NCBI RefSeq assembly: GCF_001653235.2
Contig: NC_035791.1
Coordinates: forward strand, 868,001-932,000
Direction: 5' to 3'
Length of the DNA: 64,000 bases
Origin: Pochonia chlamydosporia 170
Taxonomy: Eukaryota > Ascomycota > Sordariomycetes > Hypocreales > Clavicipitaceae
Part shown: positions 1-64,000 of the stretch, piece by piece
Numbering within the stretch: position 1 is the first letter of the stretch
How the letters are laid out: every line of letters begins with the position of its first letter
Position numbers and translations under genes: made by a program
Notes under the pieces: model-generated
Databases searched by the model: none
What the model was told of the DNA's origin: nothing
The model's input: the letters and a program-made list of their open reading frames with translations, nothing else

Positions 1-1461
1 CCATACACAGCGAGTAACCTAGCCGATAGTAGGGAGCATGCTGAGGCAGAAAAGCAAATGGGGCCAAAATACCACCCGTGTTACCGAAACTGATCATCCA
101 CGCAGAACCGATGCTTCGCCTCTTGTGCCCCGTCAGATTCATGAGGTACCAACAGACGATACTCGGGCCCGCTCCCATGGCACCCATACAAACCAAGCAG
201 ATCCCGGCATATTGCAGAGAAAAGTTGGCGTGCGTTGTCAATAATATTGCGAGCCCTGCGACAAGGATGAGCCCCGTGGCGAACACATAGGGCAGACGTA
301 CGTCTGTTCGATCCGAAAAGTATGCCAAAAGGATAACGAACACAAAGGTTGCGGCGTAAGGTGGCACTGAGCGAAGCTGCGTCTGCAAGACATTGTATCC
401 GAGGGACTTGATGATCGTTGGCGTGAAGTAGGCGAATGCGTATACGGGGACAACGATGGCTGGTAGGGCTTAGCTATGCAGGTCTGAGACTTGATAAGCG
501 GTGAGAAAAGAGAAACTGGGGGACTTACAAAAGTACATGATTGCTGCAGCGTAGTTTTTGAAGTCGCCGAAGAATTCGATGATGTCGCGCTTTGTGATTT
601 TCTCATCTGATTTCGTGTCCCATACTTGAGTTTTCAGCAACACGACCTGCAATTCTCGCTCTGAAACCCACGACGCATCGTTTGGGAAATCGCTGACAAA
701 GAAGAATGATGCGATGCCGACCAATATGGTTAAAATGCCTTCCAGAATAAAAATCCACCTCCAGTTGCTTAAACCTCTGACACCATCCAGCTGCGCAATT
801 GCCGATGCCAAAAGTCCTCCAAACGCAGCGGCTAGAATGACTGAACAGAAGTAGACGGTGAACCGTTTCTGAGCTTCATTTCGTTTATACCAGAAGCTTA
901 TGAGGTAAAAGCCTCCTGGGAATACGCCCGCCTCGAAGAATCCCAGAAAAAAACGTGTTGCAAGCAGGCCACTGTAGTTCTGAACAAACCCTTGACAAAG
1001 TTCGGTGATACCAAAACCAAGAACACAAATTGACAGCCAAACATGCGGAGAAAGCCTTTTCAACAGAAGATTCGAAGGAACCTCGAAAAGGATATATGGG
1101 ATGAAGAATACGGCCAGGGCAATATTTGGTTGCTTGCCTGTCAAGCCGAGTTCCTGCGGCATACTCATAGTCAACGCATTTCCAACGTTGGCTCTAGACA
1201 CTCAATTTAATAATGGCATTAGTAGATCAACTGCATTGGGTAGACTCACCTATCAAGAAAGGCTACAACGTAGATCACGAACAGCATTGGTAACACATGC
1301 CAGTCAATCTTTCACATCAGCTCAGCTTCCTCTCTGCGTGACAGGATGCCAGACACAGACGCCTCCGCCACTGAAGGCTCAGCAAGCTCACACACTGATT
1401 CACTTGGTGTGGGCGGCGACAGGCCATGGCCATACGATTTCTTCTCGAGGTAATGCACCAT
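1..1461 (-). pseudogene. MFS transporter, anion:cation symporter (Dal5/TNA1-type), N-terminal nonsense codon; runs off left edge
   Basis: Membrane permease of the major facilitator superfamily, resembling the fungal allantoate/nicotinate/vitamin H+ symporters. I read three exons on the minus strand: 1461-1250, 1193-529 and 468 to beyond base 1. The introns (1249-1194 and 528-469) have GT/AG borders, and removing them keeps the frame. Seen motifs: KIDWHVLPML before TM1, FLDRANVGNA after TM1, RFFLGFFEAGVFPGG in the TM4 region, and a late segment YLMNLTGHKRRSIGSAW. Each is typical of this family. The only defect is a TGA at 1314-1312, exactly where the family has Arg in the motif R-K-I-D-W; CGA to TGA is a single C-to-T change. 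Translation could restart at an ATG at 1287 but would lose the N-terminal tail. It may be a recent pseudogene, a polymorphism or a base-call error. Substrate unknown. Confidence 0.8.
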
Positions 1462-2396
1462 TTTTGCTTTGTGATGGTGCTATTCATGCGGGCGGCGCTA
1501 CGCAAGTTGCCCAACTTTTTGCGGAGTACAACGGTGAGGAGCCGCAGCAATGAAAAAGTGTGGTAATCTGGCGGAATATCCTGGCAAGAAGTGGTCTTCA
1601 AATACGCCCGTTGATGAGGTGCAATCTCCGGAGTCCGAGACCCTTCATCATGGCGAGCCCTCAAGTTGGTCTGAGCTGAAATATCGTGCCATGTGGCAAT
1701 GGCGGACGCTGGCCACGCATTCACAAAAGGGATTCCAGAACTCTTGGACTCGACATACGCATAATCTTGAAATTGAAGCACTGACACAGCTGGAAGGCAG
1801 CGATGTTCATTTCTGGTTACATTGTGTATGCTCACCGCCGCACGTATATGTAAGCTTACGGAGTACTACCAAAAGCAGGGCACGAGCGGCTTAATGTAAC
1901 CCAAGCCGCATTCTTCCAGTACTTCGAATGCGAATGCACCGAGACAAAGTTCCATAAGCAGTCCTCCAGCGGGGATGCCACTCTATATCAACTCGGGTCA
2001 ACTCGCCCTATAAAGCCCGATAAAAGAGATACTATACGTTACACTCTTGTTTCAGCTCCCGTGCCTCTTTTGGTAAGCTATGCGTGTTGAAGCTGCCTGA
2101 AAGTCTTCAACGTACCACGAAGAACAGATTGAGCCTGTAGCAGCTAGTGCTACCTCAGCCGCAAGCAGGCTTCGGATTACAAGCCAGAAGGCTTCCAAGA
2201 ATATTTAGCGAGAAACATTAGCAGATCACTAGCAGATAGTCTAATTTGAACCTTGATTCTAAACTATGTATACTGGTTTCGATCTCACTCTGCGGCTAAC
2301 CGCATCGACATGCTCCTCATCCACTTTCGAGTCAACCAGATTACTCTGCCGTACAGGCTATGGTGACTCTTTATCTGAACAATTTAGCATGTAAAC
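1462..2396. other. Intergenic, divergent promoter region
   Basis: Spacer between the divergently transcribed transporter and rhodopsin-like gene. It holds only short overlapping open frames with no recognisable protein similarity. It presumably carries both promoters; I see no repeat or RNA gene in it. Confidence 0.5.
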
Positions 2397-3553
2397 ATGC
2401 CTATGGCAACACAACGACCGGAAACTACAACAGTCGCTTTGCCCAGCTTCACACCAGCATTGCGGCCGCCAGCAGGAGTGGTCTCGAATCCTGACAACCC
2501 AACTTCGCTTGCTTACCTGGCTGACATTACCATCGCAATATGTATTCCTCTAGTCACTGTGTTCTTCTTGATGCGTTCTTATGTGCGCATCGTCATCAAG
2601 CGCACATTTATATTTGAGGATTTCTTGGTGACCGTCGCCTGGGCTGGTACCGTTGCCTACTGTGGCATCATGAGAGCTACCATGTCTCATAACGGTGGCA
2701 AACACGGCTGGGACATCACTATACACCAAGCCCGTCAAGCTTCGTACTGGTTCAACGTTGCAGCTATTGAATATGGCGTCATGATTGGAGTCACGAAACT
2801 TGCAGTCCTCTGGCTCTATCGCCGCGTCTTCTCGCCTGTCCGATGGAGCAAATTTGACATCTCAATCGTCTCCCTCATTGTGATTATATTTGGATTCTAC
2901 AGCACGACGTCTATAGTGAAGATATTCGAGTGCAGTCCTCGCGAAAAGATTTGGAATCGGTCCATTCCCGGCAAGTGTGTAGAAATGTCTATAATATTGA
3001 ACGTTAGCGGCGCGTTCAATACTGTGACAGATTATCTGATCCTGTTCCTTCCCATACATGCTGTTCGGAAGCTGCAGATGGATCATCTGAAGAGGATTTT
3101 GGTGGTTCTTGCGTTTACGTTTGGTCTATGGTACGTCCGCCTTGCTTGGTACGATACTCATGACTGACTTCGAATAGTGCGCCAGTCTTTGCAACAATTG
3201 GCTTTGTTGTCCGTCTCAGAAACAGCGGCAATCCTGATACATCGTGGAAACAGCCTGAAATACTTCTCTGGGGAGCTGCGGAACTTGCGTCTGGTAACTT
3301 GTGTGTTTGTTTTCCTGAGCTTGCCTTTCTTTTCCGAAAGAAGAATCGTAGGCACAATCGTCCCCGTCGGCCGACGAACTCTGAGTTAAAAGATGCGATT
3401 GAATCTGATGGCGGGAGAAAGCCTCCTTCGGACCCTTATTTTACCAAGAGCCTCATGAGCACAATGTTTAGCACTGATGGGGATGCGCATTATGTCGAGT
3501 TGCAAGATCAGCCAAAGAACGTGAGAGTGGCACCCAACGTGGTGTTCAGCTAG
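2397..3553 (+). CDS. Rhodopsin-domain (Pth11-related type) integral membrane protein
   Basis: Seven-helix fungal membrane protein of the 'rhodopsin domain' (PF20684-like) group. Many such proteins are called integral membrane or PTH11-like, and their roles are mostly unknown. Exons 2397-3130 and 3178-3553 with a 47-bp intron (GTACGT...AATAG) give 369 residues. Visible family marks: an N-terminal outside segment, TM1 followed by RSYVRIVIKRTF and the FEDFLVTVAW helix (the usual 'DD/ED' helix), YGVMIGVTKLAVLWLYRRVF, and CVEMSIILNVSGAFNTVTDY with the typical N/D-rich TM5-6 stretch. After the intron comes CAPVFATIGFVVRLRNS, then WGAAELASGNLCVCFPEL, which corresponds to the usual W-x-x-x-E-x-x-x-G helix. 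The C-tail is hydrophilic. The ATG at 2397 has a second ATG two codons later. Ligand and signalling role cannot be read from sequence. Confidence 0.88.
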
Positions 3554-4102
3554 GAAGCATGAATGTGCCAGGAAGAGTGATGGATAGTAAAAACGTCGAC
3601 CATGAACATCGTGTACTTTGACGAGAAGGGCGCGCATTGGGGCTGTGTTTCTGCATGAATTTGTACCATAGCCACCCTCATAGACTTGAACTTCATCCCA
3701 CTCCTTCGACCTTCTGCATTGGTAACTGTGATTTCCGTGACGGCAAGCGAACCGAACTGGCAAGGAAAGTAATAGTCCTTGTAAAAGCATGATTGCGTCC
3801 TACTGCTCGTTGGAAGTCGACTGATGACTTATTACTAATTAAATTTTTCGCCGACGTTGCACCAACCAACATTCCAATCTCCGTCATCTTCGCTTCGCCT
3901 TTTTCCGTAAAGCCACATTGACAATTGCCGATGTGAAAAAATGACATTACGAGTCTATTTGAGTCGCGAACTTCGTCTCCGAACTCTCACTGCTGTTACA
4001 AGGTCTGGTGGTCGTTGCAATTTTCCCAAGATCGCACAGCCTCAACCGGCCGCTCATTTTGCGACCAGTCGGCCATCTTACCAGGTTTCCGACCGTGTGA
4101 AA
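3554..4102. other. Intergenic
   Basis: Spacer between the rhodopsin-like gene and the thiamine-diphosphate enzyme. No gene, repeat or RNA was recognised; open frames here on both strands are short and lack family motifs. Confidence 0.5.
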
Positions 4103-6096
4103 ATGGCGGCGCTTGAACCGACGGTACCATCGTAGGTATCAAAGTGATATCTTATACCCCCGAAGAAGATCAGCTAATGAAGTGAAGATATACGACTGCG
4201 TTCGCTCTATTCGAGGCACTCTGGGAAGTAAGTTAGCCCCGACGTCTATTCTCTCACACATTGCTCACATCCCAAGGCGGGGATCACGGCTTGCTTCGTC
4301 AATGTTGGTTCAGACCACCCATCAATTCTCGAGGCCATCGTCAAAGGTAAGCGAGAGCGGCCTGGCTCTTGGCCCCGGATTATCACATGTCCTGCTGAGG
4401 TGACCGCCATTTCCATGGCTGATGGATATGCTCGGGTATCCGGAAAACCGCAAGCAGTTCTCGTTCATGTTGACGTTGGTACTCAAGCTCTTGGCCAAGG
4501 AGTCCATAACGCCAGCATTGGCCGTGTCCCAGTCTTCATCTTTGCCGGCATGTGTCCGTACACTGAGTCTGGCGAACTCCCGGGCTCACGTACGGAATAC
4601 ATGCACTGGCTTCAAGAAGCTCCCGATCAAAAAGCCATTGTACGACAGTACTGCCGCTATACCGGGGAAGTCCGCACGGGGTTAAACATCAAGCAGACCA
4701 TTGGACGGGCGCTTCAGTTTGCCAACAGCACGCCAAACGGGCCAGTTTACGTTTCTAGCGCCCGGGAAGTTTTGGCACAGGAAATACAACCGTACTCACT
4801 GGATCAAGAGCAATGGGTACCGATTGGGCCCAGCGCTCTTCCACTTGACGCTGTTCGCAACATCAGTACGGCACTTGTAGAAGCCCAACGGCCACTTATC
4901 GTCACAGGGTACTCTGGTCGGGATCGCCGCTGTCCAGATCTTCTTGTTGCTTTGGCGGATCTGATTCCAGGCATTCGAGTTCATGATACCGGAGGAAGCG
5001 ATGTGTGCTTCCCTTTCACACATGCCGCATCTGAGGGCTTTCGCCTGAGCTTTGACGAATGCACCAAGGACACTGATATGGTCTTCCTACTGGATTGTGA
5101 TGTGCCTTGGATTCCATCTCGAAATCCCCCTCCCAAGCAAGCCAAGATCTACCACGTGGATTGTGACCCCTTAAATCAACAGATTCCGGTCTCATTTTTC
5201 CCGGCTCACGGACGCTGGAGAGCAGACGCTTTCACTGCTTTGAGCCAAATTGTTGAATGCATTAGGAATGATGCTTCCCTTACCGAAAAGTTAAAAGATC
5301 CCAAATATGTCACTCGCGGAGCCGCCCGAGCAAAAGTTCACGCATCTCGATTGGCAGATATTGCTCGTCAGGCTCGTCTGGAAGATGCAGAACCGCTCAA
5401 TGCTGCTAATATCGGCACCGTTCTGAAATCATCTCTACCAGAGTCCACGACGTTTGTTGTTGAAGCCGTTACGGCTGCTCAGACTCTGTCAGACCATTTG
5501 CAACTCACTCAGCCGGGAAGCTGGATTAACTGTGGTGCAACAGGAATTGGTTGGAGCAACGGCGCTGCCCTCGGAGTGAAAATGGCATTAACAGATTTGG
5601 ATGCTGAAGGGCATGACAAGCCAAATCTTGTTTGCCAAATTGTCGGGGATGGTAGTTTCATGTGCGCCGCGCCATCTAGTGCTCTTTGGGTTGCGAGCAA
5701 GTATGAGATTCCAATTCTCACAATTGTCTTGAACAATGGCGGTATGTTGTCTGCCCGGGAGTCTGAGATAAATCTTTTTGAAATAGTCTGACGTTTGCTC
5801 TTGTAGGTTGGAAAGCCCCTCGAAACTCGGCGGAGCTCGTCTATCCAGGTGGGCTTGCTTCCACTGCTACTGACGACGAGATAAACGTGTCATTCCGCCC
5901 TACTCCCAACTACGCGGCATTGGCTGAAGCAGCTGCTGGATCTGAAGGTGGTTTTGTAGCTTCGGCGGATAACAACAAGGCATGGATGAAGGGTACGAGA
6001 GTCAGGAGAGTGGGAGATCTCAAAAAGGCCCTTGAGCTTGCGGAATTGAGGGTTGTGAAGCAGCAGAAAGGAATGCTGATTGAAGTTTTACTCTAG
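4103..6096 (+). CDS. Thiamine-diphosphate-dependent enzyme (acetolactate synthase / benzoylformate decarboxylase type)
   Basis: Soluble ThDP enzyme acting on a 2-oxo acid; exact substrate unknown. Four exons: 4103-4131, 4188-4227, 4277-5741 and 5807-6096, with introns of 56, 49 and 65 bp. Joining them gives 607 residues in one frame. The first two exons are tiny; I chose them because the join yields the N-terminal helix YTTAFALFEALWEAGI followed by FVNVGSDHPS, as in the family, and because intron 1 has a GCTAATGA branch site. The pyrimidine-binding domain has the catalytic glutamate E64 in CPAEVTAISMADGYAR. A central TPP-enzyme M domain follows. The C-terminal domain has the ThDP/Mg motif GDGS (about residue 479) ending in NNGG. 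Length and motifs fit an intact enzyme. Fungal relatives are often labelled 'acetolactate synthase-like', but the biosynthetic ALS has a mitochondrial leader, which is absent here. Confidence 0.9.
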
Positions 6097-6705
6097 ATGT
6101 TGAAAATAGTACTAGATAATAAAGACCAGGGAGGTGTACCGCTTGTCGTCGATGGTTTGGACATAATCTAGCATCAGAGAGTTAAATTGATTAGTTGTGT
6201 TGGCGCCCGCGTGAAACCCCCAGAGAACGAGAAGTCGAAATTCAAGACGCTACTCACAGGTCGTCTACTAGCTGAGATTAAAGATCTAGTCACTGATTTA
6301 CTATGCATTGAGCATGACAGGGGAAGAAGAGGTTTAGTAGCTCCCTATAATCTAACCCATAATATCCCTGTATTAATGAATTCAGAGTTGCTTAGGACCA
6401 TTAGGAAACAGTAATTGCTATACTAACGGAAAGAATTGCTACACGGGTATGACTCTTATTAACATTTAAGTGTTCCAGTTATCACATTTTGTAAAGTACA
6501 ATTATATTGTGTCCACAGATCCCATTATACCCCAAGCTAAGCTCTACAATCGTGACGAGTCGGCCCGTGGCCACAAATCTCTTCCGAGCTAAAAACGTCA
6601 ATTGCCTCAACTTCTTGGTCGCGCGTCACTCACCAGCCAACCCAGTGGCTGGCTGGCGGTAAACCCAACAATGCGAATACCAGGTCGCGCGGACGTGCCT
6701 AAGCT
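6097..6705. other. Intergenic with a possible decayed MULE terminus
   Basis: No gene recognised between the convergent ThDP-enzyme and membrane-protein genes. Around 6411-6455 the sequence AATTGCTAYAC occurs twice and continues as ACGGGTATGACTCTT. This resembles the outer end of the MULE terminal repeat found at 34585, which reads AATTGCTATACCGGCATGA. Confidence 0.4.
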
Positions 6706-8040
6706 TCAGGCGCTGCTACGCTGGCACATCGCGTCCCCTGCATCGCTGGCAGCGATCTCGGTCTTTGTGATGACGACGGCCGCGGCCTTCTCCGTGATGT
6801 TCTCCTGCGAGTTTGCGTTGTCATCAGATGGTTTGGCCGAACTGGGGCCCTTGACGCTGCGCTCAGCAAAGATTTCGATGTCATCGTGGTATTCAGAGTC
6901 GATGTCGGCCTCCATGTCCTGAATAGCCAAACGGGGCACCTTCATGGACTGTACCACCATATCGCTGCTGAGGTTGCTGCTTCTCGCCCTCCTCTCGCCC
7001 TCGAACACAAGGCGTGAGGCGATAATATCGACGCTATTTGACGGTATCTCCGTGTTAGAAGAGTCTGCCTATTATTGATAAGGGGTATGTTAAAAAAAAG
7101 AAAGGCAAACTTGCAACATGATCATCGGGAACACGGTTGCTAAAGTGCAAAAGAACGCATCAATCTGCGTTGCTACTTGATTTGAGCCTTCTGTTTCCTT
7201 TACCCGCAACGGGTACGTCACGGTGCGCCCGATGCCAACAAATGCCAGCGTGGCGACGCGGATCTCGGTGCTGCGGATGAGGAAGCGATATAACCTTCCG
7301 CCGCTCAGGGGGCCTGTCCTTGATGACCGGAGCGCCAAGACGAACGTCTTTAGAAGGAACACGGATGATGTGCATTCCGCCAACGCGATAGCCATGAAGC
7401 AGGCCATGGCCAGTTTGGTAATGACGGCCTGGAACAGGGCCTCGGGTATTTCCCCGAGGATGAAGAGCACCTCGATCACGTTGACGACAACACGGAGAGC
7501 CGCAAAGAGGAGCATCAGCACCCAGAAGAGCGTCACGAAGATCTTGCGCTCCCTGCTATGCAGGATAGGCACCAATATCAAATAGCTGTAGAAGGGTTGC
7601 ATACCTTCTGAAATCTGTGGAAGCAGGCCAAGGAGACCCTTAAGTTAGTTGAATGTAGCATGGCTGGCCGGAATTGGGACACAGATGGAGGCAGAGACGG
7701 AGACAGAAAGCAATGCTGCGGGAAGATTAAGGCACGAGGGGAAGTGCAGCTCCCTTCACCTGTACCGCGATAAAGTGCTCACCATCCAACCAAGATTCGT
7801 AAACGCGGCTGCAACCGCCCTATTCACGACCGGGTGCTCGTGGTTACAGTAGGCGAAGTATGACAAACCACCTAGAGCACTCCCAGCGGAGCTGGCAATT
7901 GGCACCAGGAGGAGAAGCGAAAACTCTTCTGTGATGCCAGCAACCATGAAGCCGATAATAACATTTAGAAGCGAGACGGTGCTCCAGATGGCAGTATTCG
8001 TCTGGTAATAGACCAGGAAATCGTTGGTATTTGGTGCCAT
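6706..8040 (-). CDS. Uncharacterised multi-pass membrane protein
   Basis: I do not recognise the family. Three exons, 8040-7783, 7638-7111 and 7068-6706, all join in phase 0 (introns 144 and 42 bp) and give 382 residues. The first exon encodes two hydrophobic helices; the stretch FMVAGITEEFSLLLLVPIAS is recognisable again in a decayed copy at 12013. The second exon adds about four or five more helices (around VTLFWVLMLLFAALRVVV, FQAVITKLAMACFMAIAL and the segment before FPMIMLQ). The third exon is a soluble acidic tail rich in Ser, Glu and Ala, likely cytoplasmic. The total suggests a seven-helix plan with a regulatory C-tail. A TATA-like TTATATAA lies about 75 bp upstream of the ATG on this strand. 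The first intron is long for this genome, so its acceptor is less certain than the rest. Confidence 0.72.
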
Positions 8041-8259
8041 GGTGTTTCAACAGAGAGGCTCCGAATAATGATACAGTTCCGATAGCAAAGTCGCAGGATT
8101 CTTTGAACGGTTTTATATAAGAACGGATCCCAGTGTTTACTATGTAGCTGATAACGCTTGCAGCAGGTTCTCATGTGGCAGCAATAAGTATTACCTGTTA
8201 CAAAGTACTTATTAAAGGGCATGATGGACGTGTAATTCTACAACCTACAGGCTGGTCTC

Positions 8260-8264
8260 NNNNN
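8260..8264. other. Assembly gap (NNNNN)
   Basis: Five ambiguous bases, the only ones in the window. Such a short fixed run usually marks a join between contigs whose true spacing is unknown, so order and distance across this point should be treated with care. Confidence 0.95.
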
Positions 8265-8913
8265 CTCTTATGGTTTGTTCGTTGGCGCAAGTCTGATGCG
8301 GTGTATTCAAACGCCCTGCCGTTGCCTGACCTTGTCGAGATGTAAGCCTTGAGTCGCCAGCCAATTTTAGGTGTCAACATGAAGCCTCGGGGAGAAACAA
8401 TGCTAGCCTGCCTTGACATAGGAGCACAGGGGCAGATGCGGCTAGCCTGGGCTGGGCTTGGGTAAATTAATAACTTATTAGGTACAGCACGCTCCCAGTA
8501 GATGCAAAGTGGCTTGCTCTAGATAAAGCAAGATATAAGACAATTCGAAGAGAGTATAAAAATTAACGACGTCAACTGTTCAATCAGCTAAATAGCAAAA
8601 TGGATTGATGTACTAGGTAATCGAGCGTGATATTAATTAATGACGTTGATGGCTAATTTGGCCAACGGCGCGGATGTGGGAGTCCGGCGGCAAAAACGTC
8701 ACTGATGTGAATCCGGTGGTACAACCGTCTGGGCTGGCGCCATGGCGCACACTACTATATTATTCGGGCCGCCGTTCTGACTCGAGGCCATGACAACATT
8801 TGAAACATGCAGGCACACAGGTCACACCCTCCACGAGGTCGTAGTAACCCTGTATGAAGTCCTCCATAGTTGGGGAAGATTTGGCCACAGTAGCAGTAGG
8901 GTAGTTATCGTTA

Positions 8914-8940
8914 GAGCTGGTGTGGCTAAAAGCGGCGGTG
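8914..8940 (+). repeat. Dispersed 27-bp repeat, copy 1
   Basis: This 27-bp sequence matches 17243-17269 with one C/T difference; its core is GTGGCTAAAAGCGGCGGTG. The flanks diverge quickly. Its presence in two non-coding, gene-poor places suggests a fragment of an old mobile element. Confidence 0.6.
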
Positions 8941-9111
8941 CAGTAAGTTGTAATTAATGGTCTATTACAGAAGCCACATGCCAACCGTGTCAGAGGTTTT
9001 GCGCCTTCGGACGGTATCAGGAGTTGTTTGAAAGCGGGCGTGCTACAAAGACCTGGGCCCCTTGCACTTACGGCAACAACTGTGTTGAGTACCAAGTCAG
9101 TGATGCCTGAT

Positions 9112-10155
9112 CTATACTGAAGTGAAATTCTCAAGATACACTCCTGACCTGCCATTTTCCTCGAAACCATGCGTCTGAAACAAACCCATCAGCCTTGCTA
9201 TGTCAATTGTCTCTTTGTCTAAGTCAGAGACCTGCCCGACTTCGCTGTAAAATGTATCCCAGAACAGCTGTCGCAGTTCAACGTGAGAAGGGTGGAAATG
9301 CCAATCCGAGTTTGTCTGGGCACCCAACAGTGTCTCTACGCCAACAAGAGACAGCCCAAAAGGGACCACAACGGCCTCTTGCCAGTCCACAACGCCGGTA
9401 ATATGGCCAGTTTCTTCTTCGACATGAATGTTGTTCTCAAGAAGATCGCCGTGCTGAAGCACAGCTGGGAATTCGGGGCGGAAGATTAGGTGGAGACTTT
9501 GCTTGACCATGTCAATTTTTGGGTGTAGGCGTTTGGGAAGCGTTCGTAAGAGCTTGTTGAGAACAGCAATATACTTGTCTTTCAAATCAAAGGGGCGGTG
9601 ACGGCGAGTCTGGTGGTCTGTTGATCCATGCCAAGGAAAAGAACCTGATGGATGTTGCCGTTAGATATCGGGGTGTCAAGGAGACGTGTAAACGTTAGCT
9701 AAGTGACGGGTAGTAACTCACTTGGCAAAATCTTGGATAGTCTGCCCCAAACGCTGCTCCATTGCTTTGTCAGAGGCAAACATCTGTTTACGCACCCGGC
9801 AGAATGCTGGACCAAATACACGATTCCTAACGTAGACGTGGGCAGTTCCCAATTCGCCATGACATAAGCCCGGAGGCACAAATCGGAGATAGACTTGCTG
9901 GGCAAGCTCGAGTTTTTCCATGTCAAGCAGTGAGGACCGAAACTGGACTATTGTTGAAACTCCATTTCTTTCTACGGTATAACTATTGGCTCCTTGCATT
10001 GGTGTAGCAGAAACGGGACCGCTCAGCAGGCTGGCAGCAAGACTATCGCATTCGTCTTTTGTGGGGGAGGGTTTGGAAGCGAAGAAGTTGGATATTTGCC
10101 ATCGTGATAATACATCATAGTCCTCCGGTCCGACTGTTTGCTCTGAAATGTTCAT
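9112..10155 (-). pseudogene. Aminoglycoside phosphotransferase (APH)-like gene with a frameshift
   Basis: Member of the fungal APH/choline-kinase-like phosphotransferase group (PF01636), with kinase fold and unknown substrate. Exon 1 runs 10155-9722. The ATG at 10155 is the first true ATG; the open frame upstream of it lacks one. A 77-bp intron (GTGAGT to CATCAG) leads to exon 2 at 9644. The join restores the family motif AKFFSLAW, as in the usual F-F-A-x-S-W. That frame then hits TGA at 9589-9587, while the rest of the enzyme continues one frame over to 9112. This remainder holds the catalytic motif QHGDLLENNI and the Mg-binding aspartate in GVVDWQEA, then PFGLSLVGVETLLG. I found no alternative splice that repairs this, so a single indel between about 9640 and 9590 is likely. 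It could be a pseudogene or a sequence error; both halves otherwise look well preserved. Confidence 0.75.
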
Positions 10156-12012
10156 TTCGAAGTTTTCCGACAATGTCTTTGCAATCAAAGTGATCGGACA
10201 ACGACAGAAAGGGCGGAGGTGGGTTGGAAGTGAGGTGGCGGGTGGGTGCTGTTATTATGTATGGAAAGGGAGATAGCGGGTCATGGCAAGGCATTGGAGG
10301 GCCAGGGGCATCAATTGATCTGATCCACGCCCGTACTGGATCAGTCCGATGTGCTTCAAGCAAAATCTTCCACGCGGCAGAGAAAGAAGAGCAGGCTCCG
10401 GCTTCTTGCTTAACTTCAGATATATACGTAAGTGTAGTATCAAAGGCGTATCACATGAACAAACGAGCTCTTTTGAAGGTTTACGTGCTGAATCAGAGAG
10501 AAACGTGCTGTTGATGTCAACCACTCTCTGGTGTCTAAAGATTGAACAAGCCGAGAGAAACAGGGGCTGTAAAGAATTAGCATTCCTACATCGTAAGCCA
10601 GGGGCCAATACTACGCTACGAATAGCGGCAGTGGACAGTGAATCTCGCCCTGGGATACCTTTACGTATATTCATTGAGCTAATAAGCCTACCTTAATTCA
10701 AGAGGGACTGGACAAATAGCTCAGTATGGCCTCTTTGTTGGAAGACACAACCTTGTGCACCAATGCCACAAACTGTAGGCGTCAATTTGTTCTTTGCCTA
10801 AGCTGCTATGATATCCCAGAACGAAAAGCGCTGCCAGTTTTTGATGGGTTGCCATTCCAATAGAAGACTTACTATTTCATTAATCACCTTGTCAAACTAG
10901 TGATGGGGTAGCTATGGTCGCCTCTAGGAGCGACGCAGCACACCCATCCCACACATTGCTCGTTGGGGACACCTTGTAGTTAGTCAGTTAAGGATAATCA
11001 TCCCGTGAACAGTCCTCCCACAGGTTAGGGTGCGTGTAAGTTAACGATACCTCTGGGGCCGCCGGCTTGCTGCACCGTCAGATTAATTTCGAGTCCGCCA
11101 CCAAGGAAAGTATTTAGGGTAAAAATAGCCGCCGGACACGATGGGAGTTTACGCCAATTTGCGAGCCATGTAATTGTAAGACAGTGGTTGACCTCATTGG
11201 AGCGGGAGAACGCCAGCTTCCCCAGTCGACGTCAACCAGTCGATGAAACCTACCACGAGCCGGACCCCGAGTAACGCCACGAGGGCGCCTTCTTGGGCAA
11301 TGGCACTAGCCCAACGCATTAGAAGTTGAACACAAGTCCGCAAGCCTCTATCAATCCAGCGTGTGTCTCCATGTGTGCTCCTCGCTCCCTCGCAACGAAT
11401 ATGAACCAGACTGAATGTCCACAGGCTGAAAAACTTTGTCAGCCACCTTAACTGAGCCATGCGCCTTAAAACAATATCGAAATTATGCTGTTGCGGTACG
11501 TTCTATGGAAAATAGAGCTGTTGGGTAGGGCACACTATTACGCGACGGGAAGGCAGAGAACTGAACTTAACAGGGACATAGTAATTACCGACATAATACA
11601 GCATCCCGTCGGCTTCTGTTCCCGGCGATGAAATTCAGAAGAAGCACTTCGATCCAACACACTAGCAATATGCCAATAATGATCCTCCTGATTCTATTTC
11701 CTGAACTATACCTCCCCCGCACTATCAGACGCCACTGTATGAGCCAGTGATACCTTGGTAGAACGCTCTCACTTTGTCTCCTCTCAGATTTTCAGCTGTC
11801 ATAGTATCCTAGATATCAAGGGTAGCCAATTTTATTAGGTGGCTGAGGAATCTATTTGAGAGAGGTAAAAGACCTTGAAACCTCTATTTACATAATGACG
11901 GCAGACACAACAATAATGGTAATCAAACTAATTGCATTTTTTGAATATTGGTTAGATGATTTGGTCCGTCCTATGACCTCAAAAGTATTCATTCAGATAT
12001 ATATAAGCACCC
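10156..12012. other. Gene-poor stretch
   Basis: About 1.9 kb with only short overlapping open frames on both strands. The longest, near 10255-10674 and 11194-11460 on the minus strand, show no family motif or plausible exon borders. I see no RNA gene or clear repeat. Confidence 0.45.
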
Positions 12013-12262
12013 ATGGTGCTCACAGACACACCGACATACTTTGACGTAAGCTGGTCTGTGATCAACGCCATCGGCCTCAACAATGTTTGCGTTAGCCTAA
12101 TGCTCGCTGGCATCACAGGCAGGCTGTCGAAGCTCCTCCTAGTACCGATCGTGGTTTCTGCCGCATGTGCTCTGCTCTGGCCAACGGCTTGTGTATATCG
12201 CTTATATTTGTGACTACTCAGCCGTCAGTGAGAATGTAGCTATTCCATTCTGTGACAAGGGC
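12013..12262 (+). pseudogene. Decayed, inverted paralogue of the 6706-8040 membrane-protein gene (5' end only)
   Basis: The frame starting at ATG 12013 encodes SWSVINAIGL...LMLAGITG..SKLLLVPIVVSAACALL. This aligns with the first 60 residues of the minus-strand membrane protein at 8040 (IWSTVSLLNV..FMVAGITEEFSLLLLVPIAS). After residue 55 the similarity continues in another frame (LVYIAYICDYSAVSENVA against LSYFAYCNHEHPVVNRAVA), so a frameshift is present. Nothing matching exons 2 and 3 follows. The copy points the opposite way about 4 kb from its relative. A TATA-like ATATATATAAG sits just before the ATG. Confidence 0.65.
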
Positions 12263-12964
12263 AGTATTCTGGGCTTGGAATCAATAGACTCTATTCAGAT
12301 ATAATCTCTTTTGGTATCAAAGGTCCTTGGTTCTGTTCAATCTAGTTGCTCCTGAGGATCCTTATTTATACCCAACCTTCCGGCTTTGCCTTAGGCTCTG
12401 AACCTGACCTCGTGATGCCGTAGTGTAACCAACTCCCTTTGAGGTCATCCTGTGTAACCAATATCAAAGGCCTCAAAGGCTCTCGGACCGTCCCGTGTGA
12501 CACATTCTCAGCATTGACGTCATCGCCTCATGCCTCGCGATTTAAGACGACCGGAATGTGAGAAGCATAAACCTCTGCTACGGCAGGATGGCGAGTTTCA
12601 CCGCTACGGATCGTTGGGCGAGACAGTGTCGCATATTGAGCCTATTATCACGAGCTACACTTGGACCCAGCGTTACCAGATCTAGAGCTTTTGTTGGCGC
12701 CAAACCAGACCGATTTTGTGTAAATTAGGTCCATTCACCAAAAGCTACCATGCAGCAACTTCATGGTCACGCATTCGAGAATAGAAGAGAGTCGCATCGT
12801 CCATTATTCTGACGTGAGAGCAGTGCGATGGAACGATGAGAGGATAGTGCTAGTAGTTACATTGTCTCTATACCCCCTCCCACCACTTCGAAATCCGACC
12901 TGGTTGAAGACAGACCCGCGATGAAAATCATGTGCATGTTAAGACAGGCCGCAAAGAACATGCT
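12263..12964. other. Intergenic downstream of aminopeptidase
   Basis: No gene recognised. A short direct repeat (GTGTAACCAA-like, near 12423 and 12452) is the only structure noticed. Confidence 0.45.
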
Positions 12965-15707
12965 TCACAAGTACTTATTCTCCAAGAAAAATTGCTTGAG
13001 TAGTGCCGAGTCCCTTTCTCTATACAGAGCCTTTGCTCGGATCCCTTCCTTCCCCTTTTCCAACGACTGTCTAAAGCCCTCCGTGTTCTTGTCCGCAAAG
13101 AACGCATCCACGTCCTTGATAACATCCTCGCTACTAAATCCGAGCAGGCTCACCTGTACAAACTGATCCAGCAGAAGAGCATCGTTCAACTTGGCCGCGC
13201 ACGCCTCCCAATGATCCTTTGTATATGCCCACTGTACATGCCTACCGATAGGGTGGGCAACCAAAGCGAACAGCACCACGGACATTTCACTTACAGGCAC
13301 GGATGACGACCAGTTGAAGGCGACGAGGTCGCGGAGGATTGACTTGTCGTCTGTTTCTGCCATTGCAAGAAGGATGCTGTTCTTGGTGTCGCTGGACGAT
13401 GTCTTAGTAAACTCAGACATGAGAATTGGGAACACGCGGGTTGGTTCTTTTCGCATAGCAGCGCGAAGCACTATGCGGCGCATACTTGGGTTAATGTCGA
13501 TACCCTTATCAGTCCAGTCGCTGAAAATAGACGCGAATTTGTTCACAGTTCTACGCCACTCTGTTAGTACCAAGGGGGTTATAGCGGTATCAAGGGGGTA
13601 TCCTGCGTACCCAGCATGCCCGTATTTCACAGCTTTCCCAAGCAGAGTTCGGCGAAGACGTCTCATCAAGAAACTATCTTCTGGCAATGCTTCTATACCA
13701 ACATCATTTACCTTGCCTTCAATGAGCTGCAAGGCGAAGTGCTTCAGTCCGGTGCTCATCTCTGCGTCCTCAGAGAAGGCCATCTCGACATTTTGAAGAG
13801 CATCAAGTACCTGCTGCCACACGGTGGCGTGGTTCTCCCGACGAAAACCTTGCAAAAATGACAGCAAAGATGCGGCAGATCCGGATCCCGCAGACGCAAG
13901 GGCAGCCGCAGATCCTATCATGGAACATCTCTCCGAGGCAGAAAGACGGTTCAGTTGTGTGCTTAACAGCGCGAGACGACATGGAGGGTACGCTACTCTA
14001 TAGAATCCGGTGCCTTGGGCATTCAGCTTGTAAAACTCTGGGTCGATACCAGGTATAAACTGTTCCTTTTCGGACAAGAAGGCATCTTGGCCGCAGTCGA
14101 TACCCGTTATACCGAGAGGGATACACCAAAGAGCCGTGTCGTCTTCGGGCTTAACATCGCCGCTCGTCAAGAATCGGGACTGTCGCAACAAAATTTGCCC
14201 CTTATTGGGTATCTCTGTCACTACCACCACCGGATAACCGACAGTATTAATCCATGACTCAGCTATGTCGACGATACCTTTACCAGAAGCAGCTTCAAGG
14301 TTTTCCCACAGGACATGAGCAGTTGCGTTGCCGTAAGCATTGGTCTTCAAGTAACTGGAGACGCCCGCCAAAAACTTCCCAACGCCAACATACTCGACCA
14401 ACATTCTAATAACTGCGCATCCCTTGCCGTAGCTGATTTGGTCGAAAATCTGATGATCCTGCAAACCGCTACTCATGGGGATATGCACGGCGTGGCTGGA
14501 CCGCAATCCGTCTGCCTGAAATGCATCCTCCATGCGGCCAACCACAAACTGTGCCCAGATGTCCCACTCGGGGAATAGCTGATCAACTGCATAATGACCA
14601 GCCCAGGTAGCAAAGCTCTCGTTCAGCCAGAGCTCATCCCACCAGTCCATGGTAACAAGGTTACCAAACCACTGATGTGCGAGTTCGTGAGAGACATTGT
14701 CCGCAATGTCCTGCTTCACAGCTTCGCTTGACGTCTCCGAATCTAACAGAAGCTTTTTGGCAGTTTCAGCAAAGAGATCACTTGACAGCGGAGAAAATAC
14801 ATACTTCAGAGGGTTGGGACGTGATGAGGCCCCAGTGCTCCATACTGGTCATGGACATTTCCGGCACGGCTAAAATGTCCATCTTGTCCAGTGGATAAGG
14901 TATATCAAAGACACCAGAGAAGAGATCAATTACCCTCGGCGCGAGAGTCACTGCGAATTGACCCTGGCTCTGCACCCCTCGAGTGGCATAGACACGTACA
15001 GGAACCCTCTGGCCGTTGTAGAACTGGTCCGTAAAGGCTTCCACATACGCAAAATCACCGACCGCCCAGGCGAGAAGATAAGTGCTCATGATGGGTGTCG
15101 TCTTGAAGGAAACAGCGTGCCAGCCAGCCCGCTCGTCATTGGGCTTAATGCTCCTGACCGGCATGTTACTCAGGACAACCTGGTCAGATGGCACTTCGAT
15201 GGTGAGGGCAAATGTCGCCTTGAGGTTAGGCACGTCGAAGCAAGGAAACGCCCGCCGAGCGTAGCTAGCTTCAAATTGGGTGCTCAGCACATAATGTGAG
15301 CCGTCGTCATCATGAGCGACCGACGCTGCCTGTTGGATGACGGGCTTGTATTTTGAGCGGTAGAAGCCGGCTAGAGAGTCGCTTATCGCTCCTTGGAACT
15401 CAACGGTGATGGTCGCGCTTTTTGTGGCTGGTATTTCGTTGTTGAGATTGATTCTGACGACCTGCATCTTGTCGTCGCAGTCGAACGACGTTGCTTTCGT
15501 GGTAATAGCAACATCGCCGTCCACGAGCACTTGCGCATTCTTAAACTCTAAATGGCTGGCATTGATGGTAATTGACCTGGAAGGCTGGATGAACTCCACG
15601 GCGATGGACACTATGCCATCGTACTTCCAAGTTTCGAAGTCGAGGTTTCGCAGCTCTAGATTGTAGTGCCTGGGTTTCACCAGGTTGATTGGAGCTTGGT
15701 CATCCAT
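12965..15707 (-). CDS. M1-family zinc aminopeptidase with altered exopeptidase motif
   Basis: Zinc metallopeptidase that removes N-terminal residues; probably cytosolic, since no signal peptide is seen. Exons 15707-14805 and 14752-12965 with a 52-bp intron (GTATGT...AAAAAG) give 896 residues, normal for yeast Ape2/Aap1 relatives. The splice was chosen because it joins GLITSQPSE to LLLDSETSSEAVKQD exactly as in the family; unspliced reading hits a stop. The zinc site is complete: H323-E-L-A-H327 in HELAHQWFGN, then E346 in WLNESFATW, 18 residues on. A C-terminal ERAP1-like helical domain follows. The exopeptidase motif, normally G-A-M-E-N, reads T-S-M-E-H at residues 287-291. The Met-Glu is kept but the Gly, Ala and Asn are changed, so specificity may be unusual. 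N-terminus MDDQAPINLVKPRHYNLEL is typical. Confidence 0.93.
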
Positions 15708-18700
15708 GATGTTTCGTGATTCTAAAGTTACCTTACGTCTGTGAAAGCTTTTATCTGTGTTTTGTAGAGATCAGTTGATGGCATAATAACATAAGCCTTC
15801 GAAATTTATGTTGTGAGGCGATGACACGGGCAAGGTTATGAGCTTTCGACGACGGCTTACGACGCGATGCTGTTGGTTACGATATTGGTGACGACCCTAC
15901 CTGTCAGACAATCATGCAGGTCAGCCTCAATCCAGCTGCCAAACTGGGATAAGACCGGCCAAGTTTGGTGTGTAGTGAGTGGTGCAACAAGCAACACATT
16001 CTTCCGACGAGGGATGCCTCGTAGAAGATACAAAGTACATAGAATTGAAAGGCCGTCACCACGATCATAATTGCAGAGCTTCCGTAACTTTAAGAACAGG
16101 TTTGCCATACAGACATGTAAGTTAGTTCGCACTCAGAGTACCTGTTCTTTTTAACTATGATAAAGGTTTTGCCCCGTTGTTAAGCTAAGAGTGGCGATGA
16201 AATGTGGCCTTGTTCAAAGCTGTTCTCCGCACTACGATCAATAGCGGCAAACTAGGCTTTACAGGCCAGGCGTTTATTGTGATTCTCACCGGGCTAGTTG
16301 CTAATGAGGTAGGTTTGGGATGCTGATGTGAGCCATTCAGTTGTTTTCTGCAGCTCGTTGCATTCAACCCAGTGCCACCATTTTGTGTTCCCATGGGCAA
16401 TGCCGCTTACCCCTCAAGCAGCGTGGGAGTAGCGCCTCCATACTACATCCGAAAATGTAGCTTACAGGCATATCCTTTGATTCAAAGTACTTTGAGACAT
16501 TTTAACAACTAGCGGATTGAACTTAAGAGCTGTGATGCTACCGACTTCGAAACAGTCTGGGTGATAACAACCCAGGCAACATCAATGACGAAAGTAGGCG
16601 TTACATGTTTAGTTACAACCTAGGGTTCTCACCACGCATTCCGATTCCCTTGCTTTCCACGGACTCGGCCTCTCCTGCCGTTCTCGCCTTTTATTGACTT
16701 TAAAGTCCCTAACACTTTATATTGGCGGCAGGCATTTAATATTATAACGCTGGAGCTTTCCGCATAACTCTCTCACCTGGAGCGTCCCACTATACTCTTG
16801 CCCATGTACAGAAGTCTTACGCCTTATATAGTGGATAGAGTTAATCTGCAATTATTGCACTCTAGCATATCCAGATAAGCTTTTAGTTAGCCGTATATAT
16901 TAAGATTGCGAGCAACAGTTATGTAAGAAATGCTTAGAGAATATTATGTTTAAGATAGTAGTTAAGTTATATATACAAATCTATTATAATAATCGGATTA
17001 CTAGTATACTTATGGTAGAATAATAGCGCCACGTAGTTCTTAGAGAATATTCTATTATATGCAGAAATTGTCTATTAATCTACCCCTTCCACCCTAGTTT
17101 TCTGTGACATTTTATTGAGTATTTTGATGCTTAGGGAACGTCTAGGAACAGCTTAGAAATAGCTTGGGAATAGCTTGCGGACAGCTCAGGGTACCTTAGG
17201 GAGCCGCAAACGAGCTCACTAAGCGGCGGGCGATTCGCACCTGAGTTGGTGTGGCTAAAAGCGGCGGTGTGAAGCGTTGTGATTCCGGTTCTGTAACACA
17301 CGATTCTCACTAGGTTACAATGCCGCAGAATGCAGCGATGCCGTAGCGGAAGGAGTTGGTGGACCTTGAACTAGCAACAGTCAAATATAAAGACGCGAAC
17401 GCGGAATACGCGAGGCTGCCTGATGACACCTTGGCTACTGCGTCGACTCGGGACGGCTCCAATAACGTTGTTTTGGGGTATTGATATGGGCTCTTGTCTT
17501 AACCCAGAATAAAATATAACATGTGGAGATGCCGATTCGTTCACAGAGGAGTATTGTGACAAAAGAACCTCAAGGAAGGACATCAAGCCCATACCGACAC
17601 GATGTATCATATCTCACTACGCGACGCCGGGGCATGACCCAGACTGAATAGTTGCCCAGAAAACCGTTGAACATGATATAACATCATGTGCAGGGTCTAG
17701 CCTGCGCGCTTCCATACACAGCCCACGTTGGCGGCATCTCTAGGTTACAGAATAAAAAACACTCATTCCATCTGTGTTCTTCTGTCACGTTCAACAGAAA
17801 TAACACCTCCCCATTCAAAGCAGTACGTCTCCTGCTGCCAAGCAATTACATGATCCTGACGAACTCACTCCCCTATACATGCGAGTCACATCTATTAGAA
17901 ATAAAGGGGGGCTAGAACCCTGGCGCCCAGAGACATGCCCGAGTGGGATGACTCCCTGTTTGAACAAATGCTGCTTCGGCTGCTGCCAGCCGTTTCAGAT
18001 AAGAGGCTGGAATAAGCGCCCTATCTCGACCACAGCCACGAGTGCCAACTTTGTCGGACTTGGAGACGTTAATACTGCCACTGCGATTAGACGCGTTGCC
18101 CCTAGCAGCACCCAAAAGGCATTAATCTAGTATTTGATCTTTATGACATCCGGTCCACGCTATTGGCGGCCCCCCGTTTAGATCCAATAACCACTTGGTC
18201 TCCAACTAAACTAATTATTGGCACTCTTGCTAATTCTACACGTTAACACCCTATTAATTAATAAGCGAAAAACACGATAATCAGGTGTACTTGATACTTG
18301 GAGCGAGGATTAGTGATGTTGTACTAGCGATGCAGCGCAAGTGGTAATGGATGAAAGGAATGCTTTAAAGGCCAATAAGTGTCGGTGAGTTAGTAAATAT
18401 TGCAGACTAATGGCAGACGAGAAAAGCAGCACGGCAATTGGGAAGACGCAATCAGGTGGCAATACCATAATAAGGTCTTATACTAGCGTTTCTATTATGT
18501 ATTTGTGAAATATATGTATAGCCTCAATAGCAGCAATCTAAGCGGGAAACAGTTAATTAATATTAGCGAGACTTAAAAATGCTCTATTAGCGTTTAAATA
18601 GGGGCAGAGTAATTAAAGCTAATAATTGCGAAGAAATCTAAAAGGCTGTGTAACTCCTTGTCATGATTGCTGCAAGGGCATGTTTAGGCTGACTGCTGAC

Positions 18701-19019
18701 ATACATCAATGGAGACTTGACTGTCGCATCCAAGGTAGCCGATCAACCGGTGCGTTATGCCCGCCTCACTCTAAAGCTTGACAATGCGCCCTCATGCTCA
18801 AACTAATGCGAGGCGAGCTGGCCTGTCGATGCGGGGACAGAACCATTCTTCGTCTACGGCTTAATAACTTGCACCTCTCCTCTATCTAAGCATCACTCAT
18901 CGTTGCTGTCTCGCTACCATAGCGGTTGGTTTGCGTCTTTTCAGGTTCAGGTTTGAAAACTTACAAGCTTTTCGCAACGTGTATCAATTACCGGATCTCA
19001 AGCTCAAGTAATTTTCAGG
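15708..19019. other. 3.3-kb gene-poor, partly AT-rich stretch with repeat relics
   Basis: No intact gene. Bases about 16720-17060 and 18130-18660 are rich in TA dinucleotides, as expected for repeats degraded by repeat-induced point mutation. A second copy of the 27-bp repeat is at 17243-17269. Just after it, from about 17319, a plus-strand frame of roughly 50 codons interrupted by one TAG encodes KELVDLELATVKYKDANAEY, a charged helical stretch that could be a transposon remnant. Short ORFs near 17690-18130 have no recognisable similarity. The last few hundred bases should include the promoter of the HET gene. Confidence 0.5.
17243..17269 (+). repeat. Dispersed 27-bp repeat, copy 2
   Basis: Matches 8914-8940 with one C/T mismatch. 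It lies at the edge of an AT-rich relic region, which favours a decayed transposon as the source. Confidence 0.6.
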
Positions 19020-22000
19020 ATGACAGACAATTCCCACAGTGAATCAAAAGAGTTGGACGAGGTCACCAGACTCGTGGGGACCTACGGCGGTATTCGGGAG
19101 GCACTCAACTCGGGATCGTTGTCTCTTGAACAAGAAGTACGTCTCAGGTCGGACATAGTTGACCTTCTCATCAAAGACAGCGATCAAAGCGGCCTATACG
19201 ACTACCTACAAGATGCAATTCAACATCTGGAGACGATTCTGCGTCGTCTCCCACGGGACTCCCCGGAACGTGCCGTGCATCTGAGTAAGATGTCATACGT
19301 ACAGATGTCTGAACATGTAGCCACCAATTCACGCCACGCGTTGGACGAGGCTGTATCAAACGGGCGCCAGGCCAAAGAATTAGGCGTGACGCATAATCTT
19401 TTGCAGAGCCGCCCAGATGTTTACATAAATGTAATGAAGAATTTTGGATTCGCGCTGTCCCAAAGGTATGCAATAACACTGCAAGCTAATGACCTTGAGG
19501 AAGCCATCGCATGTGCAAAGGAGATATATGATCACGCTCCGAAAGACTCGGCCGAATACTACATGAACCTCAATAACTTTGCATCGCGCCTCCGTATGCA
19601 ATATTCTGAAAGTCAAAATCCAGATGACATCAACGAAGCAATGAGATTGATAAGAGAGCTGCAATCGAGGACGGCCAGTGGTTCAAGGGAGCATGGCTTT
19701 GCTGCAGCACAGCTTGGCGTTATAGGCGCTGACAAGTTCAAGCAAACGAAAGAGTTGCAGGACTTGGATGAAGCGCTTGGGTACTGCAAGGCAGGCCTCG
19801 ATAGCCTTCCTGCGACCCACGAGTTAAGAATACAAATTCTGAGGGTCATTACGAACCTGTACGACTCGAGATATAAATCGACAAGTGAGGAAGGAGACTT
19901 GAGAGGCCACGTCCAGTACTCTGAGCGTTTGCTTCGTGCCATTCCGCCTGGTAATAATGCTCGAGGCAAATATCTTGTCGAGTACATGCGAGGTCTGCAT
20001 AAATTGGCAGAGAGGTTGAAATCTCTTGAGCAGTTTCGGCGAAATATACGGCAACTGAAATCGCTCCTTCTCGACATGCCTTCCAACTACCCTGAGAAAC
20101 CAGGCTGCCACTCAGTCCTGGCTGATTTCTACTTAAGCCAGTACGACCTGTCCCGTGACCTTCAGGACCTGATGGCTTGCGTGGGTGCTGTCAGAGAAGC
20201 AGTACTCGATTACAATGAAGTAGCTCGTGAGAGCGGCTCTCCGCAGAGTACTATTCAAGCATCCTGGCCTTGGGATCTCGGGATATCGCTGGGCAAGCTG
20301 TTTCAAGCACCACGGGACAACCCCATGAGAAAGGCAGCTGAGAGGGGATTGCCTGAGGAACTGAATCATTGCCGCCAGCTCCAGAGCTCTGCTCCCAGTG
20401 CATTGGAGCAGTTTTATCAACAGAGCGGGCCACGATTAAAAGTCCTATCCAAATCTCTTGATGCCGGTCGAGCCCTCTCCAGCGATGAGATCGAGAATGA
20501 GATAAGAAAACTGAAGGAGGAGAAAGGGGCTACCGTTAGCAACAGAAGGCCGTACAAAACGAGTGACTATGTGAACGAACTAGGTGCTCGAAAACTTGCC
20601 ATGGATGAGTCTAAAAACATAATACTAGACTTGAGTGGCATCATGGGTAGTATATTGGGCATCGACCGTGACAAAACGTATACCCGAGAAGAGCTCTGTG
20701 CTCTGCATGCTGAGATGGAACAAAAGGCAATCGACAACGCCCGATCAGAAGGCAGGCATCCAAACTTGCGACTATGCCGCATGTGCCGAGATGAGGTGAA
20801 GATACTGCAGCCTGTTCAAGATGGTTTTGAGTTAGCAGCGAAGAGAGCATGGCTACCTTTTGGGAATTACTTTCAGCTTCTGGACAGATCTAACTGCTCC
20901 ATTTGCTCCCTAATGTTGTCTGCAATCACGACCAAGTCATCCGGGGCACTCCATCCTCGCCTTGCGGCAATAGATCCGGAGGTGCAAGGAATTCGCTTGA
21001 CGAGTGGCCAACTCTCTACAAAGGAAAAGTTGATTCGATTCGACTATGGAATGAAAGCCGCTGGTGAACTGAGACTCTTGACGTCTCAAAACTACTCTCA
21101 GGCTCTTCGCCAAGGTTGGCAAGTGAGTGCGCATTCTTCACCTGCAGAAATTCTTGCCAATCAAAACGGCCCAATCTACGACGCCAGTGGCCAGCAAATT
21201 AACCCAAACTTGGTAAAGTCGTGGTTGAGAGACTGTGATAACAATCACAGATCCGCGTGCAATCATCCGCGACTGGGGAAACGAGCAGATGCCGTGATTA
21301 GCCTAATATTGATTAATGTCCAGGACGAATGCCTGGTTTCGTCGTCTTCTGACGCCAAATACTTTGCGTTGAGCTATGTATGGGGCCAAGTCGACATGTC
21401 CAAAACATTCAAGTCCAACTATAGTGATCGATTGAAAGCCCACTCTCTGGCGGCGATATGCTTTCCGAAGACGATACAGGATGCGATGGCGTTCGTTCGA
21501 TCCCTAGATGAGAGATATCTTTGGGTTGATGCCTTGTGCATTGTACAAGACGACGACATCCAAATGGCTCGCGACATACCTAACATGGATATCATCTACA
21601 GCCAGGCGTTCGCTACCATTGTCGCACTCAGTGGAACTGACGCAAACTCAGGCTTGCCAGGAGTCTCACCGGGTACAAGAGAACCGCAAAAGGTCGCCAC
21701 CGTCACGATTTCAAACAAGTCGCCTGCTCTCGACGATGACCCTCACAGCAACGACAAAGAAATAGTCGGCCTGGTAGCAACACCACGCCAGCTTTATCTG
21801 GAGATAGAGCTGTCTCGTTGGAGCGCCAGGAGCTGGATCGTCCAAGAGCATTTACTTTCGAGGCGTTGCCTGTTCTTCGCACCAGATGCTCTGTACTTTC
21901 AGTGTGGCCAGAGCACTCTGAGTGAAGGCGGCGCCAACGAGGAGTACGTAGCACTCATGCTAGACAAGCTGCGGGGGACGGATAATGACCTTCTCAATAA

Positions 22001-23153
22001 GGCAAATCGGAATAATCCTCTGTCTTCTCTGACTGAATTGCACGATATGTCGTTGCGGGAGCGGATGTCCAAGACTTTCAACGCATACGCCAAGCTCGTT
22101 GAGATCTATAGCCGTCGCAACCTGACGTACAAGTCGGACATTCTAAAGGCATTTGCTGGAATATTTGCCGTTCTTGAGGAGTATTTCGAAAGTGCAGCTG
22201 TCCATGGACTTCCGTCGGCGGTTATCAGCCATGCTCTACTTTGGACACCGATAGCAAGGCTTCCACGTCGAGGTAGTCAGCTGCCAACATCTCGCTCCGC
22301 AAGCACCACTCCTAATTCACAGTTTCCAACTTGGTCGTGGGTGGGATGGGATGGGCCTGTAGAATACCGCGTATTCGAGATGTCAAATGGGAAGATTGCT
22401 CTACCCACGACGAGTGTAAAGGCCTATTATCAATCGAACAATGACCCCATTATTGAACCAACATGGGAGCAGAATCAACTCCACGAGCATATCAAACAAG
22501 AGTCTCATATCCCTGATCAACAAGGGGTCCCGGTTGGCAAAACGGATAGGGATGGGGACAAGACTCAACGCAGGCAGGTCATCGCCAAAATGGTCCCTGA
22601 TCTTGTTCGCGGCAGTACCTGGTTTATCGGAGCCGCCCAAACACCCCAGAATAGGCAGGATTCTTATATTGAAACCAAGCTGTTGCGCTTTACAGCTCGT
22701 ACGGTTGCTCTTCCAGCATTCGGCGTCTCATCGAGGAAGGAATATTTGAGCTACCAGTCCCAAGTTCATAACCGAAGCCCCCAAGCCGTCCGACGCATCC
22801 TGGACCGCAAAGGCAAACACTGCGGGCTGTGGTGGGAGCAGGCCGGGTACGGGTACGTGGGACTGGACATGAGTCCAGATTCTGAAGCCAACATTGACCT
22901 GCTCGAAATATCGCGGTATGGGCCAATGCATTGCCATCGGGACGGGCCGTCTCTTGTCGAAGGCCCCATCAGCATGTTTGACAAGGATGAATACCCGGAG
23001 TTTGGATCAGGCAGTGGGCTGGTCAACATCTTGGCCGTCGATTTAGATATGGGACTTCCGGATGGGATTGGTGAACGATGTACAGTGGCCGTTATTCATT
23101 CCGCAGCATGGGAAGCAGCAAGCCCACAGGAAAAAGAAGTTCGAATGGTGTAG
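19020..23153 (+). CDS. Large HET-domain protein with N-terminal TPR-like repeats
   Basis: Intronless gene for a 1377-residue protein of the heterokaryon-incompatibility (HET, PF06985) class; such proteins trigger cell death on non-self recognition in several fungi. Residues about 20-430 are helical tetratricopeptide-like repeats (for example DLEEAIACAKEIYDHAPKDS and DINEAMRLIRELQSRT), as found in fungal TPR/CHAT regulators. A Cys-containing pre-HET segment, CRMCRDE near residue 585 and CSICSLM further on, precedes the HET domain. HET motifs: YFALSYVWG (about 780), FPKTIQDAMAFV...YLWVDALCIVQDD (about 814-845), RSWIVQEHLLSRRC (about 935) and TWSWVGW (about 1103). The TPR part may act as sensor and the HET part as effector; that division is inference. 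A minus-strand BTB-like gene follows, convergent with this one. Confidence 0.93.
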   Translation: MTDNSHSESKELDEVTRLVGTYGGIREALNSGSLSLEQEVRLRSDIVDLLIKDSDQSGLYDYLQDAIQHLETILRRLPRDSPERAVHLSKMSYVQMSEHVATNSRHALDEAVSNGRQAKELGVTHNLLQSRPDVYINVMKNFGFALSQRYAITLQANDLEEAIACAKEIYDHAPKDSAEYYMNLNNFASRLRMQYSESQNPDDINEAMRLIRELQSRTASGSREHGFAAAQLGVIGADKFKQTKELQDLDEALGYCKAGLDSLPATHELRIQILRVITNLYDSRYKSTSEEGDLRGHVQYSERLLRAIPPGNNARGKYLVEYMRGLHKLAERLKSLEQFRRNIRQLKSLLLDMPSNYPEKPGCHSVLADFYLSQYDLSRDLQDLMACVGAVREAVLDYNEVARESGSPQSTIQASWPWDLGISLGKLFQAPRDNPMRKAAERGLPEELNHCRQLQSSAPSALEQFYQQSGPRLKVLSKSLDAGRALSSDEIENEIRKLKEEKGATVSNRRPYKTSDYVNELGARKLAMDESKNIILDLSGIMGSILGIDRDKTYTREELCALHAEMEQKAIDNARSEGRHPNLRLCRMCRDEVKILQPVQDGFELAAKRAWLPFGNYFQLLDRSNCSICSLMLSAITTKSSGALHPRLAAIDPEVQGIRLTSGQLSTKEKLIRFDYGMKAAGELRLLTSQNYSQALRQGWQVSAHSSPAEILANQNGPIYDASGQQINPNLVKSWLRDCDNNHRSACNHPRLGKRADAVISLILINVQDECLVSSSSDAKYFALSYVWGQVDMSKTFKSNYSDRLKAHSLAAICFPKTIQDAMAFVRSLDERYLWVDALCIVQDDDIQMARDIPNMDIIYSQAFATIVALSGTDANSGLPGVSPGTREPQKVATVTISNKSPALDDDPHSNDKEIVGLVATPRQLYLEIELSRWSARSWIVQEHLLSRRCLFFAPDALYFQCGQSTLSEGGANEEYVALMLDKLRGTDNDLLNKANRNNPLSSLTELHDMSLRERMSKTFNAYAKLVEIYSRRNLTYKSDILKAFAGIFAVLEEYFESAAVHGLPSAVISHALLWTPIARLPRRGSQLPTSRSASTTPNSQFPTWSWVGWDGPVEYRVFEMSNGKIALPTTSVKAYYQSNNDPIIEPTWEQNQLHEHIKQESHIPDQQGVPVGKTDRDGDKTQRRQVIAKMVPDLVRGSTWFIGAAQTPQNRQDSYIETKLLRFTARTVALPAFGVSSRKEYLSYQSQVHNRSPQAVRRILDRKGKHCGLWWEQAGYGYVGLDMSPDSEANIDLLEISRYGPMHCHRDGPSLVEGPISMFDKDEYPEFGSGSGLVNILAVDLDMGLPDGIGERCTVAVIHSAAWEAASPQEKEVRMV

Positions 23154-23411
23154 GTTCGTAGCTGACCCAGGAGCTAATGGGGTCCGTAGCAACAATGTAC
23201 GGTTTGGACGATCAGCAGCAAAATGCTCTTCTGTCAGTCAGAACGACGTTTGCTGCGTTTTCATACAGCTCCCCATTAAAAGTCTGTCAAATTCCCACGT
23301 ACGGACTCAAAATGGGTAGTTTACTAAGTTGTCTTGTACCCTTTGCACAGTAGGTTTACTGGTATTAATATCAGTGTGTTCTTAACACCCCCGGCGTAAC
23401 CTCAATATACA

Positions 23412-24458
23412 CTACTTCAAGCTTTTGGCTCGCTCATCTAAACATTTAAAATGGTAGTCTGTTACGGTACTTGGAATATTGCTCATCACTCGCTGAACCT
23501 TGTCCAAGAGGTATGGCCCTGGGTTGCATTCCCGATGGTCTATGACTGGCTTTTCGCTTGTTTCTCCAATGTCGTGAATAATCAGACTCGTTAGTGTCCT
23601 GTGGAGATCAACCAAGCTCATTTCCAAAAGACTAACTTCGGGGACAGGCCAAAGGCCCGCTCTAGCCAGACAAAATGTCATAGACCCCAGTAACATGGAT
23701 TCGCATCTATGGTGACCCATCCAAGTCGCGTGACGACACCACCTGGGTTGTTCGTCCACGATGATGAGTTTCCCAACCATGTCGCGAATTATGTCTAACA
23801 ATTCTTGGATGGTTTGATTGCGGACAGCGTTAATACGTTCTAAAAGCTTGTTAGCCTTGCAAATGAAAATTGTACATGTACAGATAGTCGGTGTGCGAAT
23901 ACCAATGATGTACGGAGGTGCTTGGATGGCCTCAGAATCATCTGCTGCGGAGGGCCATGGTTCCTTCGCTTCCATTAACATGCGACGTGCAATAATCGTA
24001 AATTGCTCTTTGCGGCCGAGCTCCCAAGTGATCCAAATCATTTTTGACATGATATCACTGGCATCTCGTACAATTTCTCCGACAGAGGAAAGCCAGGTCT
24101 CAATCCAGGGCGCCAATAGATGTGTTGCGTCGTAGTAATGAGTTAATACAACAAGGTCGTACAAGTTGTCGATAGAGAAGGTTTTTGGTATTCTAGCAAA
24201 ATTGGAGTGTGCCAGATTCAAGAAAGTTTCCATTGGGGCCGGCTTCTCATCTTCTAGTTTAACGATCCAGTCTGTTGTGTTGGAGTTGTTGCTTTTGGCT
24301 TCAGCGAAATTCCCGTATAACATTCGGTCAAACACAGGAGATGCACGGGCTAACGCACGTGAGCAGGCGAGAAACACGGCAGTGACTTCTTTCTCTGGGG
24401 TTTTGATCTTGAGGCTGACATCTCCACGAGGATCAATACAATTGGATTGGTTGGACAT
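23412..24458 (-). CDS. BTB/POZ-like protein (paralogue A)
   Basis: Probable adaptor with an N-terminal BTB/POZ-like fold (LACSRALARASPVFDRMLYG), followed by a helical region such as LYDLVVLTHYYDATHLLAPW. Exons 24458-23903 and 23839-23412; the 63-bp intron has a GCTAACA branch site and TTTTAG acceptor. The unspliced frame also stays open, but splicing makes the protein align with its paralogue at 25687, whose intron is at the same place and phase. The result is 327 residues. The ATG at 24458 was chosen because it aligns with the start of the paralogue (MSNQ..DPRGD against MSQT..DKHGD) and no earlier ATG exists in frame. It lies tail to tail with the HET/TPR gene and head to head with its paralogue. 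Function unknown; many fungal BTB proteins of this size are uncharacterised. Confidence 0.8.
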   Translation of the reverse strand: MSNQSNCIDPRGDVSLKIKTPEKEVTAVFLACSRALARASPVFDRMLYGNFAEAKSNNSNTTDWIVKLEDEKPAPMETFLNLAHSNFARIPKTFSIDNLYDLVVLTHYYDATHLLAPWIETWLSSVGEIVRDASDIMSKMIWITWELGRKEQFTIIARRMLMEAKEPWPSAADDSEAIQAPPYIIGIRTPTICTCTIFICKANKLLERINAVRNQTIQELLDIIRDMVGKLIIVDEQPRWCRHATWMGHHRCESMLLGSMTFCLARAGLWPVPEVSLLEMSLVDLHRTLTSLIIHDIGETSEKPVIDHRECNPGPYLLDKVQRVMSNIPSTVTDYHFKCLDERAKSLK

Positions 24459-25686
24459 TCTCGAGGCGGTTGAGGATTCGAGTTGTGCACGTACGTATGT
24501 ATCGTGCCGCTCGACAAGCTTGTTCTTATATGGCACGCATTTCAACGACCGAGTGCCTTCTCATGCCTTCTCATGCCCTCTCATGCCCTCTCATGCCCTC
24601 TGTTATTTTGGGTTCCGCAACAAGAAGCCTTGTTCGTCGTATTCACATGACTTAACAAGGCGGTGCGTTCGTACCTAGCTGGAAGCCATGCCTGTTAGTG
24701 GGTCTTGCCGAAGTGGTTGCAGCCTGGGTGAGCTGTACGGAGTAGAGAGGCTATATTTAAACCAGACGTTGTGGGGCCGTTTCGGCAGCTCCAGGGGCTA
24801 CTGGATGCACTGTTAGAAGTCTGGTGGGACGCGGCTGTTGCCCAAAGCCACCCCTAGCGTCTACGGACTGTGCTGGATGGTGAATCGTCTTTCCAAAGGG
24901 CGACTGTCTCATACCGCATGTTTCAATCCGTGCTTGCGTTTACCCCATCGTTGCTTCGCGATCCTGAGTTGTAGCGAAGCGAGAGCCAGGCCCGAGAACA
25001 TGGTACTAAACACCATTGACGCTTCAGGGTCGCCCGCAAGGCTAGCGCGTAACTGAGCATCGCTATAGTGGTCCAGTTCGGCAATGAAGGGTCTGGTTTT
25101 CCTAAACAAGTTGGCAACGGCATCATGTTACAAGATTAAAAAATTTTCAACTTTATGCGCACTTAGCTCTCACAAACGATAGCACTAACTGCGGCGCTGC
25201 TAGAGCAGCCTCCACCACGTATAGGATAGCCTGGCTGTGCATCATCCCTGAATGTGACCAGCCGAATGGCTCGTTTGCTAAACTCGCGAAATCGTCTGCT
25301 GTGCGTCCCAAATGACACTTGAAGTTCGGAATATCCTTTAAATAACCACCGCGCCTCCTTGCCCACATCTAAGACAGGACTATGGCTGACACAATGCTTG
25401 GCATTAAGGAATTAACCAGTCAGGATGTGTGAGGTGGCTCAATGAAAGTCTGCCCACGAGCTTCCGTGGCAACAGGGTGGATTAGTTCAACCTTGACAGC
25501 TGTGCCATCCACAAACGCGATTTAAAGCCTTCGCCGCTTACAATTTCTTCTACTCAAGTCTCCGTATTAAATATAGAAGCATAAGGGTTGCCGTTCGTAA
25601 GAGTTGTTAGCGTTGTGCATATAGATGTATCTCTACCCACTTGACAGTTGCTGCTGTTGGCGGGCATGAACCACCGTTGAATTAAA
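24459..25686. other. Divergent intergenic region between the two BTB-like genes
   Basis: About 1.2 kb between the head-to-head paralogues. It contains a 10-bp tandem repeat at 24554-24600 and otherwise only short open frames without family motifs. It presumably holds both promoters. Confidence 0.5.
24554..24600 (+). repeat. Minisatellite, 10-bp unit, about 4.7 copies
   Basis: Tandem copies of TCATGCCCTC (the first copies read TCATGCCTTC), about 100 bp upstream of the paralogue A start codon. Such arrays vary in copy number between strains and could alter the 5' leader or promoter. Confidence 0.85.
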
Positions 25687-26671
25687 ATGTCACAAACCAT
25701 CGTTTTCGACAAACATGGAGACACCAAGGTCCGAAATAAGCGAGTAGGCGAGCTAGAACATACGGTTTATATTGTCTGCTCTCGTGCTTTAGCTCGCGTC
25801 TCACCAGTATTTCATGCTATCCTCTATGACAGAATCGGCACTGTGGACATCCACAAATCACCACAATCAGACGATGGGTTTATCGATTTCGTCGAGGAAG
25901 GAGAGGAATCATTAATAATATTTCTCAATATAGCCCATGCCCGATTTTCTGGGATCCCTCGAACTCTCAATGTTGACCAGCTGTACAACTTAACGGCTTT
26001 GACATCCCGCTATGAATGTACCTGCATATTAAGCACTTGGGTCAACTCATGGATATCCTGTAGTGAGGATCAAGCTCATGAAACGGACCTAGCTAAGATA
26101 CTATGGGTTACATGGGAAGTTGGTCGGCAAAACGCATTCACGCGCACCTCTCAGCGAATGGCGATGGAATGCGATGCGTTGGCAATTGAAAATGCGAAGC
26201 AATTTTGCGGGAACGTACGTTTTGCGAATGGGATGGGTAAGTTAAGGCCGCTTCATGGGCATCGACACCGTTCAGTCTACTAATTGTTCTTTAGCAAGCG
26301 TAGCCGAGTCACGAACCCAAACCCTAAGAAACTTGTTAGCCATATTAGGCGACATGGTCGAAAAACTGTTGGTCATGGAGCAGCGCCCAAGATGGTCGCG
26401 TTTTGCCGCGCTTCAGGGACCCCGTAGGTGCCAGTATATCACTTCCGCAGCCATACAGTCCTCTTTAAAATCACTGAGTCTATGGCCGCTCCCGGAAGCG
26501 GCCATTATTGAGGACAGCGCGATAGTAGTTTATTCCAAAGCTGCCAGTGTGGTAAGCCATAACCATCGAAACTGTGAGTTTGGCAAATTCTGGATTGATC
26601 AGCTTCAAGACGTACTGAAGACACAGCCTCTGTCTTTAATGAATCTGTATTCCCAGCTTAGAGTTGATTAA
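25687..26671 (+). CDS. BTB/POZ-like protein (paralogue B)
   Basis: Paralogue of the minus-strand gene at 23412-24458. Exons 25687-26236 and 26295-26671, intron 58 bp (GTAAGT...TTTAG), giving 308 residues. BTB-like core: VCSRALARVSPVFHAILYD, then FLNIAHARFSGIPRTLNVDQLYNL. The second half carries RTQTLRNLLAILGDMVEKLL and EQRPRWSRFAALQGPRRCQY. These match RNQTIQELLDIIRDMVGKLI and EQPRWCRHATWMGHHRCES in paralogue A. The shared intron position and phase show descent from one duplicated gene. The copies differ strongly in sequence, so the duplication is old or has diverged fast. It sits between two HET genes, which hints at an adaptor role in the same process, but this is inference. Confidence 0.82.
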
Positions 26672-28029
26672 ATCCAGGGTTAGAGTACTAGGGCTTGAGT
26701 AATGGTGGGAAACTATCTAGCAAGCATTGGCAACGCACAGTCCGTCCAATTTTGTAATCAAACATTCACATTGCCATATATTCTTGCGTGTTCACAAGAT
26801 TGAAGTATCGAGCTAACTAGGAGTAAGAGCACCATCGCAGCGGCGAATTCAAGCTGACCTGTTGGCCATGGTTGCGACGCCGAAGTCTGGTTTCTGCGCC
26901 TGTGGTGAAGTTGAGGAGCGCACTGGGCCAACCCCATCGTGAAATTAACACAGCCGTCGTTCTATCACACTGCTCTCACGCCAGGATAATAGGCGATGGA
27001 AGTATTTTTTATTGCATAAGTTCCTCCATTTTTATAGTTTGTGACGATGAAATCCCTCTGTAAGACAGCACTATGAAACGCGAGACTTTCCACGGCACCT
27101 GAGTCTAAACTAATCTGATTAGAATTCCTTCTGGTATCAACTTTCAAGAGTGCGAATAGACTCTGAATCGAAGAACTAGAAAGGGTTGGACCAGTCCATG
27201 GTTCTGTTTCGGCATGCATAGCTGACAAACAACACGAGTGAGCTAACATAGGTTTGCGGTATGTTGTTTTTCCAATTGGCTAGGGAGCGGAGCCCGGGCT
27301 GGAGCAAAGGCCTAAAATCACGTTTGATGCCTTCCTCAGTTCTTTCCTCTTGAACACTGCCAAGACTTGGCCACGATACCATTGTTGCTTTCTAGCCGTA
27401 TATTTACTGTCCTTTGCTTTCGTTGACTCCTTTTATCTCGCAGCGTGTATCCTGCCGTTTTTGTTTTTCGGCACTTAATGTGAGTGTGAAGTACAAGGCG
27501 AAACAAATGCTATCTATTTAGCCATGATAGTGCACCCCTACCAATCAAACGAGGAAAGCTTGGTCACGCCTTCAATGATCCAAAATGCGGTGCTATCAGC
27601 AACCCGGGGAGGTCATTCATACCTGTCAGTCTTGCGAACGATTGATGGTATTTAAGATGAACGCTCTGTTTCTGGGTAGTATTGTAGATGTTTACTGTGG
27701 TCTCATCCTCGTAACAACCCTAAGCTTGATAGGTAGTCTCTGTTCTTAAGTAAGATCATGTGTTTGCAAACAAGGATGCAACGCGATGTGATCAACGAAA
27801 TGTTGCCGATGAAACAATCATCAGAAGTTTGGAGCCTTAGGGTCTGGTCCCGTTTTGGAATATGGTAAGCTTCAACCTGCGGGGATCTGATGCAATTCGG
27901 GACAACACGAATGCCCCGCTCCTTCTGCAGAACCGGTGAGGCAATCTTGCCATCTACATGACATGGTATTTTGTTAAACATCTAGCCACTTGTCGTCATG
28001 TTTCTGGTGCTAACTTCCAGCATATAAAC
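26672..28029. other. Intergenic
   Basis: About 1.35 kb between paralogue B and the second HET gene. Minus-strand frames near 26965-27382 lack motifs and plausible splice partners. No repeat or RNA gene recognised. Confidence 0.45.
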
Positions 28030-29967
28030 ATGCTGTGCTCCATCTGTATGCAAATAGCTGAGGAGTGCCGAGGCAGATACTTTCGCACAGGTCGCCATCA
28101 TTCCACACTTGGACAGCTTCGGGCCGCTGCGAAGCGGAGGTGCGGGCTTTGCATTATCCTATATGAACATTTGGAAATTCAAAGCGGCCACCTCGAAGAG
28201 GTCTACCTGGCTGACCCATTGACATACGAGTTCAGAAACGAGCCAGTTGAAGATGATGACCCTTACCTCACTTTTAAGGGCGCTGGACGTCAACCTCTTA
28301 CAACGGTGTACATTTTACTGGCAAATTTGGTAGCCCCAACAAGTTACGCACGGTGGTTGCAGAAAGACGCAGAGCTGTTGAACCTGATGTTACCAAATAC
28401 CCCCAATGACAAACTACACCCAACAGCTATGGACACTGGGAGTCCTCAAGTCGCCCAGTTAGCCACGAGATGGTTCAGGGACTGTCAACGCACTCATAAA
28501 AGCTGCGGTTTGGCCATAAAACCCAGTGACGGGCACCTTAATCACAGTCGTGATTGGTACCCGGATAGATTATTGGATCTAACCAAAGATGTTCCAAGAC
28601 TACTCATCACTCGGGAGGAGAAACCATCTAGTACACAGTACGCAACACTGAGCTATTGTTGGGGTCCAAATCCGAGACACCTCATTCTGACCTCTGACAA
28701 TTTGCCCAAAATGCGGCAAGGCATTCCGATGAAATCACTCCCCAAAACCTTCAGAGATGCTATCCAGATGGTACGCAAGCTTGAGATACGTTATCTATGG
28801 ATCGACTCTCTATGTATTATTCAGTCTGGAGAAGCCAGTAGAGAAGACTGGGAGCTGCAATCCATGGCTATGAGCACAATTTACGCCCGCAGCACTATCA
28901 ATATCTCTGCAGATTGGGCGTCCGATGCTACAGAAGGATGTTTCAGTGATCGCGATGTCGACGTTTTTAATTCAATCTTCTTCACATGGGAAGATGAGCA
29001 TCACGCATTTGTGGACCAGGGGATCTTCCAGAGACTGTCATCAACGCCAATTTGGCGACGAGGATGGGTGGTGCAAGAACGGCTTCTATCCCGTTGCGTG
29101 CTCCATTTCGGGCGGGACCAGATCTTTTGGGAATGCCAAGAAGTACCTTTCGCATGCGAGAGTTTCCCAGGTGAAATGGACATATGGACATTCGTTGATA
29201 CAATCCCGTTCAACTTGGCACTTCCTGTGCTCGGTCGGTCCGGGGGAGCAAACTGGTCAGATCTTGTGAGGCTGTACAGCAGCCGCGAACTGAGTTTTCC
29301 GTCAAATGACAAGTTTGCTGCCCTCGGAGCGGTTGCAGAAGTATACTCCGACCTTTACCACGATGAATATGTAGCTGGCCTGTTTGCAAGTGAACTGCCG
29401 GCAGCATTATGTTGGCGAGTTGTTGACGCAGGCACAACGCCCAATATTCTTCGGAGCAGCGAATTTCGTGCCCCGTCATGGAGCTGGGCCAGCATCGATG
29501 GGGTTGTGGATGTGAAGGTAGACTATTCGTTTGATGACGAGTATGGCACAGGTGATACGATTCATAGTGCGGTGAGAGACGTGAATATCGACCTGCTTCG
29601 CCCACAGTTTAAGACCGGGCCAGTGCTCGCAGCGCGAATCACGTTGGAAGGCAGTTTCTTCACCAAGAAGTTCCATGAAGAACTATTCAACCTCTTGTCA
29701 GGACGGACTGATATTCTAAATAACAACCAAACGATAAAGCTTGATGTAATAATGGATTCCACTACCCCAGGCGCAAAGTCAGACTCAGTTGTTTTCTTCC
29801 CAATCATTTCTAACAATGTTGGATATCGAGGAATCATCTTGAACCATCATATCACACCTTCGGAAGAGACATATTCTAGAGTTGGATATTTTTCTGTTCA
29901 CGAAACGAAATTGTTCTGGGAGCGGAATGATGTGCTGGACATGAAGCGGATAATAACTTTGATATAG
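28030..29967 (+). CDS. HET-domain protein (canonical type)
   Basis: Heterokaryon-incompatibility protein (PF06985), intronless, 645 residues from the ATG at 28030. This start begins MLCSICMQIAEECRG, the usual Cys-rich opening; an in-frame ATG at 27958 would add 24 residues. The pre-HET segment has CSIC and CGLC pairs. HET motifs: YATLSYCWG (about residue 204), LPKTFRDAIQMVRKLEIRYL then WIDSLCIIQ (about 237-265), ARSTINISADWASDATEGCF, RRGWVVQERLLSRC (about 342) and RAPSWSWASIDG (about 480). This is the standard 600-700-residue form, unlike the TPR-fused HET at 19020. All core motifs are intact, so the gene is probably functional. These genes are usually expressed at low level and vary greatly between strains. 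Confidence 0.93.
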   Translation: MLCSICMQIAEECRGRYFRTGRHHSTLGQLRAAAKRRCGLCIILYEHLEIQSGHLEEVYLADPLTYEFRNEPVEDDDPYLTFKGAGRQPLTTVYILLANLVAPTSYARWLQKDAELLNLMLPNTPNDKLHPTAMDTGSPQVAQLATRWFRDCQRTHKSCGLAIKPSDGHLNHSRDWYPDRLLDLTKDVPRLLITREEKPSSTQYATLSYCWGPNPRHLILTSDNLPKMRQGIPMKSLPKTFRDAIQMVRKLEIRYLWIDSLCIIQSGEASREDWELQSMAMSTIYARSTINISADWASDATEGCFSDRDVDVFNSIFFTWEDEHHAFVDQGIFQRLSSTPIWRRGWVVQERLLSRCVLHFGRDQIFWECQEVPFACESFPGEMDIWTFVDTIPFNLALPVLGRSGGANWSDLVRLYSSRELSFPSNDKFAALGAVAEVYSDLYHDEYVAGLFASELPAALCWRVVDAGTTPNILRSSEFRAPSWSWASIDGVVDVKVDYSFDDEYGTGDTIHSAVRDVNIDLLRPQFKTGPVLAARITLEGSFFTKKFHEELFNLLSGRTDILNNNQTIKLDVIMDSTTPGAKSDSVVFFPIISNNVGYRGIILNHHITPSEETYSRVGYFSVHETKLFWERNDVLDMKRIITLI

Positions 29968-30456
29968 ATAGCTGTCCAAGGTGCAGCCTTACGCCTGGAA
30001 AGCTCAATTTAGATTGCACTTACTCTACTATCCCGTTCCTAAGCAGCGGTAGCCCCAATTGCCCCGGCCACAAGCGATACCTTTTGCCACTCGGATTAGA
30101 ATGGCCATTTTCCGCTGTTGATTACAATTTCAAGTTAGCTAAGTACTGTTCTTTCCATCTTTCACTTGTAGACTATGTTGGGTCATAGCGCCAGGTTGGA
30201 ATCATGATTTACGACATGTATTTTACATAACCAATTGCTACATTTCGGGGGCCGCTACGGTCAATTGTGCCGTCAGAAATCTGTCAAATGCGCCATCACA
30301 TAACGGATTAACCCTATCGCGACTCAATTTCGGCACAAAGGTGGTTAAGAATTAGCTCAATATCCGGAAGCGAGACATGACGTGCATAACTTATCGAAAA
30401 CGTAAAGTCCATCCTAGAGAAATCAGTCCGCTCCGCGCGACGCACACAGCTTCACA
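29968..30456. other. Intergenic
   Basis: Spacer between the HET gene and the kinase pseudogene. I see no gene or repeat in it. Confidence 0.5.
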
Positions 30457-31495
30457 ATGAGCAGTTATCATATCAACACTGATGACGAGGTAGACGTACC
30501 CGCAGAGGCTATTCGCATTATAGACCCGCAGGAGCTGCAAGGTCAGTCAACCTTGAGCCACCATCCTGTCATGGGCCCGACTTAAGTACGCCTACTAACA
30601 CGCAGACGTGGTATATTGGACAGAGTTGCCAGTAGGAACACAAGTCCAGAACATCACTGCTCACGGTGTTAACCTGTGGACGCGCACTGCAAAGATAGAA
30701 GCCAAGACAGATGGAATTCCCGCCAAGTACTTCCTCAAGGTACCGTCCAATCAGATAGCCTCAGCGACCTTAACTTAATATCAGCGAGCAGACCACGTTT
30801 GGGGAAAGGGGAAGAGGCGTTATATCTGGCTAGTTCACCGCCATGTCTGCCATTTATAAGGCAAAGCCAAGTCTAGGGCCTCGCCTAATAGCATGGGGAA
30901 GCTATGACGGGATTCAGAATGTGCATTTTCTGATTTGTGATTTCCGCAATATGGCCTATGAGCTTCCAGACATCAACAAATTCGTATCCCAGATAGCTGA
31001 ACTCTATCAAAATGGCACCTCACCCGATGGGTAATTCGGCTTCACCGTGACGACTTACCACGGTGACGTTGCTATTGACTACGGGTGGCTAAACTCTTGG
31101 GAGGAATACTTTACTCAGACCACTCGCGTATTGTTTGATTTAGAACAACAGACTCGAGGCTCCAGCGATGAGCTTGCCGGTCTTTCTAATAGGTTCTTTG
31201 ACACGTCGCCAACATTCGCGTAGACGAGCTGGGTTACTGGAGACAGCCTTGGAATAAACTTTATGAAGCTTATCGAAACAAGTACCATAGCTGCTTCCCA
31301 AAATGTCTGCCTGAGGGAGACTTCGATAACCGAAACTTGCTATACGCCACTCAGATCAACATGATGGACTTAATATTGTACAAGGACGATAGCAGCTATC
31401 GGTAAATGTATGAACTTCACCCAAGGCGACGGTAATCATACTCATAGTTGAGAAGGTTAGTTGCATCTATGAGGCAGCTTGTAGAGAAGTTTCCA
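30457..31495 (+). pseudogene. Ketosamine-3-kinase (fructosamine/ribulosamine kinase) pseudogene with deleted catalytic segment
   Basis: Remnant of a fungal protein-ribulosamine-3-kinase-like gene (PF03881), an enzyme that repairs glycated proteins. The 5' part is well preserved: MSSYHINTDD..., an intron ending CACGCAG, then NLWTRTAKIEAKTDGIPAKYFLK. After a second intron-like gap come SAIYKAKPSLGPRLIAWGSY, VHFLICDFRN and IAELYQNGTSPDG. A TAA at 31033-31035 then interrupts the frame before FGFTVTTYHGD, and a further stop follows RFFDTSPTFA at about 31221. Similarity resumes in another frame with ELGYWRQPWNKLYEAYRNKY and ends near MRQLVEKFP. The segment that should lie between, with the catalytic HGDLW and the metal-binding DxxxxY region, is missing (about 45-50 residues). 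With stops, a frame change and no catalytic loop it cannot encode an active kinase. Confidence 0.85.
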
Positions 31496-33165
31496 AAAAG
31501 GCTACGAAGAGTGGGAATCGCATCAGGATTAAATCCAAGAATAGTCGGCCATTTCGGAGAGCTGGAGCAGCCACCACGATGTTTTCTCTTGGCTGATGAA
31601 GCTTCCCAAAAGTAAAAGGATTTGAATTTGATTTGAAATCTGCGTACTTCACATAAAGGTGTCTTCCGCTCGAATGTAAATCGTTATGGAATGAGAAGAG
31701 CACAAACTCCTCTCCTAGTCGGCACGTTTGAACGACACTATCCATGTGTTCTCTCCTGAAATTCCACCTAGTCTTTAAGACATGGCATCAGAAGGGCAGA
31801 CACCAATCAATGGACTAATGGCCCAAGTGTTGCATGACATGTGGCGTCGTATCCTGTGACGGCGTATCTCAACGCCTAAAACTAAGCAAGGACTGGCAGG
31901 ACCTGGACCTATCCTGCATACACGGATTCACACAGTTTCCCGCATCTAGCTTCCGGTCAGACTTGATGTTTGCTTAAAGCACCTCCTGTCTAGTTTTGAA
32001 AGCCCAAACACGGTAGAACACTGAACGAAGGAAAATACACACAAAACTTCAACCGCCATATAAACGAAGCTAGGCCCTGATTTTATATTGCTATCTCGTC
32101 ATATTACTAACGCGGAGATGATTAAAATGAAGGCGTAATCCATCAATGATCGAAGATAAGGCTTTTGTTGACCAATAGTAACCAGTTAACCTGGTCTGAG
32201 AGAATCACCTCATGCGCATCAAATTGTAACGGCGAACCGATCAGCATGCTTTTCATCATGCATAAATGGCACACATACTAGGAACAATGCTGTTAGGGTC
32301 TACCATAAGCTAACTCAATCCCGTGAGCCTCAAAACAAAACACCTAGACAGGGTCCCAGCCTCTCCCTCGAAACATCGAGAACCTAACGCACAAGGAGGG
32401 ACAGTTATGGTTGTGTGGTAGGGACACACTTTACGCTATTATTAGCCACGCTGCGCGCGTTAGGAGTCTGAGTGATTGAGTGGATTCATCATAGGAGGGA
32501 TGTTGAGCTGTGCTAAAGACGCAAGTATACTCAACAAATATGCAGTATCTTAAGGCTCAACCGCCGCGTTCGGAGTACGTTTAAAGTGGTTCTGCCGGTT
32601 AAGGAAGTGGAAGTGCTGCAAGTAGGACAACCCAATGCAAGAGACAAGGTTCAGTCGAGAGTGTCTCGAAGCTCTTTGTATCTGCATGTGTATCGTGCTA
32701 AAATCTAACGCGGAGATTGCTGAGACATGTTTTGCTGCATGTCTGAGCCAATACTCGCTGATGTACACCCATAGAATGAGCGAGCAAAACTCGCCCAAGG
32801 AGCACGGCATTACACGGCGAATGTGGGACAGCCACACCTTGCATATCAAGTGCCGGCTGATCATGGTATCCGTTGATCACAACCATGCAGTGTGATTAGG
32901 AAGCCAATTTGTCCACACGACAAACAATGTTTGAGCCACGAAAACTAGCTGACATGCGAGATGTGGCGAGAATGCTCAGATGCAGACACGGGCTACCGTA
33001 CGTCTCAACTTGTGAAGGGCGTAGAGAGACAACTACTGGGTGCCACAAGGGAGGGGGACGCAGCATGAGCGAAAAGGCTGCAAAGACCAGATATAAAATG
33101 CGTACATCTCCAGCTCAATGGCTTGAATAATGCATCTTACCGAATCCTCTTTTCAATCAGCCAAA
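31496..33165. other. Gene-poor stretch
   Basis: About 1.7 kb with only short frames; those near 31467-31745 and 32550-32895 lack recognisable motifs. No terminal repeats or RNA gene seen. Confidence 0.45.
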
Positions 33166-33561
33166 ATGCTTTCCCGTTTAGCTACCGTATGCATCATTGC
33201 TTTGGGGGCCTTTGGGTCCAATGCATCGCCGTTGGATGAGGTAGGCATGGCGTAGTGTCCGTCCAGCAAGAGTGTGGTCCGTACAGCTAATATGTATCCT
33301 ATCTAGACGGTCGGCAAACCCGTGGTCGAGCGCGCAAATTGTCGACCTATGTGCTGCGGCGCCGTCGTTTCCTCCATATCTCCCCCCGGAAAAATCGGTA
33401 TCAATTGTCGGATTGGTGGCCTTGACTGTGGTTTCTCGGGTGAAGTTACGGCCTGCTGCGCCAGGATCTCACCGGTACGTCTGCGGTTCCTTGAAGAAGG
33501 TGCCATTTCTAACGTTTGGAAGCTTGGTACATCGTCTGGAACTGGGGTCGGATGCAACTAG
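33166..33561 (+). CDS. Small secreted eight-cysteine protein, hydrophobin-like
   Basis: Three short exons: 33166-33240, 33307-33474 and 33523-33561 (introns 66 and 48 bp; the second has a TTCTAACG branch site). They give 93 residues. The first exon is a classic signal peptide (MLSRLATVCIIALGAFG, then SNAS). The mature part holds eight cysteines in the order C-CC-C-C-CC-C: NCRPMCC, GINC, LDC, TACC and the final GVGCN. This order is the hydrophobin signature, but spacings (C-x3-CC-x16-C-x6-C-x8-CC-x15-C) do not fit class I or II closely. It may be a divergent hydrophobin coating spores or hyphae, or another secreted effector-type protein. The second intron is a multiple of three, so retention would still be open and would lengthen the last loop by 16 residues. 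Confidence 0.72.
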
Positions 33562-34576
33562 TGAAGAAGCCGGGTTTACGTGATGGAATGGTGTGGTGTT
33601 ATGCCCAGGCAAATCTCGACGTTATGCCACAGTGTACGACCCCAAAGCATGGCAAAGGACTCTTGCGGATACGTGTTCTTTCTCTAGGGTTTTTGCGGTA
33701 ATTTTGTAATGACGAAACAAAACCTGGCCTAACGCTCTTGAATACACGGTCAATTGCTTCAAATGAGGACTCATCTTGTAAAGATAGTGACATGGCCGAG
33801 ACCTAGAGTACCTAGAGACAGTCTGAGCCGTTCAGAGGCGGCGGACCGACGATGTTGACCAAATTCTTTAACCAAACTTTAAAACAGTTATATTGGCACT
33901 GTAATTTAACTATAGCAACCAAGCATAGTATGACAACCTCATCTTTGAGCTTCTACTGCGCCGTTTTTTGAATTAGATATGGTGTCGACGAAGCATCGTC
34001 ATTCACTTACCAGGGTCACAGAGCTAAAGACAGGACACGACACACCTTAACGTACACGTTGCACCAGCTTGCAAATCACCCCGAGGATCTACTTGCAAAC
34101 TGTTCACTCGTAATTAATATCTTTATATGTTAAGAAGTGCTCACATAACATGACAAAAATCTCAGCCATCGCAGCGACTTAAACGGAAGGTGTTTTCGTT
34201 TACTTTAACGCTAACTTGGCGCCTGGTTAGATCATGGACCGTGTTTATCATGGATTCGAACACCCTTATCTACCTTTCTTAATCACGTCCTCCTAGCTTT
34301 ATACGCGGTCTAGGACTTATAGAGATAGTTTTTGTTAGTTTTAAATTAGGCGGCTTATCTGCAGATTCCACTATTAGCAGTTTATATTACTATTATAAGT
34401 ATAGTTTAGTTTATAGTTACTATATCTATAAGTTTAGTGTTTAAATTATAGTAGTACTAAGTTAGTCGTATACGCACACCCTTTTATGTCTATATAGAGC
34501 TCTTATAGGAGAGATATTATTAGAGGCTAATCGCAAGAAAAGCCTAAAAGCACCACTCTACCTAGATTATAGTGCT
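33562..34576. other. Intergenic, AT-rich toward the transposon
   Basis: No gene recognised. From about 34300 to the transposon border the sequence becomes rich in TA and in TTATA/TAGTT words, like a repeat degraded by C-to-T mutation. The same texture resumes past the right transposon end at 38717. Confidence 0.5.
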
Positions 34577-34584
34577 TAAAATAT
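34577..34584. repeat. Target-site duplication, left (TAAAATAT)
   Basis: Eight bases, TAAAATAT, directly outside the left terminal inverted repeat; the same eight bases follow the right repeat at 38709-38716. Confidence 0.88.
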
Positions 34585-34662
34585 GGGAATTGCTATACCG
34601 GCATGACACTTTGGCTACACCGGCATGAACCTTACACCGGCATGACTTTTACCACTTTTGAT
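34585..34662 (+). repeat. Left terminal inverted repeat of MULE
   Basis: About 75-80 bp, nearly identical to the reverse complement of 38631-38708. It begins GGGAATTGCTATACC and contains three copies of CCGGCATGA at offsets 13, 35 and 52 bp from the end. These are mirrored exactly in the right repeat and probably bind transposase. Confidence 0.92.
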
Positions 34663-35230
34663 TGGCTCGAACTTCTTCTGTTAGCCCTTCTTGATTCTGC
34701 CACCTTCACCTTAAGTACCCAAGTTATTAGCGTACTGTCTCAGTACTACAACACGATACTATCCAACGACTCTATCCAGCTCATGCCCAGCTTCTTGATT
34801 ATTTTACTCAGCATTATACGGAAGAGCTTGAAATAAACAAGCAGCTTCTGCGGTGCATAGCCACGTTCGGACTGGAGGAGCTCATGGTTACTCTGCTCCA
34901 GGGGTAACTGTCAACAATGCTCGATCTCATCTGATCTCGCAGTGTTCGGACCCTCTTCCATTTCACTCATTGCCGTGAATCTCTACGTCATACTTCAGTT
35001 ATACGAGCTCGTTGTCTCTCAGCCCTCAATACGTCCAGCGGACCAGGCATTTGAGGTGCACTTGGGTGATGCTAATGCCAATAACGCCACTAAATTAAGG
35101 TCTCACAATTTGCCCCTGAGCGTCAACATTGTGACAAGATGACCGACCCCTCGAGTGCTTCTAGTCTCTCTTTTCTCTGCAATGCCATCAATTTGTTGGT
35201 TTTCGAGACGTGTTTTAGCTAATACGTCAC

Positions 35231-38224
35231 ATGCAACCGTGCTCTTACGGTACTGCCGTTGCAATTCATATGCCTACGTCAAACCATTCAACTCGTGCGA
35301 ATCTTCGCCGACAGCGAGGCCATGATCCCAGTGATCAGTTGCACCAGGAGAAACGACCGCAATCTAGCCAGCAAGCCAGATTCAGCCCTTCACCAGATGA
35401 GGTCCGACCACAATCCGCGAGTAGTTCTGTCACAAGCACCAGCCGATTTTACGGGCTTGGAGACGATAACGCACTCGATAACCTATTCGCTTCTAGTCCA
35501 CAGACATTTTCGAGCCTCCCGCATCCTCACGGCTCACAAGGTCTTCACGAGCCTGCATGGGAGCTTCGTTCAGATTATGAGATCTATCTGCAGAATGACT
35601 TCTTCCATGGACAAGAACATATTCAGCGAGTCACATCGCTTATACCAGGCCCAGAGCTCGGTCTATTTGCCTCTAAGCCTCCCGAATCACCCCAATCCGC
35701 TCAGCAGCCCCCAGCAACAAGAAGAACCGAGTTCCAATCCGCAATGAGCATAGTGCGAGATGTTATTGGCGAAGGGCGAACGTTAACCATTGATCTCGCG
35801 CGCTCATATGAACGGGTACGAGGATGGCGAGAGAGATGGGGTTGGCCACCCTTAAGTCCAGAAGCATATGAGCCCCCTCCGCCATACTCTCCAACCTGTA
35901 GGTTACCTACACAATCACTTCTAGTATCACCTACCCAGGAGAATATTGATTCATCGCCTATTCGACAGTCTATTTCCCCCATTCCAGAGCAGATCCTGAA
36001 CCCACCGATTCCAGGCGATCCAGCGCCCTCGGCCGAAGCTCTTTTCGAGAGAGTGAATAGCTTTGCCAAGAAGCATGGCTTTGGTATTGTCCGAAGGAAT
36101 AAATATTCCTACAAGGGACGGCTGATAAGATACACTTTTCTATGTGATCGGTATGGGCCACCTGAAGCCTCACAAAGCGCCGGTCTTAGGGTCAAAAGAT
36201 CTCGAAAATGTGGGTGTAAATGGAAGGTTATTGCCGAAGCTCTGCAAGAGGGCAAGTGGCTTCTGCGACAGCATGAAAATCCTGAGCATCACCAGCACAA
36301 CCATGAAAGGAGTATTACCCCATCCTCGCATCCTTCCCATAGACGCCTTACCACATCAGTCAAAGCAGCTATCGAGTCAGCAAGTCGTCGAGCAGGTATT
36401 CGGGCTAGCGATGTAGCTGCTATCGTTGAAGCAGAATTCCCTGATACTACACTGCTGCGGAAAGATATCTACAATGCCCGTTGTCTTATTAATCGAGAAA
36501 AACTGAGTGGCTATACACCTACTGCGGCATTGATCAAGCTCTTTGATGAGAAGCGCATTCCGTATCTCGCCAAATGGGCTGATAATGAACCTAATAGATT
36601 ACTTGGTCTTGTCTGGACGTTTCCCTATTGTCTACAGATGTGGAAGCGCTTCCCTGAGGTTATAAGCTTCGATAATACATATAACACCAATAGATTCAAG
36701 CTTCCATTATTTCAAGCCACTGGACAAACCTGTCTCGGGACGGTGTTCAATGCTGCATTTGGCTTAATAGATAACGAGAGGAGAGAAGGCTTCCAATTTC
36801 TTGCCGAGAGCATTCGCGAACTTATTACGAAACACTCAATCAGACAACCTGATGTTATCATCACAGACTTCGACAAGGCAATGAAAGCTGCTCTTCAGGA
36901 CCAATTCCCGCTTATACAGCAACAGCTCTGTATTCATCATATTCTTTCAAATGTTCTCCTACAATCGAAGAATAGGTGGGTAGGCGGCGGTGAGGGTAGA
37001 GCTAGCTTCGCCACTAGTGACAGCGAAGATGTTGCTTCCCAAACACAGGTGCGGCTTGGCACTACAGACAAACATCTGATTAAAGATTCCTCAACTAGCG
37101 ATAAGATTCCTCATACCTACTAAGGTGTTGTCTTGATGTGGAAGCGGGTTCTCTATGCTGAGACAGAGGAAGCGTTCGAGCAAGCATGGAGAGATCTTTG
37201 TAAAGAGTTCGATGATCAGCGGGCGATTCTACAATACCTCTATTCGATCTATCTGCCCGTCAGTGCTCAATGGGCACGCTGCTTTATCCGTCACTATCGT
37301 AACTTTGGTATTCGTGTTACATCTGGCACAGAAGCAAGCAACAACAATGTCAAAAGCTATCTCTTGAACGGCATGAGCCACCTCTACCGACTCGTCGAGG
37401 CAATGCAAGACATGATTCACGACCAAGAACGTAGTTTTAAGGATGCATGTGGGCAGGATGATGTCCTTACTGCCCCCCAATACATGGGTTCAATGGGGGA
37501 CTATCTTGGCGAGCTGCGAACAATTATGTCATCGAAGGGACTGGGGTTAATCAGTAAGCAATACCGCATTGCTCTCAAGTTTATGCCGACGGGTAAGAAC
37601 CCTTTTCCTGACTCTATTGGACCTTGCGACAACGACTGTACGGTTTCTGTTGAGCTCGGCATTCCCTGCTATCATAAAGTCTATGCAAAGCTAGATTCCG
37701 GAACACCTTTCACGAAATGGGAGGTCCATCCACATTGGAGACTCAGGGAATCAGCATCTCGAGACCCATACCTCCGAATTCTTGACCCGAAAATTGCTAC
37801 TACATTACGTGGGAGACCAAAGAACACTATCCAGGCGGTTCCTGAGAGCCTAGCTATTACGGCAAGCCATCGGTCTGGCAGTCAGACAAGCAGTCAGAGG
37901 CAGGGTCGGCATCCCCCGAGTCAATTAATTAGTCACTCAAATGGGCGAAGGCGAGGTCGACCACCAGGGAGCCTCAACAAATCCACCCTTGCCAAGAGAG
38001 CAAAAGATTTGAGTCAAGACACTATGGCACGAACCAGTAGCCAGACAAGCGTCTCAACCCGGCAACAGAAAAATAGGCTTCCTGTGGTTCTTGAAGCCGG
38101 GAAGTCATCAGGAATGCGCTACAGTGGTCGAAGGACGCAACCAAATGTTCGCAGAACAAGAAGTCAATGGGAATTGGCCAAGAGTGGAGAAGACGATGCA
38201 AGTTGTATTGTGGTTATACCGTGA
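35231..38224 (+). pseudogene. MULE transposase (FAR1-type DNA-binding, DDE catalytic, SWIM finger) with one in-frame stop
   Basis: Catalyses excision and integration of the element, in the nucleus. From ATG 35231 the frame runs 630 codons to TAA at 37121-37123, then continues in the same frame to 38224, about 997 codons in all. Order of parts: a low-complexity N-terminus; a FAR1/WRKY-GCM1-like DNA-binding region (FGIVRRNKYSYKGRLIRYTF...RKCGCKWKV); the MULE core with first Asp in VISFDNTYNTN and second in IITDFDKAMKAA; probable catalytic Glu in TSGTEASNNNVKSYL; a SWIM-type finger (CTVSVELGIPCYHK); and an AT-hook-like GRRRGRPPGS. The stop falls in TY*GVVLMWKR, where relatives usually have Gln. 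CAA to TAA is one C-to-T change in a CpA context, the signature of repeat-induced point mutation. Everything else looks intact. Confidence 0.9.
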
Positions 38225-38390
38225 GATAAAATTGAAGTTCTTAACTTACTATAATGTAATAATTAGTGGTTATTTCTGTTTGGTACTCAGTTTTTATGGC
38301 TATTACTGATTACGTACTTCTGTATGATTGCGATCTGTGTTGACTTAGTGTGAATCATGTATGAAGACATTTTAGGCGGATGAGTCGCTG

Positions 38391-38417
38391 CCTAGTGGCA
38401 CGGGCCGTGCCACTAGG
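38391..38417. repeat. Perfect 27-bp palindrome inside the MULE
   Basis: Arms CCTAGTGGCACGG and its exact complement CCGTGCCACTAGG surround one central G. It lies 167 bp after the transposase stop and is followed by a TATATATATA-like run. It can form a strong hairpin; possible roles are transcript end, protein-binding site or a scar of another insertion. Confidence 0.9.
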
Positions 38418-38630
38418 TATATATATAGGTATGAGAGCTGTCAGCCAGAATTGAATAAGAAGTAAGTTCAATCGCAACAATCTGAACGCAGTTTTCAAAT
38501 GGTGGGAGACTAATTGCGCCCGCAATTGTGCACAATTGTGCTTGCAATAGACCAGGCTGTAGGTGATTTAGGAGACGTTAAGGAAGCTGGCTACACCGCC
38601 TTTGTTGAGAAGTACCTAAAATTTGGGCGA

Positions 38631-38708
38631 ATCAAAAGTGGTAAAAGTCATGCCGGTGTAAGGTTCATGCCGGTGTAGCCAAAGTGTCATGCCGGTATAG
38701 CAATTCCC
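38631..38708 (-). repeat. Right terminal inverted repeat of MULE
   Basis: Reverse complement of 34585-34662 with very few differences, ending in CAATTCCC. It contains TCATGCCGG at 38648, 38665 and 38687, mirror images of the three left-end motifs. Confidence 0.92.
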
Positions 38709-38716
38709 TAAAATAT
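38709..38716. repeat. Target-site duplication, right (TAAAATAT)
   Basis: Identical to 34577-34584, immediately outside the right terminal repeat. Confidence 0.88.
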
Positions 38717-39953
38717 TAGGAGGCATTAGCTCTAGGCTAGCAGTTACTATACTGCTACTTTGCTTTTTATATAAAAGAGAGAGAAAGAGCTCTTAAGATT
38801 TAGGAAAGGTTAGAGATTATCTTGCGGAATCGTTCATTGCGACACACCATGAAAGTAGTCAAAAGGTTGGAGACATTAAAATTATAGCTCCGTCTGTACT
38901 TTCACTAGATTCGTGTATACTATGAGAAGGACAACTCTTGACGATAAAACAAAGAAGAGACACAACAGCATTTCACTTAACTTGTGGTATATCTCTCTAC
39001 CACATCGTCCTTATATAAGCGGAAGTAGTTGGGTTTTTACATGGATTATGCTGAAGAACCTGGTTGACTGACGCTCTACTCATACAACCTCACCGACTAC
39101 ATGTACACAGAACCATCAATAGACGCACAAACTCAAGTTAATGTCGTTCGAATACCTGCTAGGCCTAGAACAGTGTATGAGGCGCAGAAACAACTGTATT
39201 GAGATGGACAGACATGACCGAGGCGTTCTATCGTGAACCCTCCAACTCAGCAGCACACTTTCAAGTGGCTTTCACTGACAGTTCCGGCCCCGGTAGGCTA
39301 CACACATGTTGAGCGACGTGAGACTGCCATAGCACTCTTCGGTACTCAGTGTTTCAAGCGAACTGCGTACGCATATGCGAAGGCACATCAACGGCTGCTG
39401 ATGAGGGGCAACTCGTTTAAATACCGCTGAATCTCTTCGCACGTTACACAATCCTCTAATATCGCCGTTTCAAATACCGGTTGCTTCGTATCTACTCGAT
39501 AAGTCGCAGGAGCATGCATGAGCGGTTTCCTCAATAATGCACGTACGATCACTCATAGATGAAGCTGTCCTGTAAGTGCATCATTTAAGCTGACAAACTT
39601 GCTCAATCTCGTATCCTTATCAAGAAATCATTTTCCTCCGCGGTAATACACAGTGGACGTCAGATGTCTGTGGCTGCGACACCGTCAAACATACGCACAG
39701 GTCACAGTTACACATCTCTGCAACTGCACATTTAAGGACATCCATTAGCTAATACGGGCTCTCACCGCATGCTTGTATTTAACATATTTACCAAAGTGAG
39801 GGGTAAGTTGGCAACAAGCGAATTGAGCAGACATAAGTTGGGTGTTTCCGTGGTTGACGACTTCCAATCACGAATTCCACGCTATAACCTGTAAGAGCGG
39901 CAGAGTGTAGGCACACTTATTGTATCAGAACTGCAGACTCGCATCCTTTCCAC
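38717..39953. other. Intergenic
   Basis: The first 120 bp are AT-rich and look like the continuation of the sequence left of the transposon. The remainder holds only short frames without recognisable motifs. Confidence 0.45.
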
Positions 39954-40865
39954 ATGGCTCGCAATACTCTCAGCCTACCCGAAGTTGAGCCCGTTGCTCT
40001 GGGGCTAAAGGATGAGTCGAGTGTCAAGTCTGCGGAAATAGATGTTTCCAATGACTATGGCACACCCAATTTACTCTTCCTTTACTACGTGCCGTTCATT
40101 CCAGATGACAAAAAGCCAGACCTTGATGCAATTGGAGACGTGTTCCAGACCTGGAACGCGTGGGAACTCGGACAGGCAGAGATTCAACTCATCAAGCATA
40201 CTGAGGAGGGCAATCTCCCATCCGACGACTCTCTTGCCTCTCGTGTCATCAGAAATAACTACCGATCCAAGGCAATCGACTTTTTCAGGTCAACAAGTGA
40301 ATCATGGTCAGACTCCCCATACCTTCAAAGCAGTTCCGATTTCTAACAAGCAATGTTTGCTAGGTTGACCGTTGCAAACGCCTCGAGAGACGAAAAAAGC
40401 GTTACAACAACGCAGGAGGATGCGCTTGGTGATGTCCGTAGGACACTCCGGACGATTGCCGCGTCGTACAGACTTCAGAGTCAGTTCGGCGTCATTCTTA
40501 ATGCCCTCAGTGGCCGCATTAATTTGGACAAGGAGAACAAAATGCACTTCTCTCATGTCTACTACAAGTACGACGGTCGCTCGAAAATGTTTTCGCCAGG
40601 CATGTTCTTCGAGTCTTCAGTCAGCCGCTGATACTAACGGGGTCTAGTCATTCAAGACACTACATTCAATATCAACAAGCAAGAAGACGATGGGAACAAG
40701 GGCGGCGGCAAGGATACTTTCACAGTCTCAGTCCAGATTATTGTAAACACTTACAACTTTGACAGAAAGTTTTGGAGAGATAATCGGCATGAAGGAGAGG
40801 CTGCCATCCAGAGGGGGGAGCCCATACGCAAGGAAATGGCCTGGGACTTCTATGTGGATAGTTAG
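39954..40865 (+). CDS. Orphan hypothetical protein, three exons, last junction uncertain
   Basis: I do not recognise this protein. Exon 1 is 39954-40288 and exon 2 starts at 40364 after a 75-bp intron (GTCAAC...TTGCTAG, branch TTCTAACA). Exon 3 probably runs from 40648 (acceptor GGTCTAG, branch ACTAACGG) to TAG at 40863-40865 and encodes VIQDTTFNINKQEDDGNKGG, then FTVSVQIIVNTYNFDRKFW. The only canonical donor that keeps phase is GTCGCT at 40576, which is weak; it would give 254 residues. Reading on through exon 2 instead reaches TGA at 40631, so a small frameshift is an alternative. No signal peptide or membrane helix. The C-terminus looks like a beta-rich domain (alternating TFTVSVQIIVNTY). 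It could be a strain-specific gene. Confidence 0.55.
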
Positions 40866-41774
40866 TTGAGCACGAGATGGTGACTACATTAGTCATAGCA
40901 CGTTCCTCATACTCGATCCATGATTTCTCCATACATGTTGCCGGTTCGAGTGAAAACCTCTCAGTACTTAATGCGTTATCTACAACCAGTTGGTCAACGT
41001 GGTTTATTGCTGCGCCTCTATGTACAGAATAGACCAAGAATGGATTCTATCGAAGAATACCAAGAGCACTTACATCGATTTTGAATGAACGCTGTGTTTG
41101 AAAGGCAACTCTTTCAGACAGTGCCGCTCTCAGATCTCTTTGAGTAGTAGTGTTTTTGAATCACGACACATGGAACAGAGCGCGTCTTCTGCTGGTTTTA
41201 AGGGCATATTACTAGAATAGATCTCTAATAGACTCCTCTGGAAGGTATAAACTTTCCACAATCCTACCATTTGCAGAATCGTTACCAAGTCAGGGGCAAT
41301 GTTTTGTTCTCCGTCAAAGTGTATATTGACACCCGATAAGCCGAGCACCTGAACTAGAGCAGCATCCAAAACCTATGCTCTAGCTGAAACCCACAAGCAA
41401 ACGGGAACTTTCCATTTCGCACCTGACTATCCAAGTACCGTCTTATTATATTGTTATCTCCTTACTGAAAACGATGTTAGGATTGTCCATGCCACCATTG
41501 GTGCAACTGCAGCATCTGTCCAGAGGGCATGATGTGACTAAAAAGACGATTGGGTATTTTACTCGTGCCGTCAAGTAGAAACATCGATCGGGTCAGTAAA
41601 CACGATGTTATATTATGTCTCGTTGTCTCAGCCAATTCACATTCTCATATGTCCATATGGTTCGCCCTGTTGTTTTGCGGCAGCCCCACCAAAGACAAGG
41701 ACAAAGATAAAGACGACAAGGCACCATCACATCTCCAACTTACCACCGTCACAACTCGACCACAAAGCTCCTCG
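40866..41774. other. Intergenic
   Basis: No gene recognised. A minus-strand 79-codon frame at 41130-41369 has no motif and no supporting splice sites. Confidence 0.45.
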
Positions 41775-41852
41775 GGACATCTCTCGCGCAGGAATCGAAC
41801 CCGCGGCTAGAGTTTCAAATAATGCCCTGATCAGCTACCCGATGAGGCGTCC
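41775..41852 (-). other. tRNA-like sequence, probably a decayed tRNA gene
   Basis: On the minus strand there is a well-formed T-arm (GCGGG, loop TTCGATT, CCTGC) with a perfect internal B box, GGTTCGATTCC. Upstream is an A-box-like TAGCTGATCAGGG. The acceptor and anticodon stems do not pair properly, so I cannot assign an anticodon and regard it as a relic. It ends 3 bp before the F-box gene start codon. Confidence 0.4.
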
Positions 41853-41854
41853 AA

Positions 41855-43696
41855 ATGGACCCAACCGCTGACGAGCACCGGCAATCGGTCGGTCGCACCA
41901 ACGTCGATGCATTCTTGGCGACCCTCTCGCCGTGGGATCTCCTCTACCTTCGCGACAAATTCCGCAACGGCAAAATCCCCATCGTCGGCCTAGCCGGACT
42001 ACCAGATTTGCCTGCCGAAATACTCTCTCTCATCGTCACACAGCTCGCGCTAGATGACATCGTGAGCTGCCGCCTCGTCAGCCGTGCTTGGCACTCATCA
42101 TGGACCCAAGGAGCTGTCATCACCGCTATCAGCCACTTCTTTTTCCCAGGTCTTGTCGAAAAGCACAAACAACTGAATGATAGCAAGTCGCCACAAGACC
42201 TTGTTCAGTTGTGTATGGCAAAATCTCTGCGCAGACGTCACGCCCGGCCCCTGCGCACATCGTTCATCTTTTGGATGGAGCGTGGTTGTCCAGTATTTAA
42301 ACCACGCGTGGAGCAGGAGAGACAGCGGCCAAACTGGCTTCGTAGATTTTACTATTCGATGGGGCCTCCTGTTTTCTACTATGAAGGCCGCCTGGTGTGG
42401 CAAGTAAGCGACGTTGACGTTGTCATTGACGACTTGCGCACATGCGAACGCCGTTACTGCAACCTGACGGAGATGCATCTCCGTGGCCAAAAGCTAGTGC
42501 TTCAAGGCATGTCGCGCGATATGCTTGTGTTTATTGTGAAGCAGGGACCGGCCGGGTTCAACTATAATACCATGTGAGTTCATACCGTCTCGTTCGTAGG
42601 GCAGCTTTGCTGATGGCTTTTAGACAAGTATGGCATGTTGGATTGGACGAATGGAGACGTGTTACTCTTCCAGGACCGTTTGTGAGATGTTTCGTCGAAG
42701 GAGAGCGAGCGGCTTTTGTCACAAGACAAGGCCTAGTGATAGCTTGGTCTTGGAAAGACGGAGCGTTTGAAGTAGATTTATCTGATGAAATGGGTAGGCC
42801 ACCCGAGGACTATGAGCGTGGTAGGGGTCTTCCTGGTGTGATATTACACCCGGATAAAGCAGATATATTATATGTCGCGTCGATATTTCGATCCAAACTG
42901 AAAAGCAAGTACCCCGATGCCCTTCTTAAGAGGGCTTCCATACTGACAATAAGGCTCAGGTACTGGCATCTTCTCGACTCCGCACTCACAACGACGACGC
43001 TTCTTAATGTCTGTCGTGAAATACGAGAGCGGCAACCCCGTCAAGAAGTTTCAACAACTTATCAATGACGATTCACTGAGCAACACACACCACGACTCCA
43101 TATACATCCCATTTAGAATCACACTACTATGCTCCAAGATGGGTCCAAATGGACTCTACAATCTTGGCAAACTCCTCACAGCGAGCTACGACGTCGACTC
43201 TCCACGGGTCGTAGAACTTGCGGCGGCAGGGTTTAACATATACAAAGAATCATTCATTCAGCGAAAGTTCATAAAGTCCATTGGCAATGGCGTAATCGAC
43301 CGGCCTCAGTTCCATTTTGAACCGTCGGTATGGGGTTTATGCGACCACGAGGAACTCCTCACCACTTGGTCGGAGGGACATGCTTCAACCCCACGATGGG
43401 TATCTCTGGATTCCGCAGATCGACGACTGGATGGTGCGACATCGGCAGCGGATGACGTTTCATTGTATCTTAAAGAGTTGAACAAGTGTGTGCCTGTCTC
43501 TGAACCGTGTCGGATTTATGGAGATGATGACTTCCAGGTACACGTCACAACGCATGGGATTTTAGTTTGGTCATTTACAGAGGAAACGCGGTTGCCTGCC
43601 ATGGATGGTCCGTCAGAGTTAGATGACGTGGGAGGTGACCCATCATGGTTGGATGAGCCTGTTTTGGCGGTGGATTTGAGGCCATTTGCAGGGTAA
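41855..43696 (+). CDS. F-box protein
   Basis: Probable substrate receptor of an SCF ubiquitin ligase. Three exons, 41855-42573, 42624-42959 and 43030-43696 (introns 50 and 70 bp), join in frame to 573 residues. The F-box lies at about residues 48-85: LPDLPAEILSLIVTQLALDD then IVSCRLVSRAWHSSW. The remainder has no recognised repeat; it includes VWHVGLDEWRRVTLPGPFVR and VILHPDKADILYV, which resemble the beta-rich C-terminal parts of many fungal F-box proteins. The second intron (GTACTG...CGAGAG) is inferred because the frame changes there and this splice restores it. A plain frameshift near 42960 would be the alternative, in which case the protein stops at 43068. Interaction partner unknown. 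Confidence 0.75.
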
Positions 43697-44509
43697 TGTG
43701 CGCTGGATGACCTTTGAGTGATTGTTCCATGTTGTATTCATTGAAGCAGCGAGGTGGAGTTCAAAGTCTCAGCGAACAAGGCCATGAAACTTATTCCCGC
43801 TTGCGAGGTTCGATTGTTGTCCCATGCTTAGTTGCAGAATCCGTGGTACAGTCAGTAACCACTTGGCGGTGGAAAAAGCCGCACTCGTTTCTTCTTTTCA
43901 CACGTGTGTCAAATAGTTGCCGAGCGAATTGAAGGTCCTCGCTTTCAGCAACATCAATAAGGCTCTATCCGTGGGACGAGGCCCGTGATTTTGCTGGCAT
44001 GTCGATCAGATGTCGGTATGTTGGTTCAGGATTCACCAGATTTTACAGGTTCGTCTATAAGTTTCAGGTTCTCGGATACAGCATCGACCAGGTCCAATGG
44101 CTCCTCCATCTGTCGTCACAGCCGAGAACAATATGCCAGATCTCAGATCAGCAACCTGACGACAGTGGTGGCGATGTAGTGGCTCTTGGCTGGTCAAGTG
44201 CTGCGCCACCCCGCTGTGACGGGATGCAAATGAGAACATAGACGACAAATGGCCTCAAATGGATATAAAATAAACGGCAAGTAAACAATTCATTGCGGCA
44301 GGGGATTCCTTCTGGCAGTGCCCCTATGATGGCGCTGGGAGGTCCCCGCGGGTTCAAGTCCCAGTCTACATTCGCATCAGGAGGGGTAACTGGCGGAAGG
44401 ACTCGCTGACTAATCATTTCGGCGACTCAAAATGTTGGAAGCAGAGGATTTCATTCAACAGCACTACATGTACCTGCTGGAACGCACAGCACGGACACAA
44501 CCTTGACCA
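43697..44509. other. Intergenic
   Basis: Spacer between the F-box and methyltransferase genes. A GGTTCAAGTCC sequence near 44353 resembles a tRNA B box, but its T-stem has only three pairs. No gene seen. Confidence 0.45.
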
Positions 44510-45379
44510 ATGCGGCCGCTTTCATCAGAACAGGACGAAAATGCGACGCCCCCAGATAGGCTGATCAACAGCTCCGATGGACGAGCATATTGGGAAAATG
44601 TCAAAGGGGATGTCAATGGGATGCTCGGTGGCTTCTCATCCATCAGCAGAATTGATCTTCAAGGGTCACGCACCTTCTTGGCGAGATTCGGTATTGGTAC
44701 CAAGAATGATCGTCAAACACTCACCAACACACTTGAGGGAGGCGCAGGGTAAGTATGACAGCTGTTGGCTCCTCAATTCGTGTCCAGTAAAAGCTACAAG
44801 CTTCTGACTCGATCGGGCAGGATTGGGAGAGTCACAGAGGGCTTACTTATTCCCGTTTCTAAGAATGTCGACATAGTTGAGCCCATTTCAAAGTTTACAA
44901 GATCGCTGCAAGGGAAACAGGGAATCCGAAACATTTTCAACGTCGGGTTGGAAGATTGGCAACCCGACGGTGGTTGCGAATATGACCTCATCTGGGTGCA
45001 ATGGTGCCTTGGACACCTCACCGATGAGCAGATTGTGCGATTCTTGACGGTCAGCAAGGCAGTTTTGAAGCCTACCACCGGCTTGATTGTTGTGAAGGAG
45101 AATAATACAACTACCAATGGAGCCGACCATTTTGATGAGACAGATAGCAGCGTCACAAGGCAAGTTGTCCTACCAGGCCACGAATGATGGCCACGAGGCT
45201 TTTCGGAATGCACAGGCCTAACAGACAAATATAGGCAAGATAGCAGCTATCTCAGACTCTTTGAGGAGGCAGGTTTAGCTGTCGTCAGAACTGAGCTGCA
45301 GAGGGGGCTGCCGGAGCGTGGATCTCAACGGCTTCTCCCAGTAAAAATGTACGCTTTGCGCCCGAAAGATGGGCACTGA
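44510..45379 (+). CDS. Alpha-N-terminal protein methyltransferase (NTM1/Tae1 family)
   Basis: S-adenosylmethionine-dependent enzyme that methylates the alpha-amino group of proteins starting with X-Pro-Lys after Met removal, such as ribosomal proteins. Exons 44510-44748, 44821-45159 and 45235-45379 give 240 residues. Motifs in order: SSDGRAYWENVKGDVNGMLG at the N-terminus, SAM motif I LEGGAGIGRVT, VDIVEPISKF, then VQWCLGHLTDEQIVRFL, GLIVVKEN, and a C-terminus LFEEAGLAVVRTELQRGLP followed by PVKMYALRP. All match the family, which is usually 220-290 residues. The second intron begins with GC, not GT (AG|GCAAGT), a rare but accepted donor; the splice is needed to reach the conserved C-terminus and has a CCTAACA branch. 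This housekeeping gene marks the start of the more ordinary half of the window. Confidence 0.92.
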
Positions 45380-46175
45380 GAACTTGGCGTACGTTTTGAT
45401 CTGAACATGTATCTTGGTCATTGGCGGGAGCAAGATGTGTTTGGCGGCCTGCTTGCGCGCTAGATACACGAATGCGACAAGCTGCGTCTACTCCGGGATC
45501 AAATGGCCATGCAATGGAATAGAGGCAACATCCCAAGGAGGTGACGGCAACATGGAATTTATGATACAAAACGACGAGCAGGTCGAAATGCAACATCTCA
45601 GCTGAGGAACTTGCGTCTTTGGAAGCCCGCAAAGGTTTGTATCAGAATAACGCTCATCCCTGATAGAGCCCTCAAGCTGTCGTCTAGATAGCCACGGTTA
45701 TACGTATATAAAGCTCACAGCTGCAAAATCCGGTGATGCTTTTCGTGAGTGTAGAGCCAAGCAGCAGTGTCATACGTGACATGGGGATACTTCAACAGCC
45801 ATATAAAATAGTACGTGGCCTCAAGTACCTGCCGATATCGGGCTTCTCATTGGCTCAAAGCCCCCGCAAGTGACGCGATCACATTGCGCATCTTCCGAAA
45901 CGTGCCTGCTTTAGGTAGGTCGATAACGACCAATATTCCAAAGTTCCATCTGGTCCATGACTCCATGTCCATTCTCCATGTTCGTCCGCGGACTGGACCT
46001 TGTCATCCCGTCATTCATAATCGCCTTCCCATCCCATCCATCCTCGTCTCTTTACTCTTTGTGCTCACTTTCACTTGCTTCCAACCCGTTCGGCATGACC
46101 GTCTAGCATCCACGACGCACCGTTGACGTACTCAAGGCCGTCTAGCAAGCAGTTCGGCTGGCAGTCTCCGTGACG
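45380..46175. other. Intergenic / 5' leader of the Mch1-type gene
   Basis: Spacer with a TATA-like ACGTATATAAAGC at about 45711. The pyrimidine-rich last 200 bp resemble a fungal promoter and leader. No separate gene. Confidence 0.5.
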
Positions 46176-47966
46176 ATGCCCACATCCTCGTCTTCCGACG
46201 ATCGTACTCTCGTCACTCCAACCGACACGACGACCACCGCCCAAGTCATAGACAGTGAAGCGTCGTCGACGTTTAGCGCATACGATGACGACGAGAGCTT
46301 CGAGCAGGACTCGGCACAGCGCCGGCGCCTAATACGCCAGAAACAAGTCGTCCGCATCACATCTCTGGTATTCGCTACCCTGGCGGCTCTCTGCGCCGGT
46401 TCCATCGTCGTCTTTTCCCTGTACGCCCCGCGATTCCAGTCCCGTCTGCGATACACACAGTTTCAGGTCAATGGCGTTGCCATCGCCGGCTCTGTGGCCC
46501 TCTACCTGCCCATATCCATCATGGGATATGTGTGCGACCGTGTCGGGGTCGCACCGCTGTCGCTCTTGTCGGCCATCCTATTTGGTACGGGATATGGCAC
46601 CGCTGCTGCCATCTATCGAAAGCTCGATATCGAATACAATGTGCTAGGGAAGCCGCATGGTGTGGGCAACGAGTGGTCGTACCCAGCCATGATGTTTGCC
46701 TTTGTGTGTGTCGGCTCGGCAACCTGCGCGATGTACATTGCCTCAGTGTCAACCTGTGCAAAGAACTTTGGCAAGGGCAAGTACAGGGGATTGGCTCTGG
46801 CGATGCCCATTACAGGTTTTGGCTTGAGCGGCATGTGGTTGAGTCAATTCGGCAGTCGGTTCTTGTATGAAACGAAGCCCGACGGATCCAAAGGGGAGGT
46901 CGATGTATTCCGCTTCTTCGTCTTTTTGGCTGTTTTGCTCTTCATCATGGGTATCCTGGGCACGTTTTTGCTCCGTGTGGTGGATGAACAAGACCTCATT
47001 GAGGAAGCTATTGAGGAACTCGAAACAAGTGGTCTCCTGGATGGCAGCTCGTTGATTAGTCGCACACGATCGCGAGGATACGGATCGGCCGGTCCCATAG
47101 TAGACCAAGGAAATATGGAATCCAGCAGCTTGATAGATCCGTCCAAGGACGAAGACGCGCAATGGAAGAAGAACTGGGTGCTGAATGCAGAGACGCGGCA
47201 GTTCCTCAGCGACCACACCATGTGGCCGTTTGCCCTCGCCTTTCTACTCATGATTGGGCCGGCCGAAGCATTCATCAACAACCTTGGAACCGTCATCGGC
47301 ACATTGACACCTCCTTCAACGGAGGGCTTTGGCGAAACAACCTCGGCCGCTACCCACGTCTCGATTTTCGGCGTCACGAGCACCATTGCCCGACTATTGA
47401 TCGGCACTCTTACCGATCTGCTTGCTCCCGCTCCCGAAACACAACATATCCAACTGTCTTCTTCGTATCACAGCAGTCACCGATCGACTGCCCTCCAGCG
47501 CTTCAGCATCTCCCGTGTCGCATTCGTCCTCTTTTTCGCCGTTCTCATGTCTATCGGCTTCATATTTCTGGCCTCTGGCGCAGTTCAAAACCATGCTGAT
47601 CGCTTCTGGGTTGTTTCGGGTCTCGTGGGAGCGGGCTATGGTGCCATCTTCAGTTTGGCCCCTCTGATCGTCACCATTATCTGGGGCGTTGAGAACTTTG
47701 CCACCAACTTTGGCATAATCGCCATGTTGCCCGCTTTGGGATCAACATTCTGGGGCCTGATATACTCTGGAATCTACCAGGCAGGTGCCAAGGGGTCTTC
47801 GACATCGTCTGGCGGTGGCGATGACGACGACCTGTTTTGCTATGGGAAACACTGTTATGCCGCGACCTTTTGGGCAGAAGGAATTTGTGTCTGGGTGGCA
47901 TGCTTGTTGGTGTTGTTTGCCTGGAAGGGCAAGGGAGGCTGGAAGCAGAGAGGCATTGTTATCTGA
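46176..47966 (+). CDS. mch1: Probable transporter, Mch1-like (major facilitator, nodulin-like group)
   Basis: Twelve-helix transporter of the Mch1 group, probably in the vacuolar membrane by analogy with yeast; substrate unknown. Intronless, 596 residues from the ATG at 46176. The N-terminal tail is Ser/Thr/Asp-rich. Helix 1 reads TSLVFATLAALCAGSIVVFS and is followed by LRYTQFQVNGVAIAG, the family's Y-x-Q-x-x-V-N signature. Further marks: YLPISIMGYVCDRVG, MFAFVCVGSATCAMYIASVS, KGKYRGLALAMPITGFGLSG, a long acidic central loop between helices 6 and 7, then FALAFLLMIGPAEAFINNLG and GAGYGAIFSLAPLIVTIIWG. A glycine/aspartate-rich loop (SSGGGDDDD) precedes the last helix. Length and order match fungal Mch1 proteins. 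Confidence 0.88.
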   Translation: MPTSSSSDDRTLVTPTDTTTTAQVIDSEASSTFSAYDDDESFEQDSAQRRRLIRQKQVVRITSLVFATLAALCAGSIVVFSLYAPRFQSRLRYTQFQVNGVAIAGSVALYLPISIMGYVCDRVGVAPLSLLSAILFGTGYGTAAAIYRKLDIEYNVLGKPHGVGNEWSYPAMMFAFVCVGSATCAMYIASVSTCAKNFGKGKYRGLALAMPITGFGLSGMWLSQFGSRFLYETKPDGSKGEVDVFRFFVFLAVLLFIMGILGTFLLRVVDEQDLIEEAIEELETSGLLDGSSLISRTRSRGYGSAGPIVDQGNMESSSLIDPSKDEDAQWKKNWVLNAETRQFLSDHTMWPFALAFLLMIGPAEAFINNLGTVIGTLTPPSTEGFGETTSAATHVSIFGVTSTIARLLIGTLTDLLAPAPETQHIQLSSSYHSSHRSTALQRFSISRVAFVLFFAVLMSIGFIFLASGAVQNHADRFWVVSGLVGAGYGAIFSLAPLIVTIIWGVENFATNFGIIAMLPALGSTFWGLIYSGIYQAGAKGSSTSSGGGDDDDLFCYGKHCYAATFWAEGICVWVACLLVLFAWKGKGGWKQRGIVI

Positions 47967-49843
47967 GCATTGATTGGGAATCTTCTTCATAGACTGGCAA
48001 CATATTAGCATTTTGGGATATTTTACAGGGCATGCATGGCCTGCACACGCGGCGTCTAGACGGTGTTAAAGTCAATACTAGCATTTGTGTCTTGTCAATG
48101 GAGTCTTGCTTGGTGCCTGAGAAAGTAGAGGCTTGTGATTGGCTGACTGTGGATCGTCAAGTTGGCAGTTTCAATCGAATTACTAGGCGTAATTGTACGT
48201 ATTATTGACAGATACTCAGCATTGCCTACTGTAAATGCATATTAACACTATCCACGATGCGTCTAATTATATTTAATCCCCATAATCGGGTCATTTAGTA
48301 CTAAAACGAGTGTCCGAGTTGAAGAAAACGACTATTTGGAAATGAGATATATGTGTAGGGTAGGTAACCACGCCAACTTTGTCGACGTCATAGTGTATTG
48401 TAACAAATAACCGGGACAATGGCAGCTAGAAGTATTTATTTATGATGGTGTGGTTGATCAAGTGATAAAATCCTATCCATTCATTCCACAATGCCTGATC
48501 TTAGAAGGCTATGACAGGAATTGGGCACCCAAGACGTTGCATCGTGACACTGGGCCATATCACTCATTGCACAGTGACAGCGAATATGGACTACAGAGTT
48601 CTTGCGTCTAGATCTAAGGCCAATTGCTTACTCCGTACTTTAGAACATGTTACTAGCCTACAAGACTTGCACGGCCAAACAGCAGAACCTACCCTCCTCC
48701 ACGTGGAACGCGAACCAGCTCCTCCATCCCATCAACCAGCGACACCAACTACTTCCCCTTCTCAACCATACACATCCCCAACTCATTCCCCATACAATGA
48801 CACGCGTTTCTCACAGAATGAACGACGCCAGCAAGCACGAAGAACACATCACTCCTTGTCGATGTGACAACAGCTCCCCAGCAATTTACGCACCCCATCA
48901 TCCCCCCAAGAACTAAGTGACCTCACGGCGTGTGCGTTCAGGGGAAACAATTTCGCCCCAGCGCCCAAAAAAAGTCAACGCGATCTTGAACTTACGCGTC
49001 CCTGTAATGCGAATATCGTGGCGCGTGCAGGTCCCCGTCCCTGTGACGCCCGGTTTGTTGAGCATTGATGGGGGCTGATGCAAGGGCGATGCCAGGAAGC
49101 GTTGTGGCTTCGCGTGGCTTTTCATGTTTGTTTTTGCACAAAAATTAAGATTACAATATTGACGGGCTTAGCGAGGACATAATTTTGTTTTTTTGTTTGT
49201 CTTTGTGCTTGACAATGGACAATATAGGGCGGGTCTGGGGAAATTTATTTGTCGTATTGATTGGAGCCCGATAATCTGACACGACTGACCCACGGATACG
49301 CAGGATGTAGTTTTTGTCAACTGTTTCTCAAGTGTTACTGTACTGCACAGCATTGTAATGGGCTTGTTATTGACGGTGACTGTTGGTTTGCTGACTTGGT
49401 TGTCTGTGCCGACTAGCCTCGGTAGCAGACCTCGGTAGCAGAAACAATGGGAAGCGAAACCAGTAATTAATGACCCGTTACGGAGTAGTGGGCGTGTTGT
49501 CAGATTGTGAGTTTCCAATAACCCATGTATTTGTGCTGCGATGCCCATCGTGTTGGATTTTGGTGCATCAGCCCTACGGAGAGGTAAGCCTTTCGAAGCA
49601 GATTCTTGGCATACAAGCCCACGTTTCGAAACCCCATACCCAAATTAAGTACCAAGCGTATCAACCTGAATTCGATAACGTGGTTTTACATCAACGTTCC
49701 TGTTTTATATAAAACTCCTTTTGCCAAGCACACTTCTCTGCATCAATCCTACATGCATGCGAGCCGTCAACTTGTGAACCATTGCCCCGAGCGCGCAGAG
49801 AAATTGCAGTACACCTACTCTCGTAGCGAACAATAGTTGCAGC
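47967..49843. other. Intergenic
   Basis: 1.9 kb. The first part, about 48180-48320, is AT-rich. Open frames at 48511-48916 and 48913-49548 are short and without motifs. I see no RNA gene or mobile element. Confidence 0.45.
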
Positions 49844-50355
49844 ATGTCTTATCAGACGAAACCCGAGGGAGAATGGGAGCACGGCCTCTGTAGCTGGGGT
49901 GGCTGCGGCAACTGTCTCCTGAGTTGGTGCTTGCCGTGTGTCAGTAAGTTGAGTACAGGTAGAAAAACTGTTGAAACCTCAAAAATTGACGGAGTCGCCT
50001 TGAATAGTCTTTGGTAAAACATCCGGCCGTCTGGACCCCGAGTCTGAGAATAAGGAATGTCTCGTCTTTGGAGCAATCCATGTCATTACCGGTTGTGGCT
50101 GTCTGTAAGTTGTGCATCATGAGACAGGAAACGGCAGTTGTCCTCTGACCTGCGTGATTCAGGTACAACATGGTTAAGCGAGAGCAAATCCGAAAGCGAT
50201 ACAACATCAAGGGCAGCCTGTGCGGAGACTGCTGCACTAGTTACTGGTGCATGTGTTGTGCTCTCACTCAGCAGGAGAACGAGGTCAAGAGCCGCGAACC
50301 CGTGACTGGGGCATATCAAACTCAGCCGCCTATGATGGCGACCCGGCAGACCTGA
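49844..50355 (+). CDS. PLAC8-family cysteine-rich protein
   Basis: Small protein of the PLAC8 family (PF04749), related to plant cadmium-resistance/FW2.2 proteins and found throughout filamentous fungi; usually membrane-associated, linked to metal handling or cell size. Three exons, 49844-49943, 50008-50104 and 50163-50355, give 129 residues. Each splice restores a family motif: W-x-x-x-L-C-S-W-G-G-C-x-N-C-L-L-S-W with CLPCV; FGKTSGRLDPESENKECLVF; and YNMVKREQIRKRYNIKGSL before CGDCCTSYWCMCCALTQQENE. The Cys-rich CLPCV and CTSYWCMCCALTQ motifs are the family core. The C-terminus is a short Pro/Gln-rich tail. Too fragmented to be seen as one open frame. Confidence 0.93.
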
Positions 50356-51098
50356 GAGGCTTGCTCAGATGTATGTATGGCGTGATGTGAGAGTATGGCA
50401 TGGTTGCAGCCCTTTGGGGTATCACCAGCAGCAGCGTTCTTTGGCTTACGATATAGATTTTTCTTTGTTCTTTGGCATATATAGTTAGTTGTTGAGTGTC
50501 AAGCTACTACTAGAGTATCGTCGTGAAAGCGTCATAATACTCATATTTACACCATTGGATATGACAAGTCGGCTCTTTTTGCCTAAATTCAAAAGCCTCT
50601 CATGTTCAATGTTCACTCCACCAAACGGCATCCGCACCGGTTTCGGGACTTTCCGAACTGCCCTAGCACTTTGAAGGCTGTTCAAACGTTGAACGTCACG
50701 TCCCAACAGGTGGGTCTCTGCAGAAAGCAAACTCGACTATAACTCTGTTGGTGGTTGTTGTAGTATCGACTTAGATGAACTAGGCACTCGCCATGTTTGT
50801 ATCTTGGGGAAACACGGAGTAGCGACAGCCGAAGTGGTCGTTATTTGGCTTAATTAATGAGATTACATCAAGCCTTCATAATGCCTGCAGTAGCAATGCT
50901 ATTATTAATATGCTGGTCACCAAGCCCTGTTACGCCCTGGCGCAACAAACCGGGCTCATGGCATATTACCGAATCTAGCCACTTTCCGGCCACGGTCTGT
51001 GAAATGCCACCAGACGCGTGTCCTGAATCTCATACGGTGCACAAACGCTAGCTTGAAATGGATTTGGGGCCAACGTCGTTGAACAATGCAGCCGCAAG
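50356..51098. other. Intergenic between convergent PLAC8 and dehydrogenase genes
   Basis: Holds a 64-codon plus-strand frame, 50857-51051, with a hydrophobic N-terminus and a C-terminal Lys-Arg. I cannot support it as a gene from sequence alone. Nothing else recognised. Confidence 0.45.
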
Positions 51099-52273
51099 TT
51101 ACACAACCCTGATCACCACTTTCCCGACCTGCTTCCCTTGCCAGACGTATTCGACTGCCTCTTCAGCCTGTTCGAACTCCCAAACAGAGTCTAGAATGTC
51201 CTCAAACGTCATTTTTGTAGCGGAAACTGCACTCATCAGCCCATCCTGGTCGTCCTTGGAGCCGGCGTTGATGCCCCTGATATCAAGTTAGATCCCATTT
51301 CGCACACACCCGGCTGACAAAGTTGGAACCTACCTGACGTTTAATCTACGGTCAATGATGGTGGAAATAAAGTCCTCAAGATGTTCTGGCTTGCTACCGC
51401 CGAGATAGCCGACTTGGCTGACGATGCCGCCACGGCGCGTGCATAGCATGCTCTTCACCAGAGAACTGCTTCCTCCATTCTCAACAACAATATCCACCCC
51501 AACACCATTGGTGAGTCTCAAAACCTCCTCATGCCACTCTGGAGTTGTGCTGTAGTTGACCGTCTCAAGTTCAGGTTGCCCAAATTGCGTCTTCATCCTT
51601 TCGAGCTTCTCGTCACTCGACGACGTCAAAATCACCCTCAGCCCGGAGGCTCGAGCAAGCTTGATGGCAAAAGTTGAAACGCCACCCGTGCCTAAGAGGA
51701 TGGTCAGTGGCTGTATCATATGCAGCCATCTTGGGCACTTGCACATACGCATACACACGCACCTTGGATCAACACCGTTTGGCCGATGGCGGCACCCTTG
51801 AGGGCAGACCAGGCGGTTGTACCTGCGCAAGGGATGATACTCGCCTGCACCCAGTCTAGGTGTGCAGGCAGCCTCGTCACTTGGCTTTCGTCGAAAACGA
51901 GATGCGTCGCCAGGGTCCCATCCTCATTTGCTGCAAGCCAAGATCGCCCTGTCGACCGAGATGTGACATATGCCGAATCCGTGATTGGGGCGACGGCATC
52001 CCCAATCGACACGAGAGAGACCTTGTCGCCCACGGAGAGAACCTCGCCGGCGGCGTCGTTGCCAGGAACGCCGTTTGGTATCACGGGCCAGGGGTTGCCG
52101 CCATGTGCAATGTTGGCATCACGGTAGTTGAGAGAGACTGCGTGTACCTTGATCAAGACGGCGGTTGGGTGAAGAGGAAGGGGGAGGTCTTCGCTAAGGA
52201 GCTTGAGCTTGCGTGTCCCGGGAGTGTAGTCGTCGGTTCTGCGGAAGGCTTGCCGCGCGGTGACTTGGACCAT
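51099..52273 (-). CDS. Zinc-type alcohol dehydrogenase / quinone oxidoreductase (MDR superfamily)
   Basis: NAD(P)H-dependent oxidoreductase of the medium-chain family. Exons 52273-51763, 51691-51334 and 51276-51099 (introns 71 and 57 bp) give 348 residues. GroES-like half: VLIKVHAVSLNYRDANIAHG, PVIPNGVPGNDAAGEVLSVG, and PAHLDWVQASIIPCAGTTAW. Rossmann half: nucleotide-binding loop QGTGGVSTFAIKLARASG, then ILTSSSDEKLERMK, VDIVVENGG, and a C-terminus W-E-F-E-Q-A-E-E-A-V-E-Y then GKQVGKVVIRV, as in this subgroup. The structural-zinc cysteines are absent and so are most catalytic zinc ligands, so it is likely a zinc-independent member despite the common name. The ATG at 52273 fits the usual N-terminus; another at 52348 would add 25 residues. 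Substrate unknown. Confidence 0.9.
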
Positions 52274-53196
52274 TTGTTGTCCTCTCCACGTGTATACAGG
52301 GCTATGGAGTTGTCTTGATGGGTTGTTAGCCACGGACGCAATAATCATACGATGGAGAATATCAAAGTCGACGAATTTTCTTGTATAAACTGACTCTTTT
52401 GGAGTTGTGAGTAGTTGCCGTAGTGCTCATCATGACGTCTTGAGAGAACATGTTGTGGGGTTTGTTTGATTTGTCAGACTGAGATAACTAAGCATGCGCT
52501 TGTCAAAGGCAAAAGGTCGTGATAGTTAGACTCCCTCAACACAAGTGGTCTACATGTTCTCATCTGATCTGCATCCGCATCCGGGTAAATTCGCAAAGAA
52601 AGGATCTACCTTGGCACTCCGTACTCCGTAGTAAGCTGTCAGACGCATTTGGCACCCGATGTTGGCCGAGAACCCGTTCCGTTTGTGTAACAAAGGCTGA
52701 GCGACTGATGCACAGCCATGTGTCTTACATTGAGCCCACCGGTTCGACAATCGCTTGCAAGGCTCGTCATGACTCGTATGAACCAGGCTGAATAGAACAT
52801 GTTCCAATCATGTCTCACAATATACTTGAATGCTACTCTACTTTCTTTCAATAATATGATACATGCCTGCCCTGCCCGGGGATGTCATATGTCGTAGAAA
52901 CCTGACAGCGGTCCGGCCATGCTGGTAATTTTACTTTGGATACAGGACTGTCACTGAATAAAACATGTTGAATACCTACTGTAGTTGGTACAATATCTAC
53001 TATATTGCTTTAATTAGGCGCGGGCCGCTCGGTTGGGTTACTGTCAAGCTGAATGAGTCACCGTGCATCTCGGCTTGTAATGCACTCCGATCAATGCCAT
53101 TTGGTAAATACATCTACATCATCAGGACGCTGCATCACGCAATGCATGGAAAAATCACAACAAATTTTATTTAAATACAACACTATGTAAGCGACG
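52274..53196. other. Intergenic
   Basis: About 0.9 kb between two minus-strand genes, with promoter for the dehydrogenase. Short frames only; no repeat or RNA gene recognised. Confidence 0.45.
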
Positions 53197-54481
53197 TCAA
53201 GTTCGGCCTCCTGCCATTGTTGCTTCAATCAAATCATGGCCAATCTCAAACTGCAGTCCATGAGGACATGGAATGTCTTCAATAGCAACTGAAAGACACG
53301 TCCACGTTAGCGACCGCACAATGTCGCGGATAAAATTGATATTGCGAAAACAGAATGCAGGAGTTGATGAATAATTGACTTACACCACTCTTCTGTCGCC
53401 TCGGGATGAGGTCCGATGAGGCCAACCCAGCCTTGGCCATACTTGTTCAGAGACGAGGCTACACGACCACTATGTGAATACCGCCCAAGGACAAAGCAAG
53501 TGTCACTTTCAACAAAGCGTTTAATGACGGCGCCTTCCTGAAAGTAAATCCACCTATTCTTAGCCTTCTGGCCAGCCTTGTCGCCAGTGGTAAAGTTCCA
53601 GTCCACCTGGATGATGGTGTCTTCATCGGTGGTCACCTGGGCTCCCTTCTGGCAATTTTCGGCGTCTGTGTCAGATCCCCGAGGAAGCAGTCCAAATCCC
53701 GGTGTGTGGCCGGCGAGGTACGCACCCAGACAGAAGCCAAGGTAGCGACCTCCACGAGAGACAAAATCCCGGATTGCGGGCGCAAAGGCTTTGGTCTCGG
53801 CCCAAGCATCGTCAAGGTCTGTGGGGGTCAAGCCCGAAATTCGACATTAGTCGAGTGTGTTTCTAAGACGACAGGGTCAAGCCAGGAGGAATTATTTGGG
53901 TTCATGGATGCAGGAAAGCATGTATGTATGTATGTCTGGATGTAAGTGTGTGTGTGTGTGTGAATGCAACGTGTGCAAGTTGTGGCCAAAGAGGCAGGTC
54001 AATGTTTGACAAATATAGACGAGCTCGCCCACGAAGCCGGGAGACGGGAAACGGAATGACGAGCTGAAAAAGAAAAGAAGCCAATGGGCTCGGTAAAGTC
54101 CGGCCATGCCATGCCATGAGGTTTTGAAACAAAAAGAAACCCATTGCATTGCTCTGCTGGGCTCTGGTCTGCGCTTTGCTGCAATGCACTGCACCCCAAA
54201 GACAAATGCAAGACCCTCCAGGAGAGCAGCAAGCGAGGCTGACCGACTGACGGGCTGACTGAATGACTGACAGAATGAAGGAATGACATACCTGGACCTC
54301 CCGGCTGAGCGTACAAGTCCACCTTGCTCAAGGTCTCGTATGACACCTGAATCGCTTCGCCAGGACCTGCATAACGCACCTCGAAGTTCCGAGGGGACGT
54401 CTCAAGAAGCTTGGCAACGGCTTCGGGCAAGCCCTTGCTGCTTGCTGGTCCACGATAGACAAGGGCCTGTGGTCGAGGCAT
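53197..54481 (-). CDS. Biotin-protein-ligase N-terminal-domain protein (glutamine amidotransferase-like fold)
   Basis: Stand-alone BPL_N-type protein (PF09825), a class-I amidotransferase-like fold also found at the N-terminus of fungal biotin ligases; function of single-domain members unknown. Exons 54481-54292, 53818-53384 and 53288-53197 give 238 residues. Exon 1 encodes PRPQALVYRGPASSKGLPEA and ends at YAQPGGPG. Exon 2 starts DLDDAW and includes RDFVSRGGRYLGFCLGAYLAG, where the Cys of GFCLGAYLAG is the nucleophile position of the family, then WNFTTGDKAG and GRYSHSGRVAS, VGLIGPHPEATEEW. Exon 3 ends FEIGHDLIEATMAGGRT. The first intron is 473 bp, several times longer than any other here, and contains simple repeats; the second is 95 bp. 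No biotin-ligase catalytic domain follows, so it is not a full ligase. Confidence 0.87.
53921..53963. repeat. Simple repeats (ATGT)n and (TG)n inside an intron
   Basis: Runs of ATGT/GTAT followed by an uninterrupted TG repeat lie within the long first intron of the BPL_N-type gene. Polymorphic length is likely. Confidence 0.8.
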
Positions 54482-57400
54482 TGTGCAATGTGGACACTGA
54501 CGAAGTTGGAAGAGAAGTGACGTGACTGTGACCGTGAGGGACTGTGACTCTGTGACTGTGACTTCTCTGATTATGTGACTCTGTGAGTGAGTGAGTGAGC
54601 GCGTGACTGGCTATGGCTTCATCAACGCCATGTAAGCTTACGATGAGTAATTAAACGGACTTCTATTTTGGCGGTGGGCAACAAGCAAACAGCCAGCGAG
54701 CGAGCGCTTGACACGCTTCGGCGGCGGCGGATAGGCGGTTAGGAAAAGTCTGGATGTCTCTACTCACAAGAGCCACAACGCTTCTCACGCTTTTCTCGCT
54801 TTTCTTTGGACGGTCGTTCGCGTCCTGGGCCAGTGGTTGACGTGAATCGCAGCCAGCTATTTCGATTTTGACGTTCCCGAGACGGAATGCCCACTTGCCG
54901 TTCGTATCGCCTACGCCTAACCTTGTAAAATTAGAGTACAGGGCCAAGGCAAATAGTCGCGTAGCTTGGGACAAGTCAGGAGGAAGACAGGCAGACCGAC
55001 AGAGAGAAAAGCAAGCAAGGCCAAGACGCCAACGCCAGCAGCGCGCCCCCCAGGAAATGAGGAACCCAGCTTGCCAGCCCAGCCTGCCGCCAAAGATTGG
55101 TTATGTGGCTTCATCCCAATGCTACGGGGGCCAATACCATTTGTTTGTGTTGTTGGCGTGGCTGCAGGTCCGAGCCGGAGAGGCGGCAAGCTGAGCTTTC
55201 ATCTGGAGCCACGCTTCGATTAAGTTGAGCTGCTGTCGCCCAGCAAGGCATAGCAAGGCCAGCAAAAAGACAAAACAATACTGGCAGGGACCAGCACCAT
55301 CACCAGCGGACCAGCAATCATCCGGGCCCCAGAGGCCCCAGAGGGCCCAGGTCGGCGTCGAGTTTATTGAAAATCTAGTCATTGATTTAAGCTCTTGGTT
55401 TCCAGAGACTACTCGGCTTGGCTTTTGGCCCCCCCTCCTTTTTTCTCGTAATACCCCAAGTGGCTGAAGAATAAGGTCGCCTCACTTAAATGCCGCTTAT
55501 GCCGTACCGTGCAGTTAAACAACCATTTGCTCATCGTCTCGGCATCCGGCAGCTCCAACTATTTTTTATCCCTTCCCACTAGCCATGGGCTCTCCCATGC
55601 CTTCCCATGGCTTCACATGGACCCTCTTCAGCCCGATTCGGGTCTAGGCTCGGAACCTTGTCCAGCCACATGCGGGCTGATTCCTCCGCAACGGCAGCTG
55701 AACGTCGGGCCCAAAAAGAGAGTTTTGAAGAAACGAGCTCTGACTGTTTGGTGGCTTGTTACGGAGTTCCTGGTGCCTGAATCGCCTTGTTTTTTTTTAG
55801 TGTGTGTGTGTTGTTGCCATTCCCTCCCCCCCTTCTCAGTTTAGGGCGGACAAGGACTGGGCCATGGAAATCAACAATCAATCATAATCGCGGGCCCATG
55901 TCCCGTTCTGCCCTATGGATAATACCTGGTACTAGTTCCCCAGACTATCAGATAGTTCTTTTGTATGAGTCCTTTTTCCTTTTCGACTTCTTGTTGGTAG
56001 TATTTCACCAACAATCTTCTCACGCTTTGGGGGTTAATCGCCACCCTCTTGCTCTGACAAATCCTTGTTGGCTTGCACCTAGGAAGACCCGGGAAGAGAG
56101 AACGTGAAAAGACACAAACAGAGTGAGAGCCATGGCTGTTTTGGGTGTGGCCACGACCACGTCAATTTCATCACGCAACCGTCAGCTTAGCACCGGTGCT
56201 AGATGCAGGTCAGATACAGTACCGTAACTTCAGAGTGCTCCGTACATGGATATCTATTTCTCAGCTTGCCCCTTGAGCCAGTCAAAACTCTTGAATGACG
56301 CACGAAATTTTGCACTCTGTCAGCAATTGAATCCTCTCGGAACAACTCTTCTGCCCAGACGTTGACACCATATTTCGCCCGTATGATTCTACCACACACC
56401 CCCCCTGGCTGCTGAAACGCCACCAGCCCAAGCCGATCTACAAAAAAAAAAAGTTGTTCACAGGATGCCGGATACCCGCCCGATTTCCGCCAATTTTCTA
56501 CGTGGCTACATCTCCACTACCAAGGTTAGTTGGAAGGAAAAAGCACGGGCTTGGCAAGGTCAGGTCAGGTCATTGCACACCGACAAAATCGTTCCTTTTC
56601 AGCACCTCAACTACCCCCTTTGAACCTTGCTTGCAACTTGGGCATTGTTTAAAATAAGACAGGGCCAGCCACTCAAAAACGCCATCATGGCGCCGGGCTA
56701 AATTGACTTACTCTCACGCACCATGTGACGCTTTGATTTGTATAAAATTTCATGAAAGTGGGAAAAAACCAATGCGTTAGTCAGTGAGCTAACCTAGTTC
56801 ATCAACTGCAAACAATATAGCTTTTTTCCCACACAATTGTCTCACAGCTGTTCCCTGGTAAAGGGGATTTACATGGACCGTTGGCCGCCCACGACGCGGA
56901 CTCCTCATTGGGTCTGGACAAGCGGCTCATCTTGCCCAAAGCGTACCAGACACATGCAAGGTGTTTGATTTGTGACAATAGCTGCTGATTTCGGGACCAT
57001 CTATTGTGTAGTTTGTGCATTGACTGCATCCCGGTGGGCCATGATTGTGTTTGGAGCTCTCCGTTCTGCAAACCCGTTTTTCTGGTTAAGCAAGCGAGCA
57101 GCATGTTCCGTGGGCAGAAATGAACGGCAAAGTTGGTGTGAAGGACGGCTCGCGATGTAACTTGGATTTAATATTGAGCAAGGTTCCGTGTCTGGCGAGA
57201 ATACAAAAAAACCCGGATGAGCTCAACTGCTTGAGTCTCTCTTCCCCTAGACCCAAGTCCAGTCCACTCGGTCAGCTCAGCTCAGGAAGCTGTCTAATGC
57301 AACCATCCTCATCCAGAATCTCACTCTCTTACTCTTCGAAATAGAAGACCAGCCGCTGGACGCCTAAAAAAAGCCATCTGATTTGTTGTCAATCTCAACA

Positions 57401-57677
57401 CGAGGTACCATAGCCCTACAACGCCACAGCTGGACAATATATATAGTGGCTTGAGACAACTTCCACTGCCAACTGGTCTATGAATAGCCCAAGTCAACAA
57501 ATCATCAGCCAAAAGAAACTTCCCCAGCACGATTTTAATGCTCTTTGCACATTGCCACATCGGAGTTGGAAAAGTATATGAACATTGAAGATCTCTGAAC
57601 CCCTGCATTGAAAACTTTCCTTCAAGATTCACAACGGCTCATCTTCATCTCTTCCTCAATTCATTCCCCGGCGGAAC
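54482..57677. other. 3.2-kb non-coding region upstream of the large synthetase
   Basis: Large divergent spacer. It holds low-complexity TGTGACT/GTGAGT repeats at about 54515-54605, several polypurine/polypyrimidine runs, an A-run near 56441, and a TATA-like ATATATATAG near 57437. Short frames occur on both strands but none has motifs. It probably contains the promoter and leader of the synthetase gene. Confidence 0.5.
54515..54605. repeat. Low-complexity TGTGACT/GTGAG repeat
   Basis: Imperfect tandem GTGACT, TGTGACTC and GTGAGTGA units just upstream of the BPL_N-type gene start codon on the opposite strand. Confidence 0.7.
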
Positions 57678-60600
57678 ATGGAGAAAGAAATGTCAAAGGT
57701 TCAGGTCCATCGTGACCTCAAGAATCTCGCCATGAGCCAAAAATCACAGAGACAGCCCTCTCACAACGACAATCTCGCCATATATCCCGTCCAACAAGCT
57801 GCCGGTCCACGAACGTTGGTGGATATACTCGACGCTTCTGTCTCATCACACCCTACGGCCATTGCCATTGACAATGGAACCTCACGTCTAAGTTATGCCG
57901 ACCTGTCTCAACAAATAGCCGCGCGTGTCAAACAATTGAGAGCCGCAGGCATCGGCGTTGGCGATAAAGTGGGTATTCGTGTTACCTCCGGTTCGATAGA
58001 GTTATATGTTGGCATTCTTGCTATTCTCACTGCGGGAGCTGCTTATGTCCCCGTCGATGTGGATGACCCGGATGAGCGAGCTCGACTTGTCTGGACAGAA
58101 GCCAATGTGTCTGCAGTCTTGACCGATAATGAAACTCTTACGCCTCATAGCCCACCGGTAGGGAGCTCAAGACAGCGTCGCCCTGGCCCCGAGGACGACG
58201 CCTGGGTTATTTTTACTTCTGGTTCAACCGGCAAGCCAAAGGGCGTAGCTGTCACTCACCGCAGTGCGGCAGCCTTTGTTGATGCCGAATCCCTCATTTT
58301 CCTTCCAGATCGACCACTTGGTCCAGGAGACCGAGTCCTTGCTGGTCTCTCGGTTGCATTTGACGCCTCATGCGAGGAAATGTGGCTGGCCTGGCGATAT
58401 GCTGCCTGCCTCGTTCCCGCACCACGCTCCTTAGTTAAAGCCGGCGCCGATCTAGGAACCTTCCTTACAACACAGCGCATCACGGTCGTCTCTACCGTGC
58501 CCACATTGGCCGCATTATGGCCGGCCGAAGCCCTCCGAGGACTTCGCCTGCTTATCCTTGGAGGAGAAGCCTGTCCATCTGAGCTGGCAAACAGGCTCGC
58601 CAGCACTGTTGAGTCAGTTTGGAACACCTACGGCCCGACGGAAGCAACAGTTGTAGCTTGCGGCGCACCACTGGTTGCCGGCCAGCCAGTACGAATTGGT
58701 CTGCCCCTGGCCGGTTGGAAACTAGCCGTTGTCGGCCCCGACGACAAACCCGTCGGCTGGGGCGAAGAGGGAGAGTTGATCATTGGCGGTGTCGGAATGG
58801 CCCGCTACCTCGATCTCGATAAAGACAAGGTCAAGTTTGCGCCAGCTCCCGTATTTGGTGGAGAACGAGCCTACCGCAGTGGAGACTTGGTTCGCGCCGA
58901 GCGAGACGGACTCCTCTTTGTCGGCCGAAACGATGAACAAATCAAGCTTGGTGGACGACGCATCGAACTGGGTGAGATTGACGCCGCCCTCCTGACTTTA
59001 CCAGACGTGTGCGCCGCAGCATGTACCATCCAACGCAGCGAAATGGGCGCGCAGGTGCTTGTGGGTTACATCGTCTGCAACAATGGCCGCGCACCTACAG
59101 CCCAGGATCGCGAACTTCTCCGCCGTGCATTGCCCCCAACCCTCGTCCCTATGCTTGTTACTGTCGACGACCTCCCAGTCCGGACCTCCGGCAAAGTGGA
59201 CCGGAAGTCCCTCCCTTGGCCGCCGCCTCCACGGCCGGCCCCACATGGCGGAGCCGGCAGCCACGGCCAATCCGGACACGCGGAGAAATTCGATGCTGAT
59301 GGTACCACAGCATGGATTGCTGAGCAATGGCGTCGCGTTCTGGGTATGCCCCCGTCTCTGGATTCTAATTTCTTCGATCTTGGTGGAACCAGCTTGGGTG
59401 CTGCGCAGCTCATCTCTCAAATCCGGCTAAAATGCCCTACGATTTCCGTCGCTGACGTCTACGAGAATCCCACCCTGGAAGCAATGGCTGCTCGTGTCGA
59501 AGACTTGATGGACACCAAGGAGATTGAACGCGAGGTGGTACCAACTCCCCGATGGCTTATGCTGATTCAGTTTTTCATCATGCTGATTGAGATGGGTTTC
59601 AATGGCATTCGCTGGGTCATCACGCTTGGCTTTGTCAAAAAGATCTTCGTTCTGGTCCTCGGACCCAACAATTGGGCGGGAGCTTACGCACTCCCATGGT
59701 GGTTGATTGCAGTCGTCTGGGGCATCTTCGGTACTGCAATTGGACGGCTTATCCTCAGCGCAGGAATTGCCCGAGTTGTATTGTTCGGCATTCGCCCTGG
59801 CACCTATAAGCGTGGAGGCATTCGACACATCAGACTCTGGGCCGTCGGCCGTTTGATGGGACTCGTTGGGACTGGAGCTGCAGCCGGTACCCCTTGGATC
59901 AGATACTACGCCCGCTTGGTGGGCTGCCGAGTAGCTTCGGGTGTGCAGCTTCATGCCTTCCCACCAGCCACAGGTCATGCAAGCTTTGGCCCAGGATGTG
60001 CCGTAGAGCCGGAAGCCGATATTGCCGGATGGTGGCTTGATGGTGACAAGCTGCATATTGGAAGCATTACCATTGGCGAGGGAGCAAGGGTTGGTGCCCG
60101 CAGCACACTTATGCCTGGCACAATCCTGGATCCGTATGCCAATGTTCCTCCTGGCGTCAGCGTCGAAGGCATTGTTCGAGCTTCTGACAATTCACTTGAG
60201 ATCAAGGCAAGTCAATCACCCCACGCCACCAAGCGGGAGAGCATTTGGATATGGCTCTTGTACACGGGTTCCATGATGGGCATGGATATCCTGGGTCTTG
60301 TCAGCCTGGCCCCAATTATTGCTCTCATGCCCGTCTTTAGACCCGATTACAACAATCTCGGAGAGATCATTATGGCCCTTGTCAAGATTGCAGCCCCAGG
60401 ATCAGCAATCGGGTTGATCATGTACGGCGTCTCTGTGATTTTATGGGTCCGATTTGCCAGTCTTTTTCTCAAGCCTGGTGTCTACCCATGGCATGGCGTC
60501 ACAACCTGGGCGGCTTGGTTGACCCATGGCTTGATGATGAACGCACGAACTGTCTACTTCCCTGCTTACGCAAGCTTGTTCACTCCTATTTGGTTGAGGT

Positions 60601-61709
60601 TACTGGGCGCCCGCGTTGGCCGCAATGTTGAGGCGTCGACAGTGGTCCCCATTCCATCACTGCTTGACGTGAAAGACGGAAGTTTCCTCGCTGACGACGT
60701 CCTCTTATCGCCCTTTGAGCTTGCCGGTGGTCAAGTCCGCATTGGCACTGCAACAATCGGCGAGAAGTCGTTTGTTGGCAATTCAGCCATCGTGGACCCA
60801 GATGTGGAAATCCCCGAAGGTGTATTAATCGGTGTGTTGAGCTCAGCTTTGGGCCCAGAGGAAATGGGCTGCAAAATCGCTCCCGGTAACTCGTATCTCG
60901 GCAGACCACCCATGGCTATCCCCAGACGCATCACAACTCTTGCTGACAACGCACGCACCTTTGATCCGCCATTCAAGTTGAAGGTAGCCAGAGCATTGGT
61001 CGAGTGTTGCCGTGTGATCCCACTGATCATCTCTGGTGTTCTTGCAACCTGTATTGCGATAGGAATGCTCTGGGTCTTCGTCACCTTTGGAGTCGGCTGG
61101 GCAGTCTTGGCCAGCGGTGGACTTTTTTTTGTTGGTGGTGTGACTGCTTGTGTTATCACAACATTGGCAAAATGGCTCTTGACGCCAAACATCAAAGCCG
61201 GGCACCAACATCCCCTATGGAGCTCCTTCGTCTGGCGCAATGAGCTCGCCGACACATTCATTCAGTGCCTCGCTGTGCCCTGGTTCGTCACAGTATGCTA
61301 CGGCACCCCTTTCCTTAATATTTGGATGCGCTCCCTCGGTTGCAAGATTGGACGTGGTGTCTGGCTAGAAAGCCATTTGTTGCCCGAGGCTGACTTGATT
61401 ACACTGGAAGATGGTGCAACCGTCAATCGCGGCGCCGTCCTCCAGACTCACCTGTTCCATGACCGACTCATGCGTCTCGACAAGGTCCACCTTGAAGCTG
61501 GCGCGACACTCGGCCCTTACGCCATCTCACTTCCAGGTACTGTTATCGGAGCTGGCACGACTATCGCTCCCACTTCACTCGTTATGCGTGGGGAGAGTAT
61601 CCCAGCTGGCACAAGATGGCGTGGCAACCCTGTCCGAACGTGGCACAGCGAAAAGGAGAGCCCCAGCCCCAGCTCTGGTTCTGACAATGAGTCACTACCT
61701 CCAGTATGA
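57678..61709 (+). CDS. Epsilon-poly-L-lysine synthetase-like membrane NRPS (A-T-TM-C1-C2-C3 architecture)
   Basis: Intronless 1343-residue protein with the architecture of epsilon-poly-lysine synthetase (Pls): one adenylation and one carrier domain fused to membrane helices and tandem acyltransferase-like domains that elongate an isopeptide-linked lysine chain. Adenylation motifs: IFTSGSTGKPKG (T at 180), FDASCEEMW (Asp that holds the alpha-amino group), WNTYGPTEATV, YRSGDLV, GRNDEQIKLGGRRIELGEID and a final RTSGKVDRKSL with the catalytic Lys. Carrier motif FFDLGGTSLGAAQL with Ser572 for phosphopantetheine. From about residue 625, pairs of hydrophobic helices (WLMLIQFFIMLIEMGF, WWLIAVVWGIFGTAIG, and later pairs) alternate with three soluble domains containing hexapeptide repeats such as ITIGEGARVGARSTLMPGTI, ATIGEKSFVGNSAIVDPDV and VHLEAGATLGPYAISLPGTV. 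No condensation or thioesterase domain. Substrate lysine is inferred from architecture only; another amino acid is possible. Bacterial Pls is of similar size. Confidence 0.9.
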   Translation: MEKEMSKVQVHRDLKNLAMSQKSQRQPSHNDNLAIYPVQQAAGPRTLVDILDASVSSHPTAIAIDNGTSRLSYADLSQQIAARVKQLRAAGIGVGDKVGIRVTSGSIELYVGILAILTAGAAYVPVDVDDPDERARLVWTEANVSAVLTDNETLTPHSPPVGSSRQRRPGPEDDAWVIFTSGSTGKPKGVAVTHRSAAAFVDAESLIFLPDRPLGPGDRVLAGLSVAFDASCEEMWLAWRYAACLVPAPRSLVKAGADLGTFLTTQRITVVSTVPTLAALWPAEALRGLRLLILGGEACPSELANRLASTVESVWNTYGPTEATVVACGAPLVAGQPVRIGLPLAGWKLAVVGPDDKPVGWGEEGELIIGGVGMARYLDLDKDKVKFAPAPVFGGERAYRSGDLVRAERDGLLFVGRNDEQIKLGGRRIELGEIDAALLTLPDVCAAACTIQRSEMGAQVLVGYIVCNNGRAPTAQDRELLRRALPPTLVPMLVTVDDLPVRTSGKVDRKSLPWPPPPRPAPHGGAGSHGQSGHAEKFDADGTTAWIAEQWRRVLGMPPSLDSNFFDLGGTSLGAAQLISQIRLKCPTISVADVYENPTLEAMAARVEDLMDTKEIEREVVPTPRWLMLIQFFIMLIEMGFNGIRWVITLGFVKKIFVLVLGPNNWAGAYALPWWLIAVVWGIFGTAIGRLILSAGIARVVLFGIRPGTYKRGGIRHIRLWAVGRLMGLVGTGAAAGTPWIRYYARLVGCRVASGVQLHAFPPATGHASFGPGCAVEPEADIAGWWLDGDKLHIGSITIGEGARVGARSTLMPGTILDPYANVPPGVSVEGIVRASDNSLEIKASQSPHATKRESIWIWLLYTGSMMGMDILGLVSLAPIIALMPVFRPDYNNLGEIIMALVKIAAPGSAIGLIMYGVSVILWVRFASLFLKPGVYPWHGVTTWAAWLTHGLMMNARTVYFPAYASLFTPIWLRLLGARVGRNVEASTVVPIPSLLDVKDGSFLADDVLLSPFELAGGQVRIGTATIGEKSFVGNSAIVDPDVEIPEGVLIGVLSSALGPEEMGCKIAPGNSYLGRPPMAIPRRITTLADNARTFDPPFKLKVARALVECCRVIPLIISGVLATCIAIGMLWVFVTFGVGWAVLASGGLFFVGGVTACVITTLAKWLLTPNIKAGHQHPLWSSFVWRNELADTFIQCLAVPWFVTVCYGTPFLNIWMRSLGCKIGRGVWLESHLLPEADLITLEDGATVNRGAVLQTHLFHDRLMRLDKVHLEAGATLGPYAISLPGTVIGAGTTIAPTSLVMRGESIPAGTRWRGNPVRTWHSEKESPSPSSGSDNESLPPV

Positions 61710-63308
61710 GCTGTGGATTTCATGGGCGCCATGTGCTTGACGCAATTTGTTTGAGTCTATAATACGAAATGTCTGCAAAGATGAATATGGTAAAGAGAGC
61801 TTGTCTGTATCTTGCTTTTGGAATGCTGGCATTGATGATTTATCCAAAAGTTCAGCATTTGATTGGTTTACGTTGGTTTTCCTAATTGGCATGTCATATA
61901 AATTGTTGCAAGGAACATTAATATAGTTGGATTGCACAGCGGGATCTGCTAATATCTTGTTTGTTAGTTGTCAGTCGTTTAGACTGTAGATTTAGTTCTT
62001 GGGTTCAAGTATACCATCTAGGCATGGAATGCCAGATGTGTAATACCCTGATGGGTAATGATAATGGTCTAGCAAGAATATAACAAGTTTCACCCGCATA
62101 TGTTGAGTCCCAGTGACCTTGTTTCCTTTTATAACCAATAGGAACTAAAGGTTACATTATTCAGACCGTGATGCAAGTATCTGGTGCATGTCGTCAGTTG
62201 TTTTGACTGGTCTTCACGGTAAACATGTATCTATTTTTACCAGCTGTATGGCCTACACAGAAGTCCACTTTGAAAGTCGGGTATAATACTTCAGCTGCCT
62301 GTTGCATTACTCAGCGGCTTGCAAGTTGTCAAATCAAGGTTCGTTCAAGCATGAAGTTTCCCGTTTTTAGCCAGCAACAACTCTGACAGAATCGTTATTC
62401 AGTTATGTGTCTTTACGGAACCGGAGATTGACTAGGGCACTCTTCAATGGTTCCACTCTAGCATTAGGAGAAGGTTATTTTGTTTTGGTTAGACCTCGGG
62501 AAATTAGAAGTGGGCGGAGGTAGTGAAGAAAATTAGATATCTAGGTCCACACACAAATAGCTTATGGAGAGAGGCGACAAGCTGCATTCTGAGTAACACG
62601 GACCTACAGACTTCCTCAGTGCTAATTGTCATTTCTTCGTTCACATCTTGATGACAAGCGCTTTGATACGGCTGGTTTCTCCAAATTTGCCAAAAATAAC
62701 TCTTCTCTTGAAGTGATGTTGGTGATACTGGCCGCAAGTAACCGCTAACATAAAACAACCACGAGTACCTTATTCCAGTTCGAATTTGTTATCGTTCACA
62801 TGGCGATTTGTTGTATACCAATAGCACACCCCGACAGCGGGTTTATGAAGCTTGAGGCGGGGATATTCAACGCCGGCGTTGCATTTCTTGGCATACTGAA
62901 ATACTCGCAAATTCGTTGAGTGTTTCTGGAACCGGGGGGGGTTCCAATTACCCCAATTCCCCTCAATTTTTTAATTTCACTACCCCGGATTTTTAATTAC
63001 CGTATTGTAAATTATGGCTAGCTTCATGGTGTCGGCAAATGGACCATGGTGTTGCGTTCGGGAATTCAAATCGCCGTTTTTGCAACTTGCCACTAAAGGC
63101 ATCAGCGAGTTGCACGGCTTGTATTACCTGCTGCAGCAGGGTTACATCGAGCAATCAACGGCTTTAAAGTTGCAGCTCAACTATAAGAGCAATTGATTCT
63201 GCAGATCCCGGGGTAACAGAATGCTCTTCTCGACTACCCCATCAAAGCACCCATCCTTCCCTCTGTCTGCTCGGTTCAAGCGTCCTGTGAATTGCAACAT
63301 CGTTCACA
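61710..63308. other. Intergenic
   Basis: 1.6 kb between the synthetase and the GH5 gene. A minus-strand 84-codon frame at 62504-62758 has no motif. Bases about 62930-63010 are rich in CCCC/TTTTAATT runs. No mobile element recognised. Confidence 0.45.
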
Positions 63309-64000
63309 ATGAAAGGCTCTTTCGTCTCCGTAATTGCCACTGTAGCAATCGCCAATGCAGCACCCAACTTCTCTCCGCTGCAAGCGGCCTTGTCCAGTTT
63401 CCACCTGACACCCCAGATTTTGAAAACCATCATTAAGCCAGTTCAGGTTGCCTTGGAGCGAAACACGCATGTAACCCGCGAAGGAACCCAGTTGAAACTG
63501 AATGGAGCTGCTTGGACCGCATCCGGTGCAAACGTGTACTGGCTCGGGCTTGATGAGAATGTTATTCCTCCTCCTGGAGAGCCATTCTACCCCAAGTTCA
63601 ACGCGAGCTACCCGTCGAAAGGACGAGTCGTTGAAGTCATGAATACTCTTCAGGTAATGGGTGCAAGAACCATTCGAAGCCAGACGCTGGGGATTAGTGT
63701 CGGAAACCCACTCAGTCTGATGCCTAGTCTCTATGAGTGGAACGAAGCAGCATTTGAGCCTATTGACTGGGCGATATTCCAGGCCCGTCAACATGGTCTG
63801 AGAGTTCAAGTTCCTCTTATTGACAATTATGTGAGTAATTGATATAAGAGCGTTTAGCCACCAAATGCTATTGCTAACATGACCTAGGACTATTACCATG
63901 GCGGGAAGTTTGACTTTTGTCGATTTCGAGGCATCAACGTCACCGGGGCAGACGGATATGGCAAAGTGTATGAACTTCCCCAGGTTGGGCCATGTAACAA
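63309..64000 (+). CDS. Secreted GH5-like glycoside hydrolase (mannanase-type), 5' part
   Basis: Start of an extracellular carbohydrate-active enzyme; the gene runs off the right edge. Exon 1 is 63309-63830 (174 codons), then a 57-bp intron (GTGAGT...GACCTAG, branch TGCTAACA), and exon 2 from 63888. The first residues, MKGSFVSVIATVAIANAAP, are a signal peptide. Then come LKLNGAAWTASGANVYWLGL, VMNTLQVMGARTIRSQTLGI and the strand LRVQVPLIDNYDYYHGGKFD across the splice. This layout (L-N-G-x-x-W...G-x-N-x-Y-W-L, then an M-G-A-R-T-I-R strand) is that of fungal GH5 proteins annotated as beta-mannanase-like. The catalytic glutamates lie beyond the window, so activity cannot be judged. A further donor may lie at 63984 (CCCAG|GTTGGG). 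Confidence 0.82.

Follow-up and report, generated by a model that had tools for sequence, protein, structure and literature searches.

Two epsilon-poly-L-lysine (e-PL) synthetases probably coexist in Pochonia chlamydosporia 170, judging from their sequences. One is encoded in the window (the whole 64,000-nt stretch of DNA that was analyzed), and this gene is very likely to be a functional fungal e-PL synthetase (Epls). The other is a full-length copy located on another contig (G000:C4:3024175-3028089; L010:1450-5427) and formed by one open frame. Enzymes of this type have already been described in related fungi, and what is new here is the second, clearly different copy: only one such gene was counted in a published survey of clusters in P. 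chlamydosporia 170. Apart from the comparison of the two copies, the window gene is ordinary for its family.

Gene structure and domain organization

The window gene runs without internal stop from an ATG at position 57678 to a TGA at 61707-61709 and encodes 1343 aa (Table 1). The frame aligns with bacterial proteins over almost its full length and the second copy is likewise a single open frame, which is why we call the gene intronless. All 253 sites with a conservation of at least 98% across 200 further e-PL-type sequences are present in the protein and, given these sites and the stop-free frame, we ruled out that the gene is a pseudogene. These results confirm the coordinates of the intact and intronless gene described in an earlier note on this DNA. 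The true start of the protein may be Met5 or Met19, the latter lying near the start of the Claviceps-type sequences P0013 and P0018. Either start leaves every domain untouched.

The same note had proposed an adenylation domain, a carrier site at Ser572, paired membrane helices and hexapeptide-repeat domains, with no condensation or thioesterase domain, and this architecture was borne out by Pfam, hydropathy and AlphaFold. At E ≤ 0.001, the Pfam matches were AMP-binding (residues 52-376; E = 4.6e-57) and PP-binding (residues 546-607; E = 2.7e-13), and none of the condensation, thioesterase and reductase families was found in the protein. Hexapep reached 2e-12 over the whole protein, with its best stretch at residues 797-830 and no stretch passing alone, and AMP-binding_C scored below its Pfam cut-off. 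The NCBIfam model TIGR02353 ("Pls/PosA family") matched residues 634-1319 with 546.2 bits (cut-off: 423.1). The structure of the S. albulus e-PL synthase (7wew) aligned to residues 31-517 (E = 6.8e-189), and the S. albulus enzyme was also the top PDB match (629.6 bits vs. 358.9 for the next one). The AlphaFold model of the C-terminal part presents three helix pairs (pLDDT 87.3; pTM 0.88); based on hydropathy and this computed model, these six membrane helices separate three beta-helix domains, and fold searches with the beta-helix parts matched hexapeptide acyltransferase folds with middling Z. Ser572 is shared by no fewer than 97% of the 202 e-PL-type sequences and by at least six of the seven outgroup sequences. 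The same minimum of 97% applies to Q1256 and H1258, which are found in all seven outgroup sequences, and His1258 is a candidate catalytic residue of bond formation.

Table 1. Features of the window gene and of the encoded protein (positions in the window).
Feature	Position	Strand	Details
Epls/Pls-type gene, single exon	57678..61709	+	1343 codons + stop; TIGR02353 above cut-off
Possible alternative start, Met5	57690..57692	+	where the 1339-aa database copy P0002 begins
Adenylation domain + C-terminal subdomain, residues 45-515	57810..59222	+	Pfam PF00501 52-376; 7wew alignment
Span of ten specificity residues	58362..59195	+	D229 A230 E233 S272 I293 G295 T317 V325 V326 K506
Carrier (thiolation) domain, residues 546-607	59313..59498	+	Pfam PF00550
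Phosphopantetheine attachment, Ser572	59391..59393	+	GGTSLG motif
First hydrophobic helix pair, residues 626-706	59553..59795	+	hydropathy; AlphaFold model
C1 hexapeptide/beta-helix domain, ~residues 707-835	59796..60182	+	Pfam Hexapep stretch 797-830; model
Second hydrophobic helix pair, residues 864-932	60267..60473	+	hydropathy; AlphaFold model
C2 beta-helix domain, ~residues 933-1075	60474..60902	+	AlphaFold model
Third hydrophobic helix pair, residues 1103-1169	60984..61184	+	hydropathy; AlphaFold model
C3 beta-helix domain, ~residues 1171-1320	61188..61637	+	most conserved of C1-C3
QTHLFHDR motif, residues 1256-1263, incl. His1258	61443..61466	+	conservation

Specificity code

The ten specificity residues of the adenylation domain read DAESIGTVVK. 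We compared this code to those of 209 sequences aligned by homology, leaving out P0002, which is the same protein as the window gene. The code was identical in 198 of them, bacterial and fungal sequences of the e-PL type; the remaining 11 comprise the seven Pls/PosA outgroup sequences, which present other codes, and four sequences from the fungal clade that carry a gap or a single change. Outgroup sequences read DMEHNGTVTK (one residue off) and DSECYGGVTK (identical) relative to published codes (PMC10522769), which supports the mapping of the code residues, and the code sites of the window protein agree with those of the solved S. albulus enzyme 7wew. At the second position of the code, Ala is associated with lysine, Met with ornithine and Phe with diaminopropionate (PMC10522769). 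Most fungal sequences in the tree of Patel and Gulick sit in the ornithine-activating branch (PMC10522769), and a fungal origin alone is therefore no predictor of lysine. For the window gene, lysine is predicted by the code together with the clade, and the product of the enzyme is most likely e-PL. The specificity code and the phylogeny both support the Pls-type identity that the earlier note had assigned to this gene.

Phylogeny and origin of the fungal genes

The homologue search returned matches well beyond chance, with 7794 of the 7997 scored candidates matching at E ≤ 0.001. Among the 120 matches listed, the best named one was Metarhizium rileyi (76% identity over 99%), and identity ranged from 74% to 76% for the Metarhizium clade-mates and was 63% for the Claviceps sequences. 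Trees were reconstructed with FastTree from 105 of the 209 aligned sequences (seven outgroup) and with IQ-TREE from 49 and 29 of these (three outgroup each); the IQ-TREE subsets were chosen for spread and all 105 sequences passed a length filter of 1100 aa. The window protein groups with the Metarhizium enzymes in one fungal clade, supported at 100 in all three trees, which adjoins Pseudonocardiaceae-type sequences and, in the 105-sequence tree, includes the second copy and 28 sequences named as fungi. Support for the forks parting the two fungal lineages (81-88 with FastTree and 83-93 with the 49-sequence IQ-TREE) is lower than that for each lineage. The window gene thus belongs to a clade of fungal genes that neighbors the bacterial e-PL-type synthetases, which speaks for an enzyme of the Pls type.

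The fungal sequences were nested inside the bacterial e-PL-type sequences in all three trees. An AU test of the alternative where the bacterial sequences form one clade yielded P = 0.036 with 49 sequences and P = 0.105 with 29 sequences. An actinobacterial origin of the fungal genes is favored by the tree shape, with mixed AU tests; the fungal genes would probably descend from a single enzyme of actinobacterial type, obtained in the distant past and later duplicated. The bacterial transfer raised as a possibility in the earlier note is not peculiar to the window gene and would be common to the whole sampled fungal clade. We ruled out a recent transfer into this genome alone because the closest named relatives are fungal (Metarhizium) and the clade is common to fungi. 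Nor does the composition of the window gene look foreign: its GC3 (0.548) lies inside the range of five other window frames measured (0.49-0.64).

Comparison of the two copies

The second copy, which the earlier note had missed, resembles the window gene in being intronless and in presenting the same code and all 253 conserved sites, but the two proteins are only 63% identical and belong to different fungal lineages. The second copy groups with UV8b_05532 of Ustilaginoidea virens in the three trees (support of 99, 99, and 96). The identity between copies reaches 73% in the A domain and 80% in C3, relative to 33% in the T-TM linker, 17% in the C1-TM3 linker and 29% in TM3-4. One explanation, which we find rather doubtful, is that the two copies divide work and build chains from the same monomer that differ in length, timing or release site. 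The shared code and conserved sites, along with linkers and TM3-4 segments that are far less alike than the A and C3 domains, are consistent with this idea, and a study of Epichloe cites work locating chain-length control in the linkers and reports strain-dependent chain length (PMC7179176). However, membrane segments and linkers are also the fastest-changing parts relative to M. rileyi (46% identity in TM3-4 and 60% in the C1-TM3 linker vs. 88% in the A domain), and the pattern observed between the copies may thus be neutral.

Comparison with known systems

The fungal enzyme Epls of Epichloe was described in 2020, together with the chemistry of its product (PMC7179176). The earlier note counted Epichloe as the one fungal case; this case is indeed published, but the count was too low, as homologues from many Ascomycota have been published, and in 2024 the gene was reported from several species of Metarhizium and from P. 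chlamydosporia. The Epichloe enzyme (BGC0002174) is likewise fungal and from Clavicipitaceae, with the A-T-(TM/C1-C3) layout and, according to its paper, a lysine-type pocket; this likeness is drawn from the paper's description, the Epls sequence being absent among the named matches. The clade-mates of the window protein are Metarhizium enzymes, with the Claviceps sequences at the 63% given above. The bacterial e-PL synthetases (A domain of S. albulus, 7wew; S. albospinus, P0120) share the ten-residue code and the domain order, and the window protein is 53% identical to P0120 over the alignment. The delta-poly-L-ornithine synthetase PosA of Acinetobacter baumannii and other Pls/PosA enzymes, of the poly-diaminopropionate and poly-diaminobutyrate types, are of the same family and share the membrane-domain plan (PMC10522769). 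Their codes differ from that of the window gene; identity is 28.9-29.0% for the A. baumannii sequences and 26-34% for the non-e-PL-type sequences.

The adenylation domain would activate L-lysine with ATP, and the activated lysine would be loaded onto the phosphopantetheine arm of Ser572. The C-terminal part, which is embedded in the membrane and has three helix pairs and three beta-helix domains, would join lysines repeatedly through bonds between the epsilon-amino group of each residue and the carboxyl of its neighbor. The resulting isopeptide chain would be a few tens of residues long and would be released as an antimicrobial polycation. We infer the expression of the window copy, its product, the transferase that would arm Ser572, the role of His1258 and export. 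The genome contains two matches to the phosphopantetheinyl-transferase domain, one of them within a 301-aa open frame.

In Epichloe, overexpression of epls increased e-PL 6.7-fold in one strain and started production in a non-producer (PMC7179176). E. festucae Fl1 carries a NAPAA cluster (published cluster survey) and made no detectable polymer until epls or vibA was overexpressed (PMC7179176), which indicates that gene presence need not mean production. By analogy, the window gene could be intact yet silent or conditional, with no polymer in ordinary culture. We consider this somewhat unlikely: the conservation of all 253 sites in both copies argues for use at some life stage. That the enzyme makes another cationic homopolymer (poly-beta-lysine, poly-ornithine or a mixed chain) is very improbable: the code residues settle neither substrate nor bond, code degeneracy has been noted (PMC10522769) and product chemistry for fungi is based on Epichloe together with reports of producers cited in PMC7179176, but the window code is that of e-PL-type enzymes, and neither the poly-beta-lysine code DGESISVVNK nor the PosA code DMEHNGTVSK (PMC10522769) is present in the window protein.

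Genomic neighborhood

We searched for Pfam families in 20 of the 38 listed flanking frames (13 around the window gene and seven around the second copy). Matches were found in six frames: two alcohol dehydrogenase halves, BPL_N, UstYa-like and GH75 chitosanase near the window gene, and Zn2Cys6 near the second copy. The other 14 presented none. No partner gene of an e-PL synthetase was recognized in these 20 frames and we do not claim that the gene lies in a biosynthetic cluster. Of the three bacterial e-PL-type loci with annotated flanks that we viewed, two have an M1 metallopeptidase gene after pls, but no such gene was seen adjoining the window gene. The partial BPL_N match belongs to a small gene ~3.2 kb upstream of the window gene, and a BPL_N gene lies directly behind the Pls/PosA gene in two Rhodococcus plasmids. 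A conserved partnership is unsupported, since, of 30 bacterial genomes carrying e-PL-type genes (30 of 80 loci taken), only three contained any BPL_N match. One BPL_N match (L038 genome, C40:27737-27961) may lie ~6 kb from pls, if contig numbers correspond.

Biological implications

P. chlamydosporia is a parasite of nematode eggs and a root endophyte, and a known antimicrobial-polymer enzyme is now placed in this species. Within the open-licence literature, we found no description of an isoenzyme pair of fungal e-PL synthetases or of e-PL made by Pochonia. Some Clavicipitaceae may keep two anciently separated e-PL synthetases with the same monomer, whose diverged linkers and membrane segments would yield two polymers that differ in length or in how they are deployed, although we regard this generalization as unlikely. 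If true, one polymer might for instance act against soil or plant microbes and the other be used on the animal host. This natural pair, with one code and divergent linkers, offers a ready comparison for how chain length is set.

Adenylation specificity and integrity of the synthetase

Mapping of the ten classical specificity positions of the adenylation domain covered 209 aligned rows. These were the window protein and the second copy found in the same genome, together with 119 database proteins and 88 bacterial loci. The window protein presents the code DAESIGTVVK, as do most aligned rows (198 of the 209, itself included). The 11 other rows comprise seven Pls/PosA outgroup proteins with other codes (28–32% identity) plus P0008, P0035, P0046 and P0052, which belong to the fungal clade and show a gap or differ at one site. 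In P0008, a Metarhizium guizhouense protein named epsilon-poly-L-lysine (e-PL) synthase, a central stretch of about 157 residues is missing from the adenylation domain, perhaps through a gene-model error. Two outgroup codes support this mapping: DMEHNGTVTK is one residue off the published code of PosA (DMEHNGTVSK) and DSECYGGVTK is identical to that of a Bdellovibrionales enzyme (PMC10522769). The top PDB match of the window protein is 7wew, the adenylation domain of the S. albulus e-PL synthase (629.6 bits vs 358.9 for the next match), and both agree at the code sites. The comparison of specificity residues with Pls proposed in the earlier note thus supports its reading of the gene. The residue at the second code position was reported to go with the substrate (Ala, lysine; Met, ornithine; Phe, diaminopropionate), and the ornithine branch of that study's tree takes most of its fungal sequences (PMC10522769); judged by its residues, the code of the window gene does not read like that of those fungal sequences.

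In a set of 200 other e-PL-type rows, 253 positions reach a conservation of at least 98%. The window protein keeps all 253, confirming that the gene is intact, and the second copy likewise retains all of them. Gln1256 and His1258 (QTHLFHDR, C-terminal part) are shared by all seven outgroup rows and, among the 202 e-PL-type rows, by at least 97%; His1258 is a candidate catalytic residue. The phosphopantetheinyl transferase domain has two matches in the genome, one in an open frame of 301 amino acids and the other in a frame of 1686. The synthetase most likely works as an e-PL-type enzyme: the adenylation domain would activate lysine, which would be loaded on Ser572, the membrane domain would repeatedly form epsilon-peptide bonds and an antimicrobial polycation would be released.

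Purified e-PL of 28–34 residues and the gene epls were reported from Epichloe festucae; epls overexpression raised production 6.7-fold in one strain and switched it on in a non-producer, and homologs are described as well conserved in Clavicipitaceae (PMC7179176). The gene was also reported in Metarhizium brunneum and, from comparison with databases, in P. chlamydosporia and several further Metarhizium species (PMC11457142), as well as in Cladobotryum, with a discussion of horizontal transfer (PMC10989895). The window gene is an instance of this already described enzyme type.

Gene neighborhoods

The closest named protein to the neighboring MCH1 gene product is from Metarhizium rileyi (86%). 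The M1 peptidase of the window is probably unrelated to the synthetase. Among bacteria, M1 metallopeptidase genes adjoin the 3' side of e-PL-type pls on Kitasatospora and Streptomyces plasmids (two of the three e-PL-type loci viewed with flanks), and could possibly serve in polymer degradation or self-protection. On two Rhodococcus plasmids (L107 and L108), the Pls/PosA genes have BPL_N genes immediately 3' of them. In Sphingomonas, Rhizobium and Shinella (L093, L098 and L099; three of the seven outgroup loci), Pls/PosA genes are immediately followed by 4'-phosphopantetheinyl transferase genes. A Streptomyces Pls/PosA gene with the code DFECLSAVTK overlaps a diaminobutyrate transaminase gene, suggesting poly-diaminobutyrate as its product.

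Coordinates of the genes discussed
Feature	Location	Strand	Remark
M1 peptidase gene	window 12965-15707		~42 kb from synthetase
HET genes (two)	window 19020-23153 and 27958-29967		
ORF, MULE transposase and FAR1 DNA-binding domains	window 35231-37123		between the two HET genes and synthetase
Small gene, partial BPL_N match (28/283 profile positions)	window ~53200-54480	-	~3.2 kb upstream of synthetase; introns judged by eye
UstYa-like frame	L101:6775-7260 (G000:C2, downstream of window)		~5 kb downstream of synthetase
GH75 chitosanase frame	L101:8918-9328 (G000:C2, downstream of window)		~7 kb downstream of synthetase
Second copy	G000:C4:3024175-3028089 (L010:1450-5427)		other contig
Bacterial M1 metallopeptidase genes	L100:9023-10354 and L109:8951-10354		
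Streptomyces Pls/PosA gene	L097:517-5157		

Phylogeny and origin of the fungal genes

We reconstructed trees of up to 105 rows, the largest rooted with the seven outgroup rows. The window gene falls in a 54-row clade (support 100), where the two copies of this genome stand with 28 rows bearing fungal names and 24 without a name. Six more rows attach to this clade with support 100; the named ones are Kutzneria and a Pseudonocardiaceae MAG, and all six belong to a 44-row set whose named members are all actinobacterial. IQ-TREE analyses of 49 and 29 rows gave the same picture. The comparison with bacterial and fungal homologs proposed in the earlier note thus places the gene in a fungal clade beside bacterial e-PL-type rows. 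This placement favors a bacterial origin of the fungal genes but does not prove it, because a single clade of bacterial-side e-PL-type rows was rejected under LG+G4 (P = 0.036; 23 rows vs 26) but not under a mixture model (P = 0.105; 15 rows vs 14). The possible transfer from bacteria raised in the earlier note would concern the whole sampled fungal clade, not the window gene in particular. In any case, such an acquisition would be old, since the GC3 of the window gene (0.548) lies inside the range of five other window frames (0.49–0.64), its nearest relatives are fungal and the second copy also lacks introns. Cordycipitaceae copies (Beauveria, Cordyceps and Akanthomyces) group with Dothideomycetes (Zymoseptoria, Cercospora and Acrodontium) in the 105-row tree. 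Fungal copies therefore did not simply track the species tree, and this grouping suggests gene transfer between fungi.

A second copy in the genome

Searching the genome (44,215,803 bases) with the window protein revealed a second e-PL-type gene, whereas the cluster table of PMC12352038 credits P. chlamydosporia 170 (GCA_001653235.2, 44.22 Mb) with a single NAPAA (e-PL-type) cluster and with no such cluster in its mixed class. The second copy is a single intronless open frame of 1325 residues with the code DAESIGTVVK, matching the window protein over its full length (63% identity across residues 31–1341). Identity between the copies is high in the third beta-helix domain (80%) and the adenylation domain (73%) but low in the linker before the second helix pair (17%), the second pair itself (29%) and the linker before the first pair (33%); the window gene and M. 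rileyi likewise diverge fastest in the latter parts.

The second copy groups with UV8b_05532 of Ustilaginoidea virens in three trees (support 99, 99 and 96), and in all three the window gene joins Metarhizium with support 100. UV8b_07622, which is the other copy in U. virens, is placed on the window gene's side, which is weakly supported (88 and 81 in the 105-row tree; 83 in the 49-row tree). U. virens and P. chlamydosporia thus each have both kinds, a distribution that points to either an old duplication followed by losses or transfer between fungi. The second copy, which takes a place of its own in the trees, is what this analysis adds to the known enzyme type.
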